NCBI RefSeq assembly: GCF_018362975.1
Contig: NZ_CP074371.1
Span: 4,030,001-4,094,000 of the forward strand
Direction of reading: 5' to 3'
DNA length: 64,000 nucleotides
From: Nocardia tengchongensis
Lineage (GTDB): Bacteria; Actinomycetota; Actinomycetes; Mycobacteriales; Mycobacteriaceae
Part shown: in pieces, positions 1 through 64,000 of the stretch
How the letters are laid out: each line of letters starts with the position of its first letter
How positions within the stretch are numbered: the stretch's first letter is position 1
The notes under the pieces: model-generated
Databases searched by the model: none
What the model was told of the DNA's origin: nothing
What the model saw: only the letters and a program-made list of their open reading frames with translations
Made by a program: the position numbers and the translations under genes

Positions 1-21
1 CCGCAGGACTTTCCACCGTAG
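1..21 (+). CDS. C-terminal tail of an upstream gene, possibly argC (partial)
   Basis: Six sense codons followed by TAG end 10 bases before argJ. In actinobacterial arginine clusters argC (N-acetyl-gamma-glutamyl-phosphate reductase) normally lies here, so this may be its last codons. Too little is present to identify it from sequence; the call rests on gene order only. Confidence 0.3.
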   Translation, partial: PQDFPP

Positions 22-31
22 GAGTGGCACC

Positions 32-1254
32 GTGAGCAACGACAGCAGCGTGACGAGCGGCAACGGCAAGCTGGTGCGGTCCCAGGGCGTCACCGCGCCG
101 CTGGGCTTCCGGGCGGCCGGTATCGCGGCGGGCATCAAGAAGAGCGGCAAGCCGGACCTGGCCCTGGTGTTCAACGAGGGCCCCGAGTACGCGGCCGCGG
201 GCGTGTTCACCCGCAACAAGGTCAAGGCCGCGCCGGTGCTGTGGTCGCAGCAGGTGCTGACCGGCGGCCGGCTGCGCGCGGTCATCCTGAACTCCGGCGG
301 CGCCAACGCCTGCACCGGTCCGGGCGGCTTCCAGGACACCCACGCCACCGCCGAGGAACTGGCGAAGGCGTTGAGCAACTGGGGAACCGAGACCGGCGCC
401 GGCGAGATCGCGGTCTGCTCCACCGGCCTGATCGGTGACCGGCTGCCCATGGACAAGCTGATCCCGGCCGTCACCGAGATCGTGCACGAGATGGGCGGCG
501 GCCTGTCCGGCGGCGCGGAGGCCGCGCGCGCCATCATGACCACCGACACGGTGCCGAAGGAGACCGCCTTCCACCACCGGGACAAGTGGAATGTGGGCGG
601 CATGGCCAAGGGCGCGGGCATGCTCGCCCCGTCGCTGGCCACCATGCTGGTCGTGCTCACCACCGATGTGGTCGCCACCCCGGCCCAGCTGGACGAGGCG
701 CTGCGCAACGCCACCAAGTACACCTTCGACCGTCTCGACGTCGACGGCTCCTGCTCCACCAACGACACCGTGCTGCTGCTGGCCAACGGCGCCTCCGGCG
801 TCACCCCGAGCCAGCAGGATCTGAACGCGGCCGTGCTCGCGGTCTGCGACGACCTGGCCGAGCAGCTGATGGGCGACGCCGAGGGCGTCACCAAGCGCGT
901 GCACATCACCGTGCAGGGCGCGGTCAGTGAGGACGAGGCGCTGATCGGGGCGCGGGCGCTGGCCCGCGACAGCCTGGTCAAGACCGCCTTCTTCGGCTCC
1001 GACCCGAACTGGGGCCGGGTGCTGGCTTCGATCGGCATCGCGCCCATCGAGCTGGACCCGAACCGAGTCTCGGTGTCGTTCAACGGATTCCCGGTGTGCG
1101 TCGACGGCGCGGGTGCGCCCGGCGCCCGCGAGGTGGACCTGTCCGGCCCCGACATCCAGGTGCTCGTGGAGCTGGGTCTGGGCGACGGCACGGCCACGGT
1201 GCGCACCACCGACCTCTCGCACGGGTACGTCGAAGAGAACTCGGCCTACAGCTC

Positions 1255-1258
<4 letters not shown>
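32..1258 (+). CDS. argJ: Glutamate N-acetyltransferase / amino-acid acetyltransferase ArgJ
   Basis: ArgJ moves the acetyl group from N-acetylornithine to glutamate, recycling it in arginine synthesis; bifunctional forms also use acetyl-CoA. The 408-residue length fits the family. ArgJ precursors cut themselves before a catalytic Thr, and the expected Ala-Thr-Met-Leu site is at Thr204, after a glycine-rich stretch (about 190-200). The C-terminal [11 protein letters not shown] segment is also typical. The GTG start has an AGGAG ribosome site at 20-24. The stop overlaps the argB start by 4 bases, so the two are translationally coupled. It is the first complete gene of argJ-argB-argD-argF-argR. 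Confidence 0.96.
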
Positions 1259-4842
<3,584 letters not shown>

Positions 4843-4879
4843 ACCCGGCCCACACAGCTCTCGCTCACACCGCGTTCGC

Positions 4880-5647
4880 TCACTCCGGCTTGTGTGCCAC
4901 CGCGAAGACGCGGCGGAACGGCAGCCATGTGGTGCCGTCCGGATTGCGCGGGTAGGCGGCGCGCAGGATCGGGGCGAGGTCGGCGCGGAAGTCCTGCCAC
5001 TCGTCATCGTCGAGGGTGTCGCGGACCGGGCGCAGGGCGGTGCCCGTAACCCAGTGCAGGACGGGGTCTTCGCCGGTCAGAGGCTGGAGGTAGGTGGTTT
5101 CCCAGGCGTCCACGCGGCAGCCGGCGGCGGTCAGGACCGTGGCGTATCCGGCGGGGTCGGGGACGGCCTGGCGGTCGAGAATGCCTGCCGCCGAGAGCCG
5201 CTCGCGCCAGCGCGGCGAGGCGGCGACCTCGCGGATCGCGACATGGGAAGGCGCGTCGAAGTTTCCGGGGACCTGCAGGGCCAGCCAAGCGCCGCCGGGG
5301 AGTGCTGAGACCCAATTCGGCAGCAGGGCAAGGTGATCGGGGACCCACTGGAGCACCGCGTTGGTGACGACCACGTCGGTGTCCGGGGCCGGACGCCAGT
5401 CGCGGACGTCGGCGACGGTCGCGTCGATGCCGTGTTCGCGTGCGGCGGCGACCATTTCGGGGGAGGAGTCGAAGGCTTCGAGGATGGCGCCGGGCCAGCG
5501 TTTCGCCAGGGTCGCGGTGAGATTTCCGGGGCCGCAGCCGACGTCGGCGACGCGTCGGGGCCGGTCGGCTCGCACCCGGTTGACCAGATCGAAGAACGGT
5601 CGCGCGCGCAGATCGTCGAAGGCGAGGTAGGTCTCCGGGTCCCACAT
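4880..5647 (-). CDS. tam: Trans-aconitate 2-methyltransferase
   Basis: Class I SAM-dependent methyltransferase that monomethylates trans-aconitate, a by-product that inhibits aconitase. The 255-residue protein begins with MWDPETYLAFDDLRARPF, very like Tam. It has the SAM-binding motif VADVGCGPGN (about 34-43), motif II with FDSSPEM, and NAVLQWVPDH in the middle. ATG 5647 is preceded by a GGAGG ribosome site. The gene sits on the opposite strand inside the arginine cluster, divergent from argG. A likely promoter with a palindromic operator is annotated upstream. Confidence 0.85.
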   Translation of the reverse strand: MWDPETYLAFDDLRARPFFDLVNRVRADRPRRVADVGCGPGNLTATLAKRWPGAILEAFDSSPEMVAAAREHGIDATVADVRDWRPAPDTDVVVTNAVLQWVPDHLALLPNWVSALPGGAWLALQVPGNFDAPSHVAIREVAASPRWRERLSAAGILDRQAVPDPAGYATVLTAAGCRVDAWETTYLQPLTGEDPVLHWVTGTALRPVRDTLDDDEWQDFRADLAPILRAAYPRNPDGTTWLPFRRVFAVAHKPE

Positions 5648-5676
5648 GGGTTCCTCCGCATCGTCGAATTTCCCAA

Positions 5677-5705
5677 ACCGTACGTACGTACTGTATTCCT
5701 GTCGA
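5677..5705 (-). promoter_or_regulatory. Putative tam promoter with GTACGTACGTAC operator
   Basis: On the minus strand a -35-like TCGACA (5700-5705) and a -10-like TACGGT (5677-5682) are separated by exactly 17 bases. A perfect 12-base palindrome, GTACGTACGTAC (5680-5691), lies in the spacer and overlaps the -10 box, where a bound repressor would block RNA polymerase. The repressor is unknown; the short symmetric form would suit a TetR-type protein. Confidence 0.5.
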
Positions 5706-5768
5706 GTCTGCCGGGCAAGGTTCCCGGAATGGATTCCCGCAGCCGGGGACCCCGGTTATGAATGGGAT

Positions 5769-5794
5769 TGCATCGTCATGCATAATCATTTGCA
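5769..5794 (+). promoter_or_regulatory. Candidate ARG box upstream of argG
   Basis: Three TGCA half-sites (5769, 5779, 5791) form two overlapping imperfect dyads, TGCATCGTCATGCA and TGCATAATCATTTGCA. AT-rich imperfect palindromes with TGCAT/ATGCA arms are the usual ArgR operator form. It lies about 100 bases before argG, with argR in the same window. The assignment is by resemblance only. Confidence 0.5.
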
Positions 5795-5896
5795 GGACGA
5801 CGGAGCGCACCACGGGACCGGGACGGAACCGCGGGCAGCGCACCGGTCGAGGGCTACACGGACTTGCACTACGGACTATTGAGGAGCACACGGACT

Positions 5897-7099
5897 ATGA
5901 CCAAGCGCGTCGTACTCGCCTACTCCGGCGGACTGGACACATCGGTCGCCATCAGCTGGATCGCGAAGGAGACCGGCGCCGAGGTCGTCGCCGTCGCCAT
6001 CGATCTCGGCCAGGGCGGCGAGAACATGGACGACGTGCGCCAGCGCGCGCTGGACTGCGGCGCGGTCGAGTCGATCGTCGTGGACGCCCGCGACGAGTTC
6101 GCCAACGAGTACTGCCTGCCCACCGTCCAGGCCAACGCCCTCTACATGGGCCGCTACCCGCTGGTCTCGGCCATCTCCCGGCCGCTGATCGTCAAGCACC
6201 TGGTCGAGGCCGCCGAGTACCACGGCGCCGACACCGTCTCGCACGGTTGCACCGGCAAGGGCAACGACCAGGTCCGCTTCGAGGTCGGCATCGGCGCGCT
6301 CGCGCCCGACCTGAAGGTCATCGCCCCGGTCCGCGACTACGCCTGGACCCGTGAGAAGGCCATCGAGTTCGCCGGCGAGAACAAGCTGCCGATCAACGTG
6401 AGCAAGAAGTCGCCGTTCTCCATCGACCAGAACCTGTGGGGCCGCGCGGTCGAGACCGGCTTCCTCGAGGACCTGTGGAACGCCCCGACCAAGGACGTCT
6501 ACGACTACACCGTGGACCCGACCGTCAACTTCGAGGCGCCCGACGAGCTCATCATCACCTTCGACAAGGGTGTCCCGGTCGCCATCGACGGCCGCCCGGT
6601 CACCATGCTCGAGGCCATCACCGAGCTGAACCAGCGTGCCGGCCGTCAGGGCGTGGGCCGGCTGGACATGGTCGAGGACCGTCTCGTCGGCATCAAGAGC
6701 CGTGAGATCTACGAGGCCCCCGGCGCCATCGCGCTGATCGCGGCCCACCAGGAGATGGAAGCCGTCACCGTCGAGCGCGAGCTGGGCCGCTACAAGCGCC
6801 AGGTCGAGCAGCGCTGGGGCGAGCTGGTCTACGACGGCCTGTGGTTCTCCCCGCTCAAGCGCGCGCTGGACGCCTTCATGCTCGACACCCAGCAGCACGT
6901 CTCCGGCGACATCCGCATGGTGCTGCACGGCGGCAACGTGGTCGTCAACGGCCGTCGCTCCGATGAGTCGCTCTACGACTTCAACCTGGCCACCTACGAC
7001 GCCGGCGACACCTTCGACCAGTCGCTGGCCAAGGGCTTCGTCCAGATCCACGGCCTGTCCTCCAAGGTCGCGGCGCGACGGGACCTCAACAGCAAGTAG
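5897..7099 (+). CDS. argG: Argininosuccinate synthase ArgG
   Basis: Condenses citrulline and aspartate using ATP to give argininosuccinate. The 400-residue protein has the N-terminal PP-loop AYSGGLDTS (about 8-16) that binds ATP, and [11 protein letters not shown] and [12 protein letters not shown] motifs of the citrulline and aspartate sites. ATG 5897 is preceded by GAGGAG at 5881-5886; upstream in-frame codons lack family similarity. It has its own promoter region with an ARG-box-like site, separate from the argJ-argR operon. Confidence 0.96.
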
Positions 7100-7153
7100 T
7101 AGCGTCGAGCCGGGCAGTTCGTGCACCAGCACCCGGCCGAAGGAGACGCGCCC

Positions 7154-9498
<2,345 letters not shown>

Positions 9499-9516
9499 CC
9501 TTTTAGCGACGACAAC

Positions 9517-9556
9517 GGCCCGGTGCGGTTCCGGTAGGGAACCGCACCGGGCCTTT
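9517..9556 (+). terminator. Rho-independent terminator after argH
   Basis: A perfect 16-base-pair stem (9517-9532 with 9538-9553) and a 5-base loop are followed by a short T run. It closes the argG-argH unit and also faces the convergent gene at 9593. Confidence 0.85.
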
Positions 9557-9592
9557 CGTTGTCCGCGTCGATGATTCAGGCGTCGGCGAGGA

Positions 9593-11168
9593 TCATGACG
9601 CGTCGGTGGAGCGCGCCCGTTCGAGCAGTTCGGTGAGTTCCTGGCGCAGTCCGTCATTGGGTTCGACGGCGGCGGCCGCAGCCAACCGGTCCAGGATCTC
9701 GGCGGGCGGATGCTCGCCGAACACCGCGCCCACCGCCCGCATGCCCATTCGGCGCAAGCGCACGGGGCGTCCACGCAGCGCGATGCGGATCAGTGGCCGG
9801 GCCGCATCGGGTTGGCCGGTACCCAAGCGGTTCAGCACGATCTCGAGAATGTGGTCGTCGGTGTTTCCCGGTAGCAGATGATCGGGGTCAGGGCCGGAAG
9901 CCATCTCGTCCACGGGCAGGAGTCGGACCGCCAGGCGCGCGAGGTCGGCGATGTCAGGATCGGGTGCGCGCCCGGCCACCCACGACCAGACGTACGGGGA
10001 CGGTGGAAGCTGCCGAATACGTTCCATGGCCAATGGATAGGCGTCTATGCCGACGGCTGCGGAGCAGCTCAGGGCATGGTTGAACGTGAATTCGCCGGTG
10101 GGGCTGTTCAATACGGATCGGACATGGTCGGACCAGTCGGGGCGTTCGAGTAGCGCCGAATACCGGCGGAGCAGTCGTGCGGTATCGCGGGCGGGGCCAC
10201 TCCGGCTCGGACGGGGGTTCGGTCAGCAGTCGCTGCAGGCTCCGGGCGGCGCTGATGAGAGTGAGGGTCGGGGCAGCATCGGCGAGCAGCTCGCCGAATC
10301 GAGCGATCACCGGCAGGGCGTCCGGGTAGTCGGTGATATCCGAGGCCGGTCCACCCGTGCAGGCCAGTGCGATCAGGATATCGGCGGTACCGTCGAGCAG
10401 TTCTGCGTCGACGTCCGGCGCGAGCAGGGCGTCGTGGAGCCCGCCGGTGGTGGCGGCCAGATGCGCGAGGTACTCGTTCAGCACACCGTTGCGGAAGCCG
10501 CCGCGCAGCAGCCACGCCTTGATCGTGGGATCCTGGGTTCCCTTCAGCCGTTCCACGACGTGGATGCGACCCCAGCCGTCGACGCGCTGCGCCAACTCGT
10601 GCAATGCCGGATCGCGATCGGGCTGGGTATTGGCCAGGGCTACCGCGCAATAGAGGGTCAGGTCCTCCAAACCGCCCAGGAGCAGCAGTAAGTCGCGATC
10701 GCGGGCGTCGCCGGACACGCCCAGCATGACGATGCCGAGCGCCACCGCGTCGCGGCGGGTGCCGAATTCGGTGAGGTCGCGCGCCAGCGTCCGCAGGGAT
10801 TCGGCGGGCAGGTCGAGCTCGCGTAACTCGCGGACCAGGTCATCGGCCACATCGAGGGCACGGCACTCGGCCAGCCGATCGTGCAGTGCCGCGGTGACCG
10901 CCGGGTCGCCTGCCGTGACGGCCTCGGTGACAGCGCTGATCAGCGTGGTCGCGGGTGGTGATTCCGAGGCCACGGCGAAGTGATGCGTGCGAATGCCGTC
11001 CAGCACAATCGAATTCAGGAATTCGCGCGGTCCGTCGGGCGTGTCCGGTAAGGGGCTGCCGCCGCCGGGCCAGGGTACTGGGCCGTGCATTGCGGTCAGG
11101 CTGAGAGCGTGAGCGAGAAGAGTGGTCCGGTTGTCCGCATCGGAGACCGGCCACTGGCCGGGGTTCAC
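9593..11168 (-). CDS. Hypothetical HEAT-like repeat protein, frameshifted
   Basis: No function recognised. The reading frame from GTG 11168 gives a helix-rich, Leu/Ala/Asp-rich protein with repeated two-helix patterns such as DLVRELRELDLPAESL and LLLLLGGLEDL, suggesting a HEAT/ARM-type repeat scaffold. Around 10193-10196, in a G4 run, the frame shifts. Removing one base joins SEPEWP to ARDTARLLRRYSALLERPDW and continues to the stop at 9593, giving about 524 residues. The junction reads naturally, so a one-base insertion error is likely. There are no signal peptide or membrane segments. It stands alone between the argH terminator and a small basic protein gene. Confidence 0.6.
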
Positions 11169-11299
11169 CGGCAGGGGCGCACGGCGCCCTTTCCATCGAA
11201 GAAGATCACGGCGTCACCATAGCGCGACGTCGCGGCGGGCGACAAGCATTTCTTGCCGGCCCGTTGGAGTTCCGAGACGAAACCCCAACGGGCCGTTGG

Positions 11300-11497
11300 T
11301 CATCCGCGACGATAATTCATGTGCTTCGCCGCGGGCACGGACGCGCGACCGGCGTCGTGCACCTTGCCGTCGCGGTTGTGTTGTTTGCGTTCACCTTTGC
11401 CGCGCCGTTCCCGGCGGGACAGCGGACGGTCGGCGGGTGTGTCGACGGTGAACTCCGGTGATGCGGGGATTTCGGGCAGCGAGAAGTGCTCGGGCAC
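11300..11497 (-). CDS. Small basic hypothetical protein (65 aa)
   Basis: The GTG start at 11497 has a perfect AGGAGG ribosome site four bases away, strong evidence that it is translated. The product has an acidic/proline N-terminal third (PEHFSLPEIP) and a very basic remainder (SRRERRGKGERKQHN), ending in KHMNYRRG. It contains no cysteine or hydrophobic segment. The composition would suit RNA, ribosome or DNA binding, but this is inference; no family is recognised. Confidence 0.65.
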   Translation of the reverse strand: MPEHFSLPEIPASPEFTVDTPADRPLSRRERRGKGERKQHNRDGKVHDAGRASVPAAKHMNYRRG

Positions 11498-11676
11498 AGG
11501 TCCTCCTAGGAATATGCGTGACCGACTCACCGGATCGGGGGCCGGTCGGAATCGGGAAGGCCACGGGTGGTCGGGATGATCGACCGCCGGGCGTCAGACG
11601 CGAATCGCGCTCAGGAGAAAAGGCACAGCCACATGCCGAGCACTGTAACCACAGGCCCGCATTCGCCGCATCTCAT

Positions 11677-12147
11677 TTAATTTCGGATGTCGGGCAGGGC
11701 GTGAACGGCGGCGGCGATGCCCTTCTTGTCGTAGCCGGCGGTGGGCAGGGTGGAGCCGTGGGCGTGGCGCACGATGCCGTCGCCGTCGACGAGCACGGTG
11801 CCGGACTGCTGCATGGTGCCGAAGACGCGGCGGGTCAGACCGACCGACTCGTGCGCGCTGCCGGTCGCGGCGGTCAGGACGGGGAACGGGATCCCGCGGT
11901 CGGTCTTCCACGCGTGACCCGCGGTGCGGTCCTCGGGCACCACGATGACGACCCGGATGTTCGCGTCGTCGAATTCGGTGCGGCGTGCGACCAGGTCACG
12001 GACGTGCAGGTTGCAGATCGGGCAGGAGGTCGAGCGCATGAAATACAGCAGGGTGCCGCGGACGTCGTGGTCGTCCGACAGTCGCCAGGGCTGCCCGGTG
12101 GAGTCGACGAGTTCCAGGTTCGGCACGGCGGATTCGATGGTGAGCAT
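11677..12147 (-). CDS. Thioredoxin-fold peroxiredoxin (AhpC/TSA-like)
   Basis: A 156-residue cytoplasmic thiol protein of the AhpC/TSA-redoxin class. YFMRSTSCPICNLHVRDL places a CPIC redox motif (about residues 44-47) where peroxiredoxins and thioredoxins have their active cysteines. The following VIVVPED and GIPFPVLTAATG segments match the fold, and GTVLVDGDGIVRH is the typical late strand pair. Its role is probably reduction of peroxides or disulfides. ATG 12147 follows an AAGGGA ribosome site. It lies 58 bases after an ECF sigma gene on the same strand, suggesting co-transcription and a redox-stress role. Confidence 0.75.
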   Translation of the reverse strand: MLTIESAVPNLELVDSTGQPWRLSDDHDVRGTLLYFMRSTSCPICNLHVRDLVARRTEFDDANIRVVIVVPEDRTAGHAWKTDRGIPFPVLTAATGSAHESVGLTRRVFGTMQQSGTVLVDGDGIVRHAHGSTLPTAGYDKKGIAAAVHALPDIRN

Positions 12148-12205
12148 GGCGGAGCGTCCCTTCGGAGGGCTGGAGGCGGGGCGGGCGAGCGGTGGGGGCC
12201 GGGCG

Positions 12206-12783
12206 TCACCGGTGGTGGCCGAGGCCCTCGCGGACGGCGGTTCGGGCGCGATGCAACTGCGATTTCATTGCCGCCGTGCTCAATCCGAGCGCGTCGGCGG
12301 TCGCGCGCCCGGGATACCCAGGACATCCCGCATGATCAGCACCCGGCGCTGCACCTCCGGCAACGCCGAGATCGCCTGTGCCAGCTCGTCGGCCTCCAGG
12401 CGGCGCAGCACCTCGTCCTCCGCGGAGCCGACGACATCGAGGCCCGCCGATTCGATACCCGGCGCCGTGTCCAGCAGCCGCCGGGCCCGGCGCAGGCACT
12501 CGTTGCGCACGATCCGGAACATCCAGGAGGCGAGCGCCGTGGTCGCCCGCAGGGTTCCGATCTTGCGGTACAGGATGATCAGCGCTTCCTGCGTGGCGTC
12601 CTCGGCGTCGCTGTCGGAGGCGCACAGGTGCTGCGCGAAGCGGCGCACATGCGGGTGCGCGCCGTAGACGACCGCGGCGATCGCCTCGCGGTCGCCGTGC
12701 TGGGCCGCCGCCACCAGCTGCTCACCGGCCCAGCCGCGTTCCACGTCGTGGTCCTTCGTGTCGATTCGTAGTGTCACCACCAT
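12206..12783 (-). CDS. ECF-type RNA polymerase sigma factor, frameshifted
   Basis: Sigma-70 family extracytoplasmic-function factor of about 192 residues. Region 2 is clear (DSDAEDATQEALIILYRKI and SWMFRIVRNECLRRARR), followed by region 4 (ALPEVQRRVLIMRDVLG). There one base is missing in a short run at about 12316-12319. The region 4 helix-turn-helix continues in another frame as YPGRATADALGLSTAAMKS to the stop at 12206. A deletion error is likely. No anti-sigma gene is adjacent. The peroxiredoxin gene downstream may share its transcript. The ATG start at 12783 gives a standard-length product. Confidence 0.8.
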
Positions 12784-12790
12784 AAGAGCG

Positions 12791-12826
12791 TCCCCGGCCG
12801 GAAAAGGATTCGAATCCGGCCGGGGA
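12791..12826 (-). terminator. Hairpin between DUF1801 gene and sigma gene
   Basis: Arms 12791-12802 and 12815-12826 are perfectly complementary over 12 bases. The hairpin sits just after the DUF1801 stop and only 7 bases before the sigma factor start on the minus strand. It lacks a good T run, so it may be a terminator for the upstream gene or may affect sigma translation. Confidence 0.55.
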
Positions 12827-12860
12827 AAGTGTGCCCGGGTGTACTTCGACGCGGTGCGCG

Positions 12861-13319
12861 CTAGCTCAGGGCCTGCCGCACGAGTTCGGTGACGCGGGCC
12901 TCGGTGGCGGGCGTCATGCTCTTCAGCGCGTAGTTGACCGGCCACATCTCGCCGTCGTCGAGGTTGGCGGCATCGTTGAAGCCCAGGATGGCGTAGCGGT
13001 ACTTGAACTTGGCGGCGGGCTGGAAGAAGAGCACGATCTTGCCGTCGCGGGTGTAGGAGGGCATGCCGTACCAGGTCTTCGCGCCGAGCTCGGGGGCGAT
13101 GGACTTGACCAGGGCATGCAGGCGCTCGGCGATCGCGCGGTCGGCGTCGTCCATCTCGGCGATCTTGGCCAGCACGTCCTGCTCGCTGTCGGCCTTGGCG
13201 GAGCGGGAGTTGCCGCGACGGGCGGCGGTCTTCAGTTCCGCGGCATGGGCTTTCATGGCGGCGCGCTCGTCGGCGCTGAAACCGACGGTGGTCTTCTGCT
13301 GGGAGGTCTTGGTGGCCAT
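12861..13319 (-). CDS. DUF1801 (YdhG-like) family protein
   Basis: A 152-residue soluble protein. The C-terminal two-thirds contain the family core KTWYGMPSYTRDGKIVLFFQPAAKF followed by YRYAILGFNDAANL. The N-terminal part is charged and helical (ADERAAMKAHAAELKTAARR). Some relatives are described as iron chaperone-like or DNA-associated, but no enzyme activity can be read from sequence. ATG 13319. The VOC gene lies upstream on the same strand, 69 bases away. Confidence 0.75.
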   Translation of the reverse strand: MATKTSQQKTTVGFSADERAAMKAHAAELKTAARRGNSRSAKADSEQDVLAKIAEMDDADRAIAERLHALVKSIAPELGAKTWYGMPSYTRDGKIVLFFQPAAKFKYRYAILGFNDAANLDDGEMWPVNYALKSMTPATEARVTELVRQALS

Positions 13320-13388
13320 GGCTGGATTCCTTTGCGGGAGAGGGGGAGACGTGTTGCGAGTGGGGGAGGGCTCGGCGCGAGGAGCGGG

Positions 13389-13735
13389 TCAGTTGTCCTG
13401 AACGAGGCCCAGCACGTTGCCGTCGACATCGGTGACGGTCGCGACCAGACGGCCCCACCCACGTCGTGCGCCGGCTGCTGGATGGCCGCTCCCGCAGCGG
13501 TGAGTTCGGCGACCTTGGCCTCGATATCGCCGACATGCCAGTACGACACCGGAGCCGACGGACTCTGCGCGCCCCCGGCCGGCACCAGCCCGATGTGCTG
13601 CCCCTCGGACTCGAACCCGACGTAGTAGGGCGAGTCGGTCTGCGGCGCGTGCCCCAGCAGCGCGGTGTAGACGGCCTTGGCGGCGGCCAGATCCGAAACG
13701 GGGTGCAGCACGGTCTTGATGCCCATCGTGGTCAT
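13389..13735 (-). CDS. VOC (glyoxalase/bleomycin resistance) family protein, frameshifted
   Basis: Small vicinal-oxygen-chelate protein of about 115 residues. It begins MTTMGIKTVLHPVSDLAAAKAV and contains GFESEGQHIGLVP and VSYWHVGDIEAKVAEL, the usual paired beta-alpha-beta modules. At a C4 run (13453-13456) one base appears missing: after HDVGGG the frame changes and ends RLVATVTDVDGNVLGL to the stop at 13389. The ATG at 13735 has an AGGAG site. Substrate unknown; family members include lyases, dioxygenases and resistance proteins. Confidence 0.75.
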
Positions 13736-13885
13736 GATTTCTCCTGGTGAGAGGGTGTCCATCCGGTGTGCATCCAGCTTCGCCCCGACACCCCTCGCCC
13801 ACATCCGTGCCGACCACGGACTCCACCACGGACCCCGACACCGACCCCACCCGTACCGTCGGCGGCGTCCCCGTGGATATCTGGT

Positions 13886-13891
13886 TAGTGT
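13886..13891 (+). promoter_or_regulatory. -10 box for leaderless SMR transporter mRNA
   Basis: TAGTGT ends 6 bases before ATG 13898, and no ribosome site lies between. This places the transcription start at or next to the start codon. Confidence 0.5.
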
Positions 13892-13897
13892 GCGGCT

Positions 13898-14221
13898 ATG
13901 ACCTTGTTGTTGCTGGCGTTGGCCATCGCGTGTGAGGTGACCGCGACGGTGTCGTTGAAGATCTCCGAGGGGTTCAGCAAGTTGGTGCCGTCGATCATCG
14001 TGGTGATCGGGTATGGGGCGGCGTTCTACTTTCTGTCGCAGGCGTTGAAGCGGGGGATGGCGATCGGGGTGGCGTATGGGATCTGGTCGGCGGTGGGGGT
14101 GGTGGCGGTGGCGACCATCGGGGCGCTGTTTCTGGACGAGCGGATCACGGCGGTGCAGATCGGGGGGATCGTGTTGGTGATCGCGGGGGTGCTGGCGCTG
14201 GAACTCGGTGGGGCGCACTGA
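13898..14221 (+). CDS. SMR-family multidrug efflux protein (EmrE/Mmr type)
   Basis: A 107-residue inner-membrane protein with four transmembrane helices. It works as a dimer that exchanges protons for lipophilic cations such as quaternary ammonium compounds. The membrane-embedded essential Glu is Glu13 in helix 1 (LALAIACEVTAT), matching EmrE Glu14. The helix 3 motif GVAYGIWSAVGVV is also typical. Because no partner SMR gene is nearby, it is probably a homodimeric, dual-topology pump. Mtb Mmr is the closest named relative by type. Confidence 0.9.
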   Translation: MTLLLLALAIACEVTATVSLKISEGFSKLVPSIIVVIGYGAAFYFLSQALKRGMAIGVAYGIWSAVGVVAVATIGALFLDERITAVQIGGIVLVIAGVLALELGGAH

Positions 14222-14239
14222 GGTTCGCGGGGCGGGGCG

Positions 14240-15463
14240 TCAGTCCTGGACGCGGACCAGGTATCCCGCGTCGGCGAGGGCGGTGAGGACTTCCTCGCGG
14301 TGGGCGGGGCCGCGGGTTTCCAGGGTGAGCAGGACCTCCACCTCGTCGATGGCCAGCCAGGGGAAGGTGCGGGAGTGGGCCACGTCGAGGACGCTGGCGC
14401 CGGTGCGGCTCAGCTCCGACAGCAGCCGCGACAGGCTGCCGGGGCGATCGGAGATGGTGATGCGGGCCGCCAGGTAGCGGCCGGCCGCGCTGAGACCGTG
14501 GCCGATGACGCGGGTCAGCAGCAGGGGGTCGATATTGCCGCCGGAGAGGATGGCGCACACGGGGCCGTCCAGCGCGAGTTCCTCTGCGGCACAGGACATC
14601 AACGCCGCGACACCGGCCGCGCCCGCCGGTTCGACGATCAGCTTGGCCCGCTCCATGCACAGCAGCAGTGCCCTGGACAGGGCGTCCTCGTCGACTGTGA
14701 CGATGGTGGGTGCGCACTCCAGAACATGCTCGAAGGGCACCTCGCCCGGCAGGCCGACCGCGATACCGTCGGCCATGGTGGACATCTGCTCCAACGCGAT
14801 CGGCTTCCCCGCGGCGAGCGAGGCGGGCCAGGCCGCGGCCTCGGCGGCCTGCACGCCGATCACCCGGACCTCCGGCCGCATCCGCTGCAGCACCGCCGCC
14901 ACCCCGGCCAGCAGGCCACCGCCGCCCGTCGGCACCAGCACCGTGCCCACATCGGGGAGCTGATCGAGGATTTCGAGCCCGACCGTCGCCTGCCCGGCCA
15001 CGATGTCGAGATGATCGAACGGGTGCACCAACGTCGCCCCGGTCCGCTCGGCGAATTCCTTCGCGGCGGACAGACATTGGTCGACGGTGTCGCCCACCTG
15101 GTACACGGTCGCGCCATAGGCCCTGGTGGCCACCAGTTTCGGCAGCGCCGCGCCGACCGGCATGAACACCGTGGAGTCGATGCCCAGCGAGGTCGCCGAC
15201 CACGCCACCCCCTGCGCGTGATTACCCGCGCTGGCCGCCACCACGCCGCGCGCCCGCTCGGCCGGAGCCAGATTCGCGATCCGGTTGTAGGCCCCGCGCG
15301 GCTTGAACGAGCCGGTGCGCTGGAGGTTCTCGCATTTCAGCCAGACCGGATGCCCGACCAGCTCCGAAAGCACCCGCGAGCCGACCACGGGTGTGCGCCG
15401 GATCACCGGCTCGAGCAGGGTCGCCGCGGCTTCGATCCGCGCCATGAGCTCCATGCGCGTCAT
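14240..15463 (-). CDS. ilvA: Threonine ammonia-lyase (threonine dehydratase)
   Basis: PLP enzyme converting threonine to 2-oxobutanoate, the entry to isoleucine synthesis or threonine catabolism. In the 407 residues, the PLP lysine is in the GSFKPRGA motif (about 51-58) and the phosphate-binding loop is TGGGGLLAG. A single C-terminal ACT-type domain (about 325-407, ITISDRPGSLSRLLSEL) suggests amino acid feedback control. The one-ACT-domain length fits the actinobacterial and TdcB-like group rather than the long E. coli IlvA. Start codon uncertain: ATGs at 15463, 15451 and 15445 are possible. Confidence 0.88.
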   Translation of the reverse strand: MTRMELMARIEAAATLLEPVIRRTPVVGSRVLSELVGHPVWLKCENLQRTGSFKPRGAYNRIANLAPAERARGVVAASAGNHAQGVAWSATSLGIDSTVFMPVGAALPKLVATRAYGATVYQVGDTVDQCLSAAKEFAERTGATLVHPFDHLDIVAGQATVGLEILDQLPDVGTVLVPTGGGGLLAGVAAVLQRMRPEVRVIGVQAAEAAAWPASLAAGKPIALEQMSTMADGIAVGLPGEVPFEHVLECAPTIVTVDEDALSRALLLCMERAKLIVEPAGAAGVAALMSCAAEELALDGPVCAILSGGNIDPLLLTRVIGHGLSAAGRYLAARITISDRPGSLSRLLSELSRTGASVLDVAHSRTFPWLAIDEVEVLLTLETRGPAHREEVLTALADAGYLVRVQD

Positions 15464-15667
15464 GTTGCCAGGAATTCACCTCACTCGCCGGGCGGCGCGG
15501 CGCACCCGTCGAGGATGATGGGCCGCCCGCGGCTGACGCGGGTGAACGAGCTGGTCAGAAAAGATATATGGGTCACGCAATGATCCGGAAACCGAAAAGC
15601 AATCCACGGGGAACGGCCCGTTCCTACCTTGAGCACACTCATCGGCTTTCGGATCGGATACAACCCC

Positions 15668-17158
15668 ATGACCGACATCGTCACCCCCGCAGCGGCGGGC
15701 GCGGAATCAGCAGCGGCGCCGCCGGCTCCAGACTACGACCCCCGGCTCACCAATGACGATCTGGCCCCACTGAAGAAACAGACCTGGGGCTCGTACCACA
15801 TCTTCGCCTTCTGGATGTCGGATGTGCACAGCGTCGGCGGATACGTCACGGCCGGTAGCCTTTTCGCGCTCGGCCTGGCCGGCTGGCAGGTGCTCGCGGC
15901 GCTGCTCATCGGCATCACGATCGTATATTTCCTGTGCAATCTGGTGGCCGCGCCCAGCCAGCGCGCGGGCGTGCCGTACCCGGTCATGTGCCGCAGCGCC
16001 TTCGGCGTGAAGGGCGCCAATATCCCCGCCATCATCCGCGGCCTGATCGCGGTGGCCTGGTACGGCATCCAGACCTACCTGGCCTCGGCGGCGCTGATCG
16101 TGGTGGCGGTCAAGCTGTTCCCGAGCCTGGCCCCCTACGCCAAATCCGGTGACTACGGTTTCCTGGGCTTGTCGCTGCTGGGCTGGGCCGCCTACCTGGT
16201 GCTGTGGGTGGTGCAGGCCGCCGTGTTCTGGCAAGGCATGGAGTCCATCCGCAAGTTCATCGACTTCTGTGGTCCCGCCGTGTATGTCGTGATGTTCTTC
16301 CTGTGCGGCTACCTGATCTACAAAGCGGGCTGGGGTTCGATCGATCTGCAATTGGGCGCGGTGAAGTACCACGGCTGGGACGCGCTGCCGGTGGTGCTGG
16401 GCGCGATCGCCTTGGTGGTGTCCTACTTCTGCGGGCCCATGCTGAACTTCGGCGACTTCTCCCGCTACAGCAAGTCGATGGCGGCGGTGAAGCGCGGCAA
16501 CCTGCTCGGGCTGCCGGTCAACTTCCTGGCCTTCTCGCTGCTCGTGGTGATCACCGCGTCGCTGACCCTTCCGGTGTACGGCGAGCTCATCACCGATCCG
16601 GTCGAGACCGTCTCGCGCATCGACTCCACCTTCGCGATCGTGCTGGGCGCGTTGACCTTCACCATCGCCACGGTCGGCATCAATATCGTCGCCAACTTCA
16701 TCTCCCCGGCCTTCGACTTCTCGCACGTGAGCCCGCAGAAGATCAGCTGGCGGATGGGCGGAATGATCGCCGCGGTCGGGTCGGTGCTGATCACGCCGTG
16801 GAACCTCTACAGCAACCCCGACGTCATCCACTACACGCTCGAAGTGCTGGGCGCGTTCATCGGCCCGCTGTTCGGGGTGCTGATCGCCGACTACTACCTG
16901 GTGCGCAAGCGGACCATCGTGGTCGACGAGCTGTTCACCATGGCCGAGACCGGGAAGTACTGGTACCGCAACGGATTCAATCCGGTCGCGGTGATCGCCA
17001 CCGTGATCGGCGCGCTCGCGGCGGTGTTCCCGGTGCTGGCCAAGGACGTGTACGGCATGCACACCGCCGCCCAGTACAGCTGGTTCATCGGCTGCGGGCT
17101 GGCGCTGGTCATCTACTACGGGCTGGCCACGCGCACCAAGCTGATGGTTACTGCCTGA
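15668..17158 (+). CDS. NCS1-family nucleobase/hydantoin:cation symporter
   Basis: A 496-residue permease of the nucleobase-cation-symport-1 family with about 12 membrane helices. Recognisable segments are TWGSYHIFAFWMSDVHSVGG in the first helix, PYPVMCRSAFGVKGANIPA, and SPQKISWRMGG before the later helices. Likely cargo is a purine, pyrimidine, allantoin or hydantoin; the sequence does not decide. ATG 15668 gives the usual short cytoplasmic N-terminus. It is divergent from ilvA across a 204-base gap and followed by a terminator. No catabolic genes adjoin. Confidence 0.85.
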   Translation: MTDIVTPAAAGAESAAAPPAPDYDPRLTNDDLAPLKKQTWGSYHIFAFWMSDVHSVGGYVTAGSLFALGLAGWQVLAALLIGITIVYFLCNLVAAPSQRAGVPYPVMCRSAFGVKGANIPAIIRGLIAVAWYGIQTYLASAALIVVAVKLFPSLAPYAKSGDYGFLGLSLLGWAAYLVLWVVQAAVFWQGMESIRKFIDFCGPAVYVVMFFLCGYLIYKAGWGSIDLQLGAVKYHGWDALPVVLGAIALVVSYFCGPMLNFGDFSRYSKSMAAVKRGNLLGLPVNFLAFSLLVVITASLTLPVYGELITDPVETVSRIDSTFAIVLGALTFTIATVGINIVANFISPAFDFSHVSPQKISWRMGGMIAAVGSVLITPWNLYSNPDVIHYTLEVLGAFIGPLFGVLIADYYLVRKRTIVVDELFTMAETGKYWYRNGFNPVAVIATVIGALAAVFPVLAKDVYGMHTAAQYSWFIGCGLALVIYYGLATRTKLMVTA

Positions 17159-17181
17159 CCGGCAGCGTCATCGTCAGCGCG

Positions 17182-17215
17182 ATCCCTGGCAGCGGTGCCG
17201 GCCGCAGCCAGGGAT
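17182..17215 (+). terminator. Terminator after the NCS1 permease gene
   Basis: Perfect 9-base-pair stem (17182-17190 with 17207-17215) followed by TTGCTGT, placed 24 bases after the permease stop. Confidence 0.6.
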
Positions 17216-17299
17216 TTGCTGTGTCAGTGATAAACATGAGTGTGCCAATGTGTTCCGGGTTACATAATCGGCACGGATTCGCGTATTAAAGCGCACACA

Positions 17300-17337
17300 A
17301 ACATATTCTGCTTTTCCCAATCGGAATTAAGTAGGGT
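17300..17337 (+). promoter_or_regulatory. nsrR-hmp promoter with possible NsrR operator
   Basis: A -10 box TAGGGT (17332-17337) ends 7 bases before ATG 17345, giving a leaderless nsrR mRNA. Just upstream, 17300-17322 (AACA...CCAATC) loosely resembles the NsrR operator of Streptomyces hmpA genes as I recall it. It would cover the -35 region, suitable for autorepression released by nitric oxide. Confidence 0.4.
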
Positions 17338-17344
17338 GGATCCC

Positions 17345-17803
17345 ATGCAGCTCTCCCGGTTCACCGATCTCGGCTTGCGGTCGCTCATGCGGCTGGCGGT
17401 CAGTAGTGGGGCCGAGGAGCGTGTCACCGTCAAACTCATTGCGCGACAGGTGAACGCATCCGAGAACTACGTTGCCAAGGCCGTCTCCAAACTCGCCGAA
17501 CTCGGTTATGTCGAGTCCCAGCGCGGGCGCACAGGCGGAATCTTCCTGACCGATGCGGGAAGAAAAACCACTATCGGCACTATTGTCCGACAGCTCGAAT
17601 GTGATAACGAGGTCATCGATTGCGCTGGTGATAATCCATGCCCAATCGCGAGTGTCTGCCGTTTGCGGGGTGTTCTCGCCAAGGCGCAGAACGCCTTCTA
17701 TGTCGAGCTCGATCGGTACGTCATCGCCGATCTGGTGGATCAGCGCACCGTGGATCTGCTGCATATGCCGGTATTCCCGGCAGCCGCACTCATCGATACC
17801 TAG
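17345..17803 (+). CDS. nsrR: Rrf2-family nitric oxide-sensing repressor NsrR
   Basis: A 152-residue winged-helix repressor. It has the Rrf2 start MQLSRFTDLGLRSLMRLA, recognition helix ASENYVAKAVSKLAELGYV, and wing RGRTGGIFL. Three cysteines in C-X5-C-X5-C (CAGDNPCPIASVC, about 93-105) would hold the iron-sulfur cluster that reacts with NO. It lies 8 bases before hmp in the same direction, the classic pair in which NsrR represses flavohemoglobin until NO destroys its cluster. The mRNA seems leaderless. The coding sequence is less GC-rich than its neighbours. Confidence 0.9.
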   Translation: MQLSRFTDLGLRSLMRLAVSSGAEERVTVKLIARQVNASENYVAKAVSKLAELGYVESQRGRTGGIFLTDAGRKTTIGTIVRQLECDNEVIDCAGDNPCPIASVCRLRGVLAKAQNAFYVELDRYVIADLVDQRTVDLLHMPVFPAAALIDT

Positions 17804-17811
17804 GAGACCTC

Positions 17812-19059
17812 ATGAGGCTCGCGCCGGATTCCACACTGCACAACGCCGTCGACCTGGAGCCCGAGCATGCCGAAGTGATTCGTGCGACCCTGCCCCTGGT
17901 GGCCGCGCACATCGATCAGATCACCTCGCTGTTCTACACCAAGATGTTCGCCGCTCACCCAGAGCTGCTGCGCGACCGCTTCAATCGCGGCAATCAGCAC
18001 GACGGCGCGCAGCAGAAGGCCCTCGCCGCCTCCATCGCCACCTTCGCCACCCACCTCGTCGATCCGAGCCTGCCGCATCCGCGCGAACTGCTGGCCCGCA
18101 TCGGTCACAAGCACGCCTCGCTCGGTGTCACGGAGCCCGAATACCGTATCGTGCACGAGCATCTGTTCGCCGCCATTGTCGAGGTGCTCGGCGCGGATGT
18201 GGTGTCCCCGCAGATCGCAGCGGCCTGGGATCGCGTGTACTGGCTGATGGCCACGACCCTCATCGATTTCGAACGGGAACTCTACGACGCGGCCGGGGTC
18301 GAGCCCGGCGACGTGTTCCGCGAGACCCGTGTGGTGCGGCGCATCGACGACCCCTCGGGCGTGGCCACCTTTGTGGTCGAGTCCGCCGATCCGGCCCGCC
18401 GACTGCCGGGATTCGAGCCGGGACAGTACATCTCGGTCGGCGCGCGACTGCCCGACGGCGCCCGCCAGTTGCGCCAGTACAGCCTGGTCAACCGCGGCGG
18501 CGACGGCCGGCTCGCGTTCACCGTGCGCAAGGTGCTCGCCGAAAACGGCACACCCGCCGGTGAGGTCTCGAACTGGCTGCACGACACCATCAGCACGGGC
18601 GACGCCCTCGAGATCACGTTGCCCTTCGGCGATCTCACCCTCGACCGGGCCGCCACCACGCCGGTCGTGCTGATCTCCGCGGGCATCGGCATCACCCCGA
18701 TGGCCGGCATCTTGGAATACCTGGCCGCCGAAACCCCCACGCGCCGAACGGTCATCCTGCACGCGGACCGCTCCACCACCGCGCACCCGCTTCGCGAGAC
18801 CGTCGCCGACCTCGCCTCCCGCCTGGCCGATGTCTACTCGCGGGCCTGGTATCAGGCCGACGGTCATGGCTTGCTGGATCTGAGTCGGATCGAGCTCCCG
18901 GAGGACGCGGACTACTACCTGTGCGGTGGCACCGGCTTCCTGCAGCACGTCCGCGCCCAACTCATGTCCGCCGGAATCCCTTCGGACCGAGTCCATTTCG
19001 AGCTCTTCGCGCCGAATGACTGGCTGCTGGACGAGGATCCGCAGCCCGCGTTCGCCTGA
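17812..19059 (+). CDS. hmp: Flavohemoglobin, nitric oxide dioxygenase Hmp
   Basis: Oxidises nitric oxide to nitrate using O2 and NAD(P)H. The 415-residue protein has an N-terminal globin domain (1-150; distal FYTKMFAAHPEL, proximal heme His in IGHKHASLGV near residue 100). An FAD domain follows with the RQYSLVN motif (about 222-228), then an NAD domain with SAGIGITPM (about 288-296) and YYLCGGTGFL. ATG 17812 has AGGAG at 17802-17806. Co-transcribed with nsrR. Confidence 0.93.
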   Translation: MRLAPDSTLHNAVDLEPEHAEVIRATLPLVAAHIDQITSLFYTKMFAAHPELLRDRFNRGNQHDGAQQKALAASIATFATHLVDPSLPHPRELLARIGHKHASLGVTEPEYRIVHEHLFAAIVEVLGADVVSPQIAAAWDRVYWLMATTLIDFERELYDAAGVEPGDVFRETRVVRRIDDPSGVATFVVESADPARRLPGFEPGQYISVGARLPDGARQLRQYSLVNRGGDGRLAFTVRKVLAENGTPAGEVSNWLHDTISTGDALEITLPFGDLTLDRAATTPVVLISAGIGITPMAGILEYLAAETPTRRTVILHADRSTTAHPLRETVADLASRLADVYSRAWYQADGHGLLDLSRIELPEDADYYLCGGTGFLQHVRAQLMSAGIPSDRVHFELFAPNDWLLDEDPQPAFA

Positions 19060-19071
19060 CGCGCGAGCGGT

Positions 19072-19638
19072 CTACCCGCGGGCCGCGATGACCGCGAGCA
19101 CGCCGCTCAGCCACGGGGTGTAGCGACCGGGCTCACTCGCCACATCCTGTGCGAGGGTGTCCGGCCGCACCCAGGCGGTGTCGGCCACCTCGTCCGGATT
19201 CGGGTGCAGGACCTCGTCGTCCAGCCGGCCGATCACGACGTGGTCGTATTCGAACTCGACGCGGCCGGTGCCAGGGTCGGTGGCCTGATAGGTGAAGGCC
19301 CCCACCTCGGACAGCTCCGCGGAGACGCCGAGTTCCTCCTGCAGCCGCTTGGCCGCGGCCTCGACGACCGCCTGCCCGGGCTCGGGATGCCCGCAGCAGG
19401 TGTTGGTCCACAGCATCGGGAAGCGGGTCTTCACCGCGGCCCGTCGCTGCAGCAGCACCCGGCCGACGGCGTCGAACAGCAGCACCGAGAAGGCTCGGTG
19501 CAGCTGTCCGGGCGCGGTGTGCGCCGCCGCCACCGACAACGATCCGTGCGCGCGTCCCTGCTCGTCCACGAGCTCGACGAGCAGGGTCTCACGGTCGGCC
19601 ACCGGGGTGGCGTCGGATGCGTCGAGGGTGCCGGTCAC
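19072..19638 (-). CDS. idi: Isopentenyl-diphosphate delta-isomerase, type I
   Basis: Nudix-fold metalloenzyme interconverting IPP and DMAPP. The 188-residue protein holds the catalytic-cysteine motif NTCCGHPEPG (about 80-89), the RAFSVLLFD region and the acidic EFEYDHVVIG motif. It follows the GPP methyltransferase gene after only 9 bases, so it is the last gene of the 2-methylisoborneol operon. There it would raise DMAPP supply for making GPP. No GPP synthase lies nearby. The GTG start at 19638 overlaps a GGTGG-type ribosome site region. Confidence 0.92.
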   Translation of the reverse strand: MTGTLDASDATPVADRETLLVELVDEQGRAHGSLSVAAAHTAPGQLHRAFSVLLFDAVGRVLLQRRAAVKTRFPMLWTNTCCGHPEPGQAVVEAAAKRLQEELGVSAELSEVGAFTYQATDPGTGRVEFEYDHVVIGRLDDEVLHPNPDEVADTAWVRPDTLAQDVASEPGRYTPWLSGVLAVIAARG

Positions 19639-19647
19639 CTTCCCACC

Positions 19648-20505
19648 TTATCGGCGGTGATCATCAGGTACTGGAAGCTCCCCCTTGTACGAGGTCAGGA
19701 ACGGTTTCTCGACACCGGTCGCGAGCTCGGAGTGGGTGCGCAGCTCCCAGTACGGGATGGTGTCCGGGGTGAGGTCGGTGACCGCCACCGGGACCAGGTT
19801 GTTGGCGGCCAGGGCCTTGAAGTACTCGCTGCGCGGGTGGATGTTGCAGCCGTAGTGGGCGTCGATCCAGCTCACCGAGGCCGAGCGGGCGCCGAAGACA
19901 TCATTGGAGCAGCCGGTGATGCAGACGTAGCGGCCGCCGGGCTCGAGCAGCCGGGAGAATTCCGCGAACAGCTCGAACAGGTCCACGTACATGGTGGTCT
20001 CGTTGGTCCAGATACCGCGCTTGCAGCCGGTCTCGAACCCGGTGTCGAGCATATTCTTGAAATGGAACTGCACCTTGTCGGCGACGCCGCGTTCGCGGGC
20101 CTGGTCGTTGGCGAAGCCCACCTGGTACTCGGAGATGGTGACGCCGTCCATCCGGCAGCCGAAGCGCTGGTTGGCCATGAAACTGGTGCCGCCGCGCCCG
20201 GATCCGCCGTCCATCAGCGCGTCGCCGGGGCGGACGTCGCCGAGCTGGTCGAGCAGTAAGTCGGCCTGGGCGGTCTCGAGCCGGTGCAGTTCCTTGACCA
20301 GGCGTTCCTGCCGGGTCTCTTCGGGACCCTCGAGCACGGACAGATCGGGCTCGCCGATGCCGTAGTGATGGTGGTAGAGCCCGTCCACCTCGCCGAGTTT
20401 GGTGTTCACCCGGTCGTCGTTGGGGTTGTTGTTCCAATACGACGCGACCGATTTCTGATATTCGGTCTTCAGCACGGCGTCGGTCTGGGGGTGGAGCGCG
20501 GTCAT
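19648..20505 (-). CDS. Geranyl diphosphate 2-C-methyltransferase
   Basis: SAM-dependent enzyme that adds a methyl group at C2 of GPP, giving 2-methyl-GPP, the substrate of 2-MIB synthase. The 285-residue protein has the family's N-terminal YQKSVASYWNNNPNDDRVN and YHHHYGIGEPD. The SAM motif is ALMDGGSGRGGTSF (about 95-108), and TNETTMYVD is the conserved mid-domain segment. It lies between the terpene synthase gene and idi on the same strand. Equivalent to SCO7701 in Streptomyces coelicolor. Confidence 0.93.
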   Translation of the reverse strand: MTALHPQTDAVLKTEYQKSVASYWNNNPNDDRVNTKLGEVDGLYHHHYGIGEPDLSVLEGPEETRQERLVKELHRLETAQADLLLDQLGDVRPGDALMDGGSGRGGTSFMANQRFGCRMDGVTISEYQVGFANDQARERGVADKVQFHFKNMLDTGFETGCKRGIWTNETTMYVDLFELFAEFSRLLEPGGRYVCITGCSNDVFGARSASVSWIDAHYGCNIHPRSEYFKALAANNLVPVAVTDLTPDTIPYWELRTHSELATGVEKPFLTSYKGELPVPDDHRR

Positions 20506-20590
20506 GGCAGGTCATCCTCTCGAATGGGGTGATATGACGCTGGAAGTACTGCGCGCGAAAGAAGAGCTCTGTCCCGGAAAGCGGTGTCGG

Positions 20591-22144
20591 TCAGGGGTCG
20601 TCGTTGTAGCGGCGGCTGTCCGCGTGCCAGGCCCGGTTCCCGCCCATCCAGGCCCACAGACCGGTCAGGAAGCGGCGCAGTTCCGGGGAACCGGTGGCGG
20701 CGAGCGCGCCCGCCTCGGCCTCGAAGCGGTGCACCAGTTCGTCGTGAACCTCGGCGGTGCGCTGCACGGCCTCCCGGCGTGAGCAGTTCTCCTCGGCGGC
20801 CAGCACGGTCGGGAGGTTGAATTCCCGTCCGCCGGACAGGTCCTCGCGGGCCATCGAGTAGAGGTCGTTGACCATCTGGCTGGCCAGCGCGGCGGTGGTG
20901 ACCACCCGCCGCACCCGCGGATCGGCGTACTCCGCGGCCGGCAGCTCGTACCCGCCGACCGCGTCCAGCGGGGCCATGCAGGGCAGGAAGCTGTGCGGTT
21001 GCCGGTTCAGCAGGTACTCCCAGACCGGCGGCATTCGCCCGGCGGTCCGCCAGCCCGCCTCCGCGCCGAGCGCGATGAACCAGCCCGCGATCTCGGTGCG
21101 CAACCGGGCCACCTGGGCCGGGGTGGCGAACTTCGACAGATGCTCGAACGAGGTCCGGAAGGCCCGCAGGATCGGATCGTTCCGCATCGCATTCTCGACC
21201 TCGAGCTGATACCGCGGCGGCAGATGCACCGGATCCATGGCGGCGGCGGCCAATTCGAGGCGTGGCCCCAACTCGGCCTCCGCGCTGGACCTGGTGCCGT
21301 CCGGCGCGATATCGCTGGCGTCCTCCTCGCAGTAGTAGTCGTCCACCGACCACTCCGACACCGCGCATTTCGCGGCGGCCAGCAATCGGTCGGAGTCATC
21401 GCAGTCCGGATGGGCGAGCATGATCAGACGCCCGAAGTCGGCCTTGCGGAGATCGTCGAGCCGGCCCTCGTAGAGCCCGATCTCCTCGGCCCACGCGATG
21501 ATCCCGGTATTCACCGCCGCCGCGAGCGCGGGGTTGTCCCGCACCGGTGGCGGACAGTAGAGGGCCGGGATCACCGGCCGCTGTGCGGCGCGGGTCCGCC
21601 GGGTCGAGGCGGTGCCGATGCCGGTGGGGCCGCTCGCGATCGGCCCGCCGCTGCCCGGAAGGACTCCGGTCGGACCGGTGGCAGCCGGGCCGGACGGCAC
21701 GGGTGGAAGCGGTGGAATACGTTCCGCGGCACGGGTTTCCGCGGGCGGAGCGGGCACCCGCCCGGATCCCAGGGCGCGGGGGATCGGACCCCGCGAGTGG
21801 GCCGGGGAGGTGGGTGGGCGCGGCGTCGGCACCGCGCCGCCGGCAGGCGACGGCGGCCGCGATGCCTGTCCCGCGAGCTCCGTGATCACCTGGGGGGTGG
21901 GTAGGTTCACGCGGAGACTCGGGGCCCCGAGGCCGGAGGGGCCGAGCAGCCGTCGGGGGGAGAGCACCTCGGGTGCGCCGGGATCGGCGACGCCGGGGGA
22001 TCGATCACCAAGGGCCGCAGCGGCTTCGGCCGCCGCGAGCAGGGTCCGGGGTGCGGTGGTGTCGAGGTTGGTCAGCAGAGCGGCGACGGCCGCCGCCACC
22101 TCGTGGGTGGCAGGCGGGGCCGCGGCGCGGGAGAGCACCGACAT
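20591..22144 (-). CDS. 2-methylisoborneol synthase (terpene cyclase) with long disordered N-terminus
   Basis: Cyclises 2-methyl-GPP to 2-methylisoborneol. The 517-residue protein has two parts. Residues 1-190 or so are low-complexity, rich in Pro, Gly, Ala and Ser (repeated GPTG-type stretches). The rest is a class I terpene cyclase with the aspartate-rich DDYYCEE motif at about 268-274 and the NSE-type triad NDLYSMARE at about 426-434, where Arg replaces the more usual Lys. The long unstructured N-terminus is the part expected to bind the encapsulin shell. The gene starts 15 bases after the shell gene stops. Confidence 0.93.
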   Translation of the reverse strand: MSVLSRAAAPPATHEVAAAVAALLTNLDTTAPRTLLAAAEAAAALGDRSPGVADPGAPEVLSPRRLLGPSGLGAPSLRVNLPTPQVITELAGQASRPPSPAGGAVPTPRPPTSPAHSRGPIPRALGSGRVPAPPAETRAAERIPPLPPVPSGPAATGPTGVLPGSGGPIASGPTGIGTASTRRTRAAQRPVIPALYCPPPVRDNPALAAAVNTGIIAWAEEIGLYEGRLDDLRKADFGRLIMLAHPDCDDSDRLLAAAKCAVSEWSVDDYYCEEDASDIAPDGTRSSAEAELGPRLELAAAAMDPVHLPPRYQLEVENAMRNDPILRAFRTSFEHLSKFATPAQVARLRTEIAGWFIALGAEAGWRTAGRMPPVWEYLLNRQPHSFLPCMAPLDAVGGYELPAAEYADPRVRRVVTTAALASQMVNDLYSMAREDLSGGREFNLPTVLAAEENCSRREAVQRTAEVHDELVHRFEAEAGALAATGSPELRRFLTGLWAWMGGNRAWHADSRRYNDDP

Positions 22145-22159
22145 GGGTGGCCACCCCGC

Positions 22160-23566
22160 TCAGTCGGACTGACGGGCGACCAGCACATTGTCGAGAATGC
22201 CGAGCGCGTCGGGGACCAGGACGGCGGCCGAGTAGTAGCAGCTGACCAGGTAGGAGATGATCGACTGATCGTCGATGCCCTTGAACCGGACGTTGAGGCT
22301 GGGCTCGTACTCGTCCGGAATTCCGGTCTGGTGCAAGCCGATCACGCCCTGCTCCTTCTCGCCGGTGCGCATGGCGAGAATCGAGGTGGTTTGATTCGCG
22401 CTGACCGGGATCTTGCCGCACGGGAAGATCGGCACCCCGCGCCAGGCCGGCACCCGGTGGCCGTCCACCTCGACCGGGTCGGGATACAGTCCGCGCCTGG
22501 TGCATTCGCGGCCGAACGCGGCGATCGCCTTGGGGTGGGCCAGGAACAGCTTGGTGCTGCGCCGCATGGACAGCAGTTCGTCCATGTCGTCCGGGGCGGG
22601 TGCGCCGGACTCGCTGTAGATGCGCTGTTTCAGGTCGCAGTTGTTGAGCAGCCCGAAGTCCGGGTTGTTGACCAGGTCGTATTCGCGGCGCTCGTAGAGG
22701 GCCTCGATGGTCAGGCGCAACTGCTGCTCGATCTGATCCATCGGATCGTTGAACAGGTCGGCGACGCGGGTGTGCACGCGCAGCACCGACTGGCCCAGGC
22801 TGAGCTCGTATTCGCGCGGTTGCCCGTCGTAGTCGACGTAGGTGCCCTCGAGCATCGGCTCTCCGGAATGGCCGGAGGAGATGACGATCTCGGCCTCGCC
22901 GTACTTGTTCTGCGGCAGCGCCGGCGCCTGCGCGACGGCGGAAAGGTGTTCGGCCAGTGCCGGAATGTTCGCGGTCAGCTGTTCCACGGTGGAACGGGGC
23001 AGCACCAGCATGGTGGTGGGGGTGACCGTCTTGATCGTGACCGGCCAGATGGCGCCCGCGTCGGTGAGCGTCTCGTCGCCGAAGTAGTCGCCGCCACCGA
23101 GCATACCGAGCTTGGTGGTCTCGCCGTATTCGCCGGTGCCGATCTTGGAGAGTTTGCCGTGCACGATGAGCAGCACCTGGTCCATCGGGTTGCCGAATTC
23201 GGCGACCACGGTGCCGGCGGGCAGGTCCCGCTGTTCGAAGCGCCCGGCCACGGTGGCCAGCACCTCTTCGTCGCCGAAGCCGCGCAGCTGCGGCAGTTCG
23301 GTCAGTTCGAGCGGGATGACCCGGGCGTGCGGGCCGTTGATGATGTACTCCACCTCGCCGTTGCCGACCGTGTGGGTGAGGCGGCGGTTGACCCGGTAGA
23401 CACCGCCCTTGACCTGGGTCCACGGCAGCGAGCGGGTCAGCCAGCGGGAGCTGATGCCCTGCATTTGCGGTTCGGACTTGGTGGTGTGGGCCAGCTGGCT
23501 GGCGGCGGCGGTGCTGAGGGATTTGCGTTGGCCGTTTTGGAGCTCGACGGGCAATTCGATGGTCAT
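22160..23566 (-). CDS. Family 2B encapsulin shell protein with cyclic-nucleotide-binding domain
   Basis: Formerly annotated as a Crp-like cyclic-nucleotide-binding protein of 2-MIB operons; now recognised as the HK97-fold shell of a terpenoid nanocompartment. The N-terminal arm (about 1-80; [24 protein letters not shown]) and the C-terminal half (about 225-468; [22 protein letters not shown], then [16 protein letters not shown]) are shell-like. Between them, at about 85-215, is a cNMP-binding domain ([34 protein letters not shown]). There is no helix-turn-helix, so it is not a Crp regulator. The ATG at 23566 has a GAGG site; an earlier in-frame GTG at 23593 is less likely. First gene of the operon. 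Confidence 0.9.
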
Positions 23567-23844
23567 GCTGCGGTCCTCACCTCGAAGGGCCACCGCGGTT
23601 GTGAGCGGTGGAAGCCACGGCGAATCGGCAGACCCGAACGGGGCCTGCGGGAGTTAGTCGTGTGAGTGAATTGACAAGCGCGACACTGCGTTCCAGCGAT
23701 ACCGATGGTAGGTGTCCGGGAGTCGCGGCGGACCGGAAAGGCAAAACATGATGCCTGGAATGTTGCTGTATCCCGTAAACCCCGAACGCCCGGTTTGGTT
23801 AGCCACGAGTAGCTCGCATGGTGCTGGTCACAGCGCCAGCGCAG
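23567..23844. other. Divergent intergenic region, encapsulin operon / lipase-acyl-CoA synthetase
   Basis: No gene seen. It must hold the 2-MIB operon promoter on the minus strand. No clear -35/-10 pair was found for that side, only a TTGTCA-like hexamer near 23674-23679. The plus-strand promoter is the separate TAGGCT box at 23845. The region is noticeably less GC-rich around 23740-23800. Confidence 0.5.
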
Positions 23845-23850
23845 TAGGCT
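23845..23850 (+). promoter_or_regulatory. -10 box for leaderless lipase/acyl-CoA synthetase mRNA
   Basis: TAGGCT ends 6 bases before ATG 23857, supporting that start and a leaderless transcript. Confidence 0.5.
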
Positions 23851-23856
23851 GGGGGT

Positions 23857-26800
23857 ATGGCAAGCTCATCGGGACGCGTCGGGGCGGGTGACGCTGGTCA
23901 AGGCCAGGAAATGTCTGGGAGAGAAGCCGTGAAATTCAATACGAGGTCCGTCGTGGGTCCGATCGAGCGACTCGTCGCGACCGCGCAGAACGGGCTCGAG
24001 GTGATCCGGTTCGGGGGGCTGGTTCACGACATCGAGTCGTCGCCGTACGAAGTGGTCGAGCGCAAGCGGATGTATCGCCTGCGGCACTACTTCCCCGACG
24101 ACACCGGCGCCGAGCGCCCCGTGGTGGTGTTGGTGCCGCCCATCATGGTGACCGCCGAGATCTGGGACGTGAATGCCGCCGATGGGGCGGTCGGCATTCT
24201 GCACCAGGGCGGAATCGATTGCTGGGTGGTCGATTTCGGCTCGCCCGCCACCGAGGAGGGCGGCTGGGACCGTGACCTGGCCGACCACGTGCTCGCGGTC
24301 TCCAGCGCCATCGACACGGTCACCGAGATCACCGGGCGCGCCGTGCATCTCATGGGGTACTCCCAGGGCGGCATGTTCGCCTACCAGACCGCGGCCTACC
24401 GCTACGGCAAGGGCATCGAGTCCATCGTCACCTTCGGCAGCCCGGTCGACGCCGTCGCCGGCATGCCCTTCGGCCTGCCGCACGGGCTGGCCGCCGACGC
24501 CGCCGACTTCCTCACCGACCACGTGCTGAACCGGCTGCCCATCACCGATTCCATGGTGCGCCTGGGCTTCCAGGCCCTGGACCCGGTCAAAACGGTCCGG
24601 TCCCGCCTGGACTTCCTGCGCCAGCTGCACAACCGCGAGGCCCTGCTGCCCAAGGAGCGGCAGCGTCGCTTCCTGGAGGTCGACGGCTGGCTCGGCTACC
24701 CGGGCCCCGCGCTCACCGACCTGCTCCAGCAGTTCGTCAAGCACAATCGAATGATGCTGGGCGGCTTCGTGATCCGCGACCAGCTCATCTCGCTGGCCGA
24801 GATCAAGTGCCCGATCCTGGCCTTCGTCGGCGAGGTCGACGACATCGGCCAGCCCGCCGCCGTGCGCGGCATCGTGCGCGCCGCCCCCAACGCCGAGGTG
24901 TACGAGACCAGCATTGTGGCCGGGCATTTCGGACTCGTCTCGGGGTCCACCGCCACCAAGCAGACCTGGCCCGTGGTCCGCGACTGGGTCAACCACCTCA
25001 GCGGCCGCGGTGACCTGCCCGTGCAGGTCGACCGGATGAGCACCGAGGTGGTGCGCGGCGGACCGCGCACCGGGCTCACCCGGGTCGTGCACGCCCTGGG
25101 CACCCTGGCCGAGGCCGGGACCAGCGTCGGCAAGACCATCGAGGGCGTGGCCGGGCAGACCCTGCGCGGCACCGTCGAACTCACCAGCGAGGCCGCCCGC
25201 GCGCTGCCCCGGCTGACCCGCCTGGGCATGATCCAGCCGCACACCCGGATCTCGCTGGGCCGCTTGCTCACCGAGCAGGCGCGCCGGGCGCCGCAGCGGG
25301 ACCTGTTCCTGTTCGAGGACCGCGTCCACACCCAGGAGGCGGTGAACGAGCGCATCGACAACGTGGTGCGCGGACTGATCTCGGTCGGCGTGCGCCCGGC
25401 CACCCGGGTCGGCGTGGTCATGGAGACCCGGCCCAGCGCGCTGGCCGCGATCGCCGCGCTCTCCCGGCTCGGCGCGGTCGCCGTGCTGCTCGCCCCGGGC
25501 AGTGAGCTGTCCAAGGTCGCCGAACTGACCGGCACCAAGCTGATCATGGCCGATCCCGAGAACCTCGCCAGCGCGGCGGCCACCGGGCATCGGGTGCTGG
25601 TGCTCGGCGGCGGCGACGCCCGCGACATCGACATCCCGCTCGGCGCCGACGTCGTCGACATGGAGCAGATCGACCCGGCGAAGGTGGAGCTGCCCGCCTG
25701 GTACCGGCCGGATCCGGGCCTGGCCCGGGAGCTGGCCTTCATCCTGGTCACCGGCACCGGCGACAAGTTCGACGTCAAGTACGTCACCAACCACCGGTGG
25801 GCGCTGTCGGCCTTCGGCACCGCCTCGGCCGCGGATCTGGACCGCCACGACACCGTGTACTGCCTGGCGCCGCTGCACCATTCGTCCGGATTGCTGGTGA
25901 GTCTGGGCGGCGCGGTCGCCGGCGGCAGCCGCATCGCCCTGGCCCGCTCGCTGGAGCCGCCGCGCTTCGCCGAGGAGGTGCACCGTTACGGCGTCACCGT
26001 GGTCACCTACACCTGGACCATGCTGCGCGACGTCCTCGACGCCGACACCTTCCCCGCCGGGCATCCGCACCCGATCCGCCTGTTCATCGGCTCGGGCATG
26101 CCCGCCGGCCTGTGGCGGCGCGCCCAGGAGCGCTTCGCCCCGGCCAAGGTGCTGGAGTTCTACGCCTCCATCGAGGGCGACGTGGTGCTGGCCAACGTGT
26201 CCGGCGCGAAGATCGGGTCCAAGGGGCGTCCCGTCCCCGGCACCGCACGCGTCGAACTCATCGCCTACGACCCGCTGACCGACGAGATCCTGGCCGAGGA
26301 CAGCGGTTTCGCCCGCCGCTGCGCCGACAACGAGGTGGGCCTGCTCATCGGCACGGTGTCCGACAGCGTCGATCTGTCTGCGGGTGGTCTGCGCGGCGTG
26401 TTCGCGCCCGGCGACGCCTGGATGCCCACCGAGAACCTGTTCCGCCGCGACAGCGACGGCGACTACTGGCTGATGGACCGCACCGACACGGTGATCCCGA
26501 CGCCGCGCGGACCGGTCTACACCCAGCCGATCGTGGACGTGCTCAACGACATCACCGCCGTCGACATGGAGGTCGCCTTCGCGCTGCCCGCACGCGACCG
26601 CGTCCTGGCGGTGGCCGCGGTCAGCATTCGCGAGGGATTCTCCTTGGCCCCCAAAGATGTCACCGAAGCGGTCCGGGCACTGGCCCCCGACCAGCGCCCC
26701 GACATCGTCTACGTCGTCGACGACATCCCGCGCAGCTCCACCTTCCGCCCCTCCACTCGCGCGGTGCAGGCGGCGGGCCGCGCCGAACCCGACGACCGCA

Positions 26801-26874
26801 CCTGGTGGTACAACCGGACCACCGACGCCTACGAGGTCCTGACCCCGGACCTGGCGGCCCGTCTGTTCGCCTGA
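23857..26874 (+). CDS. Bifunctional lipase / acyl-CoA synthetase-like protein (Rv1683 type)
   Basis: A 1005-residue fusion. Residues about 30-390 are an alpha/beta hydrolase of the PHA-synthase/lipase type with nucleophile motif GYSQGG (Ser169) and a late GHFGL histidine motif. Residues about 455-1000 are an AMP-forming acyl-CoA synthetase domain with WMPTENLFRRDSDGDYWLMDRTD as the hinge region. The usual Thr/Ser/Gly-rich ATP loop is poorly conserved: LVTGTGDKFDVKYVTN stands at about 629-644. M. tuberculosis Rv1683 has this architecture and is linked to lipid storage, so a role in triacylglycerol or wax turnover is plausible. The start is supported by a -10 box 6 bases upstream. Confidence 0.85.
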   Translation: MASSSGRVGAGDAGQGQEMSGREAVKFNTRSVVGPIERLVATAQNGLEVIRFGGLVHDIESSPYEVVERKRMYRLRHYFPDDTGAERPVVVLVPPIMVTAEIWDVNAADGAVGILHQGGIDCWVVDFGSPATEEGGWDRDLADHVLAVSSAIDTVTEITGRAVHLMGYSQGGMFAYQTAAYRYGKGIESIVTFGSPVDAVAGMPFGLPHGLAADAADFLTDHVLNRLPITDSMVRLGFQALDPVKTVRSRLDFLRQLHNREALLPKERQRRFLEVDGWLGYPGPALTDLLQQFVKHNRMMLGGFVIRDQLISLAEIKCPILAFVGEVDDIGQPAAVRGIVRAAPNAEVYETSIVAGHFGLVSGSTATKQTWPVVRDWVNHLSGRGDLPVQVDRMSTEVVRGGPRTGLTRVVHALGTLAEAGTSVGKTIEGVAGQTLRGTVELTSEAARALPRLTRLGMIQPHTRISLGRLLTEQARRAPQRDLFLFEDRVHTQEAVNERIDNVVRGLISVGVRPATRVGVVMETRPSALAAIAALSRLGAVAVLLAPGSELSKVAELTGTKLIMADPENLASAAATGHRVLVLGGGDARDIDIPLGADVVDMEQIDPAKVELPAWYRPDPGLARELAFILVTGTGDKFDVKYVTNHRWALSAFGTASAADLDRHDTVYCLAPLHHSSGLLVSLGGAVAGGSRIALARSLEPPRFAEEVHRYGVTVVTYTWTMLRDVLDADTFPAGHPHPIRLFIGSGMPAGLWRRAQERFAPAKVLEFYASIEGDVVLANVSGAKIGSKGRPVPGTARVELIAYDPLTDEILAEDSGFARRCADNEVGLLIGTVSDSVDLSAGGLRGVFAPGDAWMPTENLFRRDSDGDYWLMDRTDTVIPTPRGPVYTQPIVDVLNDITAVDMEVAFALPARDRVLAVAAVSIREGFSLAPKDVTEAVRALAPDQRPDIVYVVDDIPRSSTFRPSTRAVQAAGRAEPDDRTWWYNRTTDAYEVLTPDLAARLFA

Positions 26875-26887
26875 CCGCGAGAACCGT

Positions 26888-26926
26888 AGGTGCCCAGCCC
26901 GATTCGGGCTGGGCACCTGCCTTTTC
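26888..26926. terminator. Bidirectional terminator between convergent genes
   Basis: A 13-base-pair perfect stem (26888-26900 with 26906-26918) with a 5-base loop, followed by CCTTTTC on the plus strand. It serves the synthetase gene and probably the facing SnoaL-like gene. Confidence 0.8.
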
Positions 26927-26931
26927 GGTGA

Positions 26932-27354
26932 CTACCGCACCAGCGGCCGGAGCACGCGCTCGACGAGCGCGGTGTCGCAGTGTTCCACGACCTCGGTGAT
27001 CCGGCCGTCGGCCATTCGCAGGATCAGGCAATAGGTTTGGGGGTAGGGCTCGCCTTCGAGAGTGGTGCCGGCGCCGCGCGCCTGGACCACCACCTGATCG
27101 CCGTCGGCCAGCACGCAGTCGGCCACCATCCGGTAGTCGCCCCGGAATTGCGCCATCAGCGGCCGCAGCAGGTCCTGCACCACAACGGCTTTCGGCTCCC
27201 ACGTGCCCGCCCAGGACCAGACGCCGGGGAAGGTCCAGCGGCAGTCGTCGGACATGGCGTCGGTCAGGGCGCGGCCGTTGCCCTTCGCCAGCTCGTCGAA
27301 GACGGCGCGGATCGTGTTCTTGTTGTCGACGGTCGTGTTCTCCGCAGTGCTCAT
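26932..27354 (-). CDS. SnoaL-like / NTF2-fold protein
   Basis: A 140-residue single-domain protein of the NTF2-like superfamily. The N-terminal helix NKNTIRAVFDELAKGNGRAL is followed by DDCRWTFPGVWSWAGTWEPK, and the strands QVVVQARGAGTTLEGEPYPQTYCLILRMADGRITEVVEHCDT are characteristic. Members are isomerases, hydrolases or ligand-binding proteins; the substrate cannot be read here. ATG 27354 is 7 bases from a TAGGTT -10 box (27362-27367 on the minus strand), so the mRNA appears leaderless. Divergent from the LysR gene, a common arrangement of regulator and target. Confidence 0.75.
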   Translation of the reverse strand: MSTAENTTVDNKNTIRAVFDELAKGNGRALTDAMSDDCRWTFPGVWSWAGTWEPKAVVVQDLLRPLMAQFRGDYRMVADCVLADGDQVVVQARGAGTTLEGEPYPQTYCLILRMADGRITEVVEHCDTALVERVLRPLVR

Positions 27355-27361
27355 ACCCGCG

Positions 27362-27367
27362 AACCTA
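27362..27367 (-). promoter_or_regulatory. -10 box for leaderless SnoaL-like gene mRNA
   Basis: TAGGTT on the minus strand ends 7 bases before ATG 27354. It lies in the 71-base gap shared with the divergent LysR gene, where the LysR protein would be expected to bind. Confidence 0.5.
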
Positions 27368-27425
27368 CGATCGAATCGGGCATGCGACCAGCGAGAGTTC
27401 GGCATGTCAGGTATGACTGGATCGC

Positions 27426-28334
27426 ATGGGTGAGTTCACGGTGACCGGATTGCGCGTGGTGCGGGAAGCGGCGCGGGCGGGGTCGTTCACACGTGCGGCC
27501 GAGCGGCTGGGCTACACGCAGTCGGCGGTGTCGCGGCAGATCACGCTCATGGAGCAGGCCGCGGGCGCGGTCCTGTTCGAGCGGCGAGCGCGCGGCGTCC
27601 AGCCCACCGACGCCGGCCGGATCGTGCTGCGCCACGCCGAAACCGTGCTGGACGCGCTCGCCACCGCCGGGGACGAACTGCGAAACCCGCTGCCCTCCGG
27701 CCGCCTTCGCGTCGGGGCGTTCTCCTCCGCCACGGCCGCACTGGTTCCCACCGCCATCGCCGCTGTCACCACCCGAAATCCCGCCGTCCGCGTGCACTTG
27801 CGCGAGGGCACCACCCCCGCGCTGCTGTCCGCCCTCACCAAGAACCGCATCGATGTGGCCGTGCTGTCCGGCGATCCGGACCGTCCCGGCGATACGACTT
27901 TCGAACCGCTCCTGGACGATTCGCTGTTCCTGGCCGTGCACCCCGCCCACCGCCTCGCCACCCGCGCCAGCGTCCCGGTCGACGAACTTCGGGCCGAACC
28001 GTGGATCACCGGCAGCAACGACATCGGCACCACCCTGCTCGGCGCCTGGTCGGGTCCGTCCTGGCAGCCGCGCATCGCACACGCCGCCCGCGACTGGATC
28101 GCCAAACTGGGCCTGGTCTCCGCCGGTCTGGGCGTCACCATCGTTCCCGGCCTGGCCGTATCCGCCCTGCCCGCCCGATTCTCCATCATCCGCATCGACG
28201 ACCCGCAGGCCCACCGCCCCACCCACCTGGCCTACCGTTCCGGAACCATCCCACCTGACCACCCGCTCCTCGAAGCCCTCCGCGACACCGCCGCCACCCT
28301 GGCCGCCGATATCCGCGCCCGGTTGCGCACGTGA
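27426..28334 (+). CDS. LysR-family transcriptional regulator
   Basis: A 302-residue protein with N-terminal winged helix (FTRAAERLGYTQSAVSRQITLMEQAAGAVLFERRARGVQPTDAG split around residues 20-64) and a periplasmic-binding-protein-like effector domain (about 90-300). LysR regulators usually control the divergent neighbour, here the SnoaL-like gene, in response to a small molecule that cannot be identified. Translation starts at ATG 27426; no strong ribosome site is visible. Confidence 0.88.
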   Translation: MGEFTVTGLRVVREAARAGSFTRAAERLGYTQSAVSRQITLMEQAAGAVLFERRARGVQPTDAGRIVLRHAETVLDALATAGDELRNPLPSGRLRVGAFSSATAALVPTAIAAVTTRNPAVRVHLREGTTPALLSALTKNRIDVAVLSGDPDRPGDTTFEPLLDDSLFLAVHPAHRLATRASVPVDELRAEPWITGSNDIGTTLLGAWSGPSWQPRIAHAARDWIAKLGLVSAGLGVTIVPGLAVSALPARFSIIRIDDPQAHRPTHLAYRSGTIPPDHPLLEALRDTAATLAADIRARLRT

Positions 28335-28367
28335 CGTCGAAGGTCGACCCTGATCCGTTGCGCGCGA

Positions 28368-28399
28368 ACGCCCCCGGAGGGACGTGTCTCCGGGGGCGT
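28368..28399. terminator. Bidirectional terminator between LysR gene and secreted-protein gene
   Basis: Perfect 12-base-pair stem (28368-28379 with 28388-28399) and 8-base loop between two convergent genes. No strong T run on either side. Confidence 0.6.
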
Positions 28400-28417
28400 C
28401 GGTACGGCGGGTCGGGA

Positions 28418-28843
28418 TTACGCGCCGGCGCTCAGGCTGCTCTGGGAGGTGCAGGAGGCGCTGCCGGTGCCGAGCAGGGCCGACAGCGGGCTCTGGGCCG
28501 ACACGTTCACATCGACCGACTGGCTGCTGATCAGCTCCTGGGTGGCGGTGATGGTGTGCTTGCCCGGGGTCTTCGGGATCCAGGTGATGGTGGCCTGGTT
28601 GGCGGCGAGCACCACGCTGGACTGGCCGAACTCCTGGCCGTTGTCGCTGAATTTCACGGTGAAGATGCTGCCCAGCAGCGAGGTGTTCGCGGTGACCAGG
28701 TACGAGCAGCCGACCACCGGATTCTGGCTGGCGACCACGACATTGTTGATCACGGCGCTGGCGGACGGCGCGGCCAGGACCGCGACCGCGGCCATGGCGC
28801 CGAAGGCGCCCACTCCGTAACCAGCACGCTGCATGTTGCCCAT
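28418..28843 (-). CDS. Secreted protein with Ig-like fold
   Basis: A 141-residue protein with a signal peptide (about 1-30, cleavage after APSASA). The mature part looks like one immunoglobulin-type beta sandwich (VVASQNPVVGCSYLV, VKFSDNGQEFG, WIPKTPGKHTITATQ). Two cysteines, in GCSY and near the C-terminus in SASCTS, could form a disulfide. Nocardiae and related species have several such small secreted proteins of unknown role. ATG 28843 has a GAGAGG ribosome site 8 bases upstream. Confidence 0.75.
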   Translation of the reverse strand: MGNMQRAGYGVGAFGAMAAVAVLAAPSASAVINNVVVASQNPVVGCSYLVTANTSLLGSIFTVKFSDNGQEFGQSSVVLAANQATITWIPKTPGKHTITATQELISSQSVDVNVSAQSPLSALLGTGSASCTSQSSLSAGA

Positions 28844-29028
28844 ATGTCTACCTCTCAATCCTGTCGGCCACACGCGCCGACTGGATGTGAAAGGTATCTG
28901 CTCCACACTGCCCGTGAGCGATTTCGAGAAAAATTCTCTCAGAAAATTTTCAGCTCACAGTTGGTCATACGCCCAGGTTGGGACCGTGACTCCGGGTACC
29001 AGATAGCCGTTCCGGTCGTCTCCGAGTG

Positions 29029-30168
29029 CTAGACGGCGAAGCTCGTGACGCCCTCGACGACCCGGGTCAGCTGAGCCTCGGTCAGACCCGGCCACAGCGG
29101 CAACCGGACCAGCGTCGCGGAGAACTCGGCGCTGCGGACACACGGATTCGGCGTGCGGCCCAGCTTCAAGCCGGCGGGGGAGGAGTCCAACGGCACGTAA
29201 TGGAACGGCGCCACGATGCCCAGCCCCGACAGGTGCGAGATGAGGGCGTCCCGGCGATCCTCCGTGGGGACCCGCAGGTAGTACAGGTGCGCGGTGTGCT
29301 CACGATCCGAGGGCACCGTCATCAGCTGAATGTCGTTGCGGCCCGCCCACTCCGGCAGCGCCGCCGCGTAGGTGTCCCACACCCGGTGCCGGTTCGACTG
29401 GATGGTCTCGAACTCCGCCAGCTGGGCGTCGAGCACCGCCGCGTTCAATTCGCTGGGCAGATACGAGGATCCGATGTCCTGCCACGAGTACTTGTCCACC
29501 GCGCCGCGCAGGAAGCGGGCCCGGTCGGTGCCCTTCTCGCGGATGATCTCCGCACGCGCCATCAGGATCTCGTCGGTGAGCAGCACCGCGCCGCCCTCAC
29601 CGCAGTGCACGTTCTTGGTGTCGTGGAACGACAGCGCGCCCACGGTGCCGATGCTGCCCAGCGGACGCCCGCGATACGAGCCGCCCAGTCCGTGCGCGTT
29701 GTCCTCGATGATCGCGAACCCGTGCGTGTCGGCCAGCCGTTGCAGGCCTTCCATATCGGCGGCGACACCGCCGTAGTGGATCACCACGACGGCCTTGGTG
29801 CGCGGGGTGACGGCCGCGGCCACCGACTCCGGATCCAGGCTGCCGGTCGCGAGATCGATGTCGGCGAACACCACCGTGGAGCCGCGCAACGCCATCGAGG
29901 TGGCGGTCGAGGTGAACGCGAAGCTCGGGACGATGACCTCGTCCTCGGGCCCGAGTTCCAGCAGCAGCCCGGCCATTTCGAGCGCGTGCGTGCACGAGGT
30001 GGTGAGCAGCGCGTGCGGCGCGCCGGTGATGTCGCGCAGCTTCGCGGTGGCCGCCGCGGTGAAGGGACCGTCGCCGTGGCTGTGATCGGACGTCAGCACG
30101 GCTTCCACATTCGGCAGCTCGCGCGCGGCGCGGAACGGGCGGCTGAAGATGATGCGGTCACTGCTCAC
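29029..30168 (-). CDS. DegT/DnrJ/EryC1-type sugar aminotransferase (WecE-like)
   Basis: PLP-dependent transfer of an amino group to a 4-keto nucleotide sugar. The 379-residue protein has EVIVPSFAFTSTATS, the EDNAHGLGGSYRGRPLGSIG loop around the cofactor, and the PLP-lysine motif SFHDTKNVHCGEGG (about 179-192), closest to TDP-4-amino-4,6-dideoxygalactose transaminases. GTG 30168 overlaps the stop of the preceding glycosyltransferase gene by 4 bases, so the two are coupled. Together with that transferase and the divergent GtrA and YfhO-like genes, it suggests synthesis of a 4-aminosugar for the cell envelope. Confidence 0.85.
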   Translation of the reverse strand: MSSDRIIFSRPFRAARELPNVEAVLTSDHSHGDGPFTAAATAKLRDITGAPHALLTTSCTHALEMAGLLLELGPEDEVIVPSFAFTSTATSMALRGSTVVFADIDLATGSLDPESVAAAVTPRTKAVVVIHYGGVAADMEGLQRLADTHGFAIIEDNAHGLGGSYRGRPLGSIGTVGALSFHDTKNVHCGEGGAVLLTDEILMARAEIIREKGTDRARFLRGAVDKYSWQDIGSSYLPSELNAAVLDAQLAEFETIQSNRHRVWDTYAAALPEWAGRNDIQLMTVPSDREHTAHLYYLRVPTEDRRDALISHLSGLGIVAPFHYVPLDSSPAGLKLGRTPNPCVRSAEFSATLVRLPLWPGLTEAQLTRVVEGVTSFAV

Positions 30169-31265
30169 GCGCGGGGATCCCCCTCGATACGAAGTGCGTT
30201 GTCGTCGTAGCCGATTCCGGCGCCCGCCAGCTGCTCGGGCCGCGGCGTCGGCGAATCCACCGTCAGATACAGCGGCTTGCCCACCAGCACATGCAGTGCC
30301 ACACCCAGGTATTCGGCGATCAGGCCCAGCGAGAACAGCACCGCGCCCGAGCACAGCAGCAGCACCGTCATCAGCGAGGCCCAGCCCGCCGGGTCGGAGC
30401 CGCTGTCGGTGAGCGCGTGGTACACCACCCAGCCCGCCATGCCCAGCCCGCCCAGTGCCAGCGTCACACCCAGCATGCTCACCAGGCGCAGGCCGCGAGT
30501 TCCGCTGCACAGCACCATCTTCCAGAACAGCGAGAACAGCCGCCGATAGTTGTAGCCGGATTCCTCACGGCCCTCGGCGCGCAACTGCACCGGCACCTGC
30601 GCCACGTCGCCCACCACCCAGGTGAGCGCCACGTCCAGGTACACGCCGTTGGAGGCCACCCGCGCCAGCTGCCGCGCGATATCGCCGCGGATCAGCCGGT
30701 AGCTCTCGAACCGGGTCGAGTCGGGGAAGGCGAACAGGGTCGCCAGCACCAGCTTCGCGCCGCGCGAGGTGATATTGCGCAGGAAGCCGTGCGGGCGGGT
30801 GTTGACCGGCTTGGAGTAGACCAGGTCGGCGCGCTGGGACAGGGCGGCGTCGAGGAAGTCGGCGATGAACGCCGGATCGTGCTGGCCGTCCTCGTCCATG
30901 GTGACCGTCCAGTCGCCCTGCGCGGCGGCCATGCCCGCGATGGTGGCGGCGTCCTGACCGTAGTTACGGCTCAGCCACACCACCCGCACCTGCGGGTAGG
31001 TCGCGGCGAGCTCGCGCAGCGCCACATCGGAGCGGTCGGGGCCGTGGTCGTGCACCAGCACGATCTCCTCGACCCGGAAGCTCGCGCCCTGCGGCGTGGT
31101 CACCGGTTCGCCGAGCTTGTCCAGCTCGCTCACCAAAGCGGCGATGGTGTCCTCACCGCGGTACACGGGCACCACGACGGAGACCGCGTGCACCCGCTCC
31201 GGGCGCTCGCCGCCGGAGGTCACGCTGGGGTCGCTCGCGTAGGTGCGGGCGGACGGAATCGGCAT
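30165..31265 (-). CDS. Polyprenyl-phosphate glycosyltransferase, GT2 (GtrB/ArnC type)
   Basis: A 366-residue family 2 transferase anchored by two C-terminal helices (about 265-290 and 300-325). It should place a sugar from a nucleotide donor onto polyprenyl phosphate at the inner face of the membrane. The N-terminal catalytic domain shows SVVVPVYRGEDTI, the DDG-like VLVHDHGPD, MDEDGQHDP with the metal-binding Asp pair, and YSKPVNTR. ATG 31265 lies 6 bases from TACATT, a -10 box, so the mRNA seems leaderless. First gene of a two-gene unit with the aminotransferase. Confidence 0.85.
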   Translation of the reverse strand: MPIPSARTYASDPSVTSGGERPERVHAVSVVVPVYRGEDTIAALVSELDKLGEPVTTPQGASFRVEEIVLVHDHGPDRSDVALRELAATYPQVRVVWLSRNYGQDAATIAGMAAAQGDWTVTMDEDGQHDPAFIADFLDAALSQRADLVYSKPVNTRPHGFLRNITSRGAKLVLATLFAFPDSTRFESYRLIRGDIARQLARVASNGVYLDVALTWVVGDVAQVPVQLRAEGREESGYNYRRLFSLFWKMVLCSGTRGLRLVSMLGVTLALGGLGMAGWVVYHALTDSGSDPAGWASLMTVLLLCSGAVLFSLGLIAEYLGVALHVLVGKPLYLTVDSPTPRPEQLAGAGIGYDDNALRIEGDPRA

Positions 31266-31271
31266 CAGCTG

Positions 31272-31277
31272 AATGTA
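31272..31277 (-). promoter_or_regulatory. -10 box for leaderless glycosyltransferase mRNA
   Basis: TACATT on the minus strand ends 6 bases before ATG 31265 and supports that start over an upstream in-frame codon at 31310. Confidence 0.5.
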
Positions 31278-31572
31278 CTTTCGATGACGGAGTGCGCCGG
31301 AACTCCACACCGGAAACCGGAGCCCGAGCCGCCGTGAACTCTAACACGCTGCTCGGCGCGGCATTCGGCGCGAAGTGTCGACATCGGCCCATCATTGCCC
31401 ATCACCGGCGAACGCACCGGACCGGCGTAAGCGCCATGGACGATCCGGGCGTCGGTGCCATCGCCGCGCCGAGCGTGTGCGCCATCGCCGCGCGCAGTGG
31501 AATTCCGTCCGCGAGCGGGGCGGAAGAACCGTCGACGAGCACGGCGTCAGTGCCATCGACAGCACCGCCCTG
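31278..31572. other. Divergent intergenic region of the aminosugar cluster
   Basis: About 295 bases without a supported gene between two divergent leaderless promoters. It holds short imperfect direct repeats of the form GCCATCGCCGCGC (about 31459-31495). No clear operator palindrome was found. Confidence 0.5.
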
Positions 31573-31578
31573 TAGGGT
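31573..31578 (+). promoter_or_regulatory. -10 box upstream of the YfhO-like gene
   Basis: TAGGGT ends 9 bases before GTG 31588, consistent with a leaderless or nearly leaderless mRNA. Confidence 0.45.
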
Positions 31579-31587
31579 CTGGAACTC

Positions 31588-33909
31588 GTGGTGGACAGCT
31601 CAGTTTCCCAGGCGGTCGGGGCCGCCGAATCCGGGCAGGACGAAGGCGCGGCGCGGGGCACGACCCGGCGCGAGGTGTATCGCTGGGGCGGCGTGACCGT
31701 GCTCGGTGTGATCCTCGGCTATCTCGCCGTGGTGCTGGCCAACCCCCGCCACTTCTTCACCGACGACACCGAATCCCAGTACACCGGACTGTGGGTGTTC
31801 TTCGGGCGCGCGTTCCGTGACGGCCACTTCCCGCTGCTGCAGCCGCAGCAGTGGATGACCGGCAACTACACCAATGAGGAAGCGGGACTGTTCAACCCGC
31901 CGCAGCTGCTGATCGACCTGATCGCGCCCTCGGTGCCGAACCTGGCCCTCTACGCCACCATCGTGAAGGCGATCTTCGCGATCATCACCGGCCTCGGCGT
32001 GTACCGCGTCTGCCTGGCCTACGGTTCGCGCCCGCAGTGGGCCGCGGTCGCCGGCGTCGCCATGCCGTTCACCGGATTCTTCCTGTTCTTCGACTCGGCC
32101 AGCTGGTTCACCGCGATGGCCGGCACCGCCTGGATGATCCATGCCTGGGCGTCCTCGGAGCGCTACCTGCGCGGACAGGGCGGGCCCATCCCGGTTTTCG
32201 TGTACCTGTACCTGGCGATCTCGGTGCAGTACGTGTTCCCCTCGGTCGAGGCCGTGCTCATGCTTCTCGCGGTGGCCGTGGGCTACCTGGTGTGCCGCGG
32301 ACCGCGCACCTGGCCGCAGTGGCGCGACGCGTTCGGCCCGCTGCTGCGCCTGGCCGCCGCCGCGGGCTGCGCGGGCGCGGCGGGCCTGCTGACCTTCCTG
32401 CCGTCGATGCTGTCGGCGCAGGTGAGCTGGCGCGGCAACTCCCAGATCAATAACGACCAGTTCCTGACGGTGCCGTGGTCGGAGTCGCTGAACCCGAGCC
32501 TGCCCACCACCATGCCCGCGTTCACCTCGTGGTGGGGGTATGTGCAGCCGCTGCCCATGACCTACATCGCCTGGTTCCTGATTCCGGCGCTGGCCTTCGT
32601 GGATTGGAAGGCGGCGCAGAAACACTGGAAGCAGTTCGTCGCCATCGCCCTGTTCGCGCTGATGGCGCTCATGTGGACCGCCGGGCCCGGCACCGTCGGC
32701 CCGCTGCGCTGGCCCGCCCGCGTGCTGCCGATGCTGGCGCTCGGACTGCTGGTGCTGGTGTGCGTGCTACTGGGCCGCTTCGCGACGCTGAAGGACCGCA
32801 ACAACCGGATCATCGCCGGGCTGGTGCTGGTGCTGGCGCTGTGGGTGCGCACCTTCTCCGCCGACCCGCACCAGGTGCTGTGGCATCTGGGTTCGGCGGC
32901 GGTGGTGATCGCGCTGGGCGTGGGCGCGGTGTGGCTGGGCCGCACCCGCGGCGCGTCCGGGGCCACCGCCCTGGTGATCGCCGCGATGGTGCCGATCGCC
33001 TGGTTCCAGGTGTGGTGGGTGCAGCCGACCCCCATGTCGTGGAACCTGCCCGCGAACCGCAACGAGGCCATGGCCGCGTTCCCGAAGTTCGACACCGGCA
33101 CCACCCTGCAGCTCGCCGAACGCGGCCTGCTGCAGCCCGCCGACAAGAGCCTCGACGGCGCCTACGGCTCCCTGGTGTGGGGCAACTACGCCAAGGACCT
33201 GGAGCAGGACTACGTCAACGGCTATACGCCCAACGGGCACTTCTACTTCGGTGAAATGCTGTGCATGCGGTGGGATTCCAGCGTCTGCCCCGACTCCTAC
33301 CACCGCCTGTTCAGCCCCGAGCCGACCACCGGCCGCGTCCTCGCCGACCTGATGCTCGTCGACCGGGTCGTGGTGCAGAAGGCCATGCTCCCCGAGGTGG
33401 GCGACCAGCCCGCGCCCGAGGGCTGGCACTTCGTCGACGTCCCCGGCCACGACAAGTACATCTGGGTGCTCGAGCGCGACAACGGCCCGATCTCCGCGAT
33501 CAACGGCCGCGTCGGCGACGCCCACGACGTCACCGCCACCTCGCTCGAGGAGACCGACAGCACCAGCCGGGTGCGCGTCTCGTCGGAGACCGGCGGCCGC
33601 CTCACCTTCGCCCGTCTGGGCTGGCCCGGCTACCGGGTGACCCTCAACGGCAAGACCATCCCGTTCCACACCGTCGCGAAAGTCTTCGTCGCCGTGGACA
33701 TTCCGGCCGGCACCGACAATGCCGAACTGGAGCTGAGCTGGCGGCCGCCGGGCTGGAAGATCGGAATGGCCGGCGCGGCGGCCGGACTCGCAGGGGTCGG
33801 ACTGCTGCAGTGGCTCTACGTGCGCTCGCGCCGCCGCGGCGTGGACGCGCCCGCCGCCGAGCAGCTCGACGACGATCAGGACCGCGAACTGGTGGGCACG
33901 GCGAAGTGA
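31588..33909 (+). CDS. Large membrane protein, YfhO/GT-C-like putative glycosyltransferase
   Basis: A 773-residue protein with a dozen or so transmembrane helices (about 35-470), a soluble C-terminal part on the far side of the membrane (about 480-730) and a final helix near 735-755. The first loop has HFFTDDTESQYTGLW, resembling the acidic loop of GT-C transferases, and the overall plan matches YfhO-type proteins that glycosylate envelope polymers from lipid-linked sugars. GTG 31588. The stop overlaps the GtrA start. With GtrA, the GT2 protein and the aminotransferase it makes a plausible lipid-linked sugar pathway. Confidence 0.7.
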   Translation: MVDSSVSQAVGAAESGQDEGAARGTTRREVYRWGGVTVLGVILGYLAVVLANPRHFFTDDTESQYTGLWVFFGRAFRDGHFPLLQPQQWMTGNYTNEEAGLFNPPQLLIDLIAPSVPNLALYATIVKAIFAIITGLGVYRVCLAYGSRPQWAAVAGVAMPFTGFFLFFDSASWFTAMAGTAWMIHAWASSERYLRGQGGPIPVFVYLYLAISVQYVFPSVEAVLMLLAVAVGYLVCRGPRTWPQWRDAFGPLLRLAAAAGCAGAAGLLTFLPSMLSAQVSWRGNSQINNDQFLTVPWSESLNPSLPTTMPAFTSWWGYVQPLPMTYIAWFLIPALAFVDWKAAQKHWKQFVAIALFALMALMWTAGPGTVGPLRWPARVLPMLALGLLVLVCVLLGRFATLKDRNNRIIAGLVLVLALWVRTFSADPHQVLWHLGSAAVVIALGVGAVWLGRTRGASGATALVIAAMVPIAWFQVWWVQPTPMSWNLPANRNEAMAAFPKFDTGTTLQLAERGLLQPADKSLDGAYGSLVWGNYAKDLEQDYVNGYTPNGHFYFGEMLCMRWDSSVCPDSYHRLFSPEPTTGRVLADLMLVDRVVVQKAMLPEVGDQPAPEGWHFVDVPGHDKYIWVLERDNGPISAINGRVGDAHDVTATSLEETDSTSRVRVSSETGGRLTFARLGWPGYRVTLNGKTIPFHTVAKVFVAVDIPAGTDNAELELSWRPPGWKIGMAGAAAGLAGVGLLQWLYVRSRRRGVDAPAAEQLDDDQDRELVGTAK

Positions 33910-34442
33910 CCGACGCGCAGCACCCGCCGAACGGCACCGCACCCGTGGCCGCCGACGCCGGGCCCGAGTTCGGTCACGTGCCCGCGGAGACCGCGCCGGC
34001 CGGACCGTTGCTTCGGCTGGTGCGCCGCCAGGAGGTCGCCTTCGCGCTGGTCGGCGGCTTCAACACGCTGATGGGCATGGTGCTCACCATCTTCTGGCTG
34101 ACCGTCCTGGGCGACTCGGTGTCCGAGGACGTGGCCGCCGCCCTGTCGGTGGCGCTGGCCTACGCCGTCGGCATGGTGATCGCCTTCGCCCTGCACCGCA
34201 CCCTGGTGTTCCGGGTGCGCGGCCACCTGCTGCGCGACTTCGTCGCCTTCGTCGGGGTGAACGCGGTCGGCATGGTCCTCAACATGGTGCTGCTGCAGCT
34301 GGCCGTCTCCCTGCTGCACGCGCCCGCCAAACCGGCCGCCGTCGTGGTCATGGGCCTGGTCGCGGTGGCCAGCTTCTTCGGCCACCGCCACATCAGCTTC
34401 CGCCGCCCCGCCGATTCCGCCGCCGTGCACCCCGACCGGTAG
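33906..34442 (+). CDS. GtrA-family membrane protein
   Basis: A 178-residue protein with four transmembrane helices after a 50-residue soluble Pro/Ala-rich lead. The family motif FALVGGFNTLMGM and the C-terminal SFFGHRHISFRR are present. GtrA proteins are thought to move polyprenyl-linked sugars across the membrane. GTG 33906 overlaps the stop of the YfhO-like gene (GTGA), supporting a shared pathway. Confidence 0.85.
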   Translation: MTDAQHPPNGTAPVAADAGPEFGHVPAETAPAGPLLRLVRRQEVAFALVGGFNTLMGMVLTIFWLTVLGDSVSEDVAAALSVALAYAVGMVIAFALHRTLVFRVRGHLLRDFVAFVGVNAVGMVLNMVLLQLAVSLLHAPAKPAAVVVMGLVAVASFFGHRHISFRRPADSAAVHPDR

Positions 34443-34445
34443 GTT
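34440..34445 (+). promoter_or_regulatory. -10 box for leaderless Trm112-like gene mRNA
   Basis: TAGGTT overlaps the end of the GtrA gene and ends 7 bases before ATG 34453, so this gene may have its own promoter inside the operon. Confidence 0.45.
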
Positions 34446-34452
34446 GTCGTTC

Positions 34453-34674
34453 ATGTCGGAGGAAATCCTGGACCCCACCCTGCTGAGCCTGCTCGCCTGC
34501 CCGCAGGACAAGGGCCCGCTGCAGCTGGTCCACACCGCCACCGGTGACACCGTGCTCTACAACCCCCGCCTGCGCCGCGCCTATCCGGTCGACAACGGCA
34601 TCCCGGTGCTGCTCGTCGACGAGGCCCGCGACGTCGCCGACGACGAGCACACCCTGTTCCTCACCCAGGACTAA
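34453..34674 (+). CDS. Trm112-like zinc-ribbon-type protein (Rv1684 type)
   Basis: A 73-residue protein with the Trm112 core: LDPTLLSLLACPQDKGPLQLV, LYNPRLRRAYPVDNGIPVLLVDEAR. In eukaryotes Trm112 activates methyltransferases; the bacterial relatives (YcaR family) are poorly understood. Only one cysteine is present, so the zinc site of the eukaryotic protein is missing. Its stop overlaps the convergent TetR gene's stop by 4 bases. ATG 34453 is favoured by the -10 box just upstream. Confidence 0.8.
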   Translation: MSEEILDPTLLSLLACPQDKGPLQLVHTATGDTVLYNPRLRRAYPVDNGIPVLLVDEARDVADDEHTLFLTQD

Positions 34675-35282
34675 CTCTCCAGCGGCAGATCGCCGGTGAA
34701 ATAGCGTTGCAGCGTGGGGCCGATGGTGGCGGCCAGCTGGTCGATCGGCATGGAGGCGATCGGTTCCAGGCGCAGGATCTTGCGGGTCACCAGCAGCCCC
34801 GCGAGCTGGGAGGCCGCCAGGACCGCGCGTTGCGCGCCGGTGCCGGGCGGCGAATCCACCCGGGGGCGAATCTCTTTCAGCACGACCTCCAGCAGGAAGG
34901 TGCGCGCCAGCGTGGGATCGTCGCTGGCGAGCATGCTGCGGAAGGCCGCCACGGCGGGCATGCCGACGGGGGAGTCCCAGATGCCGACCACCGTGCGAAT
35001 GATGTGCTCGCCCAAGCCCTCCACCGGCACCACGGCGAAACCGGCCAGGATCTCCTGCGGGTCGATGGGCAATTGCAGTGCGGCGGCGAACAATTGGTGC
35101 TTGGTGCCGAAATAGTGGTGCACCAGCGCCGGATCCACGCTCGCCGCGGTGGCGATCGAGCGGATGGACGCCTTGTCGAAACCGACCTCGGAGAACCGGA
35201 ACCGGGCGGCGTCGAGGATCGCCTCCCGGGTGCCGGAATTGCCGGGCCGCCGGCCGCTGCGGGCGCCGCTGGCTCGGGTCAC
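34671..35282 (-). CDS. TetR-family transcriptional repressor
   Basis: A 203-residue regulator. The N-terminal helix-turn-helix (about 15-65) reads TREAILDAARFRFSEVGFDKASIRSIA and continues with VDPALVHHYFGTKHQLF; the C-terminal ligand domain (about 75-200) is of the TetR_C type. GTG 35282 overlaps the permease stop, making it the last gene of the ATPase-permease-repressor operon. It should repress this operon through the double dyad at 36811-36842 and release on binding an exported compound. Counterpart of Rv1685c. Confidence 0.88.
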   Translation of the reverse strand: MTRASGARSGRRPGNSGTREAILDAARFRFSEVGFDKASIRSIATAASVDPALVHHYFGTKHQLFAAALQLPIDPQEILAGFAVVPVEGLGEHIIRTVVGIWDSPVGMPAVAAFRSMLASDDPTLARTFLLEVVLKEIRPRVDSPPGTGAQRAVLAASQLAGLLVTRKILRLEPIASMPIDQLAATIGPTLQRYFTGDLPLES

Positions 35283-36067
35283 GGGGTGCGCCGGCGTAGC
35301 GTGGCCGCGGCGAGACCCAGTGCGACAGCCGCGAAGACGGCCACGATCAGGATGTCACGCCACATCTCGCCGGTCGCGCCGGTATAGCGCGACACCTGCT
35401 CGAGCGCGTCGACCGCGTAGCTCAGCGGCAGCACATTGCTGATCGCCTCCAGCCAGCCGGGCAGTTGGCCGCGCGGCACCAGCAGGCCGCACAGGAAGAA
35501 CTGCGGCAGCACGACCACCGGCATGAACTGCACCGCCTGGAACTCGGTGCGCGCGAACGCACTTGCCAGCAGGCCGAGCGCCACGCCGAGGATCGCGTCG
35601 ATCACCGCGATCAGCACCACCAGTGCCGGACTGCCCGCGGCCTTCAGGCCCAGCAGCCAGAACGCCACCAGACACGCCACTCCCGCCTGCACGGCCGCCG
35701 CGATGGAGAATGCGGTGCCGTACCCGGCCAGCAGGTCCAGCTTGGAGAGCGGAGTGGTCATCAGTCGCTCCAGCGTGCCCGAAACCCGTTCGCGCTGCAT
35801 GGCGATGGCGGTGATCAGGAACATGACCACGAACGGCAGGATGCCGAGCATGGTGATGCCGATCCGGTCGAACAGCCGGGGCGCTCCCGGCGGCATCGGA
35901 TAGTTCTTGTACACGAAATACAGCAGTGTCATGAGCAGCGCGGGCACCAGCACGATCATGGCGACGGTGCGGTGATCGGCGCGCAACTGCCGCAGGATGC
36001 GAACGGTGGTGGCGGTGTAGCAGCCCAGCGGGCGCGGGCCCGCCGGGCGCGAGAGGGTCGCGGTCAC
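35279..36067 (-). CDS. ABC-2 type exporter permease
   Basis: A 262-residue permease with six transmembrane helices. ERVSGTLERLMTTPLSKLDLLAGY is the typical cytoplasmic segment after helix 2, and VVVLPQFFLCGLLVPRGQLP the loop between helices 4 and 5. It pairs with the ATPase encoded just upstream, whose stop overlaps its GTG start by 4 bases. Export of a drug or lipid is likely; the substrate is not evident. Counterpart of Rv1686c. Confidence 0.88.
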   Translation of the reverse strand: MTATLSRPAGPRPLGCYTATTVRILRQLRADHRTVAMIVLVPALLMTLLYFVYKNYPMPPGAPRLFDRIGITMLGILPFVVMFLITAIAMQRERVSGTLERLMTTPLSKLDLLAGYGTAFSIAAAVQAGVACLVAFWLLGLKAAGSPALVVLIAVIDAILGVALGLLASAFARTEFQAVQFMPVVVLPQFFLCGLLVPRGQLPGWLEAISNVLPLSYAVDALEQVSRYTGATGEMWRDILIVAVFAAVALGLAAATLRRRTP

Positions 36068-36798
36068 AGCTCTTCTCCCATCCGGATCAGCTTCAGGAAG
36101 GCGTTCTCCAGACTGGATTCGCCGGTGTCGGACCGTAATTCGGCGGGAGTGAGCTGGGCCAGCAGGCGGCCCTCGCGCATCAGCAGCAGCCGATCGCAGT
36201 GCTCGGCCTCGTCCATGACGTGGCTCGAAACAAGAAGGGTACGGCCCTGTTTCGCGAGCGCGCCGAACTGTTCCCACAGGTCCGCGCGCAACACCGGGTC
36301 GAGGCCGACCGTCGGCTCGTCGAGCACCAGCAGCTCCGGATCGGCCACCAGCGCGCATGCCAGCGATACCCGGGTTCGCTGCCCGCCCGAGAGCTCGCTG
36401 CCGCGATAGCCGGCGTGGCTGCTCAAACCGACCGCGGCCAGGGCGGTTTCGGTTTCGGCGGAGGTGGCCCCGTAGAGCGCGCCGAAGTAGGTGACATTGT
36501 CGGCGACGGTGAGGTCGTCGTAGATGCTCGGCGCCTGGGTCACGTACCCGACCCGCCGCCGCAGCGCGCGCGATCCGGCTTCGTCGCCGAGTACGCGGAC
36601 GGTCCCGGATTCGATGATCTGGGTGCCGACGATGCTGCGCATGAGCGTCGTCTTCCCGCACCCCGACGGTCCCAGCAGTCCGGTGATGCTGCCCCGGGGG
36701 ACGGTCAGGGAGATGTCCTGCAGAACCTGATGTCCGCCGCGCCGCACTTCGAGGTGCTCGATGGCGATGGCGTCGGTGGTTGTCGCTGGTGCCGTCAC
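36064..36798 (-). CDS. ABC exporter ATP-binding protein
   Basis: A 244-residue nucleotide-binding subunit: Walker A GPSGCGKTT (about 45-53), signature LSGGQRTRVSLA, Walker B LLVLDEPTVGLDP, and the switch His in VSSHVMDEAE. The start is placed at GTG 36798, six bases after GAGG; GTG 36804 is the alternative but is too close to that site. The operator dyads lie 13 bases upstream, so a bound TetR protein would block transcription and cover the mRNA start. Counterpart of Rv1687c. Confidence 0.88.
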   Translation of the reverse strand: MTAPATTTDAIAIEHLEVRRGGHQVLQDISLTVPRGSITGLLGPSGCGKTTLMRSIVGTQIIESGTVRVLGDEAGSRALRRRVGYVTQAPSIYDDLTVADNVTYFGALYGATSAETETALAAVGLSSHAGYRGSELSGGQRTRVSLACALVADPELLVLDEPTVGLDPVLRADLWEQFGALAKQGRTLLVSSHVMDEAEHCDRLLLMREGRLLAQLTPAELRSDTGESSLENAFLKLIRMGEEL

Positions 36799-36807
36799 GG
36801 TCACCCT

Positions 36808-36845
36808 CAATTCATCGAGTGTTGAATTCACTACGTGATGAATTG
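36808..36845. promoter_or_regulatory. Two abutting TTCA-N8-TGAA dyads, likely TetR operators
   Basis: Two 16-base dyads stand side by side: TTCATCGAGTGTTGAA (36811-36826) and TTCACTACGTGATGAA (36827-36842). Together they sit in a larger symmetric block, 36808-36845, centred on TGAATTCA with perfect 9-base outer arms. The block is directly before the ATPase start of an operon that ends in a tetR gene, the expected place for an autoregulatory operator. Confidence 0.7.
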
Positions 36846-36977
36846 TGCGCCCGGCAGCCGCCCGGAGGCAAGACCCCGGTGCGTGTCGCCCGCCGCCGAT
36901 CTGACCAAATGGTGACGAACCACGCGAGGTCGGCCGGTCCGGGCGCATTCCGGCGGTCCGGCGACCACAATCGCCGC

Positions 36978-38036
36978 ATGCGTGTACTCCTGACCGGCGC
37001 AGCCGGATTCATCGGCTCGCACATCCACCGCGCGGCCCTGGCCGCCGGACACCAGGTCGTGGCCGCCGACCTCATGCTCGCCGCCGCCCACGGCGCCGGC
37101 GCCGTCGCACCGCCGGGCATCGTCCGGGTCGACGTGCGCGACCCGGACGCACTGGCCGACCTGCTGCAGGGCGTCGACGCGGTCTGTCATCAGGCGGCCG
37201 TGGTCGGCGCGGGCGTCAGCGCGCAGGACGCGCCCGCCTATGCCAGCCACAACGACCTCGGCACCGCCGTGCTGCTGGCGGCCATGGACCGGGCCCGCTG
37301 CCGCCACCTGGTGCTGGCCTCGTCCATGGTGGTCTACGGCGAGGGCCGCTACGTCGACTCCGCCGGCGACCCGGCCGACCCGGCCCCGCGCACCCGCGCC
37401 GACCTCGGCGAGGGCCGCTTCGACCACCGCGGCCCCGACGGCCGCCCGCTCACCTGGGCGCCCATCGACGAGGACGCGCCGCTGCGCCCGCGCAGCCTCT
37501 ACGCCGCCTCCAAGGTGGCGCAGGAGCACTACGCCATCGCCTGGGCCGCGGCCACCGGCGGCACCGTCACCGCGCTGCGCTACCACAATGTCTACGGCCC
37601 GGAAATGCCCAGGGACACACCGTATTCCGGCGTCGCGGCCATCTTCCGGTCCGCGCTCGAGGCGGGGGAGGCCCCGCGGGTCTTCGAAGACGGCACGCAG
37701 GCACGCGATTTCGTGCACGTCCGCGATATCGCCGCCGCCAATGTCGCCGCCCTCGAACAACCCCTGGACGCGTTCACCCCGCTCAATATCGCCTCCGGCA
37801 CGCCGATCACGATCGGCGAGGTGGCCGCGATCCTGGCGACGGCGTGTGGCGGCAAACAGCCCGTGGTGACCGGCGAATACCGCTCCGGCGATGTCCGCCA
37901 TATCGTGGCGAGCCCCGAACGCGCCCGTCGCGCACTGGGTTTCGCCGCCGCCGTCACCCCGACCGCGGGGCTGGCCGAATTCGCCACCGCACCCCTGCGT
38001 CCCGCGGCCGGCGCGGGAGCCCCGACCTGGCGGTGA
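36978..38036 (+). CDS. NAD-dependent sugar epimerase/dehydratase (extended SDR)
   Basis: A 352-residue nucleotide-sugar enzyme. The Rossmann motif is GAAGFIGSH (about 7-15), the catalytic motif YAASK is near 175-179, and HNVYGPEMPRDTPYSGV and ARDFVHVRDIAAANV are typical of GalE/UDP-sugar epimerases. It resembles Rv0536 (galE3) by context, since the following genes match Rv0539-Rv0541c. The exact sugar cannot be told. A CACAAT hexamer 6 bases before ATG 36978 may be its -10 box. Confidence 0.82.
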   Translation: MRVLLTGAAGFIGSHIHRAALAAGHQVVAADLMLAAAHGAGAVAPPGIVRVDVRDPDALADLLQGVDAVCHQAAVVGAGVSAQDAPAYASHNDLGTAVLLAAMDRARCRHLVLASSMVVYGEGRYVDSAGDPADPAPRTRADLGEGRFDHRGPDGRPLTWAPIDEDAPLRPRSLYAASKVAQEHYAIAWAAATGGTVTALRYHNVYGPEMPRDTPYSGVAAIFRSALEAGEAPRVFEDGTQARDFVHVRDIAAANVAALEQPLDAFTPLNIASGTPITIGEVAAILATACGGKQPVVTGEYRSGDVRHIVASPERARRALGFAAAVTPTAGLAEFATAPLRPAAGAGAPTWR

Positions 38037-38051
38037 ATCCGCGCGCCGCGG

Positions 38052-39437
38052 TTACCAGTTCGTCAGGATCAGATGATTGAGAGCGAGTCCCCCCGCCGCC
38101 TGCACCACCAGCCAGAACCGGGCGCTGTGGCGGGGGAGTAGCGCGGTGGCCGCCAGCGCCCACACATCGAACGGCAGCCAGATGCGTTCGGTCTCGGCCT
38201 TGCTCAACCCGCTGATGTCGGCGATCAGGATGGCGGCCAGCCCGGCCGCCGCCATCAGCGCCGCGGGATCGACCCGGGATCGCCAGCGGGGCAACCAGTC
38301 CCGCGCCGGGCGCACCGGCAGCACCTCCAGCTCGACCAGCACCCGGCAGCCCGAGGCGGCGGTCGCCAGACCCACCGCGCACACCGTCGCCGCGAGATTT
38401 CCCCACACCCAGTACAGGTACGGCCGCTCATGGGCGATGCCCTGGTAGTACCGCTGCACCACCAGGTGATAGCCGGTGAACCACCAGAATCCGGCCGCCG
38501 CGAACGCCGCCACCACGGCCAGCGCCCCCGCCAGCGCCGGCAGCGCGGGCCGGAAGGACCGGGCCAGCAGCACGGCCGCGGCCGGAACCGCCATCAGCAC
38601 AAGGCCGTAACTCAGGAAGACGGTGAATCCGAACAGCAGACCCGACCCGACCGCGGCGAGCAGCCAGCCCTGCTCCAGTCGCGTCGCCACCGCCAGCAGC
38701 GCCACCGCCCACGCCGCCACCCCCGCGAACAGCCCGTCGGCCGACACCGCGATCCAGATCGCCGCGGGCATCAGCGCCAGGAAAGGCGTTGCGGCGCGGG
38801 CCCGATGCTCGGACCCCAGCGCCCGCAGCGCGCACGGCACCGCAGCCGCGGCGCTGGTCCCTGCCAGTAGGCACAGCAGTCCCGCCCACGCCCCGCCGCC
38901 GAGCCCGATCCGATCCAGCCCCACGAACACCAGCAGCGCGCCCGGCGGATGCCCGGACACATGGGTGGTCCAGGAATCCGGCTGGAAATCCAGGATGCGC
39001 CCGGAGAATCCGCGCACCATCGCCCCGATGTCGTGCACCCCGCCGACCTCGTGCAGGTATTCGTCGCCGGTGGTGAGGCGCCCCGCGAAGCCGCGCTGCC
39101 AGCCGTCCACCATGGCCAGCGCGAACGCCCATGCCGCCGCCGTCGCCCAGGCGGTGAGCAGCAGCCGCGGCCACGACAGCCGCCGCGCCAGCTCCGGCCC
39201 GAAGCGCACCACCGCCGCGGCGATCGCCACCGCGGGCACCGTGCCCCAGCCCAGATGCGGGAGCCAGCCGCCGAAGATCGGTGCGGCCCCGGCATAGAGC
39301 TTGTCCCGCCAGGGTTTGCCCTCGATTCGCGGTAGCAGGAAGGCGACGAGGACGAGTAGGAAGGCCGCGAGTGCGCCGTAGCCGTCGACGCGAGTGGAGA
39401 CGTAGCGCGCGACCCTTGTCGCGGATGCGTTCGCCAT
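38052..39437 (-). CDS. Conserved multi-spanning membrane protein (Rv0541c type)
   Basis: A 461-residue protein with about 11-13 transmembrane helices and little soluble sequence. The long first loop holds TTGDEYLHEVGGVHDIGAM and THVSGHPPGALLVFVGLDRIG, acidic and His-containing motifs like those of GT-C glycosyltransferases, so a polyprenyl-sugar transferase is possible but unproven. The start is set at ATG 39437, seven bases after a TATGGT -10 box; an upstream in-frame ATG at 39449 overlaps that box. Divergent from the GT2 gene. Confidence 0.7.
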   Translation of the reverse strand: MANASATRVARYVSTRVDGYGALAAFLLVLVAFLLPRIEGKPWRDKLYAGAAPIFGGWLPHLGWGTVPAVAIAAAVVRFGPELARRLSWPRLLLTAWATAAAWAFALAMVDGWQRGFAGRLTTGDEYLHEVGGVHDIGAMVRGFSGRILDFQPDSWTTHVSGHPPGALLVFVGLDRIGLGGGAWAGLLCLLAGTSAAAAVPCALRALGSEHRARAATPFLALMPAAIWIAVSADGLFAGVAAWAVALLAVATRLEQGWLLAAVGSGLLFGFTVFLSYGLVLMAVPAAAVLLARSFRPALPALAGALAVVAAFAAAGFWWFTGYHLVVQRYYQGIAHERPYLYWVWGNLAATVCAVGLATAASGCRVLVELEVLPVRPARDWLPRWRSRVDPAALMAAAGLAAILIADISGLSKAETERIWLPFDVWALAATALLPRHSARFWLVVQAAGGLALNHLILTNW

Positions 39438-39444
39438 GCCGGAA

Positions 39445-39450
39445 ACCATA
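39445..39450 (-). promoter_or_regulatory. -10 box for leaderless membrane-protein mRNA
   Basis: TATGGT on the minus strand ends 7 bases before ATG 39437. Confidence 0.5.
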
Positions 39451-39549
39451 GGCCCCGAAACCCGCCGGAACTGTCCGGATCGGCATTCTTGCTGCTCCTG
39501 TCATACTTTCGTCATGCGTGTCTCGGGGTCGGAAGACCCCGTTTGGGCT

Positions 39550-39555
39550 TACGGT
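39550..39555 (+). promoter_or_regulatory. -10 box for leaderless GT2 gene mRNA
   Basis: TACGGT ends 7 bases before ATG 39563. A short perfect dyad, CGGGGTC and GACCCCG (39524-39541), lies just upstream between the two divergent promoters and could be an operator. Confidence 0.45.
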
Positions 39556-39562
39556 CGACGCC

Positions 39563-40225
39563 ATGACCGAGATGGACTCCGAACCCGGGGTCACGGTGGT
39601 GATCCCCTGCCGGGACGAAGCGGAAGCCCTGCCCGGCGTATTGTCGGCAATTCCCGTGGACTACCGGGTGATCGTGGTGGACAACGGCTCCACCGACGAC
39701 ACCGCGGCCGTGGCCCGCGCCGCCGGCGCGACGGTGGTGACCGAATCGACCCCCGGTTACGGCAGCGCCGTGCACGCCGGTATCGATGCCGCCCGTACCG
39801 AACTGGTCGCCGTCCTCGACGGCGACGGCTCCCTCGACCCCCGTGAACTACCCCGTCTGGTGGCCGAATTCGGCCCCGGCGTCGACATGGTGGTCGGGGG
39901 CCGCCGCGCCGTGCCCGGCGCGCTACCCTTGCACGCGCGAATCGGCAACTGGGCCTTCGCCTTCCGGCTGCGCCGCCGCTACGGCCTGAAGGTGCACGAC
40001 ATCGCCGCCATGCGCGTCACCCGCCGCGACCGGCTGCAGGCGCTCGGCCACCTGCACGCCCGGTCCGGCTATCCACTGGCGCTGCTCACCGGCGCGGCCC
40101 GCGCCGGCTGGCTGGTGCTGGAACGCGACATCACCTATCGGCCGCGGACTCACGGCGAGTCCAAGGTCTCCGGTTCCTGGCTCGGCACCGTGCGTGCCGC
40201 CCGAGACTTCTGGAGCGTGCGATGA
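39563..40225 (+). CDS. GT2 glycosyltransferase (DPM1-like, Rv0539 type)
   Basis: A 220-residue soluble family 2 transferase. GVTVVIPCRDEAEALPGVL is the nucleotide-binding strand, VVDNGSTDDT the first acidic motif, and VLDGDGSLDP the DXD-like metal site (about 93-95). It has no membrane anchor, unlike the GT2 at 30165. The polyprenol-phosphate-sugar synthase type is likely. Its stop overlaps the next gene's start by 4 bases. Confidence 0.83.
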   Translation: MTEMDSEPGVTVVIPCRDEAEALPGVLSAIPVDYRVIVVDNGSTDDTAAVARAAGATVVTESTPGYGSAVHAGIDAARTELVAVLDGDGSLDPRELPRLVAEFGPGVDMVVGGRRAVPGALPLHARIGNWAFAFRLRRRYGLKVHDIAAMRVTRRDRLQALGHLHARSGYPLALLTGAARAGWLVLERDITYRPRTHGESKVSGSWLGTVRAARDFWSVR

Positions 40226-40941
40226 CCATCGGGATCGACCACAGCCCCCTCGACCACGACGACACCGTCGCCGCCACCCTGCTCGTGGTGGCCAAATCAC
40301 CCATCGCGGGATTCGCCAAAACCCGTCTGACCCCGCAATTCTCACCCGTCGACGCCGCCTACCTGGCCGCCTGCGCCCTGCTCGACACCCTGGACGCGGC
40401 CCGCGAGAGCGGTATCCGCCACTGTGTCGTCGCCTGGACCGGTGACCTGGACCGCGCGGAACGCTCGGTCGAACTGGCCGCCGCCCTGCGCGAGGTGACC
40501 GTCGTCCCGCAACGCGGCGACAGCTTCGGCGAACGCCTCGCCAACGCCCACGTCGACGCCGCCGAATTGGGTGTCCCCGTGCTGCAGATCGGCATGGACA
40601 CCCCGCAGGCCGACCCCGGCCTGCTGGCCCGGTCCGCGACCCGCCTGGTGGCCACCGGCGACACCGTCCTCGGGCCCGCCGCCGACGGCGGCTGGTGGGC
40701 GCTGGGTCTGTCCGATCCGCGTCCGGCCCACCTGCTCGCCGACATCCCCATGTCGACCGCCCGCACCGGCGAGCTCACCGAGACCGCTTTGCGGCACAGC
40801 GGCTTCCGCGTCCACGCCCTGCCGACGCTCACCGACGTGGACACCTATTCGGACGCCATCGCGGTGGCGTCGGTGTCCCGGGGCCGTTTCGCGCGCGCCG
40901 TCACCGACCTGGTGACCGCGAAAACCCCCGTCCCACTCTGA
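40222..40941 (+). CDS. DUF2064 / TIGR04282 glycosyltransferase-A-fold protein (Rv0540 type)
   Basis: A 239-residue protein with the nucleotidyl/glycosyl-transferase fold: LLVVAKSPIAGFAKTRLTP at the N-terminus is the family hallmark. IGMDTPQADPGLLA and VLGPAADGGWWALGL follow, which are the metal and substrate loops. This family is often beside a GT2 gene, as here, and is thought to handle sugar nucleotides or phosphosugars. ATG 40222 overlaps the GT2 stop. Confidence 0.82.
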   Translation: MTIGIDHSPLDHDDTVAATLLVVAKSPIAGFAKTRLTPQFSPVDAAYLAACALLDTLDAARESGIRHCVVAWTGDLDRAERSVELAAALREVTVVPQRGDSFGERLANAHVDAAELGVPVLQIGMDTPQADPGLLARSATRLVATGDTVLGPAADGGWWALGLSDPRPAHLLADIPMSTARTGELTETALRHSGFRVHALPTLTDVDTYSDAIAVASVSRGRFARAVTDLVTAKTPVPL

Positions 40942-40967
40942 GATCCACCAGCTGAAAGGAGCCCGCG

Positions 40968-42227
40968 GTGCAGCCGAGTCGGCCCACCGAAGCCGCGGAC
41001 CCCGGTCCCCACCCGATCGAGCCGCCCGGTCCCGCCGGGCGGCCCGGCCCCGCAACCGAACGACCCGCACTGCTACTGCCGCAATCGCTGTCCCGCAGGC
41101 TGAGCCCGGCACGATCGACCGCCGTGGCCGCACGCACCGGCGTGGCGCTGGGTGTGGGGATCACCATCCTGTTCGCGACCGGGCTGATCAGCCACCTGAT
41201 CCAGCATCCGCCGGACTGGTTCCGGTGGCCGGCGCATCCGGTTTGGCTGTACCGCGTCACCCAGGGCACGCACGTCACCGTCGGGGTCATGATGATCCCG
41301 GTGCTGCTGGTGAAGCTGTGGTCGGTGTACATGCGGTTCTTCATCAAACCGTCGCTGCGGCACGGGCTCGCGGAGCTGCTCGAGCGGCTGTCGGTGGCGG
41401 TGCTGATCGGCGCGGTGCTGTTCCAGATCGTCACCGGGCTGTTCAATACCGCGCAGTTCTACCCGTGGAAGTTCTTCTTCACCACCACGCACCACGCCAT
41501 GGCGTACGTGGCCTTCGGTGCGGTGGTGGTGCATTTGGCGGTCAAGCTTCCCGTGGTGCGGCAAGCCCTGTCGCGGCCGGTCGACGATCCGGAGCCGGAC
41601 GCCGGATCCGCGCCGGAATCCGGTCCTCGCCGGGGTATCTCGCGGCGAACGGTGCTCGTCGCGGCCGGATTGGGCGCGGTGGTGGCGGGGGTCGCGGTGG
41701 CCGGGCAGTCGATTCCGTTCCTGCGCTGGGCGTCACTGCTCGCGCCGCGCAGCGGACACGGGCCGCAGGGCGTTCCGATCAACCGGACGGCCGCGGCCGC
41801 CGCGGTCACCGACACCGCGCGCTCCCCGCAGTACGCGCTGACGGTGAAAGTCGGTGGCCGGGAACGTGCCTTCTCGCGCGCCGACCTCGAGGCCATGCCC
41901 CAGCACGACAGCGCCCTCCCGATCGCGTGCGTCGAAGGGTGGAGCGCCCAAGGCCACTGGTCCGGAGTGCGCCTGCGCGAGCTCCTGGCCGCGGTCGGCG
42001 AATACCGCGGTGGCGATGTGCGTTTCACATCCCTGGAAACAACCGGCATCTACGGCTCCTCGGTGCTGCCGCACACCCACGTCGTCGACGCCTCGACCCT
42101 GATCGCCCTGCGCCTGCACGGCGAGGACCTGGCCCTCGACCACGGCTATCCGTGCCGCCTCATCGCCCCGAACCGTCCGGGAGTGCTGCAGACCAAATGG
42201 CTGAAATCCATCGAGGAACTGTCATGA
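40968..42227 (+). CDS. Molybdopterin oxidoreductase fused to a cytochrome b-type membrane domain
   Basis: A 419-residue protein. Residues about 55-200 form four transmembrane helices with His residues (GLISHLIQH, QGTHVTVG, THHAMAYV, VVVHLAVKL) that could bind heme b. A twin-arginine-like SRRTVLVAAGLGAV follows at 226. Residues about 285-419 are a sulfite-oxidase-type molybdopterin domain with the metal-binding Cys321 in PIACVEGW and HGEDLALDHGYPCRLIAP. It probably passes electrons between a substrate outside the membrane and the quinone pool. GTG 40968 follows AAGGAG. It ends in a 4-base overlap with a small membrane protein gene. Confidence 0.8.
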   Translation: MQPSRPTEAADPGPHPIEPPGPAGRPGPATERPALLLPQSLSRRLSPARSTAVAARTGVALGVGITILFATGLISHLIQHPPDWFRWPAHPVWLYRVTQGTHVTVGVMMIPVLLVKLWSVYMRFFIKPSLRHGLAELLERLSVAVLIGAVLFQIVTGLFNTAQFYPWKFFFTTTHHAMAYVAFGAVVVHLAVKLPVVRQALSRPVDDPEPDAGSAPESGPRRGISRRTVLVAAGLGAVVAGVAVAGQSIPFLRWASLLAPRSGHGPQGVPINRTAAAAAVTDTARSPQYALTVKVGGRERAFSRADLEAMPQHDSALPIACVEGWSAQGHWSGVRLRELLAAVGEYRGGDVRFTSLETTGIYGSSVLPHTHVVDASTLIALRLHGEDLALDHGYPCRLIAPNRPGVLQTKWLKSIEELS

Positions 42228-42680
42228 CCGGCCTGCGAATCCTGCTGGGCGCGTCGGGAATCGCCATCGCCGCCTACGGTGTCGACCTGTTGCTGAAGAT
42301 GAGCACCACGGACCTGAGATCGGTCGCGGTGTGGTTCATCGGCGCGATCGTCGCCGAGAACCTGATCTTCGGGCCGATCGCCGCCGTCGCCGGTGTACTC
42401 GGCCATTACGTTTCTCCCCGCCCGCTGGTGGCCCGTCTACACGGCGGGCGCGTTCGTCAGCCTCGCCCTGATCCTGATCGCCGTCCCGGTACTCGGCCGC
42501 GAGGGCGCGGTGCCGGGCAACCACACCATCCTGGACCGGAATTACACCGTGGGCCTGCTGATCTCGCTGGCCGCGGTGTGGGCGGTGGCCGCCGCGTGCC
42601 TGCTCACCTCCGCCCGGCGGACTCCAGCAACGGCAGCCGGATCTCGAATCGAGCCCCCTGCGCACGGTTCCGCGCCGTGA
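42224..42680 (+). CDS. Small membrane protein, frameshifted
   Basis: Encodes about 151 residues with four hydrophobic segments. The first part ([43 protein letters not shown]) is in frame with ATG 42224, which overlaps the preceding stop. An extra C near 42388-42392 breaks the frame, and [20 protein letters not shown] continues in the next. Removing it gives one smooth membrane protein. Probably an accessory of the molybdopterin/cytochrome protein. Its last 25 codons overlap the convergent histidine kinase gene, so the true end may be earlier. No family recognised. Confidence 0.55.
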
Positions 42681-43638
42681 TGTCGCCGTGGTGCGCGGCC
42701 ACCAGCCCCGCGGCGATGGCCAACCCCATGCCGCTGCTGCTGCCGAGTTCGGCCGCGCCGGGGGAGCGGGCGGAGCTACCGCGATAGGCGACCTCGAAGA
42801 TGCGCGGCAGGTCGGTGTCGGAGATGCCCGGGCCGGTGTCGTCGACGCGCGTCCACGCCTGCCCGCCGTCGGTGCCGGCCGAGATGTCGATGTGTCCGCC
42901 GGGCGGGGTGTGGGCGATGGCATTGGCCACCAGATTGGTCAGCACCCGGCCCAGCGCCCGCTCACTGCCCGCTACCACGATCTTGTCCTCGGGCTGGGTG
43001 GCGGACAACGTGATCCGGGCGCGCTCGGCGGTCGGCCGATTGGTCGCGAGCACCTCGTCGATCACCTCGCGCAGATCCACGGGCTCCAGGTGCAGTCGCA
43101 GCGCCCCCGCATTGATCTTCGACATCTCGAACAGGTCGTCCACCATCGAGGAGAGCCGATTCGTCTCGCGCACGATCTGATCCGCGTACCGCTGCACGTC
43201 CTCGGGCTGCGACACCACGCCGTCGGTGAGCGCCTCACCCATGGCGCGGATCCCGGCCAGCGGCGTCCGCAGATCATGGCTGACCCAGGCCACCAGCTCC
43301 CGCCGCGATTGCTCCGCGGCCCGCTCCTGTTCCAGCATCTCGCGTTCCCACACGGTGGCGCGGGCCTGCTCGCGGCCCAGCAGAATCGCCGCGGGCACCG
43401 TCACCGCGGTGACCACGGCCAGCACCACCGCGGTGCGCTCGAACTCGGCCCCGAACATGAGCCCGCTCACCGCGACCACGCCGCACAGCGTGGCCAGCGT
43501 CGGAATCAGTACCAGCACAGCCATGCTGGTGGTCATGGCGCGGCCGCGGGTGTAGCGCAGCAGCAGCGCGCCGATCACCACCACCGGCAGCGTGCCCGCC
43601 AGCGCGTACCCGATCAGGCCGGGGGTATCAGTCGGCAT
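42604..43638 (-). CDS. Two-component sensor histidine kinase
   Basis: A 344-residue kinase. There are three N-terminal membrane helices (about 6-90), then a HisKA domain with phospho-His in [17 protein letters not shown] (about 136) and a HATPase domain with [14 protein letters not shown] (N box), DDTGPGIS (G1) and [10 protein letters not shown] (G2). It has no large sensor domain outside the membrane, so it may sense membrane or internal signals. ATG 43638 has an AAGGAAGG site and overlaps the response regulator gene by 11 bases. Confidence 0.9.
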
Positions 43639-44338
43639 CGGCGCCTTCCTTCGACGGCTCGGTGCCGAGATCGGCACGGCCCCAAGCGTATCCGCGACCC
43701 CACACCGTCTCGATGCGATGCGCGCCGCCCAGTTTGGCGCGCAACCGCTTCACGTGCACGGTCACCGTGGACAGATCGCCGAAGTTCCAGCCCCACACTT
43801 CCGCGAGCAGTTCCTGCCGGCTGAAGACCCGCCGCTGATGCGCGAGCAGGAACGCCAGCAGATCGAACTCGCGGGCCGTCAACTCCACCGGCGCCCCGTC
43901 GGCCACCACCGTCCGTGCCGCCCGATGTAGTTCGACCCCGTCCCCGCGCAGCACTTCCTCGGCCACCGGCTGCGGATGCGTGCGCCGCAGCACCGAGGCC
44001 ACCCGCAATGCCAACTCCCGCGGGCTGAACGGTTTGGTCACGTAGTCGTCGGCCCCCGCCTGCAACCCGATCACCCGGTCGTCCTCCTCACCGAGCGCGG
44101 TCAGCAGGATGATTGGCATCTCCGGATGCGCCCCCGCCCGCACCGCCCGCGTCAGCTCGATCCCGTCCGGCCCGGGCATCATCACGTCCAGCACGGCCAG
44201 ATCGATCTCGTTGCGCGCCAGCACCGCCGCGGTCTGCGCGCCGTCCGCGGTCTCGACGACCTCGAGCCCGTCCCGCTCCAGATACCGCCGCACCACCTCG
44301 CGCACCACGGGATCGTCGTCCGCCACCAGAATTCGCAT
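43628..44338 (-). CDS. OmpR-family response regulator
   Basis: A 236-residue regulator. The receiver domain has the acidic pocket VADDDP, phospho-acceptor Asp in [13 protein letters not shown] (about 51) and the [12 protein letters not shown] switch Lys. The C-terminal winged helix includes [18 protein letters not shown] and [16 protein letters not shown]. It pairs with the downstream kinase in the same operon. ATG 44338 is preceded by GAGGG. The targets are not evident. Confidence 0.92.
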
Positions 44339-44486
44339 CGCCCTCAACTCCCGATCGACCTGCCACCCCGACTCCACCCTAGGACGCGGCCACCGCGGAA
44401 CCACCTGGTCGAGGGAGTTTCGGCGCGCATGTCATGGTTTCGTCACCCGCGCCGCGGCAAATGCGGCGGGGAGCGCCGCCCGGATC

Positions 44487-44492
44487 TACGAT
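44487..44492 (+). promoter_or_regulatory. -10 box for leaderless LtrA gene mRNA
   Basis: TACGAT ends 6 bases before GTG 44499; no ribosome site is visible before either possible start. Confidence 0.45.
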
Positions 44493-44498
44493 CTGCAC

Positions 44499-45707
44499 GT
44501 GACCAGCGAAATGTCCGGTTCAGCATCCGAACTCGAGGCCGAAGGCGGCCAGGTCCGGGCCTCCACCCTGGAACTGTTCTTCGACCTCGTATTCGTCTTC
44601 ACCATCACCCAGCTCACCCACGCCTTCACCCATCACCCCGGCTGGGGCGAACTGGGGCACGTGGCGCTGATGTTCGCGCTGATCTGGTGGATGTACAGCG
44701 GGTACGTGTTCCTCACCAACGAGGTCGCGCCGAACAACTCCGCGCGCCGCACCTTCCTGCTGTTCGGCATGTTCGGCTTCTTCGTCATCGCCATCGCGAT
44801 ACCGAGCGCGTTCGGCGGCTCCGGACTGGCCTTCGGACTCGGATACCTCGTGGTGAACATCGTGCACAGCGTCATGTTCGCGACCTCGGGCGGTGCGGGG
44901 GCCAGCAAGGCGATGTGGCGACTCGCCCCGCTCAACACCACCTCCGCGCTGCTGGTGCTGGCGGGCGGCCTCACCCACGGCGGGTGGCGGGCCGCGCTGT
45001 GGACCGTCGCCGTGGCGGTGCAGGTGGTCTCTCCGTATCTGATCCGCGCCGAGGGATTCGCGGTGCGCCCCAGCCACTTCTGCGAACGCCACGGCCTGGT
45101 CGTGATCATCGCGCTCGGCGAATCCGTGGTGGCCATCGGCGCGAACCTGACCGGCATGGACCTCACCGTCGGCCTGGTCGCGACCGCCGGGCTCGGCCTC
45201 ACCCTCGGATATGTGCTGTGGTGGGCCTATTTCGGCTTCGACGACGAGCGCGGCGAACAGGCGCTGGCCGCGCTGCCGGGCCCGGCCCGGATCCGCCCGG
45301 CCGTCTTCGCCTACGGCTACGCGCTGTTCGTCCTGGTGCTCGGCATCATCCTGACCGCCGCGGGCATCTCCATGACCATCGCGCACGGCAACGAGCCCGC
45401 GAGTACCGCTGCGGCGCTGGCGCTCTCGGGCGGCGTGGCCGTGTTCTTCGTCGGTCAGGCCCTGTTCCGGCTGGTGCTCGGCATTCCCCGGGCCTGGCTG
45501 CGGCTGGTCGGCGCGGTCGCCGTGCTGGCCACCGCGCCGATGGGCGTCGCCTGGGTGGCCTGGGGGCAGTTGCTGCTGATGATGCTCGTCGCCTACGGCT
45601 TCGTCATCGCCGACGACCTGCTGCGCGTGCGCGCCGGCGAGCGCAGCGCCTACATCCTGTCGCCGATGGTGATGGGGCATCGGGTATCCCGCGACGGCGA
45701 CAGCTGA
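44499..45707 (+). CDS. Low temperature requirement protein A (LtrA) family membrane protein
   Basis: A 402-residue protein with about 10-12 transmembrane helices. The family's N-terminal STLELFFDLVFVFTITQLTH and the mid-protein CERHGLVVIIALGESVVAIG are clear. LtrA was named from a Listeria gene needed for growth at low temperature; its biochemical function is unknown. GTG 44499 is chosen because a -10 box lies 6 bases upstream; ATG 44511 is the alternative. Confidence 0.85.
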   Translation: MTSEMSGSASELEAEGGQVRASTLELFFDLVFVFTITQLTHAFTHHPGWGELGHVALMFALIWWMYSGYVFLTNEVAPNNSARRTFLLFGMFGFFVIAIAIPSAFGGSGLAFGLGYLVVNIVHSVMFATSGGAGASKAMWRLAPLNTTSALLVLAGGLTHGGWRAALWTVAVAVQVVSPYLIRAEGFAVRPSHFCERHGLVVIIALGESVVAIGANLTGMDLTVGLVATAGLGLTLGYVLWWAYFGFDDERGEQALAALPGPARIRPAVFAYGYALFVLVLGIILTAAGISMTIAHGNEPASTAAALALSGGVAVFFVGQALFRLVLGIPRAWLRLVGAVAVLATAPMGVAWVAWGQLLLMMLVAYGFVIADDLLRVRAGERSAYILSPMVMGHRVSRDGDS

Positions 45708-45735
45708 CGCGCACTCGCCGTCACGGGGCGGACGC

Positions 45736-46455
45736 TCAATCCCGCTGCGGCACCGCGCAACCGTCGGGCCCGCAGGCGTCACCGTCGGCGACCATCGCCA
45801 ACTGCGGCGCGTGATCGCTCCACGCCTGCTCCAACGCCTGCGCGAACACCTCCGCCGGCTGCGCGCCCGACACCCCGTACTTGCGGTCGAGCACGAAGAA
45901 CGGCACCCCGCGCGCCCCGAGTCGCGCGGCCTCGGCCTCGTCGGCGCGCACCGCGTCGGCGTAGGCGTCGGGATCGGTTAGCACGGCCCGCACGGCCGCC
46001 TCGTCGAATCCGGCCGACACCGCGACCTCGACCAACCGCTCGGTGTCACCGAACAGCGCCCGCTCCTCGGCGAAATTGGCCGCGTACAAGGCATCCAGCA
46101 TCTGCTCCTGCCGGCCCTGTTCCAGCGCGAAGTGCAGCAGCCGGTGCATGTCGAAGCTGTTGCCGAAATCGCGGCCGGAGGTGACATAGGTCAGCCCGGC
46201 CGCCTCGGCCTGCGCCCCGAGCCCGCGCTCATTGGCGGCGGCCTGCGCCTCGCTGATGCCGTACTTCTCGGCGATGTGCGGCACCACCGCGTCGCTGTGA
46301 TCCTTGGGCAGCGTCGGGTCCAGTTCGAAGGACCGGTGCACCACCGTGACGGCGTCCTTGTGCGGGAAGGCGTCCAGGGCCTCCTCGAAACGACGCTTGC
46401 CCAGGTAGCAGAACGGGCAGTTGATATCGGTCCAGACCTCGACCTGTACGGCCAT
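45736..46455 (-). CDS. DsbA-family oxidoreductase, FrnE-like
   Basis: A 239-residue thioredoxin-fold protein with the CPFC redox motif near the N-terminus (WTDINCPFCYLGKRRFEEAL, Cys14 and Cys17) and a helical insert. GVPFFVLDRKYGVSGAQP is the cis-Pro segment. There is no signal peptide, so it is cytoplasmic like FrnE, probably a disulfide isomerase or a glutathione-S-transferase-kappa-like enzyme. The C-terminal CGPDGC pair is a further possible redox or metal site. ATG 46455 has a GAGG site. Confidence 0.85.
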   Translation of the reverse strand: MAVQVEVWTDINCPFCYLGKRRFEEALDAFPHKDAVTVVHRSFELDPTLPKDHSDAVVPHIAEKYGISEAQAAANERGLGAQAEAAGLTYVTSGRDFGNSFDMHRLLHFALEQGRQEQMLDALYAANFAEERALFGDTERLVEVAVSAGFDEAAVRAVLTDPDAYADAVRADEAEAARLGARGVPFFVLDRKYGVSGAQPAEVFAQALEQAWSDHAPQLAMVADGDACGPDGCAVPQRD

Positions 46456-46564
46456 CACACCTCACTCCGACGCTGTTTCCGCAGGCCGGGGGCCCGGCCA
46501 ACCCAACTACCAACCGGTAACCCGGCCCGAATGTTCCGGCATGATCCAGGTCACAGCACCGGGC

Positions 46565-46591
46565 TGTCACGTTCTGGCGGGCTGTCCTGTC
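46565..46591 (+). promoter_or_regulatory. ECF41-type promoter upstream of the oxidoreductase-sigma pair
   Basis: TGTCACG (46565-46571) and CTGTC (46587-46591) are 15 bases apart, resembling the reported ECF41 consensus of TGTCACA and CGTC. It lies 42 bases before the oxidoreductase start. ECF41 factors typically activate the promoter of their adjacent partner gene. Confidence 0.5.
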
Positions 46592-46632
46592 CCATAGCCG
46601 ACCACATCGGAACGACACCCGAGGAGCCGGAC

Positions 46633-47817
46633 ATGAACGCCACCACCAACACCCACGAGATCGCCGTCCTCGGCGCCGGCTACACCGGCATGATGGCCGC
46701 GGTCCGCCTGGCCCGCCGAACCCGCAAGCTGAACGTCCGCATCACCCTGGTGAACCCTTCGGAGCGGTTCACCGAGCGGCTGCGCATGCACCAGGTCGCC
46801 GCCGGACAGGAACTGGCCGACCACCGCATCCCCGACCTGCTGGCCGGATCGGGCGTGGTCTTCCACCGGGCCGCCGCCATCGCGCTCGACGCCGCCGCCC
46901 GCGTCGTCACCCTCGACGACGGCGGCGCACTGCACTACGACACCCTGATCTACGCCCTGGGCAGCCACACCGACACCACGGCCGTCCCCGGCGCCGACGA
47001 CCACGCTTGGACGCTCGATGATCCGCGCCGGGCCCGCCGGTTCTCGCAGCGGCTCACCGAGATCGCCGCGGCCGCGGGCACGGTCACCGTCGTCGGCGGC
47101 GGTCTGACCGGCATCGAGGCCGCCACCGAGATCGCCGAAGCGCACCCGGGTCTCACCGTCACCCTGATCGGCGCGGCGGAACCGGGAAACATGATGGGCG
47201 ACAAGGCCCGCGCCCACCTCGAGCGCGCCCTGGACCGACTGCGCATCGTCCGCCGGACCGGCGCGCAGGTCGCCAAGGTGCTGCCCGACGCCGTGCGCCT
47301 GACCACCGGGGAACTGATCGCCTCGGACCTGACGCTGTGGACCGCGGGCGTCACCGTGTCGCCGCTGGCCGGACAGGTCGGAATCGCCGTGGACGAGCGG
47401 GGCCGGATCATCACCGACACCACCCTGCGCTCGGTCTCGCACCCGGAGATCCTGCCCATCGGCGACGCGGCCGCGATCCGCATGCCCTTCGGCGTCCTGC
47501 ACGGCACCTGCCAGAGCGGCATCCCCACCGCCGCCTACACCGCCGACGCCCTGGCCCGGCGACTGCGCGGAAAAACCGTGCGGGCCTTCCGTTTCGGCTA
47601 CTTCCACCAGCCCGTCAGCCTGGGCCGCAAAGACGCCGTCATCCAGTTCACCAACGCCGACGACACCCCGCGCCGCTGGTACCTGAAGGGCCGCGCCGCG
47701 GTCGCCTACAAGGAGATGGTCAGCGCCAGCCCGGTGCCGACCTACAAGCTGAGCAAGCACGTCACCATGCAGGCGCAGCTCAGCAACGGCGGTCGCGCGA
47801 CCCGTGCGCTGGCATGA
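46633..47817 (+). CDS. FAD-dependent oxidoreductase (NDH-2/FSP1-like), ECF41 partner
   Basis: A 394-residue pyridine nucleotide-disulfide oxidoreductase family protein. It has an N-terminal FAD motif VLGAGYTGMMAA (about 12-23), an NAD motif VVGGGLTGIEAATEIAEAH (about 154-172), and a late FAD motif PIGDAAAIRMPFG. There is no redox-active CXXXXC, so it is of the NADH dehydrogenase type rather than a disulfide reductase. ATG 46633 has GAGGAG at 46621-46626. The sigma gene follows after 9 bases, the conserved arrangement of ECF41 with a carboxymuconolactone decarboxylase, oxidoreductase or epimerase partner. Confidence 0.85.
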   Translation: MNATTNTHEIAVLGAGYTGMMAAVRLARRTRKLNVRITLVNPSERFTERLRMHQVAAGQELADHRIPDLLAGSGVVFHRAAAIALDAAARVVTLDDGGALHYDTLIYALGSHTDTTAVPGADDHAWTLDDPRRARRFSQRLTEIAAAAGTVTVVGGGLTGIEAATEIAEAHPGLTVTLIGAAEPGNMMGDKARAHLERALDRLRIVRRTGAQVAKVLPDAVRLTTGELIASDLTLWTAGVTVSPLAGQVGIAVDERGRIITDTTLRSVSHPEILPIGDAAAIRMPFGVLHGTCQSGIPTAAYTADALARRLRGKTVRAFRFGYFHQPVSLGRKDAVIQFTNADDTPRRWYLKGRAAVAYKEMVSASPVPTYKLSKHVTMQAQLSNGGRATRALA

Positions 47818-47826
47818 GGTAGGTAT

Positions 47827-48735
47827 GTGTCCATGCAGGACGATCCGATCGACCCCTTCGTCGCCCACCGCCGGCTGCTGTTCGGCACCGCGTACCAGAT
47901 GCTCGGCACGGTCACCGACGCCGAGGACGTCCTGCAGGACGCGTGGATCAAATGGCATGAGGTGGACCGGGATACGGTCACCCACCCCAAGGCCTACCTG
48001 GTCCGCACCGTCACCAACCTGGCGCTCAACCGCCTCACCTCGGCCCGCGCCACCCGCGAGACCTACGTCGGGCCGTGGCTGCCCGAACCCCTGCTCACCA
48101 CCACCGACGCCGCCGAGGAGACCGAGATGGCCGACACCGTGTCGACCGCGATGCTGGTCGTCCTGGAAACCCTCGGCCCGGTCGAACGCGCGGTGTTCGT
48201 CCTGCGCGAGGTGTTCGGCTACTCGCACGCCGAGATCGCGGGCTTCCTGGACCGCCCCGAGGCCACCATCCGCCAGATCTCCCACCGCGCCCGCTCCCAC
48301 GTGCACGCCCGCCGCCCCCGCTTCGACGCCGACCCCGCGACCCGCTCGGAGATCACCGAGAAGTTCATGGCCGCCGCCCAGGGCGGAGACGTCAACGCGC
48401 TCATGGAACTGCTCGCCCCCGAGGTGACGCTGTGGAATGACGGCGGCGGCAAGATCACCGCCGCCCGCCGCCCGCTGTCCGGCCCCGACCACGTGGCCCG
48501 CTGGCTGCTCGGCGTCATGGCCAAACCGATCAGTGCCGGCATCTACCTCGAATCCGCCTACATCAACGGCGAACTCGGCATGCTCGCCAAGATCGGCGAC
48601 TTCCCGGTCGGCGCCCTCACCTACGACATCCGCGACGGCCACATCGAGAACATCCGCTTCCAGATCAATCCCGACAAGATGGTCGGTTTGCAGCAGCAGG
48701 CCGCCGGATCGGCCGCCGAATCGGTCGGCGACTAG
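47827..48735 (+). CDS. ECF41-family sigma factor with SnoaL-like C-terminal domain
   Basis: A 302-residue sigma factor. Region 2 (YQMLGTVTDAEDVLQDAWIKW) and region 4 (REVFGYSHAEIAGFLDRPEATIRQISHRAR) are followed by a C-terminal SnoaL/NTF2-fold extension of about 130 residues in place of an anti-sigma gene. The diagnostic ECF41 motif DGGGK is at about 207-211. In this group the extension itself controls activity. GTG 47827 is 7 bases from GAGG; ATG 47833 is an alternative. Likely target: the promoter at 46565. Confidence 0.88.
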   Translation: MSMQDDPIDPFVAHRRLLFGTAYQMLGTVTDAEDVLQDAWIKWHEVDRDTVTHPKAYLVRTVTNLALNRLTSARATRETYVGPWLPEPLLTTTDAAEETEMADTVSTAMLVVLETLGPVERAVFVLREVFGYSHAEIAGFLDRPEATIRQISHRARSHVHARRPRFDADPATRSEITEKFMAAAQGGDVNALMELLAPEVTLWNDGGGKITAARRPLSGPDHVARWLLGVMAKPISAGIYLESAYINGELGMLAKIGDFPVGALTYDIRDGHIENIRFQINPDKMVGLQQQAAGSAAESVGD

Positions 48736-48834
48736 CGAACCGGTCGTGCGCGAGAGCCGGTCCCGTACTATTCGGCGCTCGTCGGGGGCAACCGCCCTCG
48801 TGTCGAAAACGCACTTTCGCAAGGGATTTCGTCA

Positions 48835-49128
48835 GTGATCGGTTTGACAACGCGCCGCGCGGCGCGACACCTTCTGCCCTGGGCCGCCGCGGCCTTCATC
48901 GGCGCGAGCACCGCGCTCGCCGGACCCGCCGCCGCCCTGCCGGTGCTCCACGCCGGCTGCGCCGCAAGCGAATACGAGAACAGCGACGGCGCGTGCGTGC
49001 ACCGCCCCGAACAGAGCGCCACCGCTCCCGACGGGGCGACAGCCCGCTGCAAAGACGGCACCTACAGCTTCAGCCAGCACCGCCGCGGCACCTGCTCGGG
49101 CCATCGCGGCGTCGCCGAATGGCTGTAG
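48835..49128 (+). CDS. DUF3761 secreted small protein
   Basis: A 97-residue exported protein. The N-terminal twin-Arg/hydrophobic segment (about 1-34) ends with an AAALP-type cleavage site. The mature part ends with the DUF3761 core ATARCKDGTYSFSQHRRGTCSGHRGV. Four cysteines may form two disulfides. Function unknown; common in actinobacteria and some phages. The GTG start at 48835 is preceded by AAGGG about 11 bases away. Confidence 0.8.
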   Translation: MIGLTTRRAARHLLPWAAAAFIGASTALAGPAAALPVLHAGCAASEYENSDGACVHRPEQSATAPDGATARCKDGTYSFSQHRRGTCSGHRGVAEWL

Positions 49129-49168
49129 TCACGGGCACTGACCCGACCACCGGGTCCTGACCCGGGCG

Positions 49169-49196
49169 GCCGTCCCGGAACCGCGTGCGGGACGGC
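49169..49196. terminator. Hairpin between DUF3761 gene and mpg
   Basis: Perfect 9-base-pair stem (49169-49177 with 49188-49196), 41 bases after the DUF3761 stop. No T run follows, so termination is only likely. Confidence 0.45.
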
Positions 49197-49217
49197 TGTG
49201 CGGAAGAATGGGCTGCT

Positions 49218-49840
49218 GTGAGTGCCGAAGAGCTTGCCGTCGAACCGTTGCGCGCGGCGCGGCGGCTGCTCGGCGGTGTGCTGCGGTCGGGTGCGGTGGG
49301 ACTGCGCATCGTCGAGGTCGAGGCGTACGGAGGCGACCCGGAAGGGCCGTGGCACGACCTGGCCTCGCACTCGGGGCGCGGCCGCACCCGCGCAACGCCG
49401 TGATGTTCGGACCGCCCGGCGTGCTCTATGTGTATTTCAGCTACGGCATGCACACCTGCGTGAACGTCACCACCGGGCCCGACGGCATCGCCAGCGCGGT
49501 GCTCATCCGGGCCGGGGAGGTCATCGAGGGCCTCGACGCCGCCCGGAGTCGCCGCCCGGCTGCCAAATCCGAAGCCGGCCTGGCCCGCGGCCCCGGCAAT
49601 GTCGGCAGTGCCCTCGGAATCGGCCTGGACGACTACGGAACTCACCTGTTCGACCCCGCCGCGCCCATCCGGCTCGAACTCGGACCCGAAATCACCGACC
49701 CCGCCGCCGTTTCCAGCGGACCCCGGGTCGGCGTGAGCCTCGCCGCCGACCGGCCGTGGCGACTGTGGCTGACCGATTCCCCGGCCGTGTCCGCCTACCG
49801 GCGCAGTCCGCGAGCCCCCAAGCTGGATCGATCCGGGTAG
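49218..49840 (+). CDS. mpg: 3-methyladenine DNA glycosylase (Mpg), frameshifted
   Basis: Base-excision repair glycosylase removing alkylated purines (AAG family). The N-terminal part [25 protein letters not shown] carries the catalytic Glu (EVEAY), read from GTG 49218. One base is missing around 49385-49392. The remainder, [26 protein letters not shown], with the DNA-intercalating YGMH loop, runs in another frame to 49840. The corrected length is about 207 residues, as for Rv1688. A sequencing deletion is the likely cause. Confidence 0.85.
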
Positions 49841-49929
49841 CGCGCGATCTCGGGGCACGGGCCGTATCCGCGGGCGGCACGGAGGACTACGGTGGACCAA
49901 TCGACAGTCCACCCCTAGGCGGCCAGCTC

Positions 49930-50606
49930 ATGTTCGAACGGTTCACCGACACCGCGCGCCGCACCATCGTGCTGGCGCAGGAAGAGGCCCGCCTGCTCGG
50001 GCACGACTGGATCGGAACCGAACACCTCCTGCTCGGTCTCCTGCGCGGCGACGACCCGATCGCCGGACAAACGCTGGGGGAGCTGGGCCTGGATCTGTCG
50101 GGTCTGCGGGAACGCGTGGATCAGGCGGTGGGCGTGCAGGACTCGCACGCCCCGGCCGGGCACATCCCCTTCACGGCCCGCTCCAAGAAGGTGCTCGAGA
50201 ACTCGCTGCGCGAGGCGATGCGCCTGCAGCACAGCACATCGGTCCGAACACTGTGCTCGCGCGGCTCGGAGGGGGATCGCACCCGGCCGAACCCTTCACG
50301 GCCGCTCAGAAGGCCAGAGACGCGGCGGCAGCCTGCCAGCTACATCGGTCCCGAACACCTGCTGCTCGCGCTGGTCCGGAGGGGTCCGGAGTGGCCTCGC
50401 AGGTCCTGATCAGCCAGGGCGCCGAGCCCGGCGAGATCCGCAGCCGAGTCCGGGCCCGCATGCAGGCCGCATCCGCCACCCCCGGCCCGGGGGCCACCGA
50501 AACCGAACTCCGCCAGCGGATCACCGAGCTGGAGCGGCGGGTCGCCGAACTCGAGCGCCGCCTGGACGGACCCGGCGGGTCCGTCCACGGCGACATCATC
50601 GGTTAG
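49930..50606 (+). CDS. Clp N-terminal (double ClpC repeat) domain protein, disrupted by a degraded duplication
   Basis: Small ClpC-N-like protein without ATPase domains, probably an adaptor or regulator. The first Clp repeat, MFERFTDTARRTIVLAQEEA with GTEHLLLGLL, and the start of the second (ARSKKVLENSLREAMRLQH) are normal. Then about 106 extra bases (50232-50337) repeat neighbouring sequence in corrupted form before YIGPEHLLLALVR resumes. A frameshift near 50385-50392 follows, and the rest (GSGVASQVLISQGAEPGEI, then a coiled coil ELRQRITELERRVAELERR) ends at 50606. Without the extra segment it would be one protein of about 190 residues. Confidence 0.65.
50141..50400 (+). repeat. Imperfect overlapping duplication inside the Clp-N gene
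   Basis: About 50141-50275 and 50273-50400 are two versions of the same segment. The first is clean in its first half and deletion-ridden in its second; the second is deletion-ridden first and clean later. For example, CACATCGGTCCGAACAC at 50234 matches TACATCGGTCCCGAACACC at 50341. This is the pattern of two noisy contig ends joined without recognising their overlap. Confidence 0.7.
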
Positions 50607-50619
50607 ATCGAGACCGCGT

Positions 50620-52278
50620 TCAGATCAGAACGGCGGCGCGGGTCCGCGCCACGGCCCGCACGGCGGCGATCGTTGCGCCGGAAGCGGTTTCGCCCGTGCC
50701 GAAAGCCCAGGCCACACCGTCCCCGGTGCGGTACTCCAGGTAGGTCGCCGATGGTGCGGAACCCGCGCGGTCCACGGTCTGCTGGGTCACCGACAGCACC
50801 TCGACCAGGAATCCGTCCGCCGCCAGCGCGTCGATCGCCTCCTCGACCGTGGCGTCATCGGGAATCTCCGGGCCGGTCAGGTTCGAACCGGCCGCGTATA
50901 CCTCGCAGAACAGCTCCCACAGCGTCCGCGCCGACACCTCGGTGCCGGTCCGATCGGTGTGGCGCTGGACGTGGCGCGCGAAGTCGATCTGCAGCCGCCG
51001 CGGCAGCTCCAGGCCGTACTCCGACTGCAACAGATAGGCGATCCCGCCCTTGCCCGACTGCGAATTGACCCGGATCACCGCATCGTAGGTGCGGCCCACA
51101 TCGGCCGGATCGATCGGCAGATACGGTACCTCCCAGGGGATTTCACGCTCCGGCTGCTCCAGCCGCACCGCCCGCTCCCGATGCTCGGCGAAACCCTTCT
51201 TGATGGCGTCCTGATGGGTCCCCGAATACGCCGTGTACACCAGATCCCCGGCGTACGGGTGCCGTTCGTGGACCGGCAGCCGCGTGCAGTACTCCACGGT
51301 CCGGCGCACCTCGTCGATATCGGAGAAGTCGATCATCGGATTGACGCCCTGCGCGTGCAGATTCAACGCCAGCGTCGCCAGATCCACATTGCCGGTGCGC
51401 TCGCCATTGCCGAACACGCACCCCTCCACCCGCTGCGCCCCGGCCAGCACCGCCAACTCCGCGCAGGCGATCCCGGTGCCGCGGTCGTTGTGCGGGTGCA
51501 CCGACAGGATCACGCTCTCCCGTCGCGCCAGATTCTGGTGCATGTACTCGATCTGATCGGCGTACACGTTGGGCGTGGCCACCTCGACGGTCGCGGGCAG
51601 GTTCAGCGTCACCGGACGCTCGGGGGTGGCGTTCCACAGCGTGGTCATGCGGTCGCAGACGTCCAGCACGAAATCGGGTTCGGTCAGCATGAACACCTCG
51701 GGCGAGAACTGGAACCGGACATTCGGCATGTCCCCGGCCAGCTCCAGCACATCGCGCCCGCCCGCGGTGATCAGCTCGGCCAGCTCGGCACGGCTCTTGC
51801 CCAGCACCACGTCTCGCCAGGTCGGCGCGGTGGCGGTGTACATGTGGATGACCACGTCGTTGGGGATGCCGCGCACCGATTCCACGGTCCGCTCGATCAG
51901 ATCCCGTCGCGCGGGGGTGAAGACGACGATGGTGACGTCGGCGGGCGCCAGTCGCTGCGACCCGATCAGCCGCACGAAATCGAAGTCGGTCTGCGAGGCG
52001 CTGGGATAGCCGACCTCGATCTCCTTGTAGCCCATGGCCACCAGCAGTTCGAAGAACCGCCGCTTGCGTTCGGGATCCATCGGCTCGGCCAGAGCCTGAT
52101 TGCCGTCACGCAGATCCACCGGCACCCACAGCGGGGCGGCGGTGATCCGGTTGGCGGGCCAGTGCCGTTCGGTCACGGGGACCGAAACACGCTGGTACAC
52201 ATCGCGATACCGATGCGACGGCATGACGGAGGGCTGCTGACGATTCCAGCTCGGGGCGTGGACGGAATGAGTGCTCAC
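50620..52278 (-). CDS. leuA: 2-isopropylmalate synthase LeuA
   Basis: First committed step of leucine synthesis: condenses acetyl-CoA with 2-oxoisovalerate. The 552-residue protein has the catalytic [12 protein letters not shown] motif (about 56-67), the metal-binding HPHNDRGTG (about 242-250), [11 protein letters not shown], and the C-terminal regulatory domain for leucine feedback (about 425-552). The GTG at 52278 is the likely start. A leader peptide with four Leu codons in a row and two competing hairpins lies upstream, so expression is probably attenuated when leucine is plentiful. Divergent from a GntR gene. Confidence 0.95.
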
Positions 52279-52307
52279 GGGACAGTCGCTTTCGCGTCGG
52301 AGGAGGT

Positions 52308-52362
52308 GACCGGCGCAGCACCGCGAGCCCGCTGACGGGGTGCCGGTCGATCAGACCCCGTC
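52308..52362 (-). promoter_or_regulatory. leuA attenuator: two mutually exclusive hairpins
   Basis: Hairpin A pairs 52334-52341 with 52355-52362 (8 perfect pairs) and includes the last codons of the leader peptide. Hairpin B pairs 52342-52348 with 52308-52314 (7 perfect pairs), extended by 52339-52342 with 52319-52322. They share bases around 52339-52348, so only one can form. Ribosome position on the leader peptide would choose between them. Confidence 0.7.
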
Positions 52363-52398
52363 GCGGCGGCGAAGGAGAAGCAGGGCACCTGTCAGCAT
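52351..52398 (-). CDS. Leucine-rich leader peptide of leuA
   Basis: A 15-codon reading frame, sequence MLTGALLLLRRRDGV, with five Leu codons, four of them consecutive, ending at TGA inside the hairpin region. Its ATG is 7 bases from a TAGTCT box, so translation can begin right at the 5' end of the mRNA. Such peptides sense charged tRNA-Leu: stalling at the Leu run when leucine is scarce changes downstream RNA folding. Leucine leader peptides have been predicted for leuA in other actinobacteria. Confidence 0.75.
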   Translation of the reverse strand: MLTGALLLLRRRDGV

Positions 52399-52405
52399 GT
52401 GGACT

Positions 52406-52411
52406 AGACTA
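52406..52411 (-). promoter_or_regulatory. -10 box of the leuA leader transcript
   Basis: TAGTCT on the minus strand, 7 bases before the leader peptide ATG. On the plus strand the overlapping TAGACT (52405-52410) could serve the GntR gene, making this a compact two-way promoter. Confidence 0.55.
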
Positions 52412-52453
52412 GAGGGGAATCACTCCTCAGACAAGTAGAGAGGACGGCGACAC

Positions 52454-53125
52454 GTGGCGCAGGTCCAGAGGCATCCGCTCGCCGCCCAGGCCGCCGAGGT
52501 ATTACTCACCCGGATCCGCGCGGGGGAGTGGCAGCTGGGCCACAAACTGCCCGGCGAGACCACCCTCGCCGCCCAGCTCGGCGTCGGCCGCTCCACCCTG
52601 CGCGAGGCCATCCGCGAACTGGCCGGCCGCGGCGTCCTCGAAAGCCGCCAGGGCGCGGGCGTTTTCGTCACCGCCCTCGACGTCGCCGAGGACTGGGACA
52701 CGGTGCTGCGCCGCAGCGACATCGTCACCGTCATCGAGGCACGCATCGCCATCGAGGCCGAAGCCGCCGCCCTGGCCGCCCGGCGCCGCACCCCCGCCGA
52801 CCTGCGCGCCATGCTCCGCGCCCTGGCCGCCCGCGCCGAAAGCGGGGATTCGATCGAAGGATTGGTCGACGCCGACACCGCCTTCCACCGCACCGTGGTG
52901 ACCGCCGCCCACAACGACATCCTGCTGGAACTGTTCAACGCCTTCGTCCCGCGCTCGCGCCACGCCATGATCGACATGCTGCGCATCCGGCCCATGCGCT
53001 CCCCGTCGAGCGACCACGACGCGCACGAACACCTCTACGACGCCATCCGCGCCCGCGACGCGGAGGCCGCCGCCACCGCCAGCCGCGTCCACCTCAGCGC
53101 CCTCAAAGCCGCCTTCGATACCTAG
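52454..53125 (+). CDS. GntR/FadR-subfamily transcriptional regulator
   Basis: A 223-residue regulator. The winged helix includes GEWQLGHKLPGETTLAAQLGVGRSTLREAIRELAGRGV (split about residues 23-60) and the FCD ligand domain (about 75-215) contains the metal-binding His/Asp residues (DADTAFHRTVV, HEHLYDAI). Usually senses a carboxylic acid. GTG 52454 follows GAGAGGACGG. Divergent from leuA across a short promoter region, so leuA or itself may be a target, though leucine attenuation is already present. Confidence 0.87.
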   Translation: MAQVQRHPLAAQAAEVLLTRIRAGEWQLGHKLPGETTLAAQLGVGRSTLREAIRELAGRGVLESRQGAGVFVTALDVAEDWDTVLRRSDIVTVIEARIAIEAEAAALAARRRTPADLRAMLRALAARAESGDSIEGLVDADTAFHRTVVTAAHNDILLELFNAFVPRSRHAMIDMLRIRPMRSPSSDHDAHEHLYDAIRARDAEAAATASRVHLSALKAAFDT

Positions 53126-53228
53126 TCGGAAAAAACTTTCGCGGCAGCGATGAGTTTCCGCGACGGCCCCCGTCCTATCCAGCAAGCGGTTCGGCACCGA
53201 ACCGACAAGCCCCGGAAGGACATTCGAC

Positions 53229-53651
53229 ATGGCCACCATCACCGCCACCCAGACCCTCCCCGTCGCCGCCCCGAGCAAGCTCCGCAACCGCGTGCTGTGG
53301 ACCCTGCAGATCGTGCTCGGTCTCTTCTTCGTCATCGCCTCCGGCCTGCCGAAGTTCGTCGGCCAGGCCGACGCCGTCCGCATCTACAACGAGATCGGCT
53401 GGGGCGACTGGTTCCGCTACTTCACCGGCCTGGTCGAGGTCTCCGGCGGCATCGGCCTGATGGTCGCCCGCCTGTCCGGCCCGGCGGCCGCGGGCCTGTC
53501 CATCACCATGGTGTGCGCCGCCGCCACCCAGGCCTTCCTCCTCGGCGCCCCCGGCCTGGCGATCTTCCCGCTGGTCCTGGTCGCCGTGTTCGCCTGGATC
53601 GCCTACGAGCGCCGCGCCTCCTTCACCACCTTCACCGACCTGGTGAAGTGA
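53229..53651 (+). CDS. DoxX-family membrane protein
   Basis: A 140-residue protein with four transmembrane helices. It has the DoxX hallmark RVLWTLQIVLGLFFVIASGLPKFVG (split: helix 1 about 24-44, then PKF) and GWGDWFRYFTGLVEVSGGIGLM. DoxX proteins are linked to thiosulfate metabolism or to oxidative stress complexes in mycobacteria; a precise role is not assignable. ATG 53229 follows GGAAGGAC. A terminator hairpin follows the gene. Confidence 0.82.
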   Translation: MATITATQTLPVAAPSKLRNRVLWTLQIVLGLFFVIASGLPKFVGQADAVRIYNEIGWGDWFRYFTGLVEVSGGIGLMVARLSGPAAAGLSITMVCAAATQAFLLGAPGLAIFPLVLVAVFAWIAYERRASFTTFTDLVK

Positions 53652-53673
53652 CCCGAACCAACGCTCGACCTCC

Positions 53674-53697
53674 AGCCCGTCGCCTCGGCGACGGGCT
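53674..53697 (+). terminator. Hairpin after the DoxX gene
   Basis: Perfect 11-base-pair stem (53674-53684 with 53687-53697) with a 2-base gap, so the effective loop is larger; it lies 22 bases after the stop. There is no strong T run. Confidence 0.55.
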
Positions 53698-53815
53698 TAC
53701 GGGCGTTCGCGGCGGTTCGTCACGCTGATCAGCGGATCGGTCCGGGCTTGTACCGATCCGCCGAGAGGCTCAACCCTCTGCAACCGCCATATTCACGTGC
53801 GGAAAGATGGAGTAC

Positions 53816-55099
53816 GTGAGCGGCGACATCATTGACGAACTGACCTGGCGCGGACTGATCGCGCAGTCCACCGATCTGGACGCCCTGCGCGCGGCCGCGG
53901 CCAAGGGCCCGATCACCCTCTATGCCGGGTTCGACCCGACCGCGGCCAGCCTGCACGCCGGACACCTGGTTCCGCTGCTGGCGCTCAAGCGCTTCCAGCG
54001 CGCGGGTCACCGCCCGATCGTGCTGGCCGGCGGCGCGACCGGACTCATCGGCGATCCCCGTGACGTCGGCGAGCGCACCATGAACTCCACCGACACCGTC
54101 GCCGAATGGGCCGGCCGCATCCGCGCCCAGCTCGAGCGCTTCGTGGATCTGGACGGCGGCGACAACGCGGCCGTCATCGCCAACAACATGGACTGGACCG
54201 GACCGCTCAGCACGGTCTCGTTCCTGCGCGACATCGGCAAGCACTTCTCGGTCAACGTCATGCTGGCCCGCGACACCGTCAAGCGACGCCTCGAGTCCGA
54301 CGGCATGTCCTACACCGAGTTCAGCTACATGCTGCTGCAGGCCAACGACTTCCTGCAGCTGCGCCGCGAGTACGGCTGCACGCTGCAGGTCGGCGGCTCC
54401 GATCAGTGGGGCAACATCATCGCCGGCGTCGAGCTCAACCGCCGCGTCGACGGTGAGCACGTGCACGCGCTCACCGTTCCCCTGGTCACCTCGGCCGACG
54501 GCAAGAAGTTCGGCAAGTCCACCGGCGGCGGCAGCCTCTGGCTCGACCCGGAGATGACCAGCCCCTACGCCTGGTACCAGTACTTCGTGAACACCGCCGA
54601 CGCCGACGTGGTCCGCTACCTGCGCTGGTTCACCTTCCTCTCCCGCGAGGAGCTCGACGAGCTGGAGAAGGCCACCGCCGAGAAGCCCTTCGCCCGCGAG
54701 GCGCAGAAGCGCCTGGCCGCGGAGATGACCACGCTGGTGCACGGCGAGGAGAACACCCGCGCGGTGCAGCTGGCCAGCCAGGCGCTGTTCGGTCGTGGTG
54801 ATCTGCGTGAACTCGACGAGTCCACTCTGGCCGCGGCGCTGTCCGAATCCGCGGTGGACGGCAAGGTCGCCGAGGCCACGCCGACCTCGACCATCGTGGA
54901 TCTGCTGGTCGAATCCGGTTTGTGCGAAGGCCGCAGCGCGGCCCGTCGCGCGGTCAACGAGGGTGGCGCGGCGGTCAACAACGAGAAGGTCGCCGACCTG
55001 GACTGGACCCCCTCCGACGCCGACTACCTGCACGGACGCTGGCTGGTCCTGCGTCGCGGCAAGAAGAACTTCGCCGGCGTGCGCCGCACCGGCAACTGA
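53816..55099 (+). CDS. tyrS: Tyrosyl-tRNA synthetase TyrS
   Basis: Class I aminoacyl-tRNA synthetase of 427 residues. The HIGH-type motif is SLHAGHLVP (about 45-53), tyrosine recognition involves LYAGFDPT and [10 protein letters not shown], the KMSKS-type motif is KKFGKS (about 228-233), and an S4 RNA-binding domain ends the protein. GTG 53816 gives [14 protein letters not shown], matching the mycobacterial N-terminus, and follows GGAAAG. An in-frame ATG 9 bases earlier is possible. The rrn operon begins downstream. Confidence 0.95.
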
Positions 55100-55381
55100 G
55101 TTCGCCCCCCGATAGGCAAACAAGATCGAAATGACCTGAGTCACAGACAGGTGGCTCAGGTCGCCGATCGGGCCGGTCCGCAAGTCGTTAACCAGCGCAA
55201 ACGCCCCGGTGACCAGCGGATTTGACCCAGCGTTATCCGCCGCGTAACTTAGTCCAAGTCAGAGCGACACGGACACCGACCGGGACCGAAACGCCCAGCT
55301 CAGAGGCTGGAAATCGGGATCGGAAACGAGGTTGGACGAGGGCGCCGGACACGAACACTCCAGCCAGATGAAAATCAGTCC
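55100..55381 (+). other. tyrS-rrn intergenic region
   Basis: About 280 bases with no supported gene. AT-richer than the surroundings; presumably includes upstream elements of the rRNA promoter. A second promoter may be present but no good -35/-10 pair was found. Confidence 0.5.
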
Positions 55382-55411
55382 TTGACTCCTGTGGGGTTCT
55401 GTGACTAGGCT
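55382..55411 (+). promoter_or_regulatory. rRNA operon promoter
   Basis: TTGACT (-35, 55382-55387) and TAGGCT (-10, 55406-55411) are separated by 18 bases, as in mycobacterial rrn promoters. It leads into an untranslated leader of about 240 bases. Confidence 0.8.
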
Positions 55412-55660
55412 GGAAAAGTTGCCTAGCCAGTCGGACGAGCTCAACGCTTGGATCGATGGTTTGTGCGTGTGTTCTTTGAGAACTCAATAGTGTGTCGATG
55501 AATGTCAGTGCCAAATATTTTATTTGGTTCCAATCATTCTCACCCCCGTGAGGGTGGTTGGACATTTAGTCAGCAAATACTTTTGCTGGCGTTTGATTTG
55601 CTAGGTTTTCGGACTCTGGTTCGAGATACTTCTGATTCGCCTTCGGTGCATCTAGAGTCT
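55412..55660 (+). promoter_or_regulatory. rrn leader with boxA-like motif and 16S processing strand
   Basis: The leader contains GTTCTTTGAGAACTCAATAG (55471-55490), similar to antitermination boxA regions. The segment 55471-55497 pairs with 57338-57364 in the spacer: 27 positions with few mismatches and a perfect 13-base core, CAATAGTGTGTCG. This stem encloses 16S rRNA and should be the RNase III processing site. Confidence 0.7.
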
Positions 55661-60626
<4,966 letters not shown>

Positions 60627-60726
60627 CTACGCGTCCACTGTGCAGTATCTGAAACAACACACAGATCACTGAGAAGACTTGAACCCCGAAAGGGTTCGGG
60701 GCTCTCTGTGTGGACAGTTTCATAGA

Positions 60727-60843
60727 GTTACGGCGGCTATAGCGGTGGGAAACGCCCGGTCCCATTCCGAACCCGGAAGCTAAGGCCACCTGCGCCGATG
60801 GTACTGCACTCGACAGGGTGTGGGAGAGTAGGACACCGCCGGA
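60727..60843 (+). rRNA. 5S ribosomal RNA
   Basis: About 117 bases starting GTTACGGCGGCTATAGCGG and ending at the complementary ACCGCCGGAAC. It contains the conserved CCCATTCCGAACCCGGAAG and the GATGGTACTGC loop E region. It lies 100 bases after 23S. Confidence 0.95.
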
Positions 60844-60854
60844 ACATCCTTCGA

Positions 60855-60890
60855 GAAAGGGGACCCAACACTGGGTCCCCTTTCGTCGTT
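60855..60890 (+). terminator. rRNA operon terminator
   Basis: Perfect 13-base-pair stem (60855-60867 with 60872-60884) with a 4-base loop, followed by GTCGTTT, just after 5S rRNA. Confidence 0.85.
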
Positions 60891-61027
60891 TCAGCACCTG
60901 TGCTGCGAGGACGCTCGAGGGCGCGTGATTGAATTCAGGGTAGGTGGATCGCCCACCGGCCCTCCTCACGCGCGCGAGCGCCGTGGCCGGGTACACCCGC
61001 AGGCTACAAGAACAGAGAGGGATCACC

Positions 61028-63211
61028 GTGGCGGAGCAGAACGACGGCCGCAAACCCTTCCGCCGCAGTAATGGTGGAACCGGACAGGGCGGCTACGGTC
61101 GACGCGAGGACGGCGACCGCCGCGATCAGGGCCGGCCGTCGTACGGCGGTGGTCCGCGTCGCGAGGGCGGCGGCGGCCGTGAGGGCGGCTTCAACCGCGG
61201 CGGCAGCGGTGGCGGCGGTTTCAACCGCGGCAAGGACAATGAGCGTGGCGGTTTCAACCGCTCGGAGGGCGACCGCGATCGCGGCGGCTATCGGGGCGAG
61301 GGCCGGACCGGCTCCGATCGTGACGGCGGCGGCCGAGGCGGTTACGACCGCGGCCACCGCGACGGAGGTTTCAACCGCGGCGGTGGTGAGCGTCGTGAAG
61401 GCGGTTTCAACCGTGGCGGTGGCGAGCGCCGCGAGGGTGGCTACAACCGTGCCGGGGGTGATCGTCGAGAAGGCGGTTTCAACCGTAGTGGTGGCGACCG
61501 TCGCGAAGGCGGCTTCAACCGTGGCGGTGACAGTGACCGTCGTGAGGGTGGCTACAACCGTGCCGGCGGTGACCGCCGTGAGGGTGGTTTCAACCGCGGC
61601 GGAGATCGTCGTGAAGGCGGCTTCAACCGTGCCGGCGGTGACCGCCGTGAGGGTGGCTACAACCGTGCCGGCGGGGACCGTCGTGAAGGTGGCTTCGACC
61701 GCGGTGGCGAGCGCCGTGAAGGTGGTTTCAACCGTGGCGGCGGCGGTGACCGTCGTGAAGGCGGCTACAACCGTGCCGGTGGCGGTGATCGTCGCGAGGG
61801 CGGTTTCAACCGCGATCGTGGTGACCGTCGTGAGGGCGGTTTCAACCGGGGTGGCGACCGCCGTGAGGGTGGTTTCGATCGCGGTGGCGAGCGTCGCGAG
61901 GGCGGCTACAACCGTGCCGGTGGTGACCGTCGGGAAGGTGGCTTCGACCGTGGCGGCGACCGCCGTGAGGGGGGTTTCAACCGCGGCGGTGGTGATCGTC
62001 GTGAAGGCGGATTCAACCGTGCCGGCGGGGATCGCCGCGAGGGTGGCTACAACCGCGACCGCGGCGAGCGTCGTGAAGGCGGCTTCGACCGTGGTGACCG
62101 CGGTGACCGTCGCGAGGGCGGGTTCAACCGCGGCGGCGAGAACCGTGGCGGCGCAAAGGGATTCGATCGTGATCGGGGTCCACGCGAGGAGAAGAAGAGC
62201 TTCGCGCGGGACGCGGTCGACGCGACCGGTGGTGAGAAGCCGAGCGAGGAAAAGGATTTCGAGCAGACCGGCAACGGTGCGGCCGAGCGGTCGTTCGACG
62301 GCGGTCAGGATCGTCGCCGGGGCGGCGAGGGCGCGCGGGCCGGTGGCGGCCGGCCGGGGGAGCGGCGGTCGGGTCGTCCCGACGAGCCGGGTCTGCCCGA
62401 CGACGTGCAGGCCTCCGATCTCGAGCCCGCGGTGCGTCGCGATCTGCTGAGCCTGGACAAGAGCAATGCCGAGTCGGTGGCCCGGCACCTGGTGATGGTG
62501 GCCCAGCTGCTGGACGAGGATCCGGAACTGGCGCTGGAGCACGCTCGCGCGGCGCGGCAGCGGGCCGGGCGGATCGCGGTGGTGCGTGAGACCGCCGGTG
62601 TCGCTGCGTATCACGCCGGTGAGTGGGCCGAGGCACTCTCGGAGCTGCGCACCGCGCGACGGATGTCGGGTGGTGCGGGTCTGCTGGCCGTCATGGCCGA
62701 CTGTGAGCGCGGTCTGGGCCGTCCCGAGCGGGCCATCGAGCTGGGTCGCAGTGACGAGGCGCGGGCCCTGCAGGGCGATGAGGCCACCGAGCTGCGCATC
62801 GTGGTCGCCGGCGCGCGCATGGACCTGGGTCAGTTCGATCAGGCCGTGGTGACGCTGCAGACCGCCGAGCTGGATCCGGCGCGGACCGGGTCGGCCGCGG
62901 CCCGCCTGTTCTACGCCTACGCCGAGGCCCTGCTGGCCGCCGATCGTGGGGACGAGGCGCTGACCTGGTTCATGAACGCGGCCTCCGCGGACCTCGACGG
63001 TGAGACCGACGCCGAGGAGCGCGCCGCCGAACTCTCCGGCCACGGTGACGATGAGGGCGCGGACTGGACCGCGGCCTTCGACGAGGACGACGACGAGGAC
63101 GAAGACGGCGAAGCCGCCGAGGATGAGTCGGATTCCCCTGCGGCGGAGCAGGATTCCGAAGACGATGGACCGGAGAAGTCCGACAAGCCCGCCGAGGGCT
63201 CCGAGAACTGA
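61028..63211 (+). CDS. Arg/Gly-rich repeat protein with C-terminal TPR-like domain and acidic tail
   Basis: 727 residues in three parts. Residues about 15-400 are low complexity, Gly, Arg, Asn, Asp/Glu and Phe/Tyr, with 21 copies of a unit (D/E)RREGG(F/Y)(N/D)R at about 121-368. Residues about 445-680 form a helical TPR-like domain (LPDDVQASDLEPAVRRDLLSL, VARHLVMVAQLLDEDPELAL) matching the mycobacterial Rv1691 type. Residues about 685-727 are a very acidic tail. RGG/aromatic repeats in other proteins bind RNA or drive condensates, so an RNA- or ribosome-related role is plausible but inferred. GTG 61028 follows GAGAGGGA. It lies between rrn and the HAD phosphatase gene. Confidence 0.85.
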   Translation: MAEQNDGRKPFRRSNGGTGQGGYGRREDGDRRDQGRPSYGGGPRREGGGGREGGFNRGGSGGGGFNRGKDNERGGFNRSEGDRDRGGYRGEGRTGSDRDGGGRGGYDRGHRDGGFNRGGGERREGGFNRGGGERREGGYNRAGGDRREGGFNRSGGDRREGGFNRGGDSDRREGGYNRAGGDRREGGFNRGGDRREGGFNRAGGDRREGGYNRAGGDRREGGFDRGGERREGGFNRGGGGDRREGGYNRAGGGDRREGGFNRDRGDRREGGFNRGGDRREGGFDRGGERREGGYNRAGGDRREGGFDRGGDRREGGFNRGGGDRREGGFNRAGGDRREGGYNRDRGERREGGFDRGDRGDRREGGFNRGGENRGGAKGFDRDRGPREEKKSFARDAVDATGGEKPSEEKDFEQTGNGAAERSFDGGQDRRRGGEGARAGGGRPGERRSGRPDEPGLPDDVQASDLEPAVRRDLLSLDKSNAESVARHLVMVAQLLDEDPELALEHARAARQRAGRIAVVRETAGVAAYHAGEWAEALSELRTARRMSGGAGLLAVMADCERGLGRPERAIELGRSDEARALQGDEATELRIVVAGARMDLGQFDQAVVTLQTAELDPARTGSAAARLFYAYAEALLAADRGDEALTWFMNAASADLDGETDAEERAAELSGHGDDEGADWTAAFDEDDDEDEDGEAAEDESDSPAAEQDSEDDGPEKSDKPAEGSEN
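61388..62131 (+). repeat. 21-copy coding repeat array
   Basis: Tandem units of mostly 33-39 bases encoding (D/E)RREGG(F/Y)(N/D)R followed by 2-5 Gly/Ala/Asp-type linkers. Unit lengths are multiples of three and the third codon positions vary, so the array is old enough for synonymous divergence. Copy number could vary between strains. Confidence 0.9.
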
Positions 63212-63230
63212 GGACCGGCAAGTGAACTCG

Positions 63231-63270
63231 ACCGTGCGGCCGCGCAACAGCGCAGCCGCACGGTCGTTTC
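63231..63270 (+). terminator. Terminator after the repeat-protein gene
   Basis: Perfect 10-base-pair stem (63231-63240 with 63255-63264) followed by CGTTTC. It lies 20 bases after the stop, ahead of the HAD gene, so that gene may depend on read-through or its own promoter. Confidence 0.65.
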
Positions 63271-63301
63271 TGTATCTGTGAACAGCGAGAGGGACGGCAT
63301 T

Positions 63302-64000
63302 ATGCGACTGCGGGACCGGTTCGAGGCCTTGCTACTGGATCTGGACGGGACGCTGTTCCGCGGCCACGAGCGGATTCCCGGTGCGCCGGAAGCACTGTCG
63401 GCGGGGGATGCGCAGCGGCTGATGTACGTCACCAACAACGCGAGCCGTTCGGCCGACGCGGTGGCGCTGCATCTGCGGGAGCTGGGCTTCGACGCCCACG
63501 AGGACGAGGTGGTGACCAGCGCGCAGGCGGCCGCGCGGCTGCTGGCGCAGCGGATCCCGGCGGGCTCCACCGTGCTCGTGGTCGGCACCGACGACCTGAT
63601 GTCGGAGGTGGAGAACGTGGGCCTGCAGGCGATCCGCCGTTTCGACGGCGCGCTGCCGAGCGCTGTCGTGCAGGGACATTCGCCGCAGACCGGCTGGCCG
63701 GATCTGGCCGAGGCCGCCTACGCGCTGCGCTCGGGCGCACTGTGGGTGGCGGCCAATACCGATGCCACGCTCCCCACCGAGCGCGGCCTGGCCCCGGGCA
63801 ACGGGTCGATGGTCGCCGCGCTGCGGCACGCCTCGGGTCTGGAACCGATCGTGGCGGGCAAACCCTATGCGCCGCTGATGGAGGACGCGCTGGAGCGGGC
63901 TCGCACCCGCGACGCCCTGGTGGTAGGCGATCGCCTCGACACCGATATCGACGGTGCGCACGCCACCGGCCTGGAGTCGTTCATGGTGCTCACCGGCGTG
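63302..64000 (+). CDS. HAD-IIA family phosphatase (NagD-like), partial at window end
   Basis: First 233 codons of a HAD-superfamily hydrolase, cut off by the window. Motif I is LLDLDGTLFRG (about 13-23), motif II YVTNNASRS, the class IIA cap lies between, the motif III Lys is in IVAGKPY (about 183-189), and motif IV VGDRLDTDIDGA (about 204-215). Likely removes phosphate from a small phosphorylated metabolite; the neighbour position matches Rv1692, reported as a glycerol-3-phosphate phosphatase. ATG 63302 follows GAGAGGGAC. Confidence 0.88.
   Translation, partial: MRLRDRFEALLLDLDGTLFRGHERIPGAPEALSAGDAQRLMYVTNNASRSADAVALHLRELGFDAHEDEVVTSAQAAARLLAQRIPAGSTVLVVGTDDLMSEVENVGLQAIRRFDGALPSAVVQGHSPQTGWPDLAEAAYALRSGALWVAANTDATLPTERGLAPGNGSMVAALRHASGLEPIVAGKPYAPLMEDALERARTRDALVVGDRLDTDIDGAHATGLESFMVLTGV

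Follow-up and report, generated by a model that had tools for sequence, protein, structure and literature searches.

Is the isopentenyl-diphosphate isomerase gene (idi) that closes an encapsulin locus in Nocardia tengchongensis a part of the terpene compartment, or a neighbour with a control of its own? The locus lies in a 64,000-nt stretch of contig NZ_CP074371.1 (the window) and shows four genes on the minus strand in the order shell, synthase, methyltransferase, idi, with intergenic gaps of 15, 85 and 9 bases (Table 1). A previous sequence-only reading had described this order and spacing; the coordinates agree with it, and profile matches confirm the gene identities. It had also proposed that idi in the same transcript would couple DMAPP supply to the compartment, and had asked whether the isomerase is free, shell-bound or simply co-expressed.

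Table 1. Features of the encapsulin locus and its surroundings (nt positions in the window)
Feature	Position	Strand	Evidence
Family 2B encapsulin shell gene, 468 aa	22160..23566	-	NF041163 722 bits (cut-off 400); SrpI-like PF19307 441 bits; PF00027
cNMP-binding domain within shell protein, residues 113-199, mark of family 2B	22970..23230	-	PF00027 47 bits (cut-off 27.5)
2-MIB synthase-like terpene cyclase, predicted cargo, 517 aa	20591..22144	-	NF041167 549 bits (cut-off 400); nearest solved chains 4zq8 (isoprenoid synthase) 215 bits, 3v1v (2-MIB synthase) 179 bits
GPSGLGAPSLRVNLP, loading-motif-like stretch, N-terminal part of cyclase	21899..21943	-	Consensus GPTGLGT (PMC8346489, seen in part)
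GPTGIGT, second loading-motif-like stretch of cyclase	21611..21631	-	Consensus GPTGLGT (PMC8346489, seen in part)
DDYYCEED, aspartate-rich metal motif of cyclase	21320..21343	-	Motif read in sequence
NDLYSMARE, second metal motif (NSE type) of cyclase	20843..20869	-	Motif read in sequence
Geranyl diphosphate 2-C-methyltransferase gene, 285 aa; last codons in a frame unlike that of relatives	19648..20505	-	NF041943 463 bits (equivalog cut-off 400); 3′ end against 93 relatives
Predicted -10 element TAAGGT of idi promoter, preceded by CGA; overlaps methyltransferase 3′ end	19645..19650	-	TANNNT conservation, synonymous constraint
Type I isopentenyl-diphosphate delta-isomerase gene idi, 188 aa, GTG start, predicted leaderless	19072..19638	-	NF002995 203 bits (cut-off 127); TIGR02150 125 bits; both over equivalog cut-offs
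Divergent acyl-CoA synthetase gene (PRK07868), fixed idi neighbour with or without cassette	23857..26874	+	NF005898 1571 bits
Flavohaemoprotein-like gene, convergent with idi, start uncertain (context only)	17638..19059	+	Globin and NAD-binding Pfam domains; NF009805 307 bits, below cut-off 432

The profile scores of the shell protein, together with its cNMP-binding domain, place it in family 2B. The cyclase has the properties of encapsulin cargo, i.e. a match to the model of family 2 encapsulin cargo terpene cyclases, both metal motifs, and the N-terminal stretches GPSGLGA and GPTGIGT. DDYYCEED and NDLYSMARE are assumed here to have the usual metal-motif roles. We infer that the cyclase product is 2-methylisoborneol (2-MIB), and the shell is predicted to house the synthesis of this musty odorant; the pairing of a family 2B shell with 2-MIB synthase-like cargo, read earlier from the letters, is borne out by the profile scores. 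The idi protein displays the stretches NTCCGHP (residue 79) and EFEYDH (residue 128), which presumably have the residue roles known for type I IPP isomerases.

In Streptomyces, packing of the 2-MIB synthase in its encapsulin has reportedly been shown by experiment. Loci from genus g52, which we take to be Streptomyces (e.g. L316, L321 and L323), have a gene order that matches that of Nocardia: shell end, synthase, methyltransferase. Unlike Nocardia, g52 shows no idi within 1.5 kb of the methyltransferase gene in any of 19 loci, one each from 19 of the 24 g52 genomes that have this gene.

The sequence-only reading had proposed a search of family 2B loci for linked idi genes. Among the best 80 of 294 related shell loci the methyltransferase gene is visible in 65, and idi follows it directly in 61 of these (61/64 within Nocardia); some of the other 15 end at contig edges. 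Because of this recurrence, the four-gene arrangement is not by chance. In 150 Nocardia genomes, one per species, idi is present in 143 and the methyltransferase gene in 98, with up to 22 and 16 candidates scored per genome, respectively. The methyltransferase search yielded 108 matches, from which 97 main loci and three second copies were retrieved, the window being one more; seven second copies were left aside (G031, G041, G088, G099, G132, G145 and G146, that of G145 coming with locus L239). Directly after the methyltransferase gene, idi is found in 94 of the 98 cassette genomes, and the remaining four keep shell, synthase and methyltransferase without idi. In two of the 98 (L138 and L178) the contig stops before the shell gene. 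By these genome comparisons, the cassette stands directly in front of a resident idi in most of the Nocardia genomes examined.

The junction of the two genes is also conserved. Among the 94 cassette loci that have idi, 90 show a 4-nt overlap between the stop of the methyltransferase gene and the start of idi (L211 is left out of the distance statistic). The 9-base gap is thus not typical but peculiar to the window's genome, where the methyltransferase 3′ end is read in a different frame from that of 93 relatives; this altered frame may be real or may be a sequencing error. The overlap shows idi to be physically joined to the cassette, as the earlier reading held, and speaks for translation of idi from the cassette transcript as well, so that idi is not simply independent.

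These data could be read to mean that the 2-MIB operon has idi as a genuine fourth gene, whose only promoter is that of the shell gene, with DMAPP supply tied to the compartment. The stop/start overlap and the position of idi in 94 of 98 cassette genomes fit this, and in another genus idi is linked to the cassette in 8/8 loci examined, a recurrence that favours a functional tie. In addition, IPP isomerases are enriched in family 2B terpene-cyclase encapsulin operons, according to the parts of Andreas and Giessen (2021; PMC8346489) available to us. That report and the second genus also leave unsupported the suggestion that idi in such an operon is unusual, and its linkage cannot be regarded as new. 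The operons described there resemble the present one in the cNMP-domain shell, the 2-MIB synthase-like cyclase with a GPTGLGT-type motif (proposed as a targeting sequence) and the C-methyltransferase; unlike the present account, the text available to us makes no mention of an idi promoter, of a resident idi outside the operon, or of synthase loss or replacement.

Against a true fourth gene stands the finding that idi keeps its place where the cassette is absent. In 49 of 49 Nocardia genomes that carry idi and lack the methyltransferase gene, idi is adjacent to, and divergent from, the acyl-CoA synthetase gene that also flanks the cassette. Scars of a lost cassette persist in at least 10 of these genomes: nine loci retain a piece of the methyltransferase tail, with 7 or more of 17 residues matching (the background maximum is 6 in 20,000 windows), and a shell fragment is found at one locus, L199. 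The four cassette genomes that have lost only idi from the arrangement also speak against it, as do the promoter-like hexamer and the synonymous constraint described below. Since idi occurs without the cassette and with a promoter-like element of its own, the pattern is not that of an exclusive single-promoter operon, and we consider a fourth gene of this kind unlikely. It is probable instead, jointly with a promoter belonging to idi and an exchangeable synthase, that idi is the resident gene of the genus and that shell, synthase and methyltransferase form a cassette between the acyl-CoA synthetase gene and idi. A tree of acyl-CoA synthetase and idi displays 15 changes of cassette presence, and it gives no direction; insertion before a resident idi and a four-gene ancestor with many cassette losses both fit it.

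The sequence before the idi start bears on this further. In 91 of 94 cassette loci a TANNNT hexamer is placed exactly 6 nt ahead of the idi start codon. Of 50 idi loci from methyltransferase-negative genomes, 46 have it too, 36 at a distance of 6 nt and 10 at 7 nt. Three of the 50 (L186, L196 and L220) are second idi copies, and with these dropped the count is 46 of 47 resident loci, L219 being the one without the motif; two further resident loci (L245 and L246) are outside the motif counts. The background frequency of TANNNT is 0.0011 per position, and 157 of 40,617 ATG/GTG sites, real ones included, have it. The inner three bases vary and TA...T is kept (TAAGGT, TAGGGT, TATGGT, TAGGCT, TACGCT, TAAGCT), a pattern more in keeping with a -10 element than with a ribosome site.

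In cassettes, the hexamer overlaps the last methyltransferase codons, and this gives a natural comparison. The overlapping Asp is encoded by GAT in 93 of 93 relatives with idi; elsewhere in the methyltransferase gene GAT makes up 413 of 1964 Asp codons. Where idi is missing from the cassette the same Asp is GAC (4/4), as it is in all four second methyltransferase copies looked at. It should be noted that the genomes counted here are related and do not represent independent events; the four idi-less cassettes with GAC belong to a single clade.

Similar elements are described in Mycobacterium tuberculosis: in the parts of PMC3898074 available to us, 73% of primary start sites have TANNNT 7–12 bp upstream, in many cases with CGN ahead of it, and among the genes that have such a site 26% are leaderless. 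The Nocardia element agrees with this type in the TANNNT -10, the preceding CGN and its end 6 nt before a GTG or ATG start, and differs from it in lying inside the end of an upstream coding gene and in being predicted from conservation. The hexamer is therefore likely to be the -10 element of an actinobacterial-type leaderless idi promoter that lies within the final methyltransferase codons.

A second interpretation is that the hexamer is no promoter and that AAGGTGGG is a weak idi ribosome-binding site kept for coupled translation. A G-rich stretch does stand just before the start codon in cassette loci, but cassette-less loci vary inside the hexamer (TACGCT, TAGGCT, TATGGT), the constrained base is the T of GAT, which is outside any Shine-Dalgarno match, and in the second genus TANNNT is absent from the idi start, where idi instead follows an ordinary leader that includes a purine-rich site. 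This interpretation seems improbable to us. The predicted promoter has its own exceptions. In three of the 94 loci (L150, L154 and L159) the hexamer is kept and the start codon has shifted downstream by 43–150 nt, which would preclude a leaderless start at these loci. After two of the second methyltransferase copies with GAC (L182 and L239) another idi follows without the element, which means that idi can do without it. A fixed-position TANNNT before the shell gene was also sought in the 94 loci; the best position is occupied in 9, and the cassette promoter was not located. The dedication of idi to the compartment is thus weakened by the cassette-less placements and by the predicted promoter. 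A separate idi promoter, named earlier as an observation that would refute such a tie, is predicted from the conserved TANNNT, while the stop/start overlap speaks for linkage and co-translation.

As to whether idi is itself a cargo or a shell-surface protein, genetic linkage is all that points that way. A loading motif of the cyclase (PxGLG) type is present in none of 144 idi frames and none of 99 methyltransferase frames, and it is found in 87 of 96 shell-methyltransferase intervals, the site of the synthase. Because the motif is missing from every idi frame, the isomerase is predicted to be free and not shell-bound, which answers that earlier question provisionally. Considering also that idi is kept in place without the cassette in 49 genomes, packaging of idi is very hard to credit.

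The synthase, unlike its neighbours, is not constant. It has been lost from the operon in 16 of the 98 cassette genomes, in nine or ten events on the tree, and all 16 keep open frames for shell and methyltransferase. A second synthase, unlinked and bearing a GLG motif of the encapsulin type, is found in 16/16 of these genomes, in 2 of the 82 other cassette genomes and in none of 52 without the methyltransferase gene (up to 14 candidates scored per genome). A fuller search scored all candidates in 22 genomes, and in four intact controls, G005 and G140 it gave no further match above 34% identity. Independent pairs are 8 to 0 for a second synthase with loss (p 0.008); results were about the same with the 35% synthase of G104, which has no motif, scored once as absent and once as present. 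The second synthases are 37%–44% identical to the synthase of the window, 17 of 18 have a PxGLG motif, and 4/4 tested pass the cargo model NF041167. One genome, G013, carries both synthases, and 7 of the 16 synthase-lost genomes carry another full-length family 2B shell.

The methyltransferase dN/dS is 0.065–0.097 in synthase-lost clades vs 0.044–0.142 in intact clades, for four clades of each kind chosen by us, one lost clade being a single pair; in the L144/L150/L159 clade two intact-synthase genomes lie between, and not all of its divergence postdates the loss. This suggests that shell and methyltransferase remain under purifying selection where the synthase is lost, and points to cargo exchange in trans.

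Could the missing synthases instead be assembly artefacts or plain decay, with the second synthase unrelated to the shell? Many assemblies are fragmented, and further loci (L088, L095 and L099) have frame breaks in the synthase that are perhaps sequencing errors. On the other hand, three of the 16 genomes are single contigs (G031, G121 and G142), no N runs occur in 18/18 intervals checked, which cover 12 of the 16 and set aside N gaps as the cause, the losses fall at nine or ten places on the tree, each with a second synthase, and the dN/dS values are mostly within the intact-clade range. Artefact or decay has a small likelihood in our estimate, and synthase exchange is put forward on the strength of the correlation.

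The following explanation, probable as a whole, combines a resident idi having its own leaderless promoter, a cassette as its neighbour and an exchangeable synthase. The cassette would sit between the fixed acyl-CoA synthetase gene and the resident idi. The hexamer would serve as -10 element, with transcription beginning at the idi start codon. By way of the overlap the cassette transcript would serve idi too, so that more DMAPP would be available whenever the cassette is expressed. GPP needs IPP and DMAPP one to one. The cyclase alone would be loaded, by its GPxGLG-type N-terminal motifs, and the methyltransferase and the isomerase would act in the cytosol. The idi gene may then be a co-located supplier, neither a dedicated nor a packaged part, and shell and methyltransferase may form a chassis with an exchangeable synthase. 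In the nine or ten lineages without an in-operon synthase, an unlinked motif-bearing synthase would be taken up in trans by the resident shell. A bolder form of this proposal, to which we give slightly less than an even chance, is that the Nocardia shell and methyltransferase persist as a chassis on which nine or ten synthase swaps have taken place, the unlinked synthase being packed in trans and using the 2-methyl-GPP of the resident methyltransferase, so that the product may change, with idi shielded by its own promoter.

A literature search found no description of an idi promoter or of synthase exchange in Nocardia; it included the available parts of PMC8346489, PMC10509563, PMC10520479 and PMC12407261, with subscription papers and supplements mostly outside its scope. 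What appears to be new is the predicted resident state of idi, the hexamer before its start, and the loss of the in-operon synthase together with an unlinked second synthase.

On this evidence idi seems to be a neighbour under separate control and not a part of the compartment. The junction would offer a clear example of a promoter superimposed on coding sequence, and it has a natural control in cassettes where idi is gone and the same amino acids are specified with another codon. The second synthases point to natural exchange of encapsulin cargo without a change of the shell gene, which bears on the evolution of cargo loading and could guide the use of such shells for making methylated terpenes.

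The four-gene order proposed in the sequence-only reading, i.e. shell, synthase, methyltransferase and idi (IPP isomerase gene) on a single strand, is confirmed, with all four genes above NCBIfam cut-offs. The window belongs to a genome of 8.0 Mb assembled as a single contig. The closest named relatives of the shell protein are from Nocardia, with 93% identity to N. aurantiaca. The three genes preceding idi are termed the cassette.

Features of the cassette region and its flanking genes
Feature	Positions	Strand or orientation	Profile score
Family 2B encapsulin	22160–23566	minus	above curated NCBIfam cut-off
2-MIB synthase-like cyclase	20591–22144	minus	above curated NCBIfam cut-off
GPP 2-C-methyltransferase	19648–20505	minus	above curated NCBIfam cut-off
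Type I idi	19072–19638	minus	above curated NCBIfam cut-off
Acyl-CoA synthetase, type PRK07868, 1005 aa	23857–26874	divergent, upstream of cassette	
Flavohaemoprotein-like gene		convergent, downstream of idi	

A search of family 2B shell loci for linked idi genes, as had been suggested, shows the methyltransferase at 65 of 80 related loci (the best 80 of 294, named genomes); idi follows it at 61 of the 65, and within Nocardia at 61 of 64. Among the matches listed, the methyltransferase is present in 98 of 150 Nocardia genomes (E up to 1e-60) and idi in 143 (E up to 1e-15). The main methyltransferase loci of 97 genomes, together with the window, form a cassette set of 98, and idi follows the methyltransferase in 94. 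A class-wide survey found the methyltransferase in 36 of 394 genomes. Outside Nocardia, idi is within 1.5 kb after the methyltransferase at 8/8, 0/19 and 0/1 loci examined in the genera coded g67, g52 and g141, respectively. In another genus of the family (L299 9634–15044, genome G179), two shell genes and a terpene cyclase-like gene lie divergent to an idi. The earlier interpretation is supported in part. The idi link was already known; a survey describes terpene-cyclase encapsulin operons as enriched for IPP isomerases (PMC8346489).

Comparison of gene neighborhoods indicates that idi is the resident gene at the acyl-CoA synthetase site. It is present in 49 of 52 Nocardia genomes without the methyltransferase. 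In each of these 49, one and the same acyl-CoA synthetase gene lies divergent to it; the median spacing is 98 bp (range 75–1113; 46 loci, measured from alignment ends). Thus the cassette sits between two genes that are neighbors without it. A remnant of the methyltransferase C-terminal tail precedes idi in 9 cassette-less loci (threshold at least 7 of 17 residues; the maximum in 20,000 background windows is 6) and a shell gene fragment is left at one, L199; thus at least 10 cassette-less loci look like losses. The converse state, idi lost and the cassette kept, is found in four related genomes (L167, L169, L170, L172). On a tree built from acyl-CoA synthetase and idi, presence of the cassette must change 15 times, with well-supported branches forcing at least 8 of these changes for the cassette-less group; the tree is silent on whether the cassette is ancestral or arose by a single gain.

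Second idi copies also occur. Those of G021 (L186) and G062 (L196), both genomes without the methyltransferase, adjoin two family 2B shell genes (51%–56% identity). That at L004 5698–6206 (G000:C1:2971694-2972208) is split over two frames and comes after an open reading frame (L004 4572–5654) read by eye as a putative aromatic prenyltransferase; that of G098 (L220) is a single open frame.

In 90 of 94 loci, 4 nt are shared by the methyltransferase stop and the idi start. The typical methyltransferase end, GAT AAG GTG/GTA GGN NGG TGA, places TAAGGT exactly 6 nt ahead of the idi start. Of 94 cassette loci, 91 have the hexamer TANNNT at this distance (TAAGGT 88, TAAAGT 3). It is also found 6 nt (36) or 7 nt (10) ahead of idi in 46 of 50 loci of methyltransferase-negative genomes (TAAGGT 16, TAGGGT 11, TATGGT 9, TAGGCT 7, TACGCT 2, TAAGCT 1); three of the other four are second idi copies elsewhere and the fourth is L219. 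The background rate is 0.0011 per position. In M. tuberculosis, 73% of primary start sites have TANNNT 7–12 bp ahead of them, often with CGN before it, and leaderless genes make up 26% of those with a primary start site (PMC3898074); the window hexamer is preceded by CGA.

The hexamer begins with a T contributed by the third position of a methyltransferase Asp codon. This codon is GAT in 93/93 relatives with idi; Asp elsewhere in the gene is GAT in 413/1964. The column is by far the most A/T-rich of 69 conserved two-fold codon columns (0.96, next 0.74), and its 4 exceptions coincide with the four genomes that lack idi, where Asp-Lys-Val is written GAC AAG GTC. Second methyltransferase copies have GAC in 4/4 examined, two of which (L182, L239) are still followed by another idi. 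In g67, idi has an ordinary leader and the hexamer is absent (8/8 loci). L150, L154 and L159 retain the hexamer, with the idi start codon shifted downstream. We conclude that this base-level conservation before idi serves the resident gene, for which it most likely marks a leaderless promoter of its own.

In the window, the frame of the last methyltransferase codons (19648–19720, adjoining a G run) differs from that of 93 relatives; the predicted idi −10 element is unaltered. In the stretches examined around the second methyltransferase copies L182, L183 and L239, neither a family 2B shell nor a 2-MIB synthase was matched; in L182 and L239 an idi start overlaps the methyltransferase stop, without a TANNNT element.

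The N-terminal part of the window cyclase has two loading-type motifs, GPSGLGA and GPTGIGT. PMC8346489 proposes a consensus of this kind, GPTGLGT, as a targeting sequence. Of 96 shell-methyltransferase intervals, 87 match a pattern for such motifs, against 0/144 idi and 0/99 methyltransferase frames. On the question, raised previously, of a free or shell-bound idi, the prediction is a free enzyme.

Of 98 cassette genomes, 16 (three of them single-contig) have an in-operon synthase whose catalytic part is missing or shortened; three further loci, L088, L095 and L099, were scored as kept despite frame breaks in the synthase. Shell, methyltransferase and idi are open in all 16. The losses represent 9 or 10 changes on trees; of the 10, 9 are forced by well-supported branches. 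Methyltransferase dN/dS is 0.065–0.097 in synthase-lost clades vs 0.044–0.142 in four intact clades; for the shell it is 0.032–0.229 vs 0.084–0.187, the sole value above the intact range coming from one pair. As a converse, L180 (G005) and L181 (G140) have lost the methyltransferase N-terminal part and have an open synthase catalytic part; G005 also keeps just part of the shell gene.

Several second shell loci (L058, L060, L062, L064, also L037) encode a shell 75%–81% identical to that of the window, followed by a different terpene cyclase (25%–27% identity), with methyltransferase and idi matches absent from the stretch examined. These appear to be the same shell type with other cargo.

All 16 synthase-lost genomes have an unlinked second synthase, 37%–44% identical over the catalytic part. 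Among the matches listed, it is found in 2 of 82 other cassette genomes (G013, 41%; G104, 35%) and in 0/52 methyltransferase-less genomes (E up to 1e-40). In independent pairs it accompanies the loss 8 to 0 (p = 0.008). Both metal motifs are retained in 18/18 second synthases, a PxGLG motif is near the N-terminus in 17/18, and the four tested all pass the encapsulin cargo model (410–441 bits, cut-off 400). No methyltransferase or intact shell gene was found around the 18 (about 8 kb per side where the contig allows). In G143, broken encapsulin remnants (L282 7259–7999) directly adjoin a stand-alone second synthase, as if it formerly had its own shell gene. Another full-length family 2B shell is present in 7 of the 16 synthase-lost genomes and none was found in 9; among the matches listed, a second methyltransferase was not found in 15 of the 16. 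Neither repeated synthase exchange nor a resident idi with its promoter overprinted on a neighbor was found in the portions of the literature searched. The simplest reading, a correlative one, is that the unlinked second synthase would replace the lost in-operon synthase in trans.
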